From Conchocele bisecta (Eukaryota > Mollusca > Bivalvia > Lucinida > Thyasiridae): a stretch of 64,000 bases of DNA. Made by a program: the position numbers and the translations under genes. The notes under the pieces were generated by a model. The model saw only the letters and a list, made by a program, of their open reading frames with translations. It was not told the DNA's origin and did no database searches. The number at the start of each line of letters is the position of its first letter. Position 1 is the first letter of the stretch. This document shows positions 1 through 64,000 of the stretch, in pieces. The stretch covers positions 35,832,462-35,896,461 of the forward strand of contig CM055271.1 of the NCBI GenBank assembly GCA_029237695.1, written 5' to 3'.

Positions 1-420
1 TTCAAATGTGTTAAAATGATGACCCCGGGATCAAAAATGGACGGGGTCTGGCTGGTTAATAATCATGTTATATATATATCAAATCAAAGGTATTGAGGAG
101 ACAATCACTCCGAAGCGGTTTTTATCGAAATCGGCTGATTACGTCATCCAAGATGGCCGCCAAAAGGTCAAACCGGTATCTTTTTATTAGAGCTTGCAAA
201 CGGCCTTTTTGTCGAGCTTGCTTGCGGAAAGTGAGACATAGTGCTCACAATGACATCCGTCCATGCGTGCGTGCATCCATCCGAAATCTGTGTTAAAGTT
301 TTTCAATGCCTTATATCTCTGCAGTCCTAAGTTAAAGTCACATTATTAGTCATCTTCCATATAGTCATGCTTTATCCCACTCATGCGGCCCCTGTTCCCA
401 AGGTCAAGGTCAAATGACTT
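1..420 (+). repeat. fragments of two tandem-repeat element families
   Basis: 1-196 matches a monomer of the element at 29346-30879 (GTTAAAATGATGACCCCGGG and AAGATGGCCGCC). 206-420 is the head TTTTTGTCGAGC...TTGCGGAAAG with (CGTCCGTGCGTG)-type runs and one core unit. Confidence 0.75.
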
Positions 421-2045
421 AGGGCAATTCCAGAATTAATCATGGGGGGGGGGGGGGGGGGGGAACTTTGTTTCAAACCCCACCACCCATCAATAACAAT
501 TTTCGTTGACCCCATCAATTTAAATATTACCGAACCCCACCACCCATCATTTAGAAAGAAAAAAAACCCCACCCCTTGTCAATAAAAAAAGAAAAGCCCA
601 CCCATCCATAAAAAAAAAATATGTCAACCCACCACCCATCAATAAAAATTACTGACCCAGTAGTGCCCATAACGAGCGACCATACGTACTTAGAATAACA
701 GCTGACGTAACGCGCGGTAAACTGAAATGGCCTACGTGACAAATGACATTTACGTTCAAACAAGATTTTCACGGTGTGTAATCGATCGTATTTCCTCGCC
801 ACCATATGAAACCCGACTCGAGAAACACAAATTAAGTTGTTGATTTCTGAATTTGTCAATTGTTTGCACGGTCTAAGAAATCAAACAAATGTGAAAACAA
901 TTTTGTTTTTACAAAATATTAGACTCGTCTAAGGAGACAATTCTTATGTGTTGCCAAAACATGTTTTTTTAAGTCATCGGACAAATGTGAAAAGAAAACC
1001 TGAATATATTGGTATTTCTTTACAAAAACATATTTTGACAAAATATGAGAATCGTCTTACTTAGGAGACGATTCTCATGTGCTGCCAAATCTTGTTTTTA
1101 TCAAGAAATCAAAACAAATGTGAAACTGCACAAGCTAATGCATCAATTCAATGACGTGAGCGACTACATAGCGTGTTTTGGTATGTTCGTTTCCGCCGAG
1201 TTTTAAAGGTCAGTCACACTTTGCACGTGAAAATGGATTAAAGACTGATGATTGTAAACACCATCAGGTGTGCAGCCAGACCGAAAATGATATGTTGCAA
1301 ATGTGCTAGTTGGGGATGGGTGGGTACGGCGGTATATTTGTTTTATGTTACAATCTCGCGTATTTGCGATCTCGATCTCGCCTTCCGCTTTTAAAAATAC
1401 AATTTGCCCATGCATGTGTAGACAGCATGCGTGTTGGATTTGCGTTCTACATATACGTACGCACATATTTATAAAAGCATGCTAGTTCGAATTGCGTTAT
1501 ATGTACGTACGTGCATGTAATGTATGTGGAAAACTCAATTTCACCTGAAATTTAGTACAATAAATAGCATTAATAGGAACCTGCCAATCTCTGTATTCTA
1601 TGTCTCTGACGAGACGTATGGTAATTACCGATACCACCATTAATTTTTTGCAGTTTTACACTGCGAACCCACAATTTCCCTGCTCGTATTTTTTCGCTCG
1701 AGTGGACAAAAACGCGCGGGATGTGACGTATGGTAATTACCGATACCACCATTAATGTTTTGCAGTTTTACACTGCGAACCCACAATTAAATAATTGCCG
1801 TGTTTCTCTCGATCCCATAACTAAATAATTGCCGGTTTTCACTGGAGCCCATAATTAAATAATTACTGTTATTCACTAGCCCCCACCATGCATCAATTAG
1901 AATTTCCTGTGGACCCAACCACCCATACATTTTAATTTCATGCAGACACCACCACAAATAAGTATATTTTGCAATGTTGGTGAAATAGGCTACGGAGGTT
2001 GTGAATTCAATCCTCGTGCTAGGAGTGAAAAGTATTTCCATCCCA
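421..2045 (+). repeat. degenerate short repeats upstream of the first ATF6 exon
   Basis: 442-463 is a poly-G run. About 475-655 has four loose copies of CCACCACCCATCAATAA. Small hairpins around GAGACGATTCTCATG lie at 900-1110. 1617-1790 holds two direct copies (111 bp apart) of GGTAATTACCGATACCACCA. 1200-1560 shows nothing recognisable. No exon was found here. Confidence 0.6.
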
Positions 2046-2080
2046 GTAGTCTGTCTGATTAGACTTTATACTGTGATCTG

Positions 2081-2385
2081 CAGTGCTCCAGATAATATTT
2101 GTGTCTAAAGCATACTATACCCCCTTATTCCAAAATCGTTGCGTATTTTACTTTTACAAATGGTTTATTGAGGGAACAAATGATAAAAAAATAACAAATT
2201 TAAACATTCACTTAATTGAGCTGCAAAAAGCAAACTAAGTGAATTTTCAACTTTATGACAATATTTTCACTGCACAATTTTCACATTGCTGTGCGTATTT
2301 TGTGCTCTCACTTTTGATAATCAATGCGTATTTAGCTAAAATAATTGCGTAAAATACGCCAATACGCACCTTATCTGGAACTCTG
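2081..2385 (+). mobile_element. foldback MITE, CAG(A/T)GCTCCAGATAA family, copy 1
   Basis: TIR CAGTGCTCCAGATAA, inverse TTATCTGGAACTCTG; inner GCGTATTTTA-type arms. Sister copies: 40014-40370 (6-bp duplication GGTGGG) and a truncated one at about 14212-14358. Confidence 0.7.
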
Positions 2386-2516
2386 TGATATTTTGGTCAT
2401 AATCGGAAACAAGGGGGCCATTGTGGCCCAATATTTCTCACCTGGGCCCAGTTGCTCAAAGATTCTGTTAGCTTAACAGACTGTCAGTCCAGTCTACATT
2501 GCCGCTGTGTTTGCAG

Positions 2517-2631
2517 GTCTATGGAGGCGAGCTACCAGATACAGGTGTATGACGGTGCGGAGACGGGGAATGATTTCTTCAAGTCCGTCCACAGGCGCAA
2601 TGACACGTTCTACGTGCTCTCCTTTGATAGT
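2517..2631 (+). CDS. ATF6: ATF6, luminal-domain exon (third from last)
   Basis: Internal exon between a TTTGCAG acceptor and a GTAAGC donor. It carries one leftover base and then 38 codons. The peptide contains YQIQVYDGAE and RRNDTFYVLSF. The second block resembles the vertebrate ATF6 luminal segment just before the 'HLLLPATTHNKTTRP' stretch, and NDT is an N-glycosylation sequon. ATF6 is an ER-membrane bZIP precursor: under ER stress it moves to the Golgi, is cut by S1P and S2P, and its cytosolic part activates chaperone genes. This exon is luminal, so it belongs to the stress-sensing half. Upstream exons (bZIP, membrane span) are not in the window. A TTAA-flanked MITE begins 10 bp inside the following intron. 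Third positions are GC-rich, unlike the surrounding DNA. Confidence 0.85.
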
Positions 2632-2641
2632 GTAAGCCTGT

Positions 2642-3437
2642 TTAACCATTTCAACACCACATGCCTGTATAGTGGTATTGGCAGAAGGTGTAGATCCAGA
2701 TGAGACGGCTCATGAAGAGCCGTCTCATCAGGATCTGCACTTTATGCAAGTAATTTTCATATTTTTGAGAACATAGACATACCTATTCATAAATGGACTA
2801 GTATGAAGATAATTTTTTGACGGTTATATCCGGTTGCAAAATTAATGTATCAAAATCCATTCCAGTTTCACGAAAGCTGCCCAAATTTTTCGGCCATATA
2901 AACAATTAAAAAACAATATTTTTTTCGATAATATTAAATTAAAGGAAAATTTAAGAATGAGCCTTCTTTTTATTTCGTGAAATTTGGTCAAATATTGATT
3001 TTATTGCGAAAACAAAATTTCCCCATGTTAAATCCCCATAGACATCTTCACAGAGTGAAGATGTCTATGGGGATTTAACATTGGGAAATTTTTTAGAATT
3101 TCAGAAATACTGGACCTATTTTTAAAATTTAACTTTTGTTTTCTTAGTTAGATCATTTCAAAGCTATCTAGCTAGGTTTCGGAATCAATTTCCAAATTTT
3201 TTCATTTTTTTGACTCCTCCCACAACCTTTTTCCCCCCATGTTAAATTCCCATAGACAAATCAATTTTTCGTAATAAAATCAATATTCGACCAAATTTCA
3301 CGAAATAAAAAGAAGGCTCATTCTTAATTTTTCCTTTAATTTAATGTTATCAAAATAAATCTTGTTTTTGAATTGTTTATATAGCCGTAAAATTTGGGCA
3401 GCTTTCGTGAAACAGACAGTAGTGGTGATAGGGTTAA
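2642..3437 (+). mobile_element. TTAA-type MITE (family G) with family A inside
   Basis: TTAACC...GGGTTAA ends with TTAA target, the piggyBac pattern. Internal palindrome GATGAGACGGCTCATGAAGA. It starts 10 bp after the ATF6 donor at 2632. Confidence 0.65.
2857..3422 (+). mobile_element. family A foldback element, copy 1
   Basis: About 550 bp. Ends CTACTGTCTGTTTCACGAAA and inverted; an inner block that reads GAATGAGCCTTCTTTTTATT; apex hairpin around CATAGACATCTTCAC. The left tip is eroded. It lies within a TTAA-type MITE (2642-3437) in an ATF6 intron. Confidence 0.75.
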
Positions 3438-4014
3438 CAGTTACAGATGTTACTGGATGAAAACTCCCGTTATGTTTGCCTGTCCCATCATGATAAAAAG
3501 GGATTAAAGGAGGTTGTAACCAGCAAGGCCAAGATTAGCCTGCACATTAGCCGGATTATGTTATGAATTTAAGTTGTTTTTTACCCTGAAAATGTAAGCT
3601 TTCGCTTAACTATGCTGAATTTTTGTCAATCAATGTTCAACATGTTTTCAGTATTTTCATTGTATGGGAGTGGCCACATTCCAGGAATAATTTTCGAATT
3701 CTCTATCCCTGTCCACGCAATAAAGTTCTACTTGACTGAATTTGGGAAACATGTTTACCACTGCAAGTCGGAGAACCATCTTGATTTTCAAAATTTTATA
3801 TCACATATCACCCCGTGGAGGCCATTGTTAATTTGCTCATTCTGTATCCTTGTCCACGCAATAACTCAAGTTCTACTTGTTAATCTGAAGCAAATTCAAA
3901 ATTCTCTGATCTCCCTTTGGTGGCCATATTTAATTTCCGCCTTCTCTATCTTTATTTACATTGAATCATAATTATTTCCATTTGAAAATGATTCTAATCT
4001 GCTATCGGACCATG

Positions 4015-4165
4015 TTTTTTGTCGAGTCCGCTTGCGGAAAACGAGACATAGTGATCACAATGACCTCCATGCGTCCGTCCGTGCGTGTGTCCGAAATCTG
4101 CGTTAAAGTTTTTAAATACCATCAAATGCCTCAGCGGGCTCGACATGCGGGCCGCGACTATCTGG
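4015..4165 (+). repeat. short CGTCCG-headed element; three loose units at 3660-3960 before it
   Basis: Head TTTTTTGTCGAGTCCGCTTG, tail GGGCTCGACATGCGGGCCGC. The stretch 3660-3960 repeats TCCACGCAATAA and a GGCCA(C/T)-led block about three times. Confidence 0.65.
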
Positions 4166-4257
4166 TATTGAGAAAGAAAACATGTATAAAACAACAGCGA
4201 CAAGCGGATACTTGCCCCGCGATCTATGGGTTACACTGTGTATGTTGTACATTGCAG

Positions 4258-4342
4258 GACTACTTCCTAGTGCCGGCCACCGCCCACAACAAGACAACGA
4301 GGCCCCGCATGTCACTCGTGATGCCGGCTGTCGCTCTCAACG
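4258..4342 (+). CDS. ATF6: ATF6, luminal-domain exon (penultimate)
   Basis: Bounded by a TACATTGCAG acceptor and a GTACGT donor; 28 codons plus one base. It starts in the phase left by the exon at 2517-2631, giving ...LSFDS|DYFLVPA... The peptide contains [15 protein letters not shown], close to the most conserved stretch of the ATF6 luminal domain, including the NKT glycosylation sequon. This is the strongest single piece of evidence for ATF6. The nearest alternatives, CREB3-family factors, lack this block. The upstream intron carries the tail of a CGTC-microsatellite repeat ending about 100 bp before the acceptor. Confidence 0.92.
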
Positions 4343-4509
4343 GTACGTACCACAATGTACAATCATTCAAAACTGCGTTTCCACTTTTATCAGTCACCTG
4401 GGTGCGCATTGAGCAAAATACACGCTAACTGATAACAAAATGCTGTATCATGTGTTAACTGGATGTAACATATCGTAGTCTATTCGTATCAAAAAACTGC
4501 CTTTGCTAC

Positions 4510-4689
4510 TGTAACGCAAATGATACCATGTGTAATCATGAGTTGAATGTGGATATAAAAATACCGATCGAGAGCATCGTGCTCCGGTAACGCAGTCGGA
4601 TAGCGCGTCCCGCTGGTATTGAGAAGGTCCCGGGTTCGATCCCCGGTCGGTGCACATTTTTTCCGTTGCATTTCCCCTATCCGGTTACA
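4510..4689 (+). repeat. TRIM 5' LTR
   Basis: TGTAACGC...GGTTACA, with short inverted ends (TGTAAC/GGTTACA). It contains a TATA-like ATATAAAAA at about 4552-4560, 20 bp before the tRNA-like segment. Confidence 0.85.
4581..4654 (+). tRNA. tRNA-like sequence in 5' LTR (Thr-GGT-like)
   Basis: 74 nt. The D-arm reads TAACGCAGTCGGATAGCGC (A box) and the T-arm GGGTTCGATCCCC (perfect B box). The 7-bp acceptor pairing GCTCCGG/TCGGTGC has one T-T mismatch. The anticodon loop CTGGTAT gives anticodon GGT (Thr). The anticodon stem has one C-A mismatch in this copy. A nuclear Thr-GGT tRNA would be unusual for an animal, so this is more likely an internal Pol III promoter or fossil than a translating tRNA. 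Confidence 0.6.
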
Positions 4690-4691
4690 TT

Positions 4692-4705
4692 TGGGGGCTC
4701 GTCCG
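4692..4705 (+). promoter_or_regulatory. primer-binding site (tRNA-Pro type)
   Basis: TGGGGGCTCGTCCG, complementary to the 3' end of tRNA-Pro, starts 2 nt after the LTR. It is the standard minus-strand primer site of many gypsy-like and retroviral elements. Confidence 0.85.
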
Positions 4706-4784
4706 ACCCTCATGAGTGTCTGTGGGCTCTCTAGAGGGGTGAACTTTGGGTGAGTTTCTTCGTAATTGACGAAACTCAAAAATA

Positions 4785-4795
4785 ACGGGGAGGAG
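4785..4795 (+). promoter_or_regulatory. polypurine tract
   Basis: ACGGGGAGGAG directly abuts the TG of the 3' LTR, as expected for the plus-strand primer. Confidence 0.75.
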
Positions 4796-4975
4796 TGTAA
4801 CGGAAATGGTACCATGTGTAATCCTGAGTTGAATGTGGATATAAAAAGACCGATCAAGAGCATCGTGCTCCGGTAGCGCAGTTGGTTAGCGCGTCCCGCT
4901 GGTATTGGGAAGGTCCCGGGTTCAATCCCCGGTCGGTGCACATTTTTTCCGTTGCATTTCCCCTATGCGGTTACA
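4796..4975 (+). repeat. TRIM 3' LTR
   Basis: Same length as the 5' LTR, with the same TATA-like run followed by the tRNA-like segment. Confidence 0.85.
4867..4940 (+). tRNA. tRNA-like sequence in 3' LTR (Thr-GGT-like)
   Basis: Better preserved than the 5' copy. The A box is TAGCGCAGTTGGTTAGCGC and the anticodon stem TCCCG/TGGGA pairs fully (one G-T). The loop CTGGTAT gives GGT. The B box is slightly altered (GGTTCAATCCCC). The acceptor mismatch is shared, so it predates the duplication of the LTR. Confidence 0.6.
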
Positions 4976-5011
4976 CTACCATTTCATTGCTCAAACGACG
5001 CCACATGACAT

Positions 5012-5292
5012 CAGGGCTCCAGATAAGTTGCGTATTTGCTTAAATACCCAATTGAAATCAGAAGTAGCGAGTATCAAAAAGCAATAAAAAAAAACAGACC
5101 ACAAATGTAGCATATTTTTCTTATTTTCCATGAAAACAGATCTTGGTATTTCATTAGAATTGTCTCCAAGTCTGTTGGTGTGTAAAGAGTAGTGTGATTT
5201 TATCTTGCCCAATTAAAATTTTCAAATACCTAATTGCTTCAGAAATGATGGAGTAACAATACTCAATTACTAATTCCTTATCTGGAGCCCTG
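5012..5292 (+). mobile_element. foldback MITE, CAGGGCTCCAGATAAG family
   Basis: 6-bp duplication TGACAT (5006-5011, 5293-5298). Inner arms carry AAATACCCAATTGAAAT. Confidence 0.75.
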
Positions 5293-5367
5293 TGACATTA
5301 TTGAATGACATCTTTGTGATGATGCATTGACAAGTCAACATTTCTTTCATAGGTATGCATTTCTTAG

Positions 5368-5573
5368 TACAGTGGAACCTCTCTAAACCGGACACCAAGA
5401 AAACACAGTCATGTGATCTTATTTTTGATGAGTTTCTTGGTTATTTATCTCGGGTGATGATGTCTGTTCGTGATCGCATAGCACACAACTATGGCTCAGA
5501 ATGATCGATTTACAGTGAAACCCCTTTAAGCCGGAGGTCCCCAGGGTGTCCGGTTTAGAGAGGTTTCACTGTA
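5368..5573 (+). mobile_element. pogo/Tigger-like MITE
   Basis: TA-CAGTGGAACCTCTCTAAAC ... AGGTTTCACTG-TA, TA target. Similar elements: 12277-12626 (CAGTCGAACCTCCCC, complete) with a broken end at 12203. Confidence 0.8.
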
Positions 5574-5825
5574 CAGCATTTTCTCTAATAAATAGATTAC
5601 ACGCCTACTGTCTGTTCCACGTTTTTGTGCCGACTAACTTTTAGCTATTAAACACATTAAAGATATTTAAATGTAAGTAGTTTTTCATCAATAACAAAAA
5701 AGTCACCCTCCCCAATTTTTAGCCAGGTTTTTTGAAAAAAAAATCCAGGCTATTGGATTGGCGAAAGCCGGGCGGGCGGGCGGGCGGGCGGCGGGCGGGC
5801 GGCGGTCGGCGTCCACAATCAATGT

Positions 5826-7160
5826 TAAGTTTTCGTGTTTGAGTCCATTTCTTTGTTACTGTACCACCTAGGACCACCAAACTTTCACAACTTCATAATC
5901 AAAGGGTGCCCACCACATATCACTATCCAACATGTTACTTTTTTTTTAACTTGACCCATTTTTTCCCGCGTAGTCGACTTAGCCATTTTTATTCAATGTT
6001 AAGTTTTCGTGTTCGAGTCCATTTTCTTTTGTTACTGTACCACCTAGGACCACCAAACTTTCACAGCTTCATAATCAAAGGGTGCCCACCACATATTACT
6101 ATCCAACATTTTACTTTTTTTTTAACTTGACCCATTTTTTTTCCGCGTAGTCGACTTAGCCATTTTCAATGTTAAGTTTTCGCGTTTTACAATGTTAAGT
6201 TTTCGTGTTTAAGTCCATTTCTTTGGTACTGTACCACCTAGACCACCAAACTTTCACAGCTTCATAATCAATGGGGTGCCCACCACATATCACTATCCAA
6301 CATGTTACTTTTTTTTTAATTTCACCCATTTTTTCCGCGCAGTCGACTTAGCCATTTTCAATGTTAAGTTTTCGCGTTTACAATGTTAAGTTTTCGTGTT
6401 TAAGTCCATTTCTTTGGTACTGTACCACCTAGGATCACCAAACTTTCACAGCTTCATAATCAAGGGGTGCCCACCACATATCACTATCCAACATGTTACT
6501 TATTAGCCAGGTTTTTGGGAAAAAAATCCAGGCTATTGGATTGGCGAAAGCCGGGCGGGCGGGCGGGCGGCGGGCGGCGGGCGGCGGGCGGCGGGCGGCG
6601 TCCACAATCAATGTTAAGTTTTCGTGTTTGAGTCCATTTCTTTGTTACTGTACCACCTAGGACCACCAAACTTTCACAGCTTCATAATCAAGGGGTGCCC
6701 ACCACATATCACTATCCAACATGTTACTTTTTTTTTATCTTCACCCATTTTTTCCGCGTAATCGACTTAGCCATTTTCAATGTTAAGTTTTCGCGTTTAC
6801 AATGTTAAGTTTTCGTGTTTAAGTCAATTTCTTTCGTACTGTACCACCTAGGACCACCAAACTTTCACAGCTTCATAATCAAGGGGTACCCACCACATAT
6901 CACTATCCAACATGTTACTTTTTTTTTTAACTTCACCCATTTTTTCCGCGCAGTCGACTTAGCCATTTTCAATGTTAAGTTTTCGCGTTTACAATGTTAA
7001 GTTTTCGTGTTTAAGTCCATTTCTTTGGTACTGTACCACCTAGGACCACCAAACTTTCACAGCTTCATAACCAAGGGGTGCCTACCACATACAACTATCC
7101 AACATGTGACCATTTTTTTACCTTCACCTATTATTTCTACGTAATTGACTTAGCCATTTT
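5826..7160 (+). repeat. tandem array, ~195 bp unit
   Basis: Seven or so units marked by TACTGTACCACCTAGGACC, AACTTTCACAGCTTCATAA and the CGTAGTCGACTTAGCC block. A further unit lies at 8500-8720. Confidence 0.85.
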
Positions 7161-8496
7161 CAACGTTAACTTTTTAACGTAAGTCTGGTTAGAGTTTTTT
7201 GGGTGGGGGGGGGGGTAAAACTTTTTCGTTATACTATATCTCTGCAACTGCTTCGCCCATCATCAGGGCATGTCGGCCCCACCTTGCTGCGAAAGCGGGC
7301 GATCCTGTTGCAATTGTCAAGGTCCAAAATTTAACTTTTGAATTTTAAATTTTTTTGAAAGCGCGATCCTTGCCACATGTCAAGGTCAAATTACTTTGAA
7401 TTTTTTTGTTAAACTTTTTTCGTGTACTATATCTCTGCAACTGCTTCACCCAATACCTTGATACTTTCACATGGGTGTTTATCATCATTGTTGCACCTGC
7501 TTGCGGAAAGCGCGATCCTGTGCCCAATGTCAAGGTCAAATTACTTTGAATTTTTTTGTTAAAGTTTTTTCGTGTACTATATCTCTGCAACTGCTTTCAC
7601 CCCAATACCTTGATACTTCACATGGGTGTTTTATCATCATTGTTGCACCTGCTTGCGGAAAGCGCGATCCTGTGCCCAATGTCAAGGTCAAATTACTTTG
7701 AATCTTTTTCTTAAAGTTTTTTCGTGTACTATATCTCTGCAACTGCTTCACCCAATACCTTGATACTTCACATGGGTGTTTATCATCATTGTCGCACCTG
7801 CTTGCGGAAAGCGCGATCCTGTGCCCAATGTCAAGGTCAAATTACTTTGAATTTTTTTGTTAAAGTTTTTTCGTGTACTATATCTCTGCAACTGCTTCAC
7901 CCATACCTTGATACTTCACATGGGTGTTTATCATCATTGTTGCACCTGCTTGCGGAAAGCGCGATCCTGTGCCCAATGTCAAGGTCAAATTACTTTGAAT
8001 TTTTTGTTAAAGTTTTTTCGTGTACTATATCTCTGCAACTGCTTCACCCAATACCTTGATACTTCACATGGGTGTTTATCATCATTGTTGCACCTGCTTG
8101 CGGAAAGCGCGATCCTGTGCCCTATGTCAAGTTCAAATTACTTTGAATTTATTTGTTAAAGTTTTTTCGTGTACTATATCTCTGCAACTGCTTCACCCAA
8201 TACCTTGATACTTCACATGAGTGTTTATCATCATTGTCACACCTGCTTGCGGAAAGCGCGATATCGTCAGCATTTTGGCATACGTCCGTCCGTTCGTCCG
8301 TACGTCCGGTTAAAGTTTTTTGGTTAAAGTTTTTCCATCTACTATATCTATTTTTTTAGTGTCCATGCCTCGCCCCAAGGCGCGACATGCAGGCCACGGC
8401 CATCTAGTCTACAAAAAGTGGGTATAATTATGTTATCCAAGTGTCTATGCTTGGAAAAAACCTGGCCTTCGTGGCTTTGCCTCGTTTCTTGTTTTT
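6501..8496 (+). mobile_element. second copy of the same element nested in the first
   Basis: Begins TATTAGCCAGGTTTTTGGG in the middle of an outer 195-bp unit (after CCAACATGTTACT) and ends CTCGTTTCTTG at 8492. The interrupted unit then resumes with TTTTTTAACTTGACCC. Confidence 0.65.
7330..8270 (+). repeat. tandem array, ~147 bp unit
   Basis: Six to seven units marked by CAAGGTCAAATTACTTTGAA, TATCTCTGCAACTGCTTCAC and CACCTGCTTGCGGAAAGCGC. A single unit recurs at 8880-9030. The open frames here repeat with the array and are not genes. Confidence 0.88.
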
Positions 8497-9756
8497 TAAC
8501 TTGACCCATTTTTTCCGCGCAGTCGACTTAGCCATTTTCAATGTTAAGTTTTCGCATTTACAATGTTAAGTTTTCGTGTTTAAGTCCATTTCTTTGGTAC
8601 TGTACCACCTAGGACCACCAAACTTTCACAGCTTCATAACCCAGGGGTGCCTACCACATACAACTATCCAACATGTTACCATTTTTTTACCTTCACCTAT
8701 TATTTCTACGTAATTGATTTACCCATTTTCAACGTTAACTTTTTAACGTACGTCTGGTTAAAGTTTTTTGGTTAAAACTTTTTCGTTGTACTATATCTCT
8801 GCAACTGCTTTGCCCATTACCTTGAAACTTCACATGGGTGTTTATCATCATCCATATTTTCATTCTAACCCCCAACCATGCGGCCCCCTGTGCCCAATGT
8901 CAAGGTCAAATTACTTTGAATTTTTTTGTTAAAGTTTTTTCGTGTACTATATCTGTGCAACTGCTTCACCCATTACCTTGATACTTCACATGGGTGTTTA
9001 TCATCATTGTCGCACCCGCTTGCGGAAAGCACGATATCGTCGGCATTTTGGAATACGTCCGTCCTTCCGTCCGTGTCTGGTTAAAGTTTTTTCGTTAAAA
9101 TTTTTCCATCTACTATATCTATTTTTTTAGTGTCCATGCCTCGCAGGCGCGACATGCAGGCCACGGCCATCTAGTCTACAAAAAGTGGCTATAATTATGT
9201 TATCCAAGTGTCTATGCTTGGAAAAAACCTGGCCTTCGTGGCTTTGCCTCGTTTCTTGTTTTTACTTGATGAAATTCCATCAAATATTGATTTTAAAATA
9301 CATTTTTTTTAAATATGTTTTTATTTGTGGACCGATTTTCAAAATCTAACTTGTTTTCTTAGTTACATCATTTCCAAGTTATCTAAACAGTTTTCGGAGT
9401 CAATTTCCAAATTTTATTTTTGTTTACTCGTCCCCCGCTGCTTCCTCCCCCCCCCCCCCCATAGGAAAATCGTTTTTTCGCTACAAAATAAATATTTGAT
9501 GGAATTTCATCAAACAAAATGTTTTGGGAGGGTGACTTTTTTGTTATTGGTGAAAAAGTACTTACATTTAAATATTTTTTAAATTTAATGCGTTTAATAG
9601 CCAAAAGCTCGTCGGCAGAAAAACGTGGAACAGACAGTAGTTATCTTTGGTTACGTCTATCAAGCTCAGCTTGGAAACAATAGGATTACCTCTGCTCACA
9701 TGCTCTAGTTACATGCACTACAGAGTCTGGTAAATTTTATAATTATGATTATTTAA

Positions 9757-9907
9757 GGAATAAAACCATGGGTTGTTGAGTTTACTGTAGTATGAAAAAC
9801 AGTTGGTATGTTAAAGTGCGTGGAGTCCGAAGGACTCCTCACAAACTTTAAAGAGACCAACTCTTTTCATACAACAGTAAATGCAACTACCCATGGTTTT
9901 ATTACTT
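9757..9907 (+). repeat. inverted repeat
   Basis: AATAAAACCATGGGTTG at the left against CCATGGTTTTATTAC at the right, apex GGAGTCCGAAGGACTCC. No duplication detected. Confidence 0.7.
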
Positions 9908-9983
9908 ATATTTACACTGCATTTTCGGATAGTTTCAAAGAGTTAAATAACCAAATATCGTGTTAAAATTAGAAATCTTATTT

Positions 9984-10425
9984 TTTGTCGAGCCCGCTTG
10001 CGGAAAGCACAATGACGTCCGTCCGTCCGTCCGAAATCTGAGTGAAATTTTTTAAATACCTTATATCTCTGCAGTGAGAAGTTTGCAGTCTGAAATCTGC
10101 GTTAAAATTTTTAAATACCTTATATCTCTGCAGTCCTAAGTCACATTAACTTGAAACTTCATATACCTATTAGTCATCATCCATATATTCATGCTGTATC
10201 CCACTCCTGTGGCCCCTGTGCCCAAGGTCAAGGTCAAATGACTTGGTAGTTTGCGTTCCAAAATCTGCGTTAAAGTTTTTAAATACCTTATATCTCTGCA
10301 GTCCTAAGTCACATTCACTTGAAACTGCATATGCTTATTAGTCAGCATCCATATATTCATTCTGTGTCCCACTCATGCGGCCCCTGTGCCCCTATGTCAA
10401 GGTCAAATGACTTTAATGACGTAAA
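9984..10425 (+). repeat. CGTCCG-headed tandem-repeat element in ATF6 intron
   Basis: Head TTTTTTGTCGAGCCCGCTTG, (CGTC)n, then two to three ~190-bp units (ACCTTATATCTCTGCAGTCC). It ends about 120 bp before the terminal ATF6 exon. Confidence 0.75.
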
Positions 10426-10546
10426 ACAAACTTTAACGAATCAACGTTGCGTGGGGCTAATGTAATGTACTGGGATATAAACACAATACGTTGAATGGGC
10501 GTTTCCATATAATGAATGTAAGGACAGTGTAAATATTGTCTTGTAG

Positions 10547-10704
10547 AGTCGATGACGCCCCCGGCAGGCCATGTAGGCATGATGAGGATTGACTGCGAGG
10601 TGATGAACACCCAGCTGATTCACGTGCAGCGGTCGGCCATACCTAAACACAGACAGAACATGACCTTCACTCCTCCGTACAGGGACAGACATTATCAGCC
10701 GTGA
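10547..10704 (+). CDS. ATF6: ATF6, terminal coding exon and stop
   Basis: The acceptor is TTGTCTTGTAG. Two bases complete the codon split by the previous exon, then 51 sense codons run to TGA. The peptide contains MMRIDCEVMNTQLIHV, aligning with the end of vertebrate ATF6 (MMQIDCQVMDTR...). The Cys of IDC corresponds to one of the two conserved luminal cysteines that form stress-regulated disulfides. A further sequon (NMT) follows. The C-terminal tail after it is shorter than in human ATF6. The intron before it is about 6.2 kb and almost wholly repeats. A SINE is inserted about 70 bp after the stop, in the 3' UTR. Confidence 0.92.
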
Positions 10705-11380
10705 CATGCAGGTTAAGATATGAGGAGACATCTGATCCATCTGGTAATGCCTTTGGATGTTCCTGTTGATATCTCTGAGCTGTGAAGCCCCGTGCAGGTA
10801 CCGGGGCGGGACCAACTGATCCTGAGAATAGTGCTGCAGTAGCCATTGCTTGTCGTAAAAGGCGACTAAACTGGCTTAACGATTGGGTTCATACTTTCCA
10901 GAACCTACTATACCGGATTTGGCCCTCATGTACATTTTTGGCTTTCTTGTATGTGAGAGTTGAGTCAGGCTATGCCCCATATATAAAAGTAAGATTAGTG
11001 CTAATCCTATTACTTTTAGGGATGGGATAAATGATGCTGGTGTGGCGAGGGCCTGGCACCAGATCAGGTCGTTCTAATTTCAGGACTGAATATATATTTT
11101 GATTGTAAATATTGAGTTCTGAAGTTGGGATTTACCCCCCTCGGACAGGTGGATACGGGACACGACCCCGTTGACCCGTCTGCGTGTAGACTCCCTGAGG
11201 CTTGTACCTCTATGTCAGAAAAGCGGACGTTAAACCCTATTCACTCACTCACTCACTCTGAGCTGTGTGTATACTGAATGAAACCTGGTTGTCAGTACGT
11301 ACTTACACCCATCCAGGTCTCCAGATAAGGAATTTCTGAAGCAATTGGGTATTTCAAAATTTTAATTGGGTCAAATAAAA
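10705..11380 (+). other. probable ATF6 3' UTR with SINE and MITE insertions
   Basis: No AATAAA is visible in the ~70 bp between the stop codon and the SINE at 10785. The first canonical AATAAA downstream is at 11374-11379, inside a foldback MITE (11324-11684). If it is used, the mature 3' UTR would contain the whole SINE. The UTR end is inference; no transcript evidence is available here. Confidence 0.35.
10785..11256 (+). mobile_element. SINE type i, copy 1 (in ATF6 3' UTR)
   Basis: About 470 bp. Head GCCCCGTGCAGG..., conserved core, tail of (CACT)n. Flanked by an 11-bp duplication TCTGAGCTGTG (10774-10784, 11257-11267), the hallmark of LINE-driven insertion. A B-box-like GGGTTCATAC lies about 100 bp in. 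Same strand as ATF6. Confidence 0.88.
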
Positions 11381-11684
11381 TCACACTACTGTTTACATAT
11401 CAAGAGGCAGCAATTATTGAATAGTTTGCTTCGAAATGAAAACATGTCTTGGCATTTCAATAGAATTGTCTCCTTGGAGACAATTCTAATGAAATACCAA
11501 GATGTGTTTTCATGGAAAATAAGAAAAATATGCTATATTTGTGGTCAGTTTATTGTTTTCTGCAGCATGATAAAAGTACCACAAAACTTATTGCTTTTTG
11601 ATACTCGCTACTTCTGATTTCAATTGGATTTTTGGCAATTTTAATAGGGTATTTAAGCAACTACGCAGCTTATCTGGAGCTCTG
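11324..11684 (+). mobile_element. same family, copy downstream of ATF6
   Basis: Tips CAGGTCTCCAGATAAG and CTTATCTGGAGCTCTG. It contains the AATAAA at 11374. Confidence 0.7.
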
Positions 11685-12276
11685 ATCCATTTGTCAAAAA
11701 AACAAAACAACGGGTGATTTTCCTGACAGTTTTTGGTTCACTTGCAGAGTCCCTAGATCTTTTTGACATTTCATGTTTATTTATTGCTTATACGTCAATC
11801 AAGGTCACACAGACTTGCATACTATGGAATGTCTTAAGCTTGTAATCAGTCTTGCTAACAAGAGGGGTGTTCCATAAACTTTCACAGACCTAACATTAGC
11901 TTTACCACTTAACTAGCCATTAAAAACGCTGGTAAAACATGTTTACCGACTTGTGTACCAAGACAAAGAAATTGTAAACCTACGCGTATAGACTTATTGC
12001 TCATGACAGCTTTTCAGAGAGAGATTATTATTTTGATGTTGATTGTTTTTGACATGTTATTTACATTGCATATTTCATTTCGTTTATGGTGTGATTGTCA
12101 GATAAACATCATTTATTTGTGGATGAAAATGGTGTGAAATTAGATTTTACAATAGAGCATGTCATGGAAAAATTGGGCTTATTGTGTTTGCGACCAGTGT
12201 CGTACAGTGGAACCTCTATAAACCGGACACCTAGAGGTTTTGCAATGTTGTGTAAAGACCCTCTAATACCTACATA

Positions 12277-12626
12277 TACAGTCGAACCTCCCCGAACAGC
12301 CACCTCTCCTCAACAACACCCTCTCTATAACAGCCGCTATTTTATATCCCAAATGGATGATTTCCTCTGTATCTAACCATTAGACTGCGCACGAAAATTG
12401 CCGTCTGCTGTTGCTTTGCCTTCTTTCTCGATAAAAACCTGTTTTGACAGCATTTTAGAATCATTTCCATTGGAAATGATTCTAAAATGTTGCCAAAGCA
12501 TGTTTTTGATGAGAATTATCGAAGAAAATAAATAAACAACATTAACCTCCCTACAACAGCCACCTCTCTACAACAGCCAGTTTTGCGTCTTCCCATGAGT
12601 GGCTGTTGTAGAGAGGTTGCACTGTA
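12277..12626 (+). mobile_element. pogo/Tigger-like MITE, copy 2
   Basis: TA-CAGTCGAACCTC...GAGGTTGCACTG-TA. The interior carries an unrelated hairpin (GAATCATTTCCATTGGAAAT). Confidence 0.75.
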
Positions 12627-12627
12627 T

Positions 12628-12942
12628 AAGATCCACCTCTGCACAATCAGGGTCTACGCTGTTTCCTGTTACATGGACCGTATATTGGGGAAATATTATA
12701 GAAACACATAGCAGTAACATTACATTATGCAACGTCATACATGACTAATTTGGTCTATGAATTATCTTCCTTGTCCATAGTTTGTGGATAAAAATACATG
12801 ACAACAGATATTGGAAAATATGTAGTTTACACGTACTAGGTGTGTGAATTCTTTTTCAGAATTATTTCATTACGTAGCATTTGTTCTTGACTTTAGTGAT
12901 GCATTATTACATGTATGTCGGCCTGTGAACCCCCCAAAATCT
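12628..12942 (+). other. intergenic stretches with nothing recognised
   Basis: Here, and at 11690-12200, 13530-13815, 17370-17590, 18280-18430, 24053-24480 (except a CTCATTTGAACCGTCTCGAC hairpin near 24280) and 28680-28955, I see AT-rich sequence without exons, clear repeats or RNA genes. Confidence 0.5.
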
Positions 12943-13525
12943 TCTACTGTCTGTTTCAGGAAACGTGCCCAAATTTTACGGCTATATAAACAATGCAAAA
13001 ACAATATTCTTTTTGATAATATTAAAGTTTATCAAAATTTAAGAATGAGCCTTCTTTTTGTTTCGTGAAATTTGGTCAAATATTGATTTTATTAATATGA
13101 ATAATTGATTTGTCTATGGGAATTTAACATGGAGGAAAAGCAGGTAGAGGAGTTGTGGGAGGAGTCAGAAAACAAAAATAAAATTGGAAATTGACTCTGA
13201 AACCCGGCTAGATAGCTTGAAAATGATATAACTAAGAAAACAAAAGTTCACTTTTAAAAATTGATCCAGTATTTCTGAAATTCTAAAAAATTTCCCCATG
13301 TTAAATCCCCATAGACATCTTCACTCTGTGAAGATGTCTATGGGGATTTAACATGGGGAAATTGTTTTAACGAAATAAAATAAATATTTGACCAAATTTC
13401 ACGAAATGAAAAGAAGGCTCATTCTTAAATTTTCCTTTAAGTTAATATTGTTGAAAAATATATATCGTTTTTGAATTGTTTATATAGCCGTAAAATTTGG
13501 GCAGGTTTCGTGAAACTAACAGTAG
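12943..13525 (+). mobile_element. family A element, copy 2
   Basis: Both tips present; apex hairpin GACATCTTCACTCTGTGAAG intact. Confidence 0.8.
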
Positions 13526-13818
13526 GTAATTATAGTTGCCACACTCTCCTTCTTTCCATCTGTCTGTCTGAGATTTGTGTTACAGTTTTCAGCTACCTAC
13601 TGTCTCAGTTACCATTAGTCGGATTGGCTTTAAACTTCATATTCTTTTGTCATAATCAATATTTAGGGTCCGCCAAGATTTGGCAGTGCCCTATAGGTTT
13701 CGCCCTGTCTGTCTACGTTTATTTTATGGAAGTTTTTGTAAGAGTTTCGCAAATCATCTATAAGGGCCCTTAGTGTGTTGCCAGACCATGTTTTCTAGTT
13801 CATTCCATAACCAACCCA

Positions 13819-14206
13819 GTGGGTGGCAGGTATGCGATGGGTAATTTAACGATCGGGGTTTATCCTTACCGGAATCCCGACTTGAGACCTGGCTTGGCCC
13901 TCACATACGTCTTTGGCATTTTGTATGTGAAAGTTGAATGTGGATATACCTTATGTGAGAATTACGATTATTCGTAATACTGTTTTAGGGGAAGGGGCCA
14001 AGTGACTGGTGTGGTATGGATCTGGAACCAGGTCAGGTTATTCTAATTTCAGGGCTGAATATATTTTTTCTCTAAAGTAAATATTCCGTTTTGATTTTGG
14101 GATTTTCCCCCCAATACAGCAGGTTAAAACGGGATCGAACCCGTTTGCCCGGCCTTACATGAACTTAGCTGTTGATAGGCCGTTAAACAACTAATAAACA
14201 AACAAC
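13819..14206 (+). mobile_element. SINE type ii, full-length copy
   Basis: Head GTGGGTGGCAGG... with B-box-like GGTTTATCC, a core shared with type i (from TTTGGCCCTCA to the GTTAAAC region), and a CAAA-rich tail. About 390 bp. Confidence 0.75.
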
Positions 14207-14680
14207 TTTATTACAGTATTTTTACTACTAAATTTGAAAATCAATGCGTATTTTCACATTCGTGTGAGCATTTTGTACTCCCACTTTTGATAATCAATGC
14301 GTATTTTGCTAAAATAAGTGCGTAAAATATGCCAATACGCCCCTTACCTGCAGCTCTGCTGGGTTATTTATGGCCAGTGTAGATCCTGATCATCATATAC
14401 ATGTATACCCATAATGATCTTAGCTGTTGACGGGCTGTTAAACACCATTAACCCTTAGACCGCTACACACAACAATTGATGTCTGCTGTTGCTTTTATAT
14501 CTTGCCTTATTTCTCAATAAAAAACATGGTATGACAACACTTCAGAATCATTTCCAATGGAAATGATTCTGAAGTGCTGTCAAAGCATGTTGTAAATTAT
14601 TCTACAGTGCTATCAAAGCATGTTTTTGATGATAAAAATTGAAAATAGGAAATAAACAGCGGACGACAAAAAATTAAGAT

Positions 14681-14890
14681 TTAACCCTTTCAACACCACA
14701 GACCTCTATAGAGACAATGTTTGCAAACAGTGCAGATCCAGATGAGCCGGCTCGTAACGAGCCGTCTCATCAGGATCTCCACTGTTTGTTAATAGTTATC
14801 AAATTTGAAAAAATTACCATGGACCAATGAGATAGCGTGAAACATTGGCATGGAACATCCCATTAAGTTACTTGGTGTTGAAAGGGTTAA
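14681..14890 (+). mobile_element. TTAA-type MITE (family G), complete
   Basis: TTAACCCTTTCAACACCA at the left, TGGTGTTGAAAGGGTTAA at the right. The palindromic apex has arms GATCCAGATGAGCCGGCTCG and CGAGCCGTCTCATCAGGATC. Confidence 0.8.
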
Positions 14891-14970
14891 GGGTTAAATA
14901 AATAAATCCACTGTTCGCAAACATTATACTTTGTCTTCACCAGTGCTCTCAATGGTATCCTGTGGGATAC

Positions 14971-15213
14971 TGGGGGCCGTTTCACTAAACTTTGTACGAC
15001 TAAAATGTTCGTAAGTGCAAATTTATGATCGTCTGGAACTTTCGATTCGACAATTGATGGATTTACATTTATTGAGCATATGCAGCCTATGCTCAATAAA
15101 TGTAAACCCAATAATTGTTTACAAGAATACACTGTTCATATGAATTTTTCAGACTCATAATTGTGCACTTACGAACATTTTAGTCGTACGAAGTTTAGTG
15201 AAACGTGTCCCAG
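14971..15213 (+). mobile_element. family B foldback MITE, copy 1
   Basis: About 245 bp. Ends GGGGGCCGTTTCACTAAACT and inverted; inner motif ACGACTAAAATGTTCGTAAG; apex built on GCATAGGCTGCATATGCAGC-type palindromes. Superfamily unassigned; duplications are not clean. Confidence 0.8.
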
Positions 15214-15656
15214 GTGTTTTTGATACATATTTTAACATTCCATATTCCGTATTATTATTGTTCTGTGTTCAGATGCTGATGTTTTACAATTTTCTCACTC
15301 TTCCACAAAAAATACAAGTTCAAGATCATTAGAATCCGATCATTGTGTTGTTAGTCAAGACTTATCTTACCTGCCATATCTGGTGCTTGTATGTGGAATT
15401 GTTATTTTCTGTAAATCGTGTCAAAATTTCATACCGTAATAACATACAATTCTGGGAAAGACATATTTTTGGGGTTTCCCACAATGAAGAGTTGTTGTTG
15501 TTGTTGTTATTTATTGATCTATCACAATAACTATGTATTTGGATACAGTTTGTTTTCAGGAAACCCCTATAGAATATGAAATGGTAGTTTCCCAAAACAG
15601 ATGTGTTACGGTAAAAAAATTTCATTGCGCCCAAGTTTATTCAGACCATGCTTCGT

Positions 15657-15811
15657 CACAGGTTGAAGTAACGGACCGAGGTCTATAAATACATTAAATA
15701 TGCCTAAAAGCATCAATAAATGAAGAAAAAAAAAATTGTTTGCTTCATTTATTGATGCTTTTAGGCATATTTAATGTATTTATAGACCTCGGTCCGTTAC
15801 TTCAACCTGTG
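15657..15811 (+). mobile_element. CACAGG-family foldback (H), copy 1
   Basis: TIR CACAGGTTGAAGTAACGGAC; exact 8-bp duplication TGCTTCGT (15649-15656, 15812-15819). The body is an almost perfect 70-bp-arm hairpin. Confidence 0.88.
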
Positions 15812-15841
15812 TGCTTCGTATGAACTCGAGGAGTTGTAAGT

Positions 15842-16281
15842 TTCTTGGACACATGTCTCAAGGTGTATGATCATGTGGTTACAACAACAACAAGTACTGA
15901 AACTTCCAGAAGCCTGCCGATTCAAAGTTTGGATTCTTTTAATTGTACTTATTATGTAACGGATCGTTATGAAATATGGCACATCAAACGCGTCTTGTTA
16001 AGCTGCATTTGGTGGTCTCGGTACTTTGGCCCAAGCTTCTGTCGTTTTTGCAAAGAATCGATTTCTACTGATTTCTACTGATACGGAAATCGATTCTTCG
16101 CAAAAACGACGTATGTGCCGAACCACCAAATGTCATGTAGACACGTTTGCTGGGCCATATTTCATCAAAATCCGTTGGCTATTAAGGAAAATATCAAATA
16201 ATACTTACTTTGGAGTGGGCGCACTTTCAACACTTTCAGCCATTGTTGTTGTTGTTGTAACCACATGATCATGCACCTTGT
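15842..16281 (+). repeat. foldback repeat O (second copy 63618-64000, cut by window end)
   Basis: Ends TGATCATGTGGTTACAACAA and inverse. The apex has GAATCGATTTCTACTGATTT-type arms. No duplication read. Confidence 0.65.
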
Positions 16282-16416
16282 CCTAGGAATCAGTTAGTGC
16301 TAGTCTTGAAAATTAATCCATGTTACTACGGTAACTGGCCACCGGCTGAGAAAAGAGACGTTACAACGTGTGTGACCAGCATGACCCCAATTCAGACTGC
16401 ACAGATGCACAGTCTG

Positions 16417-16726
16417 TAGCCGATTTCATCAAAATTGCAAAGTATACTGATCTAGCAAAGAATACTTTGAGGGAATAATCATTTATTTTTCCTGAAGTGC
16501 ATTATATCATATAAAACTAACAACTGCATATATTTGATGATTAAAAATATGCAGAATTATTATTTATTATACTGAATTTATTACATTATCACAGACAAAA
16601 TGGCTGTGATAATGTAATAAATTCAGTATAATAAAAATTAATAAATTTATCATAAAATTGAAAATTTCTCCCTCAAAGTATACTTTGCTAGAAAAGTATA
16701 CTTTGCAATGTTGGTGACATAGGCTA
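16417..16726 (+). mobile_element. family C palindromic MITE, copy 1
   Basis: About 305 bp, nearly a full palindrome. Ends TA-GCC(T/G)ATTTCA..., subterminal pairs AAAGTATACTTT, and a central stem TGTGATAATGTAATAAATTC with its complement. Each end is flanked by TA, consistent with a Tc1/mariner-type non-autonomous element. Flank: TCTG-TA...TA-CAGA. Confidence 0.85.
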
Positions 16727-16844
16727 CAGATCTGGGGTCATGCCGGTTGACATTCAGTCACTGAAGTGGCAAAACAGTTGGATACTAATTTGACAATGTA
16801 TGAGACAAGCCATGTGCTTTTGTATCTAAGGAGATGAGATATAC

Positions 16845-17366
16845 CTACTGTCTGTTTCACGAAAGCTGCCCAAATTTTACGGCTATATAAACAATTCCAA
16901 AACAATATTTGTTTCGATAATATTAAATTAAAGGAAAATTTAAGAATGAGCCTTCTTTTTATTGCGTGAAATTTGGTCAAATATTGATTTTATTGAGAAA
17001 ACACAATTTCCCCATGTGAAATCCCCAGAGGCATCTTCACAGAGTTAAGGGATGTAACATGGGGGAAATTTTTTGAATTTCAGAAATACTGGATCGATTT
17101 TTAAAATTTAACTTTTGTTTTCTTAGATCATTTCCAAGCTATCTACCCAGGTTTCGGAGCAATTTTCAAAATTGTTCGTTTTCTGACTCCTCCCACAGCT
17201 CCTCCATCTTCTTTTCCCCCATGTTAAATTCCTATAGACAAATCTACTTTTCGTAATAAAATCAAGTTTATATTTTGATAAAATTTAATATTGTCCAAAA
17301 AAAAATAGTTTTTGCATTGTTTAAATGGCCACAAAATTTGGGCAGCTTTCGTGAAACAGACAGTAG
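16845..17366 (+). mobile_element. family A element, copy 3
   Basis: Both tips present; apex partly deleted. Confidence 0.8.
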
Positions 17367-17591
17367 TGAAAAATATTTACAAAATTTACAATGTTTTCTG
17401 TAAATGACGTCAAAAATTGACAATATTCAGAGGAAATGTGGCATACTCGGAGCACAGTTGCTATGAAAATTTCGTAAATTTTTCAAGATTTACAGAAAAG
17501 ATCACAATTTCTGTAAATATTTTTCATGAAAAATCGCACATCTTCTTAGGCTCATCTCTATTGTACAAAAACATCACTGCAAAGTGCAATG

Positions 17592-17782
17592 CAGATCTCC
17601 AGTTAAGGTGCGTAATTTGACCAACTTGGGGTGAAATTTTTTTATTTCTTCATCAAAAATGGCAAGTTGGGAGTCCTTTAGAATCGTCTCATTGAGACGA
17701 TTCTAAAGCACTCCCAACTTGCTATTTTTGATGGAGAAATAAGAAATTTACCTCCAAATTACGCACCTTAACTGGAGCTCTG
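17592..17782 (+). mobile_element. related MITE with 7-bp duplication
   Basis: TIR CAGATCTCCAGTTAAGGTGC; duplication TGCAATG on both sides (17585-17591, 17783-17789). Apex AATCGTCTCATTGAGACGAT. Confidence 0.8.
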
Positions 17783-17974
17783 TGCAATGGTTATAAATAC
17801 GACAAGGTTCTTTTTGTCAGCCGGTGACCCAACATGTGCCATACCTCGAAAATCCAGTTTTAAGTAAACACAACATGTTGCCCCAGTTTGACTTAAGAAA
17901 TAGTTACATCATGTATAAAATGTATGTGATTAATGTAAATTGCTTTATTTATGTCAATGCTGTGTATATGTTTG

Positions 17975-18276
17975 CAGGGGCGGATCCAGCATTTGGGGAA
18001 CGTGGGGTTGTCTAGTTGCGAAGGTAACTTGCAATCTACTCCCGTACCGTCTAGCTACGGATGGTACAGGAGTTATTGCAAGTTACTGTTCGCAATTAGG
18101 GGGTTGTCCTATTTTCGAGCTCTTCGAAATGCACTTTCCTGTGTTTTATTTACAACATTTAAATTCAGACTCCAACTGGTGGTAAACTGTGATCTCTGTA
18201 AACTCTGTCGCTGAACGGGGAGTGGGGGGGGGGGGGTGTGTGCAACCCCGGTATCTCCCCTCCAGATCCGCCCCTG
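17975..18276 (+). mobile_element. hAT-like MITE
   Basis: TIR CAGGGGCGGATCCAG, inverse CCAGATCCGCCCCTG, a classic hAT-type end. A nested palindrome (TTGCGAAGGTAACTTGCAAT...) occupies 18013-18098. The 8-bp duplication is not evident. Confidence 0.7.
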
Positions 18277-18435
18277 ATTTGTGGGTATATTGTGGTATTT
18301 ATTCCTCATTGTGTTTTAAACAGATATTTTGCTTGTTTTGTAATATATTAAAACATTTTATAAAGTCGTTTCATGTAATGTGTATAAGGTATCTTTTTTT
18401 ATTTATTTGATTATAAAACATCTGCAATGGCTGAC

Positions 18436-18560
18436 CCGTCCGTCGTTGATGGAATGGCGAACAGTACAGATCCTGATCAGCCTGTGCGGATGCACAGGCT
18501 GATCTGGATCTACACTGGTCGCAAAACCCATAATCCCCATTTCTTTAGTCACAGCCATAT
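18436..18560 (+). repeat. short inverted repeat R (also 63300-63380 and fragments)
   Basis: GAACAGTACAGATCCTGATC against CTGATCTGGATCTACACTGG, apex CCTGTGCGGATGCACAGG. Degenerate starts recur at 14375, 27370, 31000 and 50250. Confidence 0.65.
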
Positions 18561-19036
18561 TTCAGTGTTGAATGCGCAGTGCTTCTGTCATACAGGTGCA
18601 TGCCCATCTGTATATAAACAGATGTAAAACCTCGATCAATCAATCATTTTTGTTTGCTAGTGGATACACAACCGCCTGCGTTAATCTTGCCCAGATTATC
18701 AACGCTTCTAAACGTCTATGCACAACACCAACACGCACATTGATCGTCTGAATCTGAACTGTAGCATTACTCGGGCTCAACCAATCAAGCTGCTTGATTT
18801 CTAGCACAATATGCAAGTATTTTGAAATGAAGAAATTGACAAATATTGGCAAGATTAGCACGAGCGGTAGTGTATTTATTCCGTCAACACAGTGCGTATG
18901 TGCCGTGAAACACGGTGCCGTGAAACATTGTTGATATCCTGTCAATACGACCTAATCACTGAGTATGAATATGTGCGGTGGTTGGGGTTATTTTTTTGCA
19001 TTTTAAAGCCATTTGTAGGTGTTGACGGGATAAATA

Positions 19037-19171
19037 GAATAGTAGGTTAGTGCCGTGAATGGGAAAAATATCTGGCGGGGCATGGAAACGGGCTGTGCTC
19101 GGCATAGCCTCGCCCATCCCGTTTCCTAAGCCTTGCCAGATATTTTTTCCCCTTCACGGCACTAACCTACT
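19037..19171 (+). repeat. palindromic repeat N (second copy 57361-57502)
   Basis: TAGTAGGTTAGTGCCGTGAA and inverse, apex around CGGGATGGGCGAGGC. The 57-kb copy is embedded between ACGGGATAAATA-containing arms, with a nested hairpin (CTCATTTGAACCGTCTCGCC) at 57240-57350. Confidence 0.7.
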
Positions 19172-19657
19172 AGTCTCTATATGTGTGATGACTAATATAG
19201 AACACGTAGTATAGTTTACAACAGCACATTTATTTATTCTAGACAGTAGATCAGAGATTAATATCGGTTATACGTAATATTGTATTTTATATATTCATAA
19301 TGACTAGTCATGCCTTGTGCATTGAGGGAGTATTTTTACTCTTTTTATTTATTGTCAATATGTCGTCTAGTGGATGATATTTTATTGTCAAACGTAGATC
19401 CAAGTTATTGTTGTGTATGAACTTAACTTTAACCCTTTCACCCCTATGTAGCTTGAATGGATTTTGATATCTTAATTTTGCAACCAATCCAATCATCACA
19501 AAATGATTTTCAGACCAATCTATATATGAAAAGGGGGTGTTTTTGTTCTCAAAATATGAAAATTACTTGCAAAAAGTGCAGATCCTGATGAGACGGTTGG
19601 GCGCATGCGAAGGGCAAATTCAACAATGGGTTTCAACCTTATCAGAATCTAGATATC

Positions 19658-19870
19658 CTGGGGGCCATTTCACTAAACTTTGTACGACTAAAATGTTCGT
19701 AAGTGCAATCATAATTATGATAGTCTTTACATTTCACACTAACAATGTGTTCTTTGTCAACAATTATTGGATTTACATTATTGCAATAAATGTAAATCCA
19801 TCACTTGCAATTTCCAGATAATCCTAAATTTGCACTTACGACCATTTTAGTTGTACGAAGTTTAGTGGTT
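19658..19870 (+). mobile_element. family B MITE, copy 2 (right tip degraded)
   Basis: Follows a TTAA-type MITE fragment; the apex is shortened. Confidence 0.75.
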
Positions 19871-20135
19871 TTGTCAGTCGGGTACATCTTTGGCTTGCTC
19901 GTCTGCGAGAGTTGAATCCAGTTATGCCCATTATAAGAGTAGTAGTATTAGTACTAATCCTATTACGCTAAGTGATTCTGGTGTGGTGAGGTCCTGGTAC
20001 CAGGTCAGATTTTTCCACTTTCACAGCTGAATATGTATAATTATTTGCTGTAAATATTCAGTTCAGATTTTGGGATTTTCCCCCTTCTATACAGGTGAAT
20101 TACGTATGTAAACACCATTAAATAAATAATTACCC
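19868..20135 (+). mobile_element. SINE core fragments (this and 22600-22785, 37785-38140)
   Basis: Headless or tailless copies of the same core (GAGAGTTGAAT... to GGGATTTTCCCCC). The 22600-22785 copy lacks its 3' third. 37785-38140 holds two partial copies in tandem. Confidence 0.6.
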
Positions 20136-20245
20136 CATCTTGTGTCATCCTGTCTTGTGTCAATCGATGCTCAATGACTATTGACTTATTGTGATGTATG
20201 TCATATGTCTTCTATGCATGTTGTTTTGTATATAATTACTCTAGG

Positions 20246-21148
20246 TGGGTGGTTGGTCAGGCGAACGCGACAGCGTAAATTAACGGTAGGGGTTCCTCCT
20301 AATAGGGTAGCCCCGTGCAGGCACCGGGGCGGGATCAACTGATCCTGAGAATAGTGCTGCAGTAGCCATTGCTTGTCGTAAAAGGCGACTAAACTGGCTT
20401 AACGATTGGGTTCATACTTTCCGGAACCCACTATACCGGATTTGGCCCTCATGTGCATTTTTGGCTTTCTTGTATGTGAGAGTTGAGTCGGGCTATGCCC
20501 CATATATAAAAGTAAGATTAGCGCTAATCCTATTACTTTTAGGGGATGGGATAAATGATGCTGGTGTGGCGAGGGCCTGGCACCAGATCAGGTTGTTCTA
20601 ATTTCAGGACTGAATATATATTTTGATTGTAAATATTGAGTTCTGAAGTTGGGATTTACCCCCCTTGGACAGGTGGATACGGGACTCGACCCCGTTGACC
20701 CGTCTGCGTGTAGACTCCCTGAGGCTTGTACCTCTATGTCAGAAAAGCGGACGTTAAACCCTATTCACTCACTCACTCACTCCTCCTAATAGGAATCACG
20801 ATATGCCTAGTTTGGCCCTTTATAGGTACGTGTTTATCTTTGGCTCTTTTGTTACCTGGGGGTTGAATTGAGTTATTGCCCATTATAAAAGTAGTAAGAT
20901 TATTACTGATCCTACGGCTTTTGGGAGGGGGCCAAGTGATTCTGGTGTTGGGGAGGACCTGGCATCAGATCAGGATTAATCTGATTTCAGGTCTGAATAT
21001 ATAGTTTTTTTATTGTAAATATTCAGATTTTCGGATTTTCCGCCTATTTGTACAGGTAATATATGGGATTTAGTACTAAACCCATTGACCCGGCCTTAAA
21101 TGATCTTATCTGTTGATAGGCCGTTAAACCCAAACAAACAAACAAAAT
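20246..21148 (+). mobile_element. SINE type iii, split by SINE copy 2
   Basis: Head GTGGGTGGTTGGTCAGGCG, core in the form GCCCATTATAAAAGTAGTAA, tail TTAAACCCAAACAAACAAAC. Confidence 0.75.
20307..20780 (+). mobile_element. SINE type i, copy 2
   Basis: Inserted into a type iii SINE; 13-bp duplication TCCTCCTAATAGG (20294-20306, 20781-20793). Confidence 0.88.
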
Positions 21149-21244
21149 AAACTCCATTAAATAAATAATTACCCGATCTTGTGTTATCCTGTCTTTCGAT
21201 GATCAATGACTATTGACTTATTGTGATGTATGTCATGTCCTCTG

Positions 21245-22066
21245 TTTGTTTGTTTTGTTTATTGGTGTTTAACGGCCTATCAACAGCTATGGTCATGTAA
21301 GGCCGGGCAAACGGGTTCAATCCCATTTTAGCCCCGTGCAGGCACCGGGGCGGGATCAACTGATCCTGAGAATAGTGCTGCAGTAGCCATTGCTTGTCGT
21401 AAAAGGCGACTAAACTGGCTTAACGATTGGGTTCATACTTTCCGGAACCTACTATACCGGATTTGGCCCTCATGTACATTTTTGGCTTTCTTGTATGTGA
21501 GAGTTGAGTCGGGTTATGCCCCATATATAAAAGTAAGATTAGCGCTAATCCTATTACTTTTAGGGGATGGGATAAATGATGCTGGTGTGGCGAGGGCCTG
21601 GCACCAGATCAGGTTGTTCTAATTTCAGGACTGAATATATATTTTGATTGTAAATATTGAGTTCTGAAGTTGGGATTTACCCCCCTTGGACAGGTGGATA
21701 CAGACTCGACCCCGTTGACCCGTCTGCGTGTAGACTCCCTGAGGCTTGTACCTCTATGTCAGAAAAGCGGACGTTAAACCCTATTCACTCACTCACTCAC
21801 TCAATCCCATTTTAACCTGCTGCATTGGGGGGAGGGGGGGGGGGACAATCCCAATATCAGAACGGAATCTTTACGTCGAGAACAAATATATTAAGCCCTG
21901 AAATTAGAATAACCTACATGTAACCTGGTGCCAGGTCCATACCACACCAAAGTCACCCTTCCCCTAAAATAGGATTACGAATAATACTCGCATAAAGGGT
22001 ATAACCAGATTCAACTGTCACATACAAAATGCCAAAGACGTATGTGAGGGCCAAACCAGGGGCCCG
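21245..22066 (-). mobile_element. SINE type ii, reverse, split by SINE copy 3
   Basis: GTTTGTTTGTTTTG tail at the low end and core in reverse. The head is lost where a foldback element (22069) begins. Confidence 0.7.
21331..21801 (+). mobile_element. SINE type i, copy 3
   Basis: Inserted into a minus-strand type ii SINE; 13-bp duplication CAATCCCATTTTA (21318-21330, 21802-21814). Confidence 0.88.
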
Positions 22067-22068
22067 TT

Positions 22069-22197
22069 TCACTAAACTTCGTACGACTAAAATGTTCGTA
22101 AGTGTAAAATTATGATAGTCTGTAAATTTCACATTAACAATTTGTTCTTGTAAACAATTATTGAATTTACATTTATTGAGCATAGGCTGCGTTTATG
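22069..22197 (+). mobile_element. family B MITE, copy 3 (left half only)
   Basis: Ends abruptly at the apex (GCATAGGCTGCG), then unrelated sequence. Confidence 0.7.
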
Positions 22198-22364
22198 CTC
22201 CCACCTGCCACCCAATGTCTTCTGTGCACGTTGTTTTGTATATACATGTATGCTACTTATTATTCATAGTAGATGTAAGTATTATGTTGGTCGTGTGGTA
22301 TTTGTATATTGTCCATCTATGAAAATACATTATTTCACGCACGAACCTCGTATGTATGTAACGC

Positions 22365-22570
22365 CCCTGTGATTTTGTACCTTCGGACATCTGCGTAATT
22401 TCATGAAATATGTTTACAAAATTTACAATATTTTTCGTAAATGGCGTCAAAAGTTGACAAAAAATTTCAGAGAGAGTGTCAACTTTTGAATTAATTTATG
22501 AAAAACATTGTAAATTTTGTAGAGGTATTGAATGAAATTACGCAGATGTACTAAGGTACAAAATCCCACA
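22365..22570 (+). repeat. palindromic MITE
   Basis: GATTTTGTACCTTCGGACAT at the left, ATGTACTAAGGTACAAAATC at the right; the arms carry GTAAATTTTGTAAAC-type sequence. Confidence 0.7.
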
Positions 22571-22971
22571 GCGTGTCTCATATTGATCTCGGCTAGAGGT
22601 TTGGAGCATGCGATGTAAATTTTATTTTATTTTTGGCTTTCTTTTTACTCGAGAGTTGAATACGGTTATACATATGATAAGATCAGTACTAATCCTATTA
22701 CTTTTAGGGAGTAAGGCCAAGTGACTGGTGCGGCGAGGACCTGGCACCAGATCAGGTTATTCTAATTTCGGGGCTGAATATATTTATTTTTTTTTGGCTG
22801 TGGGTGCTTGATTGCTGTTTTTTTCTTGGTGGCGTTTTGTTTTTACAAACAATTTTCTAGTTACTAGAATTTAGATTGTCAGACTTTGGGCAGATTTCCT
22901 AGTAAATTAATAGAAAAATAAGTGCCTTACACTACGCATCTGTGTGTTTGACACAGATTTTTATGCCCCAC

Positions 22972-23484
22972 CACGATAGTGGAGGGGGCATTTAGTATTA
23001 CCCCTGTCCGTCCGTCCCGTCCCGTCCAGTCCGTCCGTCACAAAACTTTAACGCTCGGGCAAATGTCTCATAATTTCTTCATCCTTCGACCGATCTGCTT
23101 CATATTTCATATACACATTGCTCTAATGGTCCTCTACCGCCCTGTGCCAAATCCACGTTCGTCCTACCCCCGCCAAGCCCAGGGTCAAGGTCACATACTT
23201 GGTGCTTCAAAAACTTTTAACTCTCTGGTAAATATCTTATAATTTCTGTTCCCTTTCACGGATCAGCTTCATACTTCATATACGCATTGCTCTAATGGTC
23301 CTCTACCGCCCTATGCCAAATCCACGTTCGTCATCCCCCCACCAAGCCCAGGGTCAAGGTCACATACTTGGTGCTTCAAAAACTTTTAACGCTCAGGTAA
23401 AAAAAAAAATTGACTTGGAATTTGGCCTCATTTATTATCAAAGCGATATGTGGGGAATCCGTGTTCTATGAACACATTTTCTAG
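22972..23484 (+). mobile_element. Helitron-like element with CTAG end
   Basis: TATGCCCCACC head, (CCGTC)n, two ~180-bp units (GGTCAAGGTCACATACTTGG), then a hairpin GTGTTCTATGAACAC and ATTTTCTAG, followed by TT. Hairpin plus CTRR is the Helitron 3' signature. Confidence 0.6.
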
Positions 23485-23564
23485 TTTAAATTAATAAACT
23501 AGTGAATAATGTAGAACATTTTGTTTTTGTATGTTTGAACATTTTCTTAATACTCTGTTTGATG

Positions 23565-24052
23565 TAGTTGGTTGGGAGCATGCCATGGGTAATTCAACGA
23601 TCAGGATTCATCCTGACCGTACACCAGGGGGCCGTTTCACTAAACTTTGTACGACTAAAATGTTTTTAAGTGCAAATTCAGGATCGTCTGGAAATTTCAA
23701 TTGCTGGATTTACATTTATTTGGCTTAGACTATCATACTGTTGCACTTACAAACGTTTTAGTTGTACGCAGTTCAGTGAAACGGCCTCCTGGTTTGGTCC
23801 TCAAGTATGTCTTTAGCTTTCTTGTATGTGAGAGTTGAATCTGGATATTCACCTTATAAGAGTAATACCGGTACTATCGGTATTACTTTTAGGGGAAGGG
23901 ACCAAGTGACTTTGGTGTGGTATGGACCTGGTATTCTAATTTCAGGTCTGAATATATATTTATTGCCATGTAAATATTCCGTTCTGATTTTGGGATTTTC
24001 CCCCCAAGGTAGCAGGTTAAATGCAGGATTGAACCTGTTGGCTCGGCCTTAA
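23565..24052 (+). mobile_element. SINE type ii, split by a foldback MITE
   Basis: Head GGGAGCATGCCATGGG at 23575. Interrupted at 23626-23791 by a family B element, then the core resumes with CTGGTTTGGTCCTCA. Confidence 0.7.
23626..23791 (+). mobile_element. family B MITE, copy 4 (short apex)
   Basis: Inserted in a type ii SINE between ACACCA and CTGGTTTGG. Confidence 0.8.
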
Positions 24053-24820
24053 CAAATATTGATTTCTGTACAATGTATCATGTAATCTTTAAGAAGTTTC
24101 ATATCAATTTAATACAAATAAATGGCATGTTTGTGTGCGACTGATTAATAGCACATAGTGACATGGAATTGACCCATTTTATGCTGGGTACTGATACACA
24201 GGAATGAAAATTGCAAAATACATTTTCCACATTTTCTTCATTTTCCCACGAAAGTATATGTTGTTACTACTCATTTGAACCGTCTCGACGAGACGGTTCA
24301 AATGAGTGGTCACAACACATACTTTGATGCATAAACAAAAAAAAAGTATCTATTTAAATTTTTCCACTAGAAAAAGTGTGTATTTTCAGCATGAAAACGG
24401 TTAACACTTCATTTATGTACAACTATTAGTCGTTCAAACCTATTTGGTGCATTATATATCAGATTGCCAGTGATTTTACCATGATTTATGATTATATGTC
24501 CAACTATTTCTTGGACTATTGTTTTGCATTATAACATAGTGACATATTTGTGCGACTTGGAATGGCATATGAATTCCCAGCCGTCGGTCACTGTGTATTT
24601 GCGCAATGTGCAGCTAGTGCCTGATACATCGTCATATCTCATGCTCTTAGCAGGAACAAACCACAGGGTGAAGTAACGGACCGAGGTCTATAAATACATT
24701 AAATATGCCTAAAAGCATCAATAAATGAAAAAAAAAAATAAGCAAAAAGTTGTTGTTTTACTCGCTCTATATGTGTATAAGAGGGAGTAAAAAAAAATGT
24801 TTAGCTTATTTTTTTCTTCA

Positions 24821-26378
24821 TTATAGGAATGAATCACAGGTGGAAGACTCGGACCTATGACACCAAAAAAATGCCTATTAAAAAAAATCCCATTACCCCA
24901 CCCACTTGGTCTCGTACAGTACATAACGTTAATTCAAGGTGAGCATAAATAGCGCTATTATAGAAAGAGCCCTCTTTTTTCCGGCTCGCACAAACACAAT
25001 AAACATCGATTAAATGTATGAAATATGTCTCTGGCAATCGATAAAGGTATTAGGTGTGTGAATATACTCACTTCAAATCGCTGTTTCAAGTATTTATTGA
25101 GTTATTCGCGTTTTGATTACCCCATCCAAAGCGAAAGTTGCGTGTACGAAAGAATCTCACACAGAATCGGAGGCCGTCCGGCTGGATTATCGGTCATATT
25201 TGGCCGATAGCTGATCGCCAGCTCAAACTAAAGTCGTGCACCATGATCATATACATTAGAGACTCCAACCATACAAAGTTCGTCCAATTGTGATCGTTCG
25301 CCGATCTAAAAAACACTTTTTTCTATAATTTCGTTCATTATCTGGAACTGGGTCAATGCACTATCTTCCATAATACAACCACCGAAGCGTCTATGTAAGA
25401 ACATCTCTGATTGGTTAAATCTAAAAATAGACGCAAGGACTTTCCCTTTTCAGGGTTTCCGGAAGACATAATCTGATAGTACGCGAATCATGAAAGAAAG
25501 TCAATAAAATTAGAAAAAAAGTGTTTTTTAGATCGGCGAACGATCACAATTGGACGAACTTTGTATGGTTGGAGTCTCTAATGTATATGATCATGGTGCA
25601 CGACTTTAGTTTGAGCTGGCGATCAGCTATCGGCCAAATATGACCGATAATCCAGCCGGACGGCCTCCGATTCTGTGTGAGATTCTTTCGTACACGCAAC
25701 TTTCGCTTTGGATGGGGTAATCAAAACGCGAATAACTCAATAAATACTTGAAACAGCGATTTGAAGTGAGTATATTCACACACCTAATACCTTTATCGAT
25801 TGCCAGAGACATATTTCATACATTTAATCGATGTTTATTGTGTTTGTGCGAGCCGGAAAAAAGAGGGCTCTTTCTATAATAGCGCTATTTATGCTCACCT
25901 TGAATTAACGTTATGTACTGTACGAGACCAAGTGGGTGGGGTAATGGGATTTTTTTTAATAGGCATTTTTTTGGTGTCATAGGTCCGAGTCTTCCACCTG
26001 TGGAATGAATGGCCTTGTTGTGGAATTTATCGGGGTATGAACTTGGAAAAGTCGCGGGAATACTGGACGTAGGCCGGAAGGCCTCGTCCAGTATTCCCAT
26101 TCCGGCCTACGTCCAGTATTCCCGCGACTTTTCCAAGTTTATATCCCCGATAAATTCCACAAAAAGGCCATTCATTCCTTATAATTCCAGCATTTGAAAT
26201 AAATTCATCAAGAAAATGTGTTTATTTTCAGTTTTCTTAAGGATTATTTTAACTGCGCCTCACGGTTACGGAAAGTAGTTCGGCGTTGGAGTTTACTGGG
26301 ATATAAATTTGGAACAGAGACTTGCTACGGACCAATCAAATGTTAGGGAATTGTGTAAATATTTTTGTTCTGGAATTA
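24821..26378 (+). mobile_element. element J (GGAATGAATGGCC family), interrupted
   Basis: Contains GGAATTTATCGGGG and the GACTTTTCCAAGTTTAT stem around a GTCCAGTATTCCCGCGAC apex. Related copies: about 40965-41722, 61257-61610 and 61940-62240. Confidence 0.65.
24835..26002 (+). mobile_element. giant inverted-repeat element I, 1168 bp
   Basis: Arms of about 491 bp (24835-25325, 25511-26002), essentially identical, around a 185-bp spacer. TIR CACAGGTGGAAGACTCGG; exact 8-bp duplication GAATGAAT (24827-24834, 26003-26010). No transposase is visible. Open frames in the arms are mirror copies. Confidence 0.9.
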
Positions 26379-26465
26379 TTTATTGATGCTTTTAGGCATA
26401 TTTAATGTATTTATAGACCTCGGTCCGTTACTTCAACCTGTGGAACAAACCTTACAACAATGATG

Positions 26466-26912
26466 GTGGGTGGTTGGTATGGTGAACGCGATGGCGTAAA
26501 TTAACGGTAGGGATTCCTCCTTATAGGAATCACGATTTGCCTGCTTTGGCCCTCAGGTACGTTTTTATCTTTGGCTCTTTTGTTACCTGGGAGTTGAATT
26601 GGGTTATTGCCCGTTATAAAAGTAGTAAGATTATTACTGATCCTACTGCTTTTGGGAGGGGGCCAAGTGATTCTGTTGTGGCGAGGACCTGGCATCAGAT
26701 CAGGATTATTCTGAGTTCAGGGCTGAATATATTATTTTTTTTGTTGTATGTATTCAGTTCTGATTTTAGGATTTTCCCCCCATTTGTACACGTACTTGAA
26801 CATGTACATGTACTTGAACAGGTAATATATGGGATTTAGTACTAAACCCATTGACCCGGCCTTAAATGACCTTAGCTGTTAATAGGCTGTTAAACCCAAA
26901 CAAACAAACATA
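26466..26912 (+). mobile_element. SINE type iii, full-length
   Basis: GTGGGTGGTTGGTATGGTGA head to AAACAAACAAAC tail, about 445 bp, uninterrupted. The best reference copy of this type in the window. Confidence 0.8.
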
Positions 26913-26943
26913 TAAAACTCATAAACCATTGGTGGACCATCTG

Positions 26944-27232
26944 TAGCCTATTTCACCAACATTGCAAAGTATACTTATCTAGCAAAGTATACTTTGAGGG
27001 AGAAATTTTCAATTTAAGGATAAATTTATTATTTTTTATTATACTGAATTTATTACATTATCACAGCCATTTTGGTTGTAATAATGTAATAAATTCAGTA
27101 TAATAATTCTGCATACTTTTAATCATTAAATATATGCAGTGGTTAGTTCTATATGAAATACGCATTTTGGGGAAAATAAATGAATACGGTACTCCCTTAA
27201 AGTATACTTTGCAATTTTGATGAAATCGGCTA
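26944..27232 (+). mobile_element. family C MITE, copy 2
   Basis: Flank TCTG-TA...TA-CAGT. The centre uses CAGCCATTTTGGTTG, with one stem mutation. Confidence 0.85.
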
Positions 27233-27582
27233 CAGTTATATTTGGCGTTGGCTGACAAAACGTACCTTACGGATGGCATTTACAACTCAACATATTTAGT
27301 CGTGTGGCATAGTCGCACAGTGTCATTATAGTCTAATTGCTAGCGACAACAGAGCTACTCCATTGACTGAATGGTGAACAGCGTAGGCCCTGATCATTGG
27401 CTACGCTGCTTGCATACGTTGTATGGTCCATTTTCTCAGCCAATGGCTCATTTTCAATTTGATTTCACCTTCATGTTAAATATTACCATAGATCTACATC
27501 GGCTCATCAGGGGGCCGTTTCACTAAACTTTGTACGACTAATATGTTCGTAAGTGTAAACTTATGACAGTCTGTAAATCTCA

Positions 27583-28082
27583 NNNNNNNNNNNNNNNNNN
27601 NNNNNNNNNNNNNNNNNNNNNNNNNNNNNNNNNNNNNNNNNNNNNNNNNNNNNNNNNNNNNNNNNNNNNNNNNNNNNNNNNNNNNNNNNNNNNNNNNNNN
27701 NNNNNNNNNNNNNNNNNNNNNNNNNNNNNNNNNNNNNNNNNNNNNNNNNNNNNNNNNNNNNNNNNNNNNNNNNNNNNNNNNNNNNNNNNNNNNNNNNNNN
27801 NNNNNNNNNNNNNNNNNNNNNNNNNNNNNNNNNNNNNNNNNNNNNNNNNNNNNNNNNNNNNNNNNNNNNNNNNNNNNNNNNNNNNNNNNNNNNNNNNNNN
27901 NNNNNNNNNNNNNNNNNNNNNNNNNNNNNNNNNNNNNNNNNNNNNNNNNNNNNNNNNNNNNNNNNNNNNNNNNNNNNNNNNNNNNNNNNNNNNNNNNNNN
28001 NNNNNNNNNNNNNNNNNNNNNNNNNNNNNNNNNNNNNNNNNNNNNNNNNNNNNNNNNNNNNNNNNNNNNNNNNNNNNNNNNN
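27583..28082. other. assembly gap (500 N)
   Basis: A run of exactly 500 N, the conventional unknown-length gap. CTGTAAATCTCA occurs on both edges. Confidence 0.98.
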
Positions 28083-28123
28083 CTGTAAATCTCACATTAA
28101 CAATGTTTTCTTGTAAATAATTG

Positions 28124-28535
28124 TTAGGTTCGACCTTGTCCAGCCGTGGGTAAACATTTTCCGTGGCACGAGGGAAATTTTTGAACCCCAATGCCGTAGG
28201 CTGCGGGTTCAAACAGTTCCCAAGTGCCACGGCAAACGTATACCCACGGCTGGACATGGTCGAATGTTATTGTTGCATTTCCGTCGGAAATATCATGCAA
28301 TTTTAGCATATGTGCAGTACTTTCGGTACTTTGATATCCCGTTTCATTCAAACAGCTGTAATTTACACATACATATTCCGGGGCCACAGTACACGTCGCG
28401 TGATGCAGCCACGTCAATTTCGAAAGTACGTAGGTGTTGGCTTGGCCCCGGGATGAGCATTGTCTACAGCCATGGTCAAACAGCTTTATGTTTGAACACG
28501 ACTGAGCAGTGTCGAACAACGACAGGCATGTAACA
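28124..28535 (+). repeat. family M palindrome, copy 1 (others 47075-47515, 48172-48672)
   Basis: Central stem GTTTACCCACGGCTGGACAT with its inverse; a subterminal TGTTTGAACACG/AGCAGTGTC block occurs in all three. The 47-kb copy flanks an ODAD3 acceptor. Confidence 0.7.
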
Positions 28536-28956
28536 ATATTGGATTTTACATTTATTAAATATAGGCTGCATATGCAGCCTCAATAAATGTAAATCCATCA
28601 ATTAATATTTCCAGACGATCCTAAATTTTCACTTACGAACATTTTTGTCAAACAAAGTTTAGTGAAACGGCCAGTAAGTTTTAAAACAAGATTAATGCAG
28701 CTGGTACCATCCACTTGGCTAACAAACTTACAAATTCATTAGCTTCACATATCACTTCATTAACATGGCATCTTAAATTGTGGAAAATGTCTCTTATATG
28801 TCTATTACTGTTGTATATCTATGACATAGAATGACAGCTGTCGCATGCCGGATGCACATATTGACAATCTTGCGAATGTGAAGATTATAAAATAAATGTC
28901 TTATATAAAATGTATTGATTTGTATGTTTTTACCTGGAACCTTAAAAGGTGTAAAC

Positions 28957-29262
28957 CAGTGGGTGGTTGGTCTGGCGAACGCGATGGTGTAAATTAACTG
29001 TGGGGTTCCTCCTTATAGGAATCATGATTTGCCTGGTTTGGCCCTCCGGTAGAATTTTATCTTTGGCTCTTGTGTTACCTGGGGGTTGAATTTGGTTATT
29101 GCCCATTATAAAAGTAGTAAGATTGTTACTTATCCTACTGCTTTTGGGAGGGGGCCAAGTGATTCTGGTGCGGTAATATATGGGATTTAGTACTAAACCC
29201 ATTGACCCGGCCTTAAATGACCTTGGCTGTTGATAGGCCGTTAAACCCCAACAAACAAACAA
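28957..29262 (+). mobile_element. SINE type iii, internally deleted
   Basis: Head intact; lacks about 150 bp of the 3' core after GATTCTGGTGCGG; tail intact. Confidence 0.7.
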
Positions 29263-29345
29263 AAGGTGTGAACCAAATATTGTTGTCTACTCACTCTTTG
29301 CAGGCTAGCGGTGAAAATATCGGCCAACAAATTTGGAGTATTTTT

Positions 29346-30879
29346 AGCTCACCTGAGCGAAGCTCATGTGAGCTATTGTTACCGCAATGTGTCCGTCGTC
29401 GTCCGTCGTCCGTGAACATTTTCAAACGTCTTCTCCTCGGTAACCATTGGGTCTATAGTCACCAAACTTCATGGTCATGGTCCTTAGGTAGGGGGATTAC
29501 AAAATTGTTAAAATGACGTCATTACGTAATCCAAGATGGCCGCCGTCTAAAAATAGCACAAATTCTTAAAAAATCTTCTTCTCAAGAACCGCCAACCGGA
29601 TTTTGACAAAACTTGGTAGGAATGATCGATGTACATTGCTCTTTCAAATTTGTTAAAATGGTGTCCCCGGGGTAAAAAATGGGCGTGGCCCGTGGGGTCA
29701 AATTGTGGTCAGATTTTATTTTTGAACGAATATGGTCATGTCATATATCAAATTGAAGGTATCAATGAGGCGATCACTCTGGTGCATTTTTTGTCGAAGT
29801 CGGTAGGTTATGTCATCCAAGATGGCCGCCGAAAGGTCAAAAGGTCGTTCTTTTATTAGAGATTTCAAAATTATTCTTTACATGAACCGCTTGGCCCATG
29901 GTAGCCAAACTTAACAGTTATGGTCCATGGGTGAAGCCTTTTCAGATTTGTTAAAATGGAGGTCATCGCTAATCCAAGATGGCCGCCGTCTAAAAATAGC
30001 ATAAATTCTTAAAAAATATTCTTCTCATGAACCGCTAGCCGGATTTCGACGAAACTTGGTAGGAATGATCGATGTACATTGCTCTTTCAAAGTTGTTAAA
30101 ATGGTGACCCCAGGGTCAAAAATGGGTGGGGTCAAATTGGGGTAAAATTTTATTTTTGACCGAATATGGTCATGTTATATATCAAATCGAAGGTATCAAT
30201 GAGGCGATCACTCTGGTACATTTTTTGTCGAAATCGGATTGTTATGTCATCCAAGATGGCCGCCGAAATGTCAAAAGGTTATTTTATGAGAGATTTCAAA
30301 ATTCTTCTTCACATGAACCGCTTGGCCCATGGTAGCCAAACTTAAAAGTTATGGTCCATGGGTGAAGCCTTTTCAGATTTGTTAAAATGGAGGTCATCGC
30401 TAATCCAAGATGGCCGTCGTCTAAAACTAGTATAAATTCTTAAAAAATCTTCTTCTCATGGATCGCTGGCCGGATTTCGACTAAACTTGGTAGGAATGAT
30501 CGATTTACAATGCTCTTTCAAAGTTGTGAAAATGGTGACCCCGGGGTCAAAAATGGGCATTGCCCGTGGGGTCAAATTGGGGTCAAATTTTATTTTTGAC
30601 CGAATATACTCGTGCCATATATCAAATTGAAGGTATCGATGAGGCGATTGCTCTGGTGCAATATTTGTTGGAATCGGATGATTATGCTGGCCAAACTTCA
30701 TAGGAAGTTAAGATCCTTGGGTGAAGCATTTTCAGATTTGGTAAAATGAGAGTCATCGCTTAATCCAAGATGACCGCCATCTAAAAATAGCACAATGTTT
30801 TTAAAACTCGATGTCACATTCTCCTCTGGTGTTCATGGAGTCAGGTGAGCGAATTAGGGCCATCATGGCCCTCTTGTTT
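29346..30879 (+). mobile_element. tandem-repeat element with AGCTCACCTGAGC ends
   Basis: Head AGCTCACCTGAGCGAAGCTC, (GTCCGTCGTC)n, three units of about 430 bp (starting near 29639, 30082 and 30509, each with GTTAAAATGGTGACCCC-like text and CCAAGATGGCCGCC), tail TCAGGTGAGC then hairpin AGGGCCATCATGGCCCT and CTTGTTT. Confidence 0.75.
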
Positions 30880-31095
30880 AACTATTTATAGATCATCCGT
30901 TTCCCAGCATGCAAAGTTATTTTTTAACAACAGACGAGAAAATGTAATAAATCACATAGCATTGTATTGTTTAAAGGTGTTTCATTGATGGGTGAACAGT
31001 GCTAACTCTCATCAGACTGCGTGGGTGGCAGGTGGGAGCATGCGATGGGTTATTTATCGATCGGGGTTCTTACCGGAATTCCGACTGGAGACCTG

Positions 31096-31391
31096 TAGCC
31101 GATTTCACCAACATTGCAAAGTATACTTTTCTAGCTAAGTATACTTTGAGGGAGTAATCATTTATTTTTCCTGAAATGCATTATTTCATATAAAACTGCA
31201 TATATTTGATGATTAAAAGTATGCAGAATTATTATACTGAATTTATTACATTATCACAGCCAAAATGGCTGTGATAATGTAATAAATTCAGTATCGTAAA
31301 AAATAATATATTTATCCTTGAATTGAAAATTTCTCCCTCAAAGTATGCTTTGCTAGAAAAGTATACTTTGCAATTTTGATGAAATAGGCTA
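31096..31391 (+). mobile_element. family C MITE, copy 3
   Basis: Inside a type ii SINE; flank CCTG-TA...TA-CACG. Confidence 0.85.
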
Positions 31392-31558
31392 CACGGTTTG
31401 TATCTCGCATACGTCTTTCTCATTTTGTATGTGACAGTTGAATCTGCTTATACCCCTAATGGGAGTATTACGATTATTCGTAATCCTATTTTAGGGGAGT
31501 GGGTGGCAGGTGGGAGCACGCGATGGGTAATTTAACGATCGGGGTTCATCCTTACCGG

Positions 31559-32027
31559 GCGCCCCGTGCAGGCACCGGGGCGGGATCAACTGATCCTGAG
31601 AATAGTGCTGCAGTAGCCATTGCTTGTCGTAAAAGGCGACTAAACTGGCTTAACGATTGGGTTCATACTTTCCGGAACCCACTATACCGGATTTGGCCCT
31701 CGTGTACATTTTTGGCTTTCTTGTATGTGAGAGTTGAGTCGGGCTATGCCCCATATATAAAAGTAAGATTAGCGCTAATCCTATTACTTTTAGGGGATGG
31801 GATAAATGATGCTGGTGTGGCGAGGGCCTGGCTCCAGATCAGGTTGTTCTAATTTCAGGACTGAATATATATTTTGATTGTAAATATTGAGTTGTGAAGT
31901 TGGGATTTACACCCCTCGGACAGGTGGATACGGGACACGACCCCGTTGACCCGTCTGCGTGTAGACTCCCTGAGGCTTGTACCTCTATGTCAGAAAAGCG
32001 GACGTTAAACCCTATTCACTCACTCAC
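31559..32027 (+). mobile_element. SINE type i, copy 4
   Basis: Inserted in the head of a type ii SINE; 13-bp duplication TCATCCTTACCGG (31546-31558, 32028-32040). Confidence 0.88.
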
Positions 32028-32802
32028 TCATCCTTACCGGAATCCCAACTGGAGACCTGGTTTGGCCCTCACATACGTCTTTGGCATTTTGTATGTGACA
32101 GTTGAATCTGGTTATACCCCTTATAAGAGTAATCCTACCGGTATTACTTTTAAATAGGGGAAGGGGCCAAATGACTTTGGTGCGGTATGGACCTGGCACC
32201 AGGTCAGGTTATTCTAATTTCAGGGCTGAATATGTTGTATCTCGATGTAAATATTCCGTTCTGATTTTGGGATTTTCCCCCCAATGCAGCAGGTTAAAAC
32301 GGGATAGAACCTGTTTTCCCGGCCTTACATGACCTTAGCTGTTGATAGGCCGTTAAACACCAATAAACAAACAAACAAACCTATTTTAGGGGAAGGGGCC
32401 AAGTGACTTGGTGTGGAATGGACCTGGCACCAGGTCAGGTTATTCTAATTTCAGGGCTGAATATATTTTTTCTCAATGTAAATATTCTGTTCTGATTTTG
32501 GGATTTTCCCCCCAAATGCAGCAGGTTAAAACGGGATCGAACCCGTTTGCCCGGGCTTACATGGCCTTAGCTGTTGATAGGCCGCTAAACACTAACAAAC
32601 TCACCAGACTGCGGGCCCACACTGTTTTATTATACCCCTGTTCTGGGTAGAGCCGTGAAAATATAGATCTAGTGTGTGGACTGTGTGTCCGTCCGTCTGT
32701 GGATCCAGTTAACCCTTCCAACCCCAAGGAACTGGACTGTGATATGTTAGTTTAAGGGCCAGTCCAATTGTTACAAACTGATTTTCAGACAAGTCTATAA
32801 TA

Positions 32803-33715
32803 GACAGGGCTGAGCCAGGTAATAATTGCCTTTTTTTCCTGTCAAGGTTTTCTCAACGGATTCTGGTACTTCGGACCATACTGATCAAAATAAGCTTTTG
32901 CGCCATCTGGAAATTTGTCCAGAATCCAAGATGGCCGCCAAAAATTCAAGATGGCCCCCAGGATACCTAAAATTTGTCCTCTGTGGGTAGAATTTGCATA
33001 AAGATCTGGGTTTTTTTACCTAATTTGGTGATTTATGGTGAGAGAAATAAGATTCAATGGCTTAAAAATCATAAGCAGGCGTTTTCATCATGCAAATTCA
33101 AGATGGCCGCCGGGAGCGGTCCCCTGAACTTCAAAGTGCCATATCTCCTGTTCTAGAAGGACTACGGCCATAATTCTGGTGTCTATCCATAGGTTTTCAT
33201 GGTCAAGGAATCCATTTCTGCAGGTATTTTGCAAATATGACCATTCAGTCTATCAGAAAATCCAATATGGCCGCCAAAGCCAACACCCCGCTGTGTGGAA
33301 ACAATCAAAGACTTGCTATGCAGCAAGCATGACATTTGATTTGTAGTCCAGGGATATAAATTAAAGAATTCAGGTAGAATAATGCATTTAAACTAATCAA
33401 TATGTTTATTTAAGAAATCCGTAAATTGTCACTCTGTGGTGACTTATCTTTCATATAGCCTTTGAATGATGATTGGGGCTGTTGTTGCAGCCTCTCAATC
33501 TCGGAGAGTCCTGTTGTTTCAACCATAGTCAACTGATACTAATATCAAAAAAGGTTGTAATGTCAACTCAAGGCTTTTGTGATCATATGACTACCTTGTA
33601 TTGGCATAAAATAGCCCTAACATTATTGTCCTATCAAAGGTCAAAAGGCCCGTGAGTATTCAATGCACCATACATTTTTAATTTTTAGTCTGTTGCACTG
33701 TCTCCTTATTCACTA
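32803..33715 (+). repeat. left terminal inverted repeat
   Basis: Matches the reverse complement of 36373-37290 with few differences. It contains several AAGATGGCCGCC-like motifs (near 32929, 32948, 33101, 33262). Identical 60-aa open frames occur in both arms, which is expected of a repeat and is not evidence of a gene. Confidence 0.9.
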
Positions 33716-33729
33716 AGACAAGCCATATC

Positions 33730-36382
33730 ATGGCAAAGCTTAGATCATTGCTCAAAGAAAGGCTAGATGTTCTGACTGCCTCAACTCATAAGGAGATCAA
33801 TATAGGCGCACGGAAACAGCACGAGAAAATGGTTGGTTCACTTGTCCTTCAACTGGATAAGTACTTTGATCCCTTCTTGGCTGGGCCTGCTCGGCATATG
33901 AAATCTGGCAAGGAAATTGACAACGATGTTGTGAAGGGATTGCTATCGTCGCGGGAGAGAAACAGTACAAGGAATTTGTTGACTCAAGGCTCAAGGCAAC
34001 AGGGGAGGAGAGAGTGAATTTCTTCGACAGTATCAAAAATCTGAAAATAAAGACAGGGCAGGAGAAACTGAAGAAGACTCCCAAGGCACTCAATATTCTC
34101 AAGGAGGACAGACAAGCATTTGGCGTGTTGGTGGGCAAAGCAACGACTCCAGAAGAGGCCCATTCCCACCCACTAACAACGGTGCCACTTTCCCTGGCCA
34201 CTCCTGAGAGAGATTTACGTCAAGGTCTGAAATCTAAATTTAGGAACTACCTCATTGAAGAATCTTCCTCTGTAGGATATGAACCAATTGACAGGAGTAC
34301 ATGGCTAATTGATGGTATGGCCGCAGTGAACTCTATTCCATCCAAGCCTACGTGGGGAGAATATGCAGATGTCCTGTTAAAGTTCTGCTTGCCACCAAGT
34401 AAAGCAAAGCCTGTACAGCTAGGAATAATCTTTGATTCGTATTGCACAGTTACCACAAAAGAGCTGACACAAATCCGCCGAGGGACTCCAGGCCGTAGGA
34501 TCCATATCACGAATGCTGATCAGAGCATGCCAAGAGGCAAAGATTGGGACTCATTTCTTTGCAATCCAGAAAATAAGACAGAGCTCATCAAGTTCTTGGT
34601 TGAGTGCTACAAAACTGATTCGGTGCGATCGAGACTTGGACTTCCATTGACAGTTACAGAGGAGAGTAACACCTGGATGATAACCCGTACAGGCATTGCA
34701 CAGCTTGAATCTTGCAACCACACTGAAGCCGACACCAGGCTTGTCTATCATGCCTGCAAGTCAAAAGATCCTGTCATCATCAGGGCCACGGACACTGACA
34801 TCTTGATCCTCCTCAGTTATGGCTACTCAGTTTGCAAACCAGAACATGATTGGCTGATGAAAGTTGATGATAGATATACATCAGTGTGAACAAGCTAGTC
34901 GCCTACTTTGGAGTTGAAATATGCAAACTACTTCCTGCCTTCCACAGCATAACCGGCTGTGACACCACATCTTACCCCTTCAGTGTTGGCAAGGTCAAGC
35001 CATTCAAGAAAATGTTGAAGGAGGGGAAATCAAATCAGCTTTCAGGACTCGGTAGATCCATCGATGCTGTTCAAGACACTGCAGAAGTCAAATGTTTCAT
35101 GCAAACGTGCATGTACACTGGAACGGATGGGGAAACATTTGTGGAGACCAGAATCCGAATGTACAATAAGCAGAAGGTGAAATCTAGTTCAGGGATCTTG
35201 CCAGATGAGAGCAGCGCTGGTGAGCACATCAAGAGGAGTGATTTCCAGGCACAGATATGGTACCAGTGTCTCCAGCCAAATATCGAGTACCCGTCCATCA
35301 CTGACAGCGGCTGGGAAAGAACAAGCGAGGGTATCCGACCAATTTGGTTTACATGTCCACAACTGCCACCCAGCCTCTCCAAGAAAAAGACCAAGAGAAA
35401 GGATCAACAGAAAGGTAAGCAGTGTTTCTCTAATATGATGCAATTCTTTTCAAATCCACTCAGATGTAACATGAACAAAGCACATACATTTAATTCAATG
35501 TTCTGTCTTGCAGGCTCAGCTGAATATGACGTAGATCTTGAGAAATTGGATGAGAGTGGCCCAGCTCAACCAAAGAAGAGGAAATCCTCGAAAAAAGCTG
35601 CTGATGCTCCCTCAAGGGGACGAAAGAAACACGGTACGTACACAGGCAAATTTAACTCTTGGGCCCTGCTAAAAGAGGTGTTTTTTTCAATTCTTACATG
35701 CATGATATTGATCATGATTAAAACGTTGCATCAATTTATTCCAGGTCGAGCTGCCTCTACAGAAAAGACCAGGGAGAAATTTGATCAGTCCACCCAAAGC
35801 GTGTCAATGCAAGAGACTGCACAAAGCAAAAAAAACAGGTAAAATTCCATCGCTTTGCAATCAATTGATATCTTCCAATTTTGTTTGACGAATCATTAAT
35901 AAAGCGCATAGATGTACAATATATATTTAATCCAATGTTCTGTATTGCAGGCTCAGCTGAATATGACGCAGATCTTGAGACAGTGGATGAGAGTGGCCCA
36001 GCTCAAACAAAGAAGAGGAAATCCTCGAAAGAAGCTGCTGATGCTCACTCCAGAAAACGAGTTTATTGTAGATATATTTCTTTATCCCTATCATAGCCAT
36101 TTTTTTTCATTTTTCTTCAAAATTTTAACCTTGCTCAAAATGTTAACATCAATTACAGGTTCAACTGATTGTGCAGATGAGACCATGGAAGAGAATGATC
36201 AACTACTTCATGAGGAACAAAAAGGAGAACACGCTTCGGGAACTGGTGACGAGTGCTTTGGTGACGATGAAACGTCTGAAACCGAGGATACATATATGGA
36301 GAACGCTTCTGATAGTGACATTTCTGAATTCTGTTTAAGCTCTGAAAGTGATAATTTCAGTGATCTTGACATTAGTGAATAA
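33730..36382 (+). pseudogene. FEN1/PIN-like nuclease gene of the TIR element (frameshifted)
   Basis: Multi-exon gene. The main exon (33730 to about 35414) shows five spaced acidic motifs in the order of FEN1/XPG-type 5' nucleases: LIDGMAAV (about 34306), FDSYCT then ELTQIRRG (about 34431), HTEADTR (34719-34739), TDTDIL (34788-34805) and GCDTTSY with a following GK (34955-34975). These parallel FEN1's D34, D86, EAEA, EDMD and GSDY sites. Two +1/-1 frame breaks interrupt it: one near 33935-33945 (the downstream frame reads IVAGEKQYKEFVDSRL) and one near 34870-34890, between WLMKVDD and SVNKLVAYFG. Small C-terminal exons (35514-35633, 35745-35838, 35951 to about 36053, 36159-36382) encode basic, NLS-like and then acidic tails. 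The nuclease fold is inferred from motif order only; similar 'HEADTR...DTD...GCDTTS' proteins recur in invertebrate genomes without a named function. Confidence 0.75.
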
Positions 36383-37290
36383 GGAGACAGTGCAATAGAC
36401 TAAAAATTAAAAATGTATGGTGCATTGAATACTCACGGGCCTTTTGACCTTTGATAGGACAATAATGTTAGGGCTATTTTATGCCAATACAAGGTAGTCA
36501 TATGATCACAAAAGCCTTGAGTTGACATTACAACCTTTTTTGATATTAGTATCAGTTGACTATGGTTGAAACAACAGGACTCTCCGAGATTGAGAGGCTG
36601 CAACAACAGCCCCAATCATCATTCAAAGGCTATATGAAAGATAAGTCACCAAAGAGTGACAATTTACGGATTTATTTATACAAAATAAACATATTGATTA
36701 GTTTAAATGCATTATTCTACCTGAATTCTTTAATCTATATCCCTGGACTACAAATCAAATGCCATGCTTGCTACATAGCAAGTCTTTGATTGTTTCCACA
36801 CAGCGGGGTGTTGGCTTTGGCGGCCATATTGGATTTTCTGATAGACTGAATGGTCAGATTTGCAAAATACCTGCAGAAATGGATTCATTGACCATGAAAA
36901 CCTATGGATAGACACCAGAATTATGGCCGTAATCCTTCTAGAACAGGAGATATGGCACTTTGAAGTTCAGGGGACCGCTCCCGGCGGCCATCTTGGATTT
37001 GCATGATGAAAACGCCTGCTTATGATTTTTAGGCCATTGAATCTTATTTCTCTCACCATAAATCACCAAATTAGGAAAAAAACCCAGATCTTTATGCAAA
37101 TTCTACCCACAGAGGACCAATTTTAGGTATCCTGGGGGCCATCTTGAATTTTTGGCGGCCATCTTGGATTCTGGACAAATTTCAAGATGGTGCAAAAGCT
37201 TATTTTGATCAGTATGGTCCGAAGTACCAGAATCCGTTGAGAAAACCTTGACAGGAAAAAAAGTCAATTATTACCTGGCTCAGCCCTGTC
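36373..37290 (-). repeat. right terminal inverted repeat
   Basis: Inverted copy of the left arm. The last codons and TAA stop (36380-36382) of the element's gene fall inside it, so the arm boundary was set at the coding end. Confidence 0.9.
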
Positions 37291-37521
37291 TATAAGAAGA
37301 GGGTGTTTTTTTCTCTAAAAAAATATGAAAATTACTTGCAGAAAGTGTATATCCTGATGAGACGGCTCGTCACGAGCCGGCTCATCTGGATCTACATTAT
37401 TTACCAATACCACTACACAGGTCTGTACTGTTGAAAGTGTTAAGAAGTTTGCCTGAGTTTCTCTCATCTGCCGCCAGGGTCATTTGTTTGCCAACAGGCC
37501 ACATTTCCTTGTGTATATCTG

Positions 37522-37780
37522 TAGCTGATTTCACCAAAATTGCAAAGTATACTTATCTAGGGAGTAATCATTTATTTTTCCCGAAATGCATTATTTCATA
37601 TAGAACTAACGCATATATTTGATGATTAAAAGTGTGCAGAATTATTATACTGAATTTATTACATTATCACGATTATCACAGCCAAAATGGCTGTGATAAT
37701 GTAATAAATTAAGTATAATAAAAATTAATAAATTTATCCTTAAAGTGAAAATTTCTCCCTCAAAATATACTTTGCTAGAT
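37522..37780 (+). mobile_element. family C MITE, copy 4 (right end lost)
   Basis: Left end and centre intact (with an extra CGATTATCA at the apex). The right end stops at TTTGCTAG and runs into a SINE core. Confidence 0.75.
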
Positions 37781-38151
37781 CTGGTTATACCCCTTATATG
37801 AGTAATATGATTATTCCTAATCCTATTAATTTTAGGTGAAGGGGCCAAGTGGCTTTGGTGTGATATGGACCTGGCACCAGGAAAGGTTACTCTATACTAA
37901 TTTCAGGGGTAAATATATGTATTTGTCTGGATGAAAATAGTCCGTTCTGAGACCCGATTTGGCCCTCATGTACGTCTTTGGCTTTCTTGTATGCCAGAGT
38001 TTATCTGATTATTCCCCTAATATAAGTATTAAATATGATTACCGGTATTCGTAATCATATTAATTTTAAGGGAAGGGGCCAAATGGCTTTGGTGACCTGG
38101 CACCAGGTCAGGTTATTCTAATTTCTGGGCTGACTATATGTGACTGACCAG

Positions 38152-38454
38152 TAGCCGATTTCATCAACATTGCAAAGTATACTTTTCTAGCAAAGTATAC
38201 ATTGAGGGAGTAATCATTTATTTTTCCGGAAATGCATTATTTCATATAGAACTAACCACTGCATATATTTGATGATTACAAGTATGCAGAATTATTATAC
38301 TGAATGTATTACATTATCACAGCCAAAATGGCTGTGATAATGTAATAAATTCAGTATAATAAAAATTAATAAATTTATCCTAAAATTGAAAATTTCTCCC
38401 TCAAAGTATACTTTGCTAGAAAAGTATACTTTGCAATGTTGGTGAAATTGGCTA
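38152..38454 (+). mobile_element. family C MITE, copy 5
   Basis: Flank CCAG-TA...TA-CTGG, a perfect palindromic target. Confidence 0.85.
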
Positions 38455-38643
38455 CTGGCCTTAAACCGTAGCTGTTGATAGGTCGTTAAACAGCAACAAC
38501 AACATTTTCCACAAATTTGGCAGCAATTTCATAGCACATGCAGCTTTGTTCTGTGACTTTTTTTAAGTTCAGCGATATTTACGGAAAACATATTTGTTTG
38601 AAATCAATAAAAGGTACCCAATTCTATTTGAGCCCACATCTAG

Positions 38644-38987
38644 GGAGCCCCGCAGTGGACGTAGAATTTTTTTTTTATTAATTCGTTCCCACAAAATTAC
38701 AATTTCCCTCAATTTAACAATTCGTTACCTCAATTTAACAATTTGTTCCAACGGGAACAAATTGTTATATCTTGGGAACTAATTGTTATTCGAGGGAACA
38801 AGTTGTTAATTCGAGGGAACGAATTGTTAAATTAAGGGAACGAATTGTCATTTTGTGGGAATGAATTGTTAATTAGAGGGAACAAATTGTTATATCGTGG
38901 GAAAAATTGTTAAATTGAGGGATCAAATTTTTATTTTGTGGGAACGAATTAATAAAAATAAATCCATGTCCCCTGCAGTGCTCCGTA
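38644..38987 (+). mobile_element. foldback P built from ~20-bp subrepeats
   Basis: TIR GGAGCCCCGCAGTGGACGTA; the body is runs of (GGAACGAATTGTTAATTCGA)-like units in both orientations. Copies: 58349-58628 (complete) and 62303-62395 (truncated). Confidence 0.75.
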
Positions 38988-39312
38988 CATATCTGTTTCA
39001 CTAAGTTGAGGTGGAAGATAATTGAACACAATACTGCAGGAGTGGTATAACTCATGGATTTATTGTTTTATCCAATGACGCTTGTATCATGACTATAAAG
39101 ACTATAAATAAATAAATATGTATAAAGTTTAATGAAAAATGAAATAGCATCCTAAACCAACCCAACCTGCCCAACTCCCACCCACAAATTACAAATGAAA
39201 TAGTTGGCCACATCAAGGAACTATTTGATTCTCCAATACTGTAAATAAGATGCAAAGTTTGTTGCCAAACGTATAAAACATAGTTTTCCTATTAAATCAT
39301 AAAACACATACC

Positions 39313-39555
39313 AGGGGCCGTTTCACTAAACTTCGTACGACTAAAATGTTCGTAAGTGCAAAATTATGATAGTCTGTAAAGTTCCCATTAACAGTGTTTT
39401 CTTGAAAACAATTATTGGATTTACATTTATTGAGCATAGGCTGCATATGCAGCCTATGCTCAATAAATGTAAATCCATCAATTGAAATCTCCAGACGATC
39501 CTAAATTTGGACTTACGAACATTTTAGTCGTAAGAAGTTTAGTGAAACGAGCCCC
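39313..39555 (+). mobile_element. family B MITE, copy 6
   Basis: Complete, with perfect apex. Confidence 0.85.
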
Positions 39556-39557
39556 AG

Positions 39558-39852
39558 TAGCCTATTTCACCAACATTGCAAAGTATACTTTTCTAGCAAA
39601 GTATATGTTGAGGGAGTAATCATTTATTTTTCCCGAAATGCATTATTTCATATAGAACAAACGACTCATATATTTGATGATTAAAAGTATGCAGACTTAT
39701 TATACTGAATTTATTACATTATCACAGCCAAAATGATAATGTAATAAATTCAGTATAATAAAATTAATAAATTTATCCTAAAATTGAAAATTTCTCCCTC
39801 AAAGTATACTTTGCTAGAAAAGTATACTTTGCAATGTTGGTGAAATAGGCTA
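39558..39852 (+). mobile_element. family C MITE, copy 6
   Basis: Flank CCAG-TA...TA-CTGG. It abuts the right end of a family B element (39313-39555); the apex lacks 9 bp. Confidence 0.85.
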
Positions 39853-40013
39853 CTGGTCATTGGTCATGAATAACTACATGCCATATGAAAATATCATATA
39901 AAAATATTACATGTACATGTATTTTTGTTGGCACATCTAAGAACTAGGAATAAATTCATCTAAACGCACACCCCCAGAAGGCTTGCAGAATTCAAATGAG
40001 TGGGTTGGGTGGG

Positions 40014-40370
40014 CAGAGCTCCAGATAAGGTGCGTATTGGCGTATTTTAACCACTTATTTTAACAGAATACACATTGATTGTCAAAAGTGTTGTACAAAA
40101 TACTCACAGCAATGTGAAAATACGCATTTATTTTCAAATTGAGTAGTGAAAACACGTTAATAAAGTTGTAAATTTACTTTGTTGAGTTGCAAAAAGCAAA
40201 CAGCAAACAGTGTTTGCTTTTTGCAGCTCAAATAAGTGAATTTTTAAATTGGTTTTATTTTTTATCATTTGTTCCCTATTTAATAAGGAAGAACATAAAT
40301 AAGACATTAGTAAAAATGAAATTTGAAATATAGCGGTATACTACTCTTACACAACTTATCTGGAGCTCTG
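40014..40370 (+). mobile_element. CAGAGCTCC family copy downstream of ODAD3
   Basis: 6-bp duplication GGTGGG. On the minus strand it offers AATAAA candidates just past the ODAD3 stop. Confidence 0.75.
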
Positions 40371-40475
40371 GGTGGGGTGATTCAGAATCTGAACCCCACC
40401 CGACCGACCCATTTAATTCAAGCCAATATTGGAGAACCAAACCATTACTTAACATGACCTAAAAACAAGGAAAAA

Positions 40476-40688
40476 TTATGCGTTTCGTTTCCGCGTCTTT
40501 TTCTTCTTCGGTTTTAGTTTCGAGTTGAGGATTTCCTGTCCCTGGCGTTTGATGTCGTCGCGTGACGTGAAGCCTTCCTTCTCCTGGTCGTGGTCGAAGT
40601 GGAACTCGTCCGAGTCACTGAGGTCGTCCAAGTCGATTCGGATACGGATGTTGTCTTGGGGCAATCGTGTCTCCAGGTACGTGTGTAG
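40476..40688 (-). CDS. ODAD3: ODAD3 (CCDC151), terminal coding exon
   Basis: The acceptor on the minus strand is TCTATTGCAG; 70 sense codons end in TAA at 40476-40478. The exon opens with LHTYLETRLPQDNIRI, matching the C-terminal block of ODAD3/CCDC151 (a '...LEGRLPEYNTRIAL' type sequence in mammals). An acidic stretch (DLDDLSDSDEFHFD) follows, and the protein ends in a very basic tail (KPKKKKTRKRNA), the same acidic-then-basic order as in the family. ODAD3 is a coiled-coil subunit of the complex that docks outer dynein arms onto axonemal doublets in motile cilia. Two AATAAA candidates lie ~220-350 bp downstream, both inside a MITE (40014-40370). Confidence 0.9.
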   Translation of the reverse strand, partial: LHTYLETRLPQDNIRIRIDLDDLSDSDEFHFDHDQEKEGFTSRDDIKRQGQEILNSKLKPKKKKTRKRNA

Positions 40689-41285
40689 CTGCAATAGACG
40701 GGGACCCATTTCACTTCGATTCGTATGGCTATGTCAGTACAAGGGATGGGCTGTGGCTCAGGGGTAGAATATAGAACTTCAATACTGAAGGTTTGCGAGT
40801 TCAGAACCTCTCCTGGGGCATGAAAAATACTTTCATAATATTTCCATCCCACTGGTCTGTCGGATGAGACTTTAAACTGTCTCTATATGACCCGAGCTGT
40901 TGGTGGGACGTTGAACCCATACACTTTCACTTTTTTTGTCCGTGCAAATTTGCAATGTACAATAATTCCAACACAACAATATTTACACAATTCCCTAACA
41001 TTTGATTGGCCCGTAGCAAGTCTCTGTCCAAAATTTATATCCCAATAAACTCCCACGCCGAACTACTTTCCGTAACCGTGAGGAGCAGTTAAAGTAATTC
41101 TTAAGAAAACGGAAAATAAACACATTTTCTTGATGAATTTATTTCAAATGCTGGAATTATAAGGAATGAATGGCCTTTTTGTTTCATTTATCGGGGATTT
41201 AAACTTGGAAAAGTCGCGGGAATACTGGTCGAGGCCTTCCGGCCTTCGTCCAGTATTCCCGCGACTTTTCCAAGTTTATACCCCA

Positions 41286-41687
41286 ATAAATTGTGGGTGG
41301 CAGGTTGGGAGCACGCGATGGGTAATTTAACGATCGGGGTTCATCCTTACCGGAACCCCGACTGGAGACCTGATTTGGCCCTCACATACGTCTTTGGCAT
41401 TTTGTATGTGACAGTTGAATCTGGTTATATCCCTTATATGAGTATTACGATATTCATAATCCTATTTTAGGGAAGGGGCCAAGTGACTTGGTGTGGTATG
41501 GATCTGGCACCAGGTCAGGTTATTCTAATTTCAGGGCTGAATATATTTGTTCTCGATGTAAATATTCCGTTCTGATTTTGGGATTTTCCCCCCAATGGAG
41601 CAGGTTAAAATGGGATCGAACCCGTTTGCCCGGCCTTACATGACCTTAGCTGTTGATAGGCCGTTAAACACTAATAAACAAACAAAC
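41286..41687 (+). mobile_element. SINE type ii inside a foldback element
   Basis: Full copy ending AAACAAAC. Flanked by CCCAATAAATT on the left and CCCGATAAATT on the right, a 12-bp-class duplication with one change. The host is the GGAATGAATGG family element (about 40965-41722). Confidence 0.75.
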
Positions 41688-41816
41688 CCCGATAAATTCC
41701 ACAAAAAGGCCATCCATTCCTATAGTAACATTTACACTTACAGCCGATGCTAACCAATCTTCTGTGGATGTCTCGACATTTGATGATGTGGACATGTATG
41801 TGGAAATTGGTAGCAT

Positions 41817-42306
41817 TAACCCTTTCAACCCTAAGGAACTGGTGCCCGTTTCACTAAACTTCCTACGACTAAAATGTTCGTAAGTGCAAAATTATGATAG
41901 TCTGTAAATTTCACATTATCACTGTTTTCTTGTAAATAATTGTTGGATTTACATTTATTGAGCATAGGCTGCATATGCAGCCTATGCTCAATAAATTTAA
42001 ATCCATCAATTGAAATTTGCAGACGATTCTAAATTTACGCTTACGAACATTTTAGTCGTAAGAAGTTTAGTGAAACGGCCCCCAGGAATGGACTGTGATA
42101 TGCTAATGTTCCGACCAATCCAATGGTCACAAAATGATTTTCAGATTCGTCCATTTATGAAAAGGGGGTGTTTTTGTTCTCAAAAATATTAAAATTACTT
42201 TCAAAAAGTGCAGATCCTGATGAGACGGCTCGTTACGAGCCGGCTCATCTGGATCTGCACTTTTTGCATAAACCGATATAGCGTGATTTCGGGTTCAAAC
42301 GGTTAA
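41817..42306 (+). mobile_element. TTAA-type MITE (family G) with family B inside (also partial copy 19429-19655)
   Basis: It supplies the uninterrupted TCCATTTATGAAAAGGGGG site matching the FEN1-like transposon's target. The 19429 copy lacks its right end. Confidence 0.75.
41842..42084 (+). mobile_element. family B MITE, copy 7
   Basis: Inserted into a TTAA-type MITE. Flanks GGAACTGG and AGGAATGG suggest an 8-bp-class duplication. Confidence 0.8.
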
Positions 42307-42476
42307 TGACAATCTTTGTAAGAACTTGTTTTATCGCATGAACCTATTGCAACGGGACCCAGTGAAAAATCACAAGTTACTTGATTTTTCACGCTCGGTA
42401 ACCAATTTGGTTTGGAGCATGTGATGGGTAATTTAACGATCGAGATTCATCATTACCGGACACCAGTAGTCTATTT

Positions 42477-42771
42477 CACCAACATTGCAAAGTATACTTA
42501 TCTAGCAAAGCATACTTTGAGGTAGAAATTTTCAATTTAAGGATAAGTTTATTAATTTTTATTATACTGAATTTATTACATTATCACAGCCATGCCTGTG
42601 ATAATGTAATAAATTCAGCATAATAATTCTGCATACTTTTAATCATCAAATATATGCAGTCGTTAGTTCTATATGAAATAAATAAATGCATTTCGTGGAA
42701 AATAAATGATTACTCCCTCAAAGTATACTTTGCTAGATAAGTATACTTTGCAATTTTGATGAAATCGGCTA
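42477..42771 (+). mobile_element. family C MITE, copy 7
   Basis: Flank CCAG-TA...TA-CTGG, inserted in a type ii SINE. Confidence 0.85.
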
Positions 42772-42912
42772 CTGGTTTGGCCCTCAAGTATGTCTTTGGC
42801 TTTCTTGAATTTGAGAGTTGAATCTGATTATACCCCTTATAAGAGTAATCCTACTAGTATTACTTTTAGGGCAAAAGGCCAAGTGACTGTTGTGGTATGA
42901 CCCTGGCACCAG

Positions 42913-43147
42913 CACAGGCGATTCTAGCGTGTCTTGGATGGTCAATTATTGTTTATATATACATAAAACACCTTTCTAAACAATGTACAAAACAATTCAA
43001 AAGTGCCCGGGTGTAAATATAATAATACTAAGTATTATTATATTTACACCCGGGCACTTTTGAATTGTTTTGTACATTGTTTAGAAAGGTGTTTTATGTA
43101 TATACAAACAATAATTGACCATCCAAGACACGCTAGAATCGCCTGTG
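42913..43147 (+). mobile_element. near-perfect palindrome with CACAGG ends
   Basis: 235 bp, TIR CACAGGCGATTCTAGCGTG; exact 8-bp duplication GGCACCAG (42905-42912, 43148-43155). The arms (~115 bp) are almost mismatch-free. Confidence 0.9.
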
Positions 43148-43545
43148 GGCACCAGGTGAGGTTATTCTAATTTCACAGACTCGAACTGATATAGTTATCT
43201 CGATGTAAATATTCCGTTCTGATTTTGGGATTTTCCCCCCAATGCAGCAGGTTAAATGCGTGATCGAGCCCGTTGGCCCGGCCTTAAATGACCTTAGCTG
43301 TAGATAGGCTGTTAAACACCAATAAATCAAACAAACATAAGTTACTTCCCTTAGAAGAATTTACAGGACATTCTTAAATGTACTATTGGCGGAATTTGTA
43401 GGTTTTCACATAACATTGCTAAGTTGAAAATTTCTGGCCAGTTTTTCGAATATCACGCTGATTTGTCGAGACCGAGTTGTGCTCGATTCACCATGCCAAT
43501 TTCAAAATAACGTACAGCAGTCAGTGTGTGATTTATCATACGGAT

Positions 43546-44136
43546 TTTTTGTCGCGCCCGCTTGTGGACAATGACATATAGTCGGCACATTGGTGTACGT
43601 GCGTACGTGCGTCCGTGCGTCCGTGTTAAAGTTTGTATACGATCGTTTTAAAATACGGTACGTATTATGTTTTACCACGGGCGGGTGGGCGGGCGGGCTT
43701 TCGGGCGGCGGTCAGAAAAACTGTATAGTTTGTGTACACAACTCCTCCGAAACCGTTCAGTCAATCGATGTGAAACTATACACACGTCTTCTACACATAT
43801 TTAAGATGTGCACCTTGGGTGTTTTTATGCCGAATACATATATTTTAACAAAAATATCACCTTTTTAACTTTTTATCCAATTCTACATAATTTCTACTTT
43901 ACACATCTATACCTAAATTAGTATACCTGTTTAGCACGAGAGGAAGAAATAATGCTATAGAGTTTCAAATTCTCATTAATGTTCTTGCCTTGGTGACAGC
44001 TTCACATTTCTGCATCTTCGCTGTCTGGTCCATCTTCGACGGGCGTATTTTGTGACTTACTGCACTCTTGTTGGGTAACGTTTTTCGGTATACTATCAAG
44101 CCTCGGCGGGCGCGACATGCGGGTCACAGCCGCCAT
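43546..44136 (+). repeat. CGTCCG-headed element (ODAD3 intron)
   Basis: Head TTGTCGCGCCCGCTTGTGG, CGTACGTGCGTCCGTGCG run, a GGGCGGGTGGGCGGGCGGGC tract at about 43680, tail CGGGCGCGACATGCGGGTCA. Confidence 0.7.
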
Positions 44137-44692
44137 CTACTGTCTGTTTCACGAAAGCTGCCCAAATATTACGGCTATATATATAAACAATTTAAAAACA
44201 ATTTTTTTTTATAATATTAAATTAAAGGAAAATTTAAGAATGAGCCTCCTATTTATTTCGTGAAATTTGGTCAAATATTTATTTTATTGCGAAAAAACAG
44301 ATTTCCCCATGTTAAATCCCCATATACATCTTCACATAGTTAAAATGGGGAAATTTTTAGAATTTCAGAAATACTGGACCGATTTTCAAAATGTAACTTT
44401 TGTTTTCTTAGTTACCGCGGTAGATCATTTCCAAGCTATCTAGACAGGTTTCGGAGTCAATTTCTATTATTATTTTTGTTTGACTCCTCCCACAGCTCCT
44501 CCACCTCCTTTCCCCCATGTTAAATTCCCATAGACAAATCAATTGTTCGTAATAAAATCAATAGTTGACCAAATTTCACGAAATAAAAAGAAGTCTCATT
44601 CTTAAATTTGGATGAAATTTAATATAAAAAAAAAAAACTGCATCGTTTATATGGCCGTAAAATTTGGGCAGGTTTCGTGAAACAGACAGTAG
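44137..44692 (+). mobile_element. family A element, copy 4 (ODAD3 intron)
   Basis: Joined directly to the tail of a CGTC-type repeat ending GCCGCCAT. Confidence 0.8.
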
Positions 44693-44842
44693 TTGTCATT
44701 TGTTACACAGTCAGGGAAATACTTTTTCAGAACAGCATACATTTGTATGATACATGTATATGAACATGGGATTGGATCCCGAGCTCAAACGATAGCGATT
44801 GGAGCTGCCATGACAAAGCTGTAAACTTTACATTATACCAGC

Positions 44843-44925
44843 AGTAACTCTGCAAAGCTCGCGTACCGTCCGTAGCATATGCTACGGACGGTACGCGAGC
44901 TTTGCAGAGTTACTGTCAGCAACTA
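44843..44925 (+). repeat. perfect short palindrome
   Basis: About 38-bp arms around CATATG; arm text includes GCAAAGCTCGCGTACCGTCC. Confidence 0.8.
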
Positions 44926-44956
44926 GATCAGAATCTGCTAATCAATTATATCTGGC

Positions 44957-45412
44957 CTACTGTTTGTTCCATGTTTTTCCGCCGACAACCTTTTGGTCAT
45001 TAATCACATTCAATCAAAAAATATTTAATGAAAGTACTTTTTCATCGACACATGGGGGCCAACAATAGATATTTTAAATGAATTTTGGAATTTGTGGAGC
45101 GATTTTCAAAATCTAACTTTTTGTTTTCTTAGGTACATCATTTATTTCCAAGCGATCTAGCCAGGTTTCAGAGTCAGTTTCCAACTGTTTTTGTTTTTTG
45201 ACTCCTCCCCCAGGTGCTCCAGCAGGCAGCTCCTTAATAGCCTCATGTTAAATTCCCATAGGAAAATATTATTTTTTTTCGCAATAAAATCAATATTTGA
45301 TGAAATTTCATCAAATATTTTTTTGTTATTAATTAAAAAATATGTTTGAATATATTTTTAGATTTAATGTGTTTAATAGCCAAAAGCTTGTCGACAGCTA
45401 AATGTGGAACAG
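44957..45412 (+). mobile_element. family A' element, copy 2 (ODAD3 intron)
   Basis: Right tip eroded (AATGTGGAACAG); it ends 17 bp from the exon at 45430. Confidence 0.7.
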
Positions 45413-45429
45413 GTTAACCGTTTGTGTAC

Positions 45430-45564
45430 CTTCTGATTGTCAATCTTCTGTAAAGCGGACTGGAGACCTTTCTTGAGGCCGAGGGACGTGAGTAGAAGGT
45501 CGAGCTTCCTGCCACATTGGGCCAAGTCCTCTACTGGGTGGCCGTTCGCAAAGTTGTGGTACGG
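45430..45564 (-). CDS. ODAD3: ODAD3 exon, C-terminal region
   Basis: The acceptor is GTGTTACAG and the donor GTACAC; exactly 45 codons in phase 0 on both sides. It encodes PYHNFANGHPVEDLAQCGRK followed by a leucine-rich helix (LDLLLTSLGLKKGLQ) that aligns with the 'EEKLLKLQAQL' part of the family. It joins directly to the terminal exon at ...NQK|LHTYL. A foldback MITE (44957-45412) ends about 17 bp into the downstream intron. Confidence 0.88.
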
Positions 45565-45680
45565 CTGTAACACAACACTGGGGTCAGTAGTCAACTCGGC
45601 GTCGGCATGAATGGGTGTACATTAGTCTGAGATTATGAACCAGATTTTCAGAAGAACTGTCAACCGCTATGGGGAGGAAG

Positions 45681-45797
45681 TGTGTATCTGTACATGGCTA
45701 GCTCATTCGACAGAGCGATGGTACGGTAAACCAGACGTCACAGGTTCGAGTCCCGGGTTGGGCGCACATTTTTCTCGCTGTGTGATAGGACCGGCAC
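45681..45797 (+). mobile_element. possible second tRNA-bearing LTR (solo or truncated)
   Basis: A purine run GGGGAGGAAG (45671-45680) abuts a TG...CA segment of 117 bp. A tRNA-like stretch inside it is followed by GCGCACATTTTTC, which resembles the TRIM's GTGCACATTTTTTCC at the same relative place. No partner LTR or duplication could be found, so the boundaries are tentative. Confidence 0.35.
45692..45766 (+). tRNA. degenerate tRNA-like sequence
   Basis: A-box-like TAGCTCATTCGACAGAGC and B box GGTTCGAGTCCC at tRNA spacing. The anticodon stem TGGT/ACCA encloses the loop ACGGTAA (again GGT, but C at position 33). The T-stem and acceptor pair poorly, so it is a pseudogene or promoter relic. Confidence 0.4.
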
Positions 45798-45995
45798 AAT
45801 TCCGAAGGTGACTATAGTATGGTGTCCATCGGACAACCTACAAAAAGTTTAGGAAAATCCTATTGTCTTGGAACATATAGTGCGGTGCGAAACACCATGG
45901 CTATATGTTAACCTGTGAGTCAACCCCCGAGTAAACCCTTGATTACAAGCGTCGTTCCCCCCCCCATGTTAAATTCCCAAAGAAAAATCGTTTTT

Positions 45996-46853
45996 TATGC
46001 CCCCACCAATTTATCGGGGTTGGGGGTGGCATTATGTCTTACCCCTGTCCGTCCGTGTATCCGTAAGGCAAATGCGTTTAAGTTTACAATAACTCCTTCA
46101 CCAATTTCAAAAATATTTTCCCACAATGTCTGTCTAGGGATGGTGCTTTATTTTGCATATGACCCAAACACCCAATGTCGATGTATCTTGGGACTTATGT
46201 TCACCTTGTTTGTAAGGCAAATGCGTTTAGTTTTTAATGTTTTCTCAACTCCTCAACTCCTTCACCAATTTCAATAATATTTGCCCACAATGTCTGTCAA
46301 GGGATGCTGCTTTGTTTTGCATACGACCCATGCCCGAACATCCAAGGTCACTGGTTACTTATGTTCACTTTGTCTGCAAGGCAAATGTGTTAAGTTTTTA
46401 ATCTTTTCTCAATAACTCCCTTAACTCCTTCACCAATTTTAATAATATTTGCACACAATGTCTGTCTAGGGATTAGCTACATAATAACGATGCCCTTTTT
46501 GTTGCGCCTGCTTTAGCAGAGGCGCGACTATAATCGGCGCTTTTTCTGTCGTCCGCGTCGTCGTCGTCCGCGTCGTCTGGTTTTTTTTGTAAGGCAAAAA
46601 AGTTATTGTTTTTTCACAATATCTCTTTAACCCCTTGCCAGACTTTGATAATATTTCACATCAATGTTTGTTTAGGGATGATGCTTCATTACGCACACCC
46701 CCACATCCAAATTCTCAAGGTCAAGTTCATTTATTTACTTATAATGTTCACGGTAAAATGCCTCGGCAGGCGCGATACCGCTTCCGTGGCGGAATTCTTG
46801 TATTATCAAGGCTGCTGGTGGGGGCATCCGTGTTCTATGAACACATTTTCTAG
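45996..46853 (+). mobile_element. Helitron-like element with CTAG end, interrupted (ODAD3 intron)
   Basis: Same head (TATGCCCCCACC) and the same GTGTTCTATGAACAC hairpin plus CTAG. A CGTCGT-microsatellite element (about 46494-46806, TTTTTGTTGCGCCTGC...GGAATTCTTG) is inserted near its tail. It ends 44 bp from the exon at 46898. Confidence 0.6.
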
Positions 46854-46897
46854 TTGTGTAATTAAGGATATACTGTACCACCTCCACACACACGTAC

Positions 46898-47060
46898 CGG
46901 TTTCAACTGGACGTCCTTGAGTTTCTCGAAGAGTGTGGCGATGCCGGACTGGAGGTTGATGAGAAGTTTGTCGTGGTACTGGAACTCCTGGACGGTCAGA
47001 TTACATTTGCTCTCCGCTGCCCGCAGGTACTCCGCCATCTCCTCCACCACTATCCGGCCC
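46898..47060 (-). CDS. ODAD3: ODAD3 exon, coiled coil
   Basis: One base completes a Lys codon from the previous exon, then 54 codons. The peptide is heptad-like and includes LQSGIATLFEKLKDVQLKP, which resembles the family's 'GVEHLASKL..I' segment. The acceptor (TCGCCACCAG) has a weak pyrimidine tract, but the phase match with the upstream donor (AA|G) supports it. The donor is GTACGT. A palindromic repeat (about 47075-47515) lies immediately upstream of the acceptor, so the branch point must lie in repeat sequence. Confidence 0.85.
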
Positions 47061-48082
47061 CTGGTGGCGAGGTAAATATAAGGTTCGACCATGCCCAGTC
47101 GTGGGTAAACGTTTGCCGTGGCACTCGGGAACTGTTTGAACCCGCGGCCGTAGGTCGGCTGGACATGGTCGAACGTTATTGTTACATTTCCGTTGAAAAT
47201 ATCGTGTAAATTGAGCATATGTGCAGTACTTTCGGTAATTTGATAATCTGCTCCATTCAAACAGCTGATTTACACATACATGTTCCGGGACCATTTTTCA
47301 CGCCGCGTGATGCAACACCATTTTCAAAATTTCAAAATTTCTGTGCGACCATTGTGAACTGGTGTGGTGATGTAATGGCGCGCTCTAGTAACATCATGAG
47401 ACACATGCATTGCGTAGGTGTTGGCCTGGCCCCGGAATGAGCATTGTCTACAGCCATGGTCAAACGTTTGAACACGGCTGTGAGCAGTGTCAAACAACGG
47501 CAGTCGTGTAACAATGTAGAATATACCCATAATGTGTAGAAAATATTAAATTACCTCTCTTGTGTGTATATGTTTTCACATTAGCAACATCACATACATT
47601 TACGTCGGTGTTGCTGTGCGTGTCGGCTTGCGCCAATCAGTCCTTGATGACATGAGATTAGCCAAGAAAATAATCCAGTATACAAATGGTTTAAATATCA
47701 TACAAAGAAAATACACATAGTTTAGGAAATAAAAATGGTAATTGAATAAATAGAGTTTTGGGAATTATTTTCATGTGAATCAATTAATTAGCACCATAGG
47801 ATTTAGAAATATCAAGGGAATATATGTCCTGTATTTAAAATTATTAGTGGAATAAATTATATATCACAGTAATAATTATGCACAATTAGTACAACACTAA
47901 TAATAATAATGAATTTATCAGATCTCTATTTATCAGAGCTCTATTTATTAGAGCTCTATCAGAGCTCTATTTTCAGCTTGGGCCAATATAAGGGAGATAA
48001 TTCCTGAGAATGGACCAGTGGGACACCCTGATCATCATATGATTTAAACATAATAGTTTCCAATGTGATAACATATCGATAA

Positions 48083-48126
48083 GGTCGTAAGTGCTATGCT
48101 TTAGCATAGCAGTTACGACCTTATGT
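48083..48126 (+). repeat. short hairpin in ODAD3 intron
   Basis: ATAAGGTCGTAAGTGCTATG against CATAGCAGTTACGACCTTAT; an outer pair ATCGATA extends it. Confidence 0.7.
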
Positions 48127-49125
48127 TACTAGACCATCGATATAGTTGAATATTCCATCATGATTACTGTGTGATAACATATATTGTTGCATGACTGCCG
48201 TCGTTTAACACCGCTCACAACCATGTTCATACACGTGCTGTTTGACCATGGCTGTAGACAATGCCTATTCCGGGGCCAAGCCAGCACCTACGTAATGCAA
48301 GTGTATCAGGACGTTACTAGAATTCACCATTACGTCATCAGACCAGTCAACGGTTACACTGAACTTTTGAAATTGGCGCGACTGCATCACGAGACGTGTA
48401 CTGCTGTCCCGGATTATGCATGTGTAAATCAGCTGTTTTAATGGCGCAGATTACCAAAGTATCGAAAGTACTGCATAAATACTCAAATTACACGATATTT
48501 CCGTCAGAAAATGTAACAATAACGTTTGACAATGTCCAGCAGTGGGTAAACCGTAACGTTTGCCGTGGAACTCGGGAACTGTTTGAACCCGCGGCCTACG
48601 GCCTTGGGGTTCAAACATTTCCCTCGTGCCACAGCAAACGTTTACCCACGGCTGGACATTGTTGAACATTCCATCATTAGTGTTACCTATACAGCTCGGC
48701 CATCTTAAGGTACATGCCCACTTAGTAGCCACAACGTGTTCTTTATATCAGAGACATCATACATTAATTCACCATTACCCCACGTATTGATTGGCATTAT
48801 TATACATGTTATATCACGTAAATTTCAACATTGATATCAGGGGCGATAACCGTGTTTCCTTAAAATGTTAACAGACATTATTACATGTATTTATTCTCTG
48901 TAGTTATTTTTTGGTGTGCAATTATCATACTTTATAATCTGTCGAAAAAAGAAAAAAAAATTCAGGTGACGCAGTTAATTAGTATAATTAATTAAAAAAT
49001 ATCATGCCTCATTTGCATATGAAAATAGATAATATATGAAGATAGATAATATAACTTTAATAAAATTTTATTGAAAATGTTAGATTGGCTGCGACATACT
49101 GGGTGCATGGGGAGTGGAAACTCAC

Positions 49126-49286
49126 TTCTGTATCTGGCGTTCGCTCGTGAACTTCATCTCCTCGAAGACTGTGCGTAACTTGTTGATCTCCTCGAGCACC
49201 TTGTTGCGCTTCACTAGTTTCTCCTTCTCAATGGCGCGGAGCTGCTGGAATGTGTTGCCCTGGTTGGCCAGTCGGTACACGATGTC
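49126..49286 (-). CDS. ODAD3: ODAD3 exon, coiled coil
   Basis: 53 codons plus two bases, phase 0 at the start; acceptor CTCTCGTCCCAG, donor GTGAGT. It encodes DIVYRLANQGNTFQQLRAIE, the conserved block seen in mammals as '...VRRFLAQGDTFAQLETLK', then a charged coiled coil. A pogo-like MITE (49305-49523) begins only ~18 bp upstream of the acceptor, so the branch-point region lies inside the MITE. Confidence 0.92.
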
Positions 49287-49304
49287 CTGGGACGAGAGAA
49301 TGAT

Positions 49305-49523
49305 CCAGTGGAATCTCTCTAAGCCGGACACCCTGGGGACCTCCCAGGGTGTCTGGCTTAGAGAGGTTCCACGGAGATTCGGGCATGTAAGCAATACAAG
49401 ACACATGCGCGTGCTTTGCAATTATGAAAATGCATTATCACTTGACATGAAATACCATGAATACCGCCACAATTGAATATTCTTTGGTGTGTTATTTGTC
49501 CGGTTTAGAGAGATTCAACTGTA
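49305..49523 (+). mobile_element. pogo/Tigger-like MITE at an ODAD3 splice acceptor
   Basis: CAGTGGAATCTCTCTAAGCC...GAGATTCAACTG-TA. It begins ~18 bp from the exon at 49126-49286. Confidence 0.78.
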
Positions 49524-49697
49524 AATGTGGCTTTGACTGGAGAAAGGGGCTTATGTGACCAGTGTAACTCCTGATCAAATGGCACACTCTTGTAGCCTGA
49601 TAACGATCTATGTTGCTTGTTGGAAGCATAACGTGTTGTTTCCAGGGGGTCGACTCTCAGTAGTCGGGTGAGAGGGTGGTGTGGGGTTGTGCAATTG

Positions 49698-49990
49698 TGG
49701 GTGGTTGGTCGGGCGAACGTGACGGCGTAAATTAACGGAGGGGGGCCAAGTGATTCTGGTGTGGCGAGGACCTGGCATCAGATCAGGATTATTCTGATTT
49801 CATGGCTGAATATATAGTTTTTTTATTGTAAATATTCAGTTCTGATTTTGGGATTTCCCCCCTCCCCCCATTTGTACAGGTACTTGAACATGTACTTGTA
49901 CAGGTAATATATGGGATTTAGTACTAAACCCATTGACCCGGCCTTAAATGACCGTAGCTGTTGATAGGCCGTTAAACCCCAACAAACAAA
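49698..49990 (+). mobile_element. SINE type iii, internally deleted, in ODAD3 intron
   Basis: The head joins directly from TTAACGG to AGGGGGCCAAG, losing about 190 bp of core; tail CCCCAACAAACAAAA. Antisense to ODAD3. Confidence 0.7.
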
Positions 49991-49991
49991 A

Positions 49992-50250
49992 CTGTATGTG
50001 CAATTTGCGGCATTCTAAAGCATTTTAGAGCTATAATTACCAATAATCATACTTGCATCCAAAAGTTAAAACTGAAAGGGACTTCGTTCGCATGGGAACG
50101 AACCCGCTTTCAGTTTTAATTGCACCCAAAAGTTAAAACTGAAAGGGAGTCCATTCCCATGCGAACGAACCCTATTCAGTTTTAACTTTTGGGTGCAAAT
50201 ATGATTATTGGTAATTATAGCTCTAAAATGCTTTAGAACGCCGCAAATGG
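49992..50250 (+). repeat. compound palindrome
   Basis: Outer arms TTTGCGGCATTCTAAAGCAT and inverse enclose two AAAAGTTAAAACTGAAAGGG hairpins. Confidence 0.75.
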
Positions 50251-50546
50251 CGAACAGTGCAGATCCTGAATCAGACTGTAAGCCATAAGCCGTATTTCTC
50301 CAGTCACCTCCACATATAATTATGCATAGACCTGTCTTATAAATAGGTTACCGAACTTGGAAGATCCAAAGTCACGTCCCTTCTAACAACTTCCGGAGCA
50401 TGTTGGTTGAATGTCTCTTAGTAACGTCAAACTGACAAACTCCGGCAATTCTAACAGCAATGATGCCCCAGATAGTGTGATATAGTCGGTACATTGACAT
50501 GTAATATGTCCATCCATATGTATGTACGTACGTAGGTACCCGTATG

Positions 50547-50940
50547 CAGGCCCGTACGCAGAGGGGGTGCGACGGGTGCGTACGCACCCCCCTAAATTCG
50601 CCGAGGTCCGCTATTTTTCAAACAGTAATCTCAACAAATCTTGAAATGCATTAATATACAGGTAATTTGCATGAAAATGTCACAATTTACCACCGTTGAA
50701 ATCCGAATTTAAATGACATAAAATGCAGGAGAGTGCATTTCAGGCCATCTAGGTTTAAACAATTTGAGGGGGTGCGTCAGGGGCGAGCCCCATGTAGTGG
50801 CGCGAGTACGCTAGGTGGGTACCCCCCTAGCGTACTCGCGCCACTACATGGGGCTCGCCCCTGACGCACCCCCCCCCCCCCTCCCCCCCCCCCCCCCCCC
50901 CCTGACGCACCCCCAATAGAAAATCCTGCGTACGGGCCTG
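50547..50940 (+). mobile_element. foldback element with CAGGCCCGTACGCAG ends and poly-C
   Basis: Inverse end CTGCGTACGGGCCTG; 5-bp duplication GTATG (50542-50546, 50941-50945). Contains a 45-bp-arm hairpin (TGGCGCGAGTACGCTAGG...) and a ~30-bp C tract, and splits a CGTC-type repeat whose tail is at 50945-51063. Confidence 0.75.
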
Positions 50941-51308
50941 GTATGTACGTACACGTATGTGCGTCCAGGTTAAAGGTTTTAGTTAAAGTGTTTGGTTAAA
51001 GTATTTCAGTATATTATCAAAGTCTCGGCGGGCGCGACATGCGGGCTGCGGCCATCTTAGCTACGGTTATAAGACCACTACAAATATAATATAAGACTGC
51101 TACAAAATCCTGATATTTACAACTGGGTGATTTAATGATTTTAGGTAACAAGGCCAAGCTGACTTTCTTATGAAATCAGTCAACATGTTTAATAAATTTC
51201 GTATTCAATCAACACAAATGTTAGATTATAGTTATGGCATAAGCACAGCATCATATATTAATCACTCAACATATATTCTTTAGCAATCTCATTTGTATAT
51301 TTATTACA

Positions 51309-51838
51309 CTACTGTCTGTTCCATGTTTTGCTGACGACAAACTTTTGGCTATTAAAAACATTAAATTTAGAAAATATTTAAATGTACCGGTAAGTATTTT
51401 TTCATCAATAACCAAAAAATCACCCTCCCCAACAAATTTTATTTGATAAAATTCCATCATATAATGATTTTATTGCGAAAAAAATAAATTTCCTAAGGGA
51501 ATTTAACATGTGGGAAAAGGAAGTGGAGCACATGAGGGAGGAGTAAAAAAAAAGAAGTGGAAATTGACTCTGAAACCTGGTTAGATAGCTTAGAAATGTT
51601 GTAACTAAGAAATGAAGTTAGATTTTGAAAATCGGTCGACAAATAAAAAAAAATATATTTTTAGCCCCCATGTTAAATTCCCATAGTTTTTTTCGCTATA
51701 AAATCAATATTTGATGGAATTTCATCGAATAAAAAGAAGTAGGGTGACATTTTTGTTATTGATAAAAGAGTACTTACATTTAAATATTTTTCAGGTTTAA
51801 TGTGTTTAATAGCAAAAAGTTTGTGGAACAGACAGTAG
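51309..51838 (+). mobile_element. family A' element, copy 3 (ODAD3 intron)
   Basis: Both tips present. Confidence 0.75.
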
Positions 51839-51891
51839 TGTATTATAGCTTTAAATACAAGTTGTGTTATTACGCTGGAGATGCCAGTTTT

Positions 51892-52008
51892 GGTCGCGCC
51901 TGCTTGCGGACAACGCGATATAATCGGCACATTGGCGTACGAGTTAAAAGTTTTTGGGTATACTATCAAAGCCTCGGCGGCGTGACATGCGGGCCACGGC
52001 CATCTAGT
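51892..52008 (+). repeat. short CGCGCC repeat next to an ODAD3 donor
   Basis: GTCGCGCCTGCTTGCGGACA head to GCGGGCCACGGCCATC tail. The array core is missing. Confidence 0.65.
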
Positions 52009-52027
52009 ATACAATACAATAACTCAC

Positions 52028-52140
52028 ATCCATGTCAGAGACGTTGATTGCTCTCTTGATTCTCTCGAAGGCATCTTCCAATGTGAGGATCTTCTCCTGA
52101 CGTTCGGCCTTCTGCATCTGTAGTCTCGCCTGTCTCGAAT
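52028..52140 (-). CDS. ODAD3: ODAD3 exon, coiled coil
   Basis: Two bases complete an Asp codon split with the 31-nt exon, then 37 codons; acceptor GTTACCTGCAG, donor GTGAGT. It contains LEDAFERIKRAINVSDMD, equivalent to 'FGKVKDATGTDETHS' in mammals, and joins in frame to DIVYRL. A short CGTC-type repeat (51892-52008) ends ~15 bp past the donor. Confidence 0.9.
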
Positions 52141-52314
52141 CTGCAGGTAACATGCGGAATACCATTTGTTTTGGGAAACACATACAAATATATGGTTTCC
52201 CCACAACAGTGAGCGTGCCAATATTTATAAGGTTTGTATGGCAGTATTGGTTTAAGCACAATAACACACAATTCCACAGTATTTGGATACAATTTGTTTT
52301 GGGAAGCCCCTTTA

Positions 52315-52888
52315 CTACAGTCTGTTTCACGAAAGCTACCCAAATTGTACGGCTATATAGACAATTCAAAAACAATATTATTTTCGATAATTTTAAATTA
52401 AAGGAAAATTTAAGAATGAGCCTTTTTTTTATTTCGTGAAATTTGGTCAAATATTGGTTTTATTACGAAAAATTGATTTCTCTATGGGAATTTAACATGG
52501 GGGAAAAAAGAGGTAAAGGAGTCTGGGAGGAGTCAAAAAACGATTTTTTTTTTGGAAATTGAATCCGAAACCTAGCTAGATAGCTTGGATATGATCTAAG
52601 AAAACAAAAGTTAAATTTTAAAAATCGGTCCAGTATTTCTAAAATTCCAAAAAATTTCCCCATGTTAAATCCCCATAGACATCTTCACTCCATGAAGATG
52701 TCTATGGGGATTTAACATGGGGAAATTGTTTTTTCGCAATAAAATCAATATTTTACCAAATTTTTCGAAATAAAAAGAAGGCTCATTCTTAAATTTTCCT
52801 TTAATTTAATATTATCCAAAAGAAATATTGCTTTTGAATTGTCTATATGGCCGTAAAATTTGGGCAGCTTTCGTGAAACAGACAGTAG
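52315..52888 (+). mobile_element. family A element, copy 5 (ODAD3 intron)
   Basis: Complete; interrupts a sequence whose halves (GGGAAGCCCC... and GGGCTTTCCCAAAGC) look like arms of an older foldback. Confidence 0.8.
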
Positions 52889-53007
52889 GGCTTTCCCAAA
52901 GCAAATAGTGTCCAAATATTCAGGGTTATTGTACAGTAAAACTATGGAACAAAGCAAATGCTTATTTCATAGGCTATTAATAAACGTTGTGGTTTGCCCA
53001 TGTAAGA

Positions 53008-53180
53008 CACAGGTTGAAGTAAGGACCAAGGTCAATAAATGAAAAAAAATAAGCTAAACATTTTTTTTTACTCCCTCCTGGAGGGGGTAAAAAAATGTTT
53101 AGCTTATTTTTTTTCATTTATTGATGCTTTTAGGCATATTCAATGTATTTATAGACCTCGGTCCATTACTTCAACCTGTG
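53008..53180 (+). mobile_element. CACAGG-family foldback (H), copy 3 (ODAD3 intron)
   Basis: Exact 8-bp duplication ATGTAAGA (53000-53007, 53181-53188). Confidence 0.88.
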
Positions 53181-53710
53181 ATGTAAGAAGCTCAAAAATA
53201 GACCAAAACTGTTTAAATTTAGTCATTAATGCATTTTAATACAGCAAAAGGCATGGATCAGATGTAAATAAGAATAAATAACATTTCAGGCCTTTCCCCA
53301 TCCCATTATGGTGCTGGGGTACCCCAGCGCATTAATTAAAAAAAACAAGGTACCACAGCGCTATAAATTTCAGATAGAATATAAAAAAGTTCCAATTTTG
53401 ATAAGATTTAGTTTCAGTTCAATTTGATCATTGCAAGCACTATAAGAGTGTATTATAAGGTTTAATCATGTATTAAATGAGATATATGGGTATATGCCCA
53501 ATTTAATAATTACGACTATCAAAATATGACGTTCACGGTGAAATACCCCAGTGCCTTAAATTATTTCTGGGGAAATGCCTGCATTTGTCAAGGTTAAAAA
53601 ACATTGTTATTTCCATTATTAAAGAATGGCAATACAGTATGTACGGTTTCTGCTGGTATGACGTCATTATCGCATGCATTTACATCTGACAGTGTTGCTG
53701 TGTGTGCCTG

Positions 53711-54013
53711 TAGCCAATTTCACCAACATTGCAAAGTATATTTATCTAGCAAAGTATACTTTGAGGGAGAAATCTTCAATATAAGGATAAATTTATTAAT
53801 TTTTATTATACTGAATTTATTACATTATCACAGCCATTATGGCTGTGATAATGTAATAATTTCAATATAATAATTCTGCATACTTTTAATCATCAAATAT
53901 ATGCAGTGATTAGTTCTATATGAAATAATGCATTTTGGGAAAAATAAATGATCACTGCCTCAAAGTATACTTTGCTAGATAAGTACACTTTGCAATTTTG
54001 ATGAAATCAGCTA
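53711..54013 (+). mobile_element. family C MITE, copy 8 (ODAD3 intron)
   Basis: Flank CCTG-TA...TA-CTGA. It ends about 180 bp from the 31-nt exon. Confidence 0.85.
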
Positions 54014-54193
54014 CTGATCTTGCACGATTTCCATTTCACACACCTGAACAAATAAACGAATGTATAGAAGTAACATGATAATAATGGACCTGTGAATAAA
54101 GGCCAGCCATGGGAAGTGACAAATATGGCCTTTGTTCACAGGTGGTCTTTACAGCCAGGTGATTGCTATTCAGAGCTGGTCGACTGTACTTAC

Positions 54194-54224
54194 CGCTTGT
54201 GTCACTAATTAACGCCACACGTTG
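54194..54224 (-). CDS. ODAD3: ODAD3 microexon (31 nt)
   Basis: A 31-nt exon with a strong T-rich acceptor (TTTTTTTTCAG) and a consensus donor (GTAAGT). It encodes QRVALISDTS plus one base of an Asp codon. It is required to restore frame: the upstream exon ends in phase 0 and the downstream exon needs one carried base. The LISD motif fits the family order. Confidence 0.85.
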
Positions 54225-54329
54225 CTGAAAAAAAAATGTTTATATTTATTAGTCTTTTGCAATATTACTGGGAAATATGCGAGTAAAACGTAATTTGCAA
54301 ACAAGTGTAATCAGAATTAGCAGTTTCAG

Positions 54330-54470
54330 ATGCAGCCTATGCTCAATAAATGTAAATCCAATAATTGTTTACAAGAAAACACTGTTAATGTCAAATTTGC
54401 ATGTCATAATATTGCACATACGAACATTTTAATTGTACGAACTTGGAAGTTTAGTGAAACGGCCCCCTGG
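54330..54470 (+). mobile_element. family B MITE, right half (and left half at 54548-54686)
   Basis: Two opposite halves separated by 77 bp, each broken at the apex, as if the two ends were rearranged around a hairpin break. Confidence 0.7.
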
Positions 54471-54817
54471 TACTGCACATCCTACTAGTGAAGATCCCTA
54501 GTTTGAGCCCCTTTCAGAATGTTTCCTGCAGAAATTGTGATGAGACCTGGGGGCTGTTTCACTAAACTTTGTACGACTAAAATGTTCGGAAGTGCAAAAT
54601 TATGATAGTCTGTAAATTTCACATTAACAATGTTTTCTTGTAAACATTTATATTTATTGAGCATAGGCTGCATGCTCAATAAATGGCGGAAGAAGGTTGT
54701 CAATATTTAAATCTGTCTATAAGGAAAACACGCAGACAATGACAATATTTATTCTACAAACATTCTCTAAAATAAAATAAAAATAAATATTCATGAACTG
54801 TACATTGTAACAATTAC

Positions 54818-54940
54818 CCTTTTCTCTGTCCTGTCGGCAATTTCCTTGCGTTTCTCGACATCCTTGCGCGTCTCGTTGAGCTGCTGGTCTCGTGCTCGCT
54901 TTGCCTGGTACATCACTCGCTCCATCGCGTGCAGATCCCG
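54818..54940 (-). CDS. ODAD3: ODAD3 exon, coiled coil
   Basis: 41 codons, phase 0 both sides; acceptor ATTACTGTTACAG, donor GTAATT. Highly charged helix (RDLHAMERVMYQAKRARDQQ ... ERK-type repeats ending ADRTEKR), matching the 'ERMERKTHRE' segment of mammalian CCDC151. No paralogue-specific motif is visible on its own; assignment follows from its in-frame neighbours. Confidence 0.88.
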
Positions 54941-55034
54941 CTGTAACAGTAATGTAGGTTTGTCATAGTGTCACCCCTATTGACTTACCGGTATTTGATT
55001 TATGATACCCTTATTGGTATTTTTTCAACAATAA

Positions 55035-55756
55035 TTTTTGTCGCGCCTTCTGCTAAAGACTATAGTCGCCGCTTTTTCCGTCGTCGTCGTCGTCGTCCGA
55101 AATGTCAAAAACGTTGTACAAGCTTCGTCATCATACTATAACTTTCATCTTATTTGACGCATATCTTCAATGTTTGGACACTTGATACATGTAAGCATTT
55201 GGAACACACTAATGGCGCCATTCACATGACCTTGACCTTTTTACATTCAAAATTTTGAAACACTTAGTCATTTTTGTACAAGCTTCTTCATCATGGAATA
55301 ACTTTAATATTACTTGACGGATTTCTACAATAGTTGGACACTTGATACATGTGAGCATTTGGAACACACTCATGCCGCCATTATCATGACCTTGACCTTT
55401 TTCACCTTCATATTTTTGCGGAAACACGTAGCCATTTTTTTCTTCATCATCGTATAACATTAATATTACTTGATGAATTGCTTCAATATTTGGACACTTG
55501 GTACATGTAAGCATTTGGACCACACTCATTCTGCACTTAACATGACCTTGACCATTTTAACCTTCACATGGTTGTGGAAACACTTAGCCATTTGTTTATG
55601 TCAAACAGTTTTGTCAACCGTGACCCTTTTCATATTTTAAACATGCTCTTCTCGACTGTTTTTGTGATGCTAACTTTAGCACATGCCCATGATCATATTA
55701 CGGTCAAATGCCTTGGCAGGCGCGACACCACTTCCGTGGCGGAATTCTTTGTTTTA
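55035..55756 (+). mobile_element. CGTCGT-headed tandem-repeat element (ODAD3 intron)
   Basis: Head TTTTGTCGCGCCTTCTGC, (CGT)n at 55078-55100, three to four ~125-bp units (TTGGACACTTGATACATGT, CATGACCTTGACC), tail GGCAGGCGCGACACCACTTC. Confidence 0.7.
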
Positions 55757-55842
55757 TTATCATTTTTACTTTCTTTTTTTCTAGATCAACCATAGGACAG
55801 CCTCGAGACCATGCTCAAAACGTCTTCCGGACCAGTGCATAC

Positions 55843-55965
55843 CCGTGCATCTTCGCTCGACTTGATGGCTTTCTCGTTCATGCGTCTCAGTTCGGCCAGT
55901 TCCGTCTTGGAGTCTTTGAGGCGTTCTTCCAAAGTGTCTAGGATTGCCGGGTAGTTACGCACGTC
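55843..55965 (-). CDS. ODAD3: ODAD3 exon, coiled coil
   Basis: 41 codons, phase 0 both sides; acceptor AATCACTGTAG, donor GTATGC. It encodes DVRNYPAILDTLEERLKDSK then TELAELRRMNEKAIKSSEDAR, equivalent to the mammalian 'LENRLDSMEAEV...ALNARDIA' region. A tandem-repeat element (55035-55756) occupies much of the downstream intron. Confidence 0.88.
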
Positions 55966-55984
55966 CTACAGTGATTATAGGGTT

Positions 55985-56135
55985 AACTGTATTGTAATTT
56001 TCAAATTAGTGGCGTATATCAGAAAATTATAGGTCGGAAAATCTGTTTTAATCTAGCGTGTCGCCATTTAAACATGTTTTTCGACCTATCATTTTCTGAT
56101 ATACGCTGCAAATATCAAAATTACAATGTGGTTAA
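55985..56135 (+). repeat. palindrome just upstream of an ODAD3 exon
   Basis: GCGTATATCAGAAAATTATA against TATCATTTTCTGATATACGC. It begins 20 bp upstream of the acceptor of the exon at 55843-55965. Confidence 0.7.
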
Positions 56136-56245
56136 CCTATTTCTAATGCACTCCTTTACTACTGGCGTAGGAATACATATTGAAATAATTTGCGAACGTT
56201 CATCAACAATGATATACCTGTAATGTATGACCATCAGCCAATCAG

Positions 56246-56548
56246 TAGCCTATTTCATGACCATTGCAAAGTATACTTTAGTAGCAAAGTATACTTTGAG
56301 GGAGAAATTTTCAATTTTATGATAAATTTATTAATTTTTATTATACTGAATTTATTACATTATCACAGCCAATTTGGCTGTGATAATGTAATAAATTCAG
56401 TATAATAATTCTGCATACTTTTAATCATGAAATATATGCATTTGTTAGTTTTATATGAAATAATGCAGTTCAGGAAAAATAAATGATTACTCCCTCAAAG
56501 TATACTTTGCTAGTAAAGTATACTTTGCAATGTTGATGAAATAGGCTA
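56246..56548 (+). mobile_element. family C MITE, copy 9 (ODAD3 intron)
   Basis: Flank TCAG-TA...TA-CTGA, palindromic target. Confidence 0.85.
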
Positions 56549-56648
56549 CTGATTGCGTGATATTTATAGAGTGCATTAGAAACACAAACATATACCATGT
56601 GTAGATAGTTACATGGGTATGAGCAGCACATTGGGAGAAAAGAGGAAA

Positions 56649-57034
56649 TTACTGTCAGTTCCACGTTTTGCTGCAGACGAACATTTGGCCATTAAACAAA
56701 TTAAACAATATTTAAAAGTAAGTACTTTTTTATCAATAACAAAAAAGTCACACTCCCCCAAAAAAATTGTTTATGAAATTCCATCAAATATTGATTTTAT
56801 TGGGAAAAAACGATTTTCCTATGGGAATTTAACATGGAGTGTCAATTTCCAAAACTTTTCGAAATTTACTCCGAAACCTGGCGAGATAGCTTGAAAACCG
56901 AATTTCATCAAATACATTTTTTTGCTGAGGGTGACTTTTTTGTTATTGATGAAAAAGTACTTTTAAATATTTTTAATATCTAATTTGTTTAATAGCCAAA
57001 AGTTCGTCGGCAGCAAAATGTGGAACAGACAGTG
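56649..57034 (+). mobile_element. family A' element, copy 4 (ODAD3 intron)
   Basis: Shorter, with TACTGTCAGTTCCACG and TGGAACAGACAGTGG tips. Confidence 0.7.
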
Positions 57035-57637
57035 GTCGAAAAATGCACTGGTTTCTCGACGAGATGCCAATCAACACTACTACTTCCGATATTTACTTAC
57101 AATGCTTAATTAAATATTGTTGGGCCATAACTACACTGGTCACAAAAATCATAAGCGCCAGTTCTCCAGTGACATGAACATATAGAGAATAGTAGGTTAG
57201 TGCCGTGAATGGGAAAAAATATCCGGCAAGGCTCAAGAATTTCTTTATTTCTCATCAGAAGTATATGTTGTGACCACTCATTTGAACCGTCTCGCCGAGA
57301 CGGTTCAAATGAGTGGTCACAACATATACTTTGGTTCAGAAATAAGGAAAATAGATAGAGAATAGTAGGTTAGTGACGTGAATGGGAAAAAATATCTGGC
57401 AAGGCTCAGGAAACGGGATGGGCGAGGCTCTGCCGAGCACATCCCAATTCCGTGCCGCGCCAGATATTTTTTTCCCATTCACGGCAATAACCTACTATTC
57501 TATTTATCCCGTCAACACCTACAAATGGCTGTAAAATGCAAAAATAGTATTGACTGGATATCAAAAATGTTTCACGGCACCGTGTTTCACGGCACATACG
57601 CACTGTGTTGACGGGATAAATATACATTGTATGGTAC

Positions 57638-57742
57638 CTCCTGCATTTTGTCCATGATGGCTTCGTATCTCCGTGTAATGTTCCTTGCAGCGCCAAACTT
57701 AATTGACGCCTTGTCCATTTCATTCTGAATTCGTCGGATTTC
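57638..57742 (-). CDS. ODAD3: ODAD3 exon, coiled coil
   Basis: 35 codons, phase 0 both sides; acceptor TTGGTGTTTCAG, donor GTACCA. It contains FGAARNITRRYEAIMDKMQE, matching the family's 'AEHITSVYLQLKAYL' segment. Palindromic repeats lie close on the low-coordinate side (57186-57625). Confidence 0.88.
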
Positions 57743-58029
57743 CTGAAACACCAACGGTGGCCATAATTACACAACCGCCTGCGTTAATCTTGCCCAGATA
57801 ATCAACGTTTCTGCTGGCAACGCCAATTTCCAATAACTCAATTTGATTGACTTAGCCTGAGCTGTAGCAAAGCTCAGGCTCAGTCAATCAAGCTTTTTAT
57901 GACCACTAGAACACAAATATTGGTGTTTCTCATATTGGGTTAAGTAGGATGAAGTTTGACTATGCTAAGACCAGTCTTATAAATAGGTTACCAATTTGGA
58001 AAATCACAAGTACCAGTAGCAGAGTTCTG

Positions 58030-58332
58030 TAGCCTATTTCATCAACATTGCAAAGTATACTTTAGTAGCAAAGTATACTTTGAGGGAGAAATTTTCAATT
58101 TTATGATAAATTTATTAATTTTTATTATACTGAATTTATTACATTATCACAGCCAATTTGGCTGTGATAATGTAATAAATTCAGTATAATAATTCTGCAT
58201 ATTTTTAATCATGAAATATATGCATTTGTTAGTTCTATATGAAATAATGCATTTCAGGAAAAATAAATGATTACTCCCTCAAAGTATACTTTGCTAGTAA
58301 AGTATACTTTGCAATGTTGATGAAATAGGCTA
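58030..58332 (+). mobile_element. family C MITE, copy 10 (ODAD3 intron)
   Basis: Flank TCTG-TA...TA-CTGG. Nearly identical to copy 9, including GTTAGTAAAG-side variants, so the two are recent sisters. Confidence 0.85.
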
Positions 58333-58348
58333 CTGGGGTCATTCTTAC

Positions 58349-58628
58349 GGAGCCCCGCAGGGGACGTAGAATTCCCACTAAATAACAATTCGTTCCCTCA
58401 ATTTAACAATTCATTCCCACGAATTAACAATTCGTTCCCACGAACTAACAATTTGTGGGAATGAATTGTTATATCGTTGGAGCGAATTGTTAATTCGAGG
58501 GAACGAATTGTTCAATTGAGGCAACGAATTGTCATTTCGTGGGAATAAATTGTCAATTCGAGGAAACAAATTGTTATATTGTGGGAACTAATTAATAAAA
58601 AAAAATCCATGTCCCTTATGGGACTCCA
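58349..58628 (+). mobile_element. foldback P, copy 2 (ODAD3 intron)
   Basis: Starts 17 bp after family C copy 10. Same subrepeat logic with fewer units. Confidence 0.75.
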
Positions 58629-58675
58629 TACATTCTTGATGTTAAGAGTTTTATTTGCTGAATTTGTCAGTTTGA

Positions 58676-58878
58676 CTTCTATGGAACGCCAAATGTACAT
58701 AAACTCAAATAAATAGCTCTAAATAATTATAGCTAGCATTATATATTTAGAGCTAGCTCCAAATCATTTGAAGAGCTCACTAAATCATTTTCAGCTAGCT
58801 CTAAATATTTAATCCTTGCTCGTATTATTTACAGGTAGAATTAATTATTTGAGTTTATGTAGATTTGGTGTTCCATAG
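58676..58878 (+). repeat. foldback rich in AGCTCTAAAT
   Basis: Arms TTCTATGGAACGCCAAATGT and inverse; the interior reuses TAGCTAGCTCTAAAT in loose direct and inverted copies. Confidence 0.65.
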
Positions 58879-58947
58879 ACATCATGTGATGTCAAACCAT
58901 GTTGTACTTCAGTTTCTAAAACAGTTCGGCAACTTATATACAAGTCT

Positions 58948-59192
58948 GGGGGCCGTTTCACTAAACTTTGTACGACTAAAATGTTCGTAAGTGCAAAATT
59001 AGGATCGTCTGTAAATTTCGTATTAACAATGTTTTTTTGTAAACAATTATTGGATTTACATTTATTGAGCATAGGCTGCATATGCAGCCTATGCTCAATA
59101 AATGTAAATCCATCAATTGAAATTTCCAGATGATCCTAAATTTTCACTTACAAACATTTTAGTCGTACGAAGTTCAGTGAAACGGGCCCCTG
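58948..59192 (+). mobile_element. family B MITE, copy 10 (ODAD3 intron)
   Basis: Complete; its end lies 20 bp from the donor of the exon at 59213-59377. Confidence 0.85.
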
Positions 59193-59212
59193 GTCTATAT
59201 TGTATACAATAC

Positions 59213-59377
59213 CGATTCGCGTTGTTCGTCGTAGTCGGTGGTGTTGATGACTCGCTTCTGTTCTAGTTCATTCTCCAAATCCTCCAGCTTCTGTTCCCGG
59301 GACTGGCGCTCGTGGCGCACCTCGTTCAGGCGGTTACTTTGTTCACAAACCTTCACGTCCATCACTATTACCGCTTT
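59213..59377 (-). CDS. ODAD3: ODAD3 exon, coiled coil
   Basis: 55 codons, phase 0; acceptor ATCTCTCCAACAG, donor GTATTG. Long charged helix including NEVRHERQSREQKLEDLENE, a continuous coiled coil in the first third of the protein. A MITE (59432-59812) begins 55 bp upstream of the acceptor, and another (58948-59192) ends 20 bp past the donor. Confidence 0.87.
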
Positions 59378-59431
59378 CTGTTGGAGAGATACAAGACATT
59401 TTAAGGCTGCAAATGTATTTGTGATACTAAA

Positions 59432-59812
59432 AGAGCTCCAGGTTATCTGCGTATTTGCTTAAATACCCAATTAAAATTGCCAAAAACCAAATTGAAATTA
59501 GAAGTAGTGAGTATCAAAAAGCAATAAAGATTTTGTGGTACCTTTATCATGCTGCAGAAAGCAATAAACAGACCACAAATATAGAATATTTTTCTTGCTT
59601 TCCATGAAAACACATCTTGGTATTTCATTAGAACTTCTAATGAAATGTCAAGACATGTTTTCATTTCGAAGCAAACTATTCAATTAGTTCGGTCTGTTGA
59701 TGTGAAAACAGTAGTCATTTTATATTACCCAATTAAAATTTTGAAATACCCAATTGCTTCAGAAATGATGGAGTGACAATACTCGATTACTAATTCCTTA
59801 TCTGGAGCCCTG
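59432..59812 (+). mobile_element. CAGGGCTCC family copy in ODAD3 intron
   Basis: Left tip eroded (AGAGCTCCAGGTTATC); right tip TTATCTGGAGCCCTG. Confidence 0.7.
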
Positions 59813-59959
59813 TATTAATTGCAAACAAGTTTGCTGATTTCATAAGAAGCGAGGCTATGCCGATCTCATTTACATATTTATTACATAGTCATAATACAGT
59901 GTGTCACATACAGTGTGTTATTACAATGTGAAATCATTTTTTTATGCAATAACATATAA

Positions 59960-60200
59960 TATTGAGATTGCAGTCTCGTCGGACTGGAAACCGGAAGTGG
60001 GCGGACCGAATATCCGACTATTGATTGCTGAGGGGGGCATATAGAGGATATTCCATCGTACATTTTGAATAGCGGGAAATAATACACGAGTGTACGTCGG
60101 CTTCCGCGTAAGCAACAAGTGAGCGTAGCGAACGAGTTGCTTGCACGCACGCCGACGGACACGAATGTATTATTTCCGCTATTATTTCCACGGCGGATAT
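59960..60200 (+). repeat. foldback remnant with GAGCGTAGCGAACGAG core
   Basis: Arms AGCGGGAAATAATACACGAG and ATGTATTATTTCCGCTAT. No target duplication. Confidence 0.55.
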
Positions 60201-61014
60201 ATATGCACATTTAGTCTATTTTTTGAGATTATAATCAATTAATTGTGATGTGCGCATGAATAGTGATACAATGACGTGTTTTCCCGCGTTTTGACGTTAC
60301 GTTGTGTAAACTTTTTGAAATCCAAATTACGCAGCTGTTTCTATGAACCAGATATATTTGAGTACATGTTTGGAATGTGTTCAATCACATTAACATTCTA
60401 GATTAGTCGAGACTCTTTCCAAATTTTCAAATAACTTTATTTTTGACTATAAATAAAAATTAAACATTTTGCATGGTAGCTCGTGGTTTCCAAGAAAACA
60501 GGCGCGCAATTACGGGTGTTCTCTTTCACGGTGTATTATTTGTAAGGAGTTGATTACGTGTTTTCTCTCACAGCGAAACCCGTGCAAATAATTTGCAAGA
60601 GTGTAATAAATAGTGTTACCGGCGTCCGTAACCTTAACGCTCCAATAAATGTCTTATAATAAGTTCTGTTCCCTTTTTCTGTATATTGTAGTATTGCAGA
60701 GCTACTTCCCGCAACTACCATGGTGTTACAGCTTCTCTATTATAATTAAATAATGTCCTTGGCGCACTTCTCTTATTTGAACAAGTGATACAATTTAGAT
60801 ATTTCCTTTTCATATATAGTACTTTAATAGCCTAGGGAATTTCAAACAGTAATTTATTCTAGAGAAAATGTATGGATGTGAATGGGTTTGCACCACCATC
60901 GTATAGTTGCCTCTGGATGATGATTGAGAAAATATGCAACTTTCAGTCTCTAGTTCCGCAAGTGATCAGTTTTTGTGGAGATATCATATTTCGGTACTTT
61001 CAGTACTTTTATTT
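60201..61014 (+). other. ODAD3 intron stretches with nothing recognised
   Basis: This stretch, plus 47540-48080, 48780-49110, 53190-53700 and 62400-62680, shows no exon and no repeat shared within the window. 47905-47990 has a loose ATTTATCAGAGCTCT repetition. Confidence 0.5.
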
Positions 61015-61094
61015 TACTTAGTCTCGTACGAGACCAAGTGGTAATGGGATTTATTGTGTGTGCCACAGGTCCGAGTCTTCCACGTGTGGTCTAC

Positions 61095-61172
61095 CTCGGC
61101 GGTGTATCTCTGCATGGATAGGAGCTCCTCCCGGCGGTGGTGGAACACGGTGCGGATCACCTTCTCATCCCC
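61095..61172 (-). CDS. ODAD3: ODAD3 exon, GDEKVI motif
   Basis: 26 codons, phase 0; acceptor ATATATGTTTCAG, donor GTAGAC. It begins GDEKVIRTVFHHRREELL, a clear match to the 'GDEKVVQAVIREW' hallmark of CCDC151. An arm of a foldback element starts at about the seventh base of the downstream intron, so almost all intronic donor context beyond GTAGAC is transposon-derived. Confidence 0.93.
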
Positions 61173-61256
61173 CTGAAACATATATGAGACGCGCCATGCG
61201 ATTTTGTTCAATTGAGACACGCCATGTGCTTTTGTACATAAGAACCACAGACATAA

Positions 61257-62240
61257 TAATTCCAGCACAAAAATATTTACGCAATTCTCTAACATTTGAT
61301 TGGCCCGTAGCAAGTCTCTGTCCAAAATTTATATCCCAGTAAACTCCCATGCCGAACTACTTTCCGTAACCGTCAGGCGCAGTTAAAATAATTCTTAAGA
61401 AAACGGAAAATAAACACATTTTCTTGATTAATTTATTTCAAATGCTGGAATTATAAGGAATGAATGGCCTTTTTGTGGAATTTATCGGGGATATAAACTT
61501 GGAAAAGTCGCGGGAATACTGGACGAGGCCTTAAACAATTACAATTTTCGACTTTTCCAAGCTTATACCCCGATAAATTCCACAAAAAGGCCATTCATTC
61601 CTATAATAGCCAACAGGATGGTCTGATTTGTGGACGTTTAATATCTGCAGCCCCGCCCCGATCACCAGTATTTACTAACTTCCGCGTCTGTGGATGTGTT
61701 TCTAATTCCTCGGGTATGCCACCGCCCTCTACTTGCGGGAAGGAACTCTGCAGAATACTCCCGTATCGTCGGAGTTACTTCCCGCAACTAGCCGCCCCCA
61801 GCCCACGGACAATGCAATTGGAATCAAATTCGGGCGTGTTACGCGCCAAAGCTTAAACGTCTGTTGGTGACCAATGACATCGTGTTCCTTTGTCTCAGTC
61901 GACAGCCCAAATATATACCTACCCACAGGTGAGAGACTATACGAATATAATTCCAGCACAAAAATATTTACACAATTCCCTAACATTTGATTGGTCAGTA
62001 GCAAGTCTCTGTCCAGAATTTATATCCCAGTAAACTCCATGCCGAACTACTTTCCGTAACGGTCAGGCGCAGTTAAAATAATTCTTAAGAAAACGGAAAA
62101 TAAACACATTTTCTTTATGAATTTATTTAAAATGCTGGAATTATAAGGAAGGAAGGCCTCGTCCAGTATTCCCGCGACTTTTCCAAGTTTATATCCCCGA
62201 TAAATTCAACAAAAAGGCCATTCATTCCTATAATGAATGC
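61257..62240 (+). mobile_element. two element J copies in an ODAD3 intron
   Basis: Copies at about 61257-61610 and 61940-62240 share AATTCCAGCACAAAAATATT starts and CATTCATTCCTATAAT ends. Their apices differ by deletion. Confidence 0.65.
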
Positions 62241-62684
62241 CGTAAACAACGGCAAACCAAGCCAGTAAAAGTTGACTCGGGCCAGTAGAAATCACCAGCG
62301 TATGGAGCCCCACAGTGGATGTAGAATTCTTTTTTATTAATTCGTTCCCACGAAATAACAATTCGTTCCTACGAAATTACTATTATGGAGCCCAAAAGTT
62401 GTATCTATTCTGGAGCCTAAAACTGCCATTCTGTAACCACATTTCAAATATAAAATTTATGTAAAAAAAGTGATTTTGTCAAATAATTGATTTAGACTAG
62501 TTTTGCGCCAAGCCCTCGATATATGCTGTCTTATTGAATATGTTGTCTTATTGTTTTTGTGGTCAGTACCAACAGTGCACTCCGAGCTTTTCTTATGTGA
62601 CTGATATACTATTACTTAAAACAAGTTCTTAAATATCACACAAAAACAATTTTTTTTTTATAAATGTTATTTTGTTTCGGTCTG

Positions 62685-62986
62685 TAGCCTATTTCACCAA
62701 CATTGCAAAGTATACTTTTCTAGCAAAGTATACTTTGAGGGAGAAATTTTCAATTTTAGGATAAATTTATTAATTTTTATTATACTGAATTTATTACATT
62801 ATCACAGCCATTATGGCTGTGATAATGTAATAAATTCAGTATAATAATTCTACATACTTTTAATCATCAATATATTCAGTCGTTAGTTCTATATGAAATA
62901 ATGCTTTTCGGAAAAAATAAATGATTTCTCCCTCAAAGTATACTTTACTAGAAAAGTATACTTTGCAATTTTGATGAAATCGGCTA
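62685..62986 (+). mobile_element. family C MITE, copy 11 (ODAD3 intron)
   Basis: Flank TCTG-TA...TA-CTGG. Confidence 0.85.
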
Positions 62987-63143
62987 CTGGTAAATTTTTG
63001 TCCGGTCTGGTAAAAATTTCAAGTTTACCAGACTCAAAGTCCTGTAAAATGTTGGCAATTTTCACCTGTGCATGTACCTACGTAGCTACAAGAGTTGCCT
63101 CCTTGTGGAGAGATAGCGTAGCAATTTTGTTTCTAGTACCTAC

Positions 63144-63265
63144 CGTTATGCACTGAGAGACTTCCACCCGACGTTTCTTGTTATCCGTTCTCATCTTTGA
63201 GATTAGTTCATCAAACTTCAATTTCTTCACCTCGGAACTTTCATAAAATGCGTTGGCATCACGTT
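63144..63265 (-). CDS. ODAD3: ODAD3 exon, most N-terminal in window (partial gene)
   Basis: Two bases of a split codon (xAA), then 40 codons; acceptor CCACATTTCAG, donor GTAGGT. It encodes RDANAFYESSEVKKLKFDEL, matching 'EGDRKAFFESSQ...' near the start of the first ODAD3 coiled coil. The gene is incomplete: roughly the first 70-90 residues must be encoded by exons beyond position 64000, since 63266-64000 holds only repeats. Confidence 0.9.
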
Positions 63266-63439
63266 CTGAAATGTGGCTGTGACTGGAGAAGTGGGGTTTA
63301 TGGGTTTTGGCGATGAGTGTAGATCCAGATCAGCCTGTGCATCCGCAGTCTGATCGGGATCTGCACTGTTCGCCATTCCATCAGTGAAACACCCGTCATG
63401 CATCAAACAAGCAATATAGACAATTGTAAAATATAAACT

Positions 63440-63586
63440 GGCTAATCAATATTGGACCAAATTTCTCAAAATAAAAAGACGGCTCATTCTTAAATTGTAA
63501 TACAAAATAATATTATAAAAAAATATTGTTTTTGCATTGTGGATATAGCGTTAAAATTTGGGCAGATTTCGTGAAACAGACAGTAG
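63440..63586 (+). mobile_element. family A element, half copy
   Basis: Only the right arm, ending AACAGACAGTAG. Confidence 0.7.
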
Positions 63587-64000
63587 GGCTGTCCCCCTTG
63601 ATTTAGCAAACCAGTATAAACCAGGTGTATGATCACGTGGTTACAACAACAACAACAAGTACTGAAACTTCCAGAAGCCCTCCGATTCTGTACGTATTAT
63701 TTTATTTGTGTCCTTATTATGTAACGGATTTTGATGAAATATGGTGCATCAAATGCGTCTTGTTAATCTGCATTTGGTGGTCTCGGTACTTTGGCCCAAA
63801 CTTCTGTCGTTATTGCGAAGAATCTATTTCCGTTGTCTTCGCAAAAACGACATAAGTATGTGCCGAACTCCCGGGACCACCGAATGCAGCTCACGAAGAC
63901 GCGTTTGCTGTTCTATATTTCATGAAAATCCGTTGCCTATTAAGGAATATATCAAATAATAGTTACTTTGGAGTGGGCGCGCTTTCAACACTTTCAACCA

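What the first reader, a model, noticed from the sequence alone, without database searches (positions are those of the whole stretch)
4510..4975. Miniature LTR retrotransposon carrying a tRNA-like gene inside each LTR
Seen directly: 180-bp TG...CA direct repeats, a 4-bp CTAC duplication, a tRNA-Pro primer site, a purine tract, a 106-bp interior, and in each LTR a 74-nt cloverleaf-capable sequence with canonical A and B boxes and anticodon GGT. Known: plant Cassandra TRIMs carry 5S rRNA promoters in their LTRs. A tRNA counterpart in an animal would be a parallel invention, giving Pol III transcription of a retroelement. Inference: the B box may drive expression, and the element moves in trans.
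Basis: partly seen in the sequence, partly recalled or inferred. Interest (0 to 1): 0.88.

Follow-up and report, generated by a model that had tools for sequence, protein, structure and literature searches.

The report
Tiny clam retrotransposon with tRNA-like LTRs
A 466-letter jumping gene in a clam carries a tRNA-like sequence in each of its two end repeats; it is real and repeated throughout the genome, but elements of this kind (named Helenus) were already described in 2024, so it is a new member of a known group.

Summary
Window 4510-4975 is a complete TRIM: 180-bp TG..CA LTRs, CTAC duplication, tRNA-Pro primer site, polypurine tract, 106-bp interior, and a tRNA-like sequence in each LTR (ARAGORN Thr-GGT; Rfam tRNA 42.7 and 58.5 bits). 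The host genome (a thyasirid bivalve, most likely Conchocele bisecta) has 175 matches to the LTR/primer-site junction and 288 to an LTR-start pattern, with 0 in the reversed-pattern controls. Perfect 4-bp duplications flank 31 of 40 best-match loci, 22 of 40 junction-selected loci and 12 of 17 solo LTRs. tRNA calls: 82 of 84 and 63 of 72 LTRs. This fits Helenus as defined by Kojima in 2024 (PMC10886601), so the "animal tRNA counterpart of Cassandra" is not new. New relative to that paper: a heterodont host, a second unrelated family in the same genome, and a candidate Gypsy partner. LTR anatomy (TATA, A box, B box, T6) suggests a complete Pol III unit, but the 5' LTR's T6 would then have to be read through. 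Pol III transcription is untested and a functional tRNA is not supported.

The parts
4506..4509 (.). target-site duplication CTAC, left
   Evidence: TSD test (L001)
4510..4689 (+). 5' LTR, 180 bp, TGTAAC...GTTACA
4554..4560 (+). TATAAAA box in 5' LTR, starting 27 nt before the tRNA-like start (same spacing in 70 of the 71 LTRs, of 84, where both were located)
4581..4655 (+). tRNA-like sequence in 5' LTR, ARAGORN Thr(ggt), Rfam 42.7 bits
4588..4599 (+). A box position in 5' LTR (off consensus: TAACGCAGTCGG)
4632..4642 (+). B box in 5' LTR (GGGTTCGATCC)
4657..4662 (+). T6 run in 5' LTR, like a Pol III terminator
4692..4705 (+). primer-binding site, 14 contiguous nt complementary to host tRNA-Pro plus CCA, after a 2-nt spacer
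4751..4778 (+). interior hairpin (z -2.6 for 4745-4790; arms exact in 37 of 44 interiors)
4787..4795 (+). polypurine tract GGGGAGGAG
4796..4975 (+). 3' LTR, 180 bp
4840..4846 (+). TATAAAA box in 3' LTR
4867..4941 (+). tRNA-like sequence in 3' LTR, ARAGORN Thr(ggt), Rfam 58.5 bits
4874..4885 (+). A box in 3' LTR (TAGCGCAGTTGG)
4918..4928 (+). B box in 3' LTR (GGGTTCAATCC)
4943..4948 (+). T6 run in 3' LTR
4976..4979 (.). target-site duplication CTAC, right

Best explanation
[quoted passage not shown] Shown: two LTRs with a TATA box, tRNA-like A and B boxes and a T-run; a tRNA-Pro primer site; a polypurine tract; 4-bp duplications; dispersed full copies, solo LTRs and short tandem arrays. [quoted passage not shown] The repeated R segment is then the pre-tRNA-like unit itself, U3 lies upstream and U5 is the 27 nt after the T-run. 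Reverse transcriptase and integrase are supplied in trans by a Gypsy element priming on tRNA-Pro; a family with a 6.6-kb copy in this genome is the best candidate found.
For: Anatomy. Copies: 44 places including the window, 40 of 294 candidates scored; 175 LTR/PBS junctions, control 0; 288 U3 matches, control 0. TSDs: 31 of 40 loci, 22 of 40, 12 of 17 solo LTRs. tRNA calls: 82 of 84 LTRs, 63 of 72, 18 of 20 loci picked as single hits. T-run of 4 or more: 83 of 84, 68 of 72. TATAWAW: 77 of 84, 65 of 72. AATAAA/ATTAAA: 0 of 84, 0 of 72. B box: 74 of 84, 59 of 72. PBS: 14 nt to host tRNA-Pro genes. Gypsy candidate. Published kind: PMC10886601.
Against: The T6 after the tRNA-like unit should stop Pol III before it reaches the primer site, so read-through must be assumed. 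Stem pairing in 147 tRNA segments (9 of 156 LTRs dropped for gaps) is no better than in column-shuffled controls (91.4% v 91.3%), and the window copies fold no better than shuffles. In one search the A box and T-run were among the less variable parts but the B box was more variable than most of the LTR, and that set was chosen for similarity to the window. 34 of 44 interiors have one mismatch to the window's 14-nt PBS and 2 have more. Beyond its ends the Gypsy candidate LTR shares only a 9-mer with this LTR, not significant (69 of 1000 shuffles), and that LTR has only 18 places. The TATA box could equally serve Pol II.
Confidence: 0.67

Rival explanations
1. Same TRIM, but expressed by RNA polymerase II from the TATA box. 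The tRNA-like segment is a passenger, for example from an old SINE insertion into an LTR, and no longer matters.
For: TATAWAW in 77 of 84 and 65 of 72 LTRs. No covariation in the stems. A TATA-bearing TRIM that lacks the 5S promoter is reported beside Cassandra in Asteraceae (passages of PMC10853983).
Against: No AATAAA or ATTAAA in any of 84 and 72 LTRs, while the Gypsy candidate LTR has one ATTAAA and no run of four T (one short motif, weak). T-run at the expected place in 83 of 84 and 68 of 72 LTRs. A second family, unrelated outside the tRNA part, carries its own tRNA-like unit followed by a T-run.
Confidence: 0.22
2. The LTR tRNA is a working tRNA-Thr(GGT) gene, so the element adds to the cell's tRNA supply.
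For: ARAGORN calls Thr(ggt) in 81 of 84 and 60 of 72 LTRs. Kojima reports seven bivalve families that can encode tRNA-Thr.
Against: T.T mismatch in the acceptor stem in 144 of 147 segments, and no covariation. That eukaryotes avoid a GGT anticodon for Thr is recalled, not tested. Kojima argues that Helenus is unlikely to encode functional tRNA.
Confidence: 0.07
3. A SINE or a plain tRNA gene cluster that only looks like an LTR element.
For: tRNA-like head with A and B boxes.
Against: LTRs, PBS, PPT, 4-bp duplications, solo LTRs with duplications, LTR-interior-LTR-interior-LTR arrays.
Confidence: 0.01

Closest known systems
Helenus (Kojima 2024, PMC10886601; outline, parts 1-4 of 6 and the tables section read)
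   Same: TRIM with a tRNA-like sequence with A and B boxes in each LTR; PBS and PPT; 4-bp duplications in animals; some bivalve families can encode tRNA-Thr and some prime with tRNA-Pro; Gypsy partner inferred; tandem arrays reported for the zebrafish family.
   Different: Host here is a heterodont bivalve; the bivalve hosts in Table 1 are all Pteriomorphia.
Cassandra (plants)
   Same: TRIM with a Pol III promoter sequence and terminator in the LTR; tandem LTR-interior arrays (passages of PMC7215508).
   Different: Cassandra carries 5S rRNA sequence; here it is tRNA-like.
Ajax (nemerteans, PMC10886601)
   Same: Animal TRIM with a small-RNA-derived promoter sequence in the LTR.
   Different: 5S-derived, 5-bp duplications.
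biv-TRIM (bivalves, PMC6934838)
   Same: TRIM in bivalves including heterodonts; terminal repeats 202-218 bp; short interior; PPT GGGGAGA; interior inverted repeats; tandem copies.
   Different: Part 1 of 5 and passages on tRNA were read. They compare the interior with tRNAs, find no unambiguous PBS, and say nothing of tRNA sequence in the terminal repeats; whether it has any was not tested here, nor were sequences compared.

Membership tests
TRIM | Under 1 kb, two LTRs, no transposition proteins | tested here: met
   466 bp, 180-bp LTRs. A 157-aa reverse-strand frame runs across it; it was not scanned for domains
TRIM | PBS next to 5' LTR and PPT next to 3' LTR | tested here: met
   window PBS 14 contiguous nt to host tRNA-Pro; terminal purine run of 10 in 38 of 44 interiors
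TRIM | Target-site duplications of fixed length, solo LTRs | tested here: met
   4 bp: 31 of 40 and 22 of 40 loci; 12 of 17 solo LTRs
Helenus | tRNA-derived sequence inside the LTRs | tested here: met
   82 of 84 and 63 of 72 LTRs; Rfam tRNA above gathering score in both window LTRs
Helenus | Animal members: 4-bp duplications | tested here: met
Helenus | Common ancestry with published bivalve families | not testable with these tools
   sequences are in supplements; supplement look-ups capped at 0
TRIMp3 | Transcribed by RNA polymerase III | not testable with these tools
Cassandra | 5S rRNA sequence in the LTR | tested here: not met
   at gathering threshold Rfam finds only the two tRNA matches in the window
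SINE2 | tRNA head, no LTRs, mobilised by non-LTR elements | tested here: not met
   LTRs, PBS, PPT, 4-bp duplications
functional tRNA gene | intact acceptor stem, pairing maintained by selection | tested here: not met
   acceptor T.T mismatch in 144 of 147; pairing 91.4% v 91.3% shuffled

The most novel reading that the evidence does not exclude
The LTR is a Pol III version of a retroviral LTR: TATA plus A and B boxes set the start of R, the whole pre-tRNA-like unit is R, and the T6 is the R/U5 boundary, doing what the poly(A) signal does in Pol II LTRs: ignored in the 5' copy and obeyed in the 3' copy. This host lineage has recruited tRNA promoters into LTRs at least twice (two families unrelated outside the tRNA part), with Gypsy machinery used in trans.
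Probability: 0.35. Interest if true: 0.6.

Novelty: new member of a known kind. Interest (0 to 1): 0.35.

Why it matters
It extends Helenus, relative to the 2024 paper, from pteriomorph to heterodont bivalves: either the group is older than that split or tRNA promoters were captured again. It also offers a chromosome-scale host with many copies, solo LTRs, a second family and a candidate driver element, so the question of how a Pol III transcript crosses its own terminator and enters Gypsy replication can be tested. Practically, such copies inflate counts of predicted tRNA-Thr(GGT) genes.

Tried and rejected
Rejected: SINE, tRNA cluster and chance-repeat readings (TSDs and solo LTRs). Tested without support: covariation in the tRNA stems; thermodynamic stability of the tRNA-like RNA; homology of the Gypsy candidate LTR beyond its ends. 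The 22-nt repeat at 4153-4174 (D4) was not scored as tRNA down to E 1 and was dropped as chance. Not answered: a genome count of the tRNA 3' half to set against the U3 count (all 'busy') and a genome scan with RF00005. So the share of LTRs lacking the tRNA rests on the fetched samples, and the host's true tRNA-Thr genes were not compared.

Full report
What is there. Window 4510-4975 holds two 180-bp direct repeats, 94% identical, around a 106-bp interior. The repeats begin TGTAAC and end GTTACA and are flanked by CTAC on both sides; the interior begins TT + TGGGGGCTCGTCCG and ends GGGGAGGAG. ARAGORN calls tRNA-Thr(ggt) in each repeat and Rfam's tRNA model scores 42.7 and 58.5 bits. The 5' LTR copy is the more decayed: its A box is off consensus and several stem pairs are lost. 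Folded alone, the 3' copy takes the cloverleaf and the 5' copy does not; neither is more stable than dinucleotide shuffles.

Is it a mobile family? Yes. The unit is found at 44 places, the window copy included, the others at 92-96% identity; only 40 of 294 candidates were scored, so this is a lower bound. A 22-nt pattern over the LTR/PBS junction, up to 2 mismatches, matches 175 places, reversed-pattern control 0. A 30-nt U3 pattern, up to 3 mismatches, matches 288 places, control 0. In 40 loci covering the places, 31 have perfect 4-bp duplications. In 40 further loci, chosen by an exact junction, 22 have them; 36 of these 40 gave both LTRs and 4 were incomplete. Of 20 exact U3 hits that stood alone in the listing, 17 were full-length solo LTRs, 12 of them with perfect duplications; two of the 12 (L121, L122) share the same duplication on one contig and may not be independent; the other 3 of 20 proved to be full or partial elements. 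Four of the first 40 loci are LTR-interior-LTR-interior-LTR arrays, three with duplications outside the array. First and last LTR of a locus are 91-100% identical in the first set; the window copy, at 169 of 180, is among the lowest. Interiors are mostly 107 bp in the first set (38 of 44); the second set has both this form and one of about 97 bp, mostly 84-86% identical to the window's.

Is the tRNA part of it? Yes. ARAGORN calls a tRNA in 82 of 84 LTRs of the first set, 81 as Thr(ggt), and in 63 of 72 of the second, 60 as Thr(ggt) (its 73rd row is a file trailer). First set of 84: A box 78, B box 74, TATAWAW 77, T-run of 4 or more 83, AATAAA or ATTAAA 0. Second set of 72: B box 59, TATAWAW 65, T-run 68, AATAAA or ATTAAA 0. 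The TATA box starts 27 nt before the tRNA-like start in 70 of the 71 LTRs where both were located. So most LTRs have the parts of a Pol III gene. That does not show a working tRNA: a T.T mismatch sits in the acceptor stem in 144 of 147 segments (9 of 156 LTRs were dropped for gaps) and pairing is no better than in shuffled columns, 91.4% against 91.3%. The first set was picked for similarity to the window, so low variation there is no evidence of selection; within it the B box is more variable than most of the LTR, the T-run among the least.

Primer and partner. A 21-nt tRNA-Pro 3'-end pattern has 28 places in the host, control 0, and each of the three stretches read holds at least one ARAGORN tRNA-Pro. 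The window PBS matches tRNA-Pro plus CCA over 14 contiguous nt; of 44 interiors, 8 match that 14-mer exactly, 34 with one mismatch, 2 with more. A pattern for other LTR ends next to this PBS found 28 places, control 0. Of the five read, three belong to one Gypsy family, one (L091) to a more distant relative, and one (L090) to the TRIM family. One Gypsy copy, C8:6172266-6178847, is about 6.6 kb with 170-bp LTRs (TGTAGT...CTTACA, 97% alike), CATG duplication, the same 2-nt spacer, an 18 of 18 tRNA-Pro PBS and a G-rich PPT. Its frames, taken as they stand, match reverse transcriptase, RNase H, integrase zinc-binding and MYND-finger models. That it drives the TRIM is inference: beyond the ends only a 9-mer is shared and 69 of 1000 shuffles do as well.

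Host. The assembly has 1.89 Gb, and the contigs numbered 1 to 17 that were sized are 64 Mb or longer. Its mitochondrial COX1 (L042) is 100% identical over 539 residues to a UniRef entry labelled Thyasiridae, a heterodont family. The published Conchocele bisecta genome has 17 pseudo-chromosomes and 1.27 Gb of TEs at 66.96%, i.e. about 1.9 Gb (passages of PMC9993606). The species name is a strong inference.

A second family. Locus L064 also holds an unrelated TRIM: 140-bp LTRs (TGTCAC...GTGACA), 105-bp interior, CTTG duplication, tRNA-like units in both LTRs, each followed by a T-run. Only the tRNA-like part resembles the first family (50 of 76 columns). It lies in a local satellite; joining its flanks restores the repeat unit but for one base, and 10 copies of the uninterrupted 23-mer occur in the locus. 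Its own primer site was not identified.

How it works. Shown: LTR-retrotransposon anatomy and insertion signature. Established for the class (general knowledge and PMC10886601): tRNA-primed minus strand, PPT-primed plus strand, integrase with fixed duplications. Inferred: Pol III transcription. The T6 lies between the tRNA-like unit and the PBS in the 5' LTR, so a normal Pol III transcript would stop before the interior. The consistent solution is partial read-through at the first T6 and termination at the second, which makes the pre-tRNA-like unit the R region. Reading through intervening LTRs is presumed for Cassandra arrays (passage of PMC7215508). The Gypsy candidate LTR has an ATTAAA and no run of four T, the opposite arrangement, but one short motif is weak evidence.

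Known or new. Kojima 2024 (PMC10886601; outline, parts 1-4 of 6 and the tables section read) defines Helenus as TRIMs with tRNA-derived LTR sequences, with 4-bp duplications in animals, tRNA-Pro among the bivalve primers, seven bivalve families able to encode tRNA-Thr, Gypsy partners inferred and tandem arrays in the zebrafish family. Its bivalve hosts are all Pteriomorphia (Table 1). biv-TRIM is known from heterodonts, but the parts read do not report tRNA sequence in its terminal repeats. Searches for 'Helenus' with 'retrotransposon' (3 papers: Kojima's, a meeting report seen in passages, a butterfly genome not opened) and for 'TRIMp3' (4 papers, only Kojima's on this subject) showed no later extension. 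So this is a new member of a known kind in another bivalve branch. The library holds open-licence papers only, and Repbase was not searched.

Noticed in passing
L064:3668-4052 (G000:C4, about 51.672 Mb): Second, unrelated Helenus-type TRIM with 140-bp LTRs, tRNA-like units and CTTG duplication, inserted in a local satellite whose uninterrupted unit is present beside it.
   Followed up: yes
G000:C8:6172266-6178847 (L088, L092, L094): Gypsy element of about 6.6 kb with 170-bp LTRs, tRNA-Pro PBS and a MYND finger upstream of the reverse transcriptase; its LTR has 18 places, some spaced about 9.2 kb apart on C13.
   Followed up: partly
window 24835-26002: Perfect inverted repeat: two 488-nt arms, 100% complementary, 192 nt apart.
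   Followed up: no
window 32800-37293: Long inverted arms (three adjacent pairs, 97-98% complementary, about 0.9 kb per side) around reading frames at 33682-36382; three of these frames have no Pfam match at E 0.01; may be a DNA transposon.
   Followed up: partly
window 5787-9121: Tandem arrays with units of about 191 and 149 bp downstream of the element.
   Followed up: no
window 5367-5574: 30-nt inverted arms, 97% complementary, 148 nt apart, MITE-like.
   Followed up: no
L041 (G000:C400), L044 (G000:C998): COX1-family matches that look bacterial (L041, no stops in the bacterial code) and protist-like (L044), probably symbiont or contaminant contigs; lineage judged by eye.
   Followed up: no
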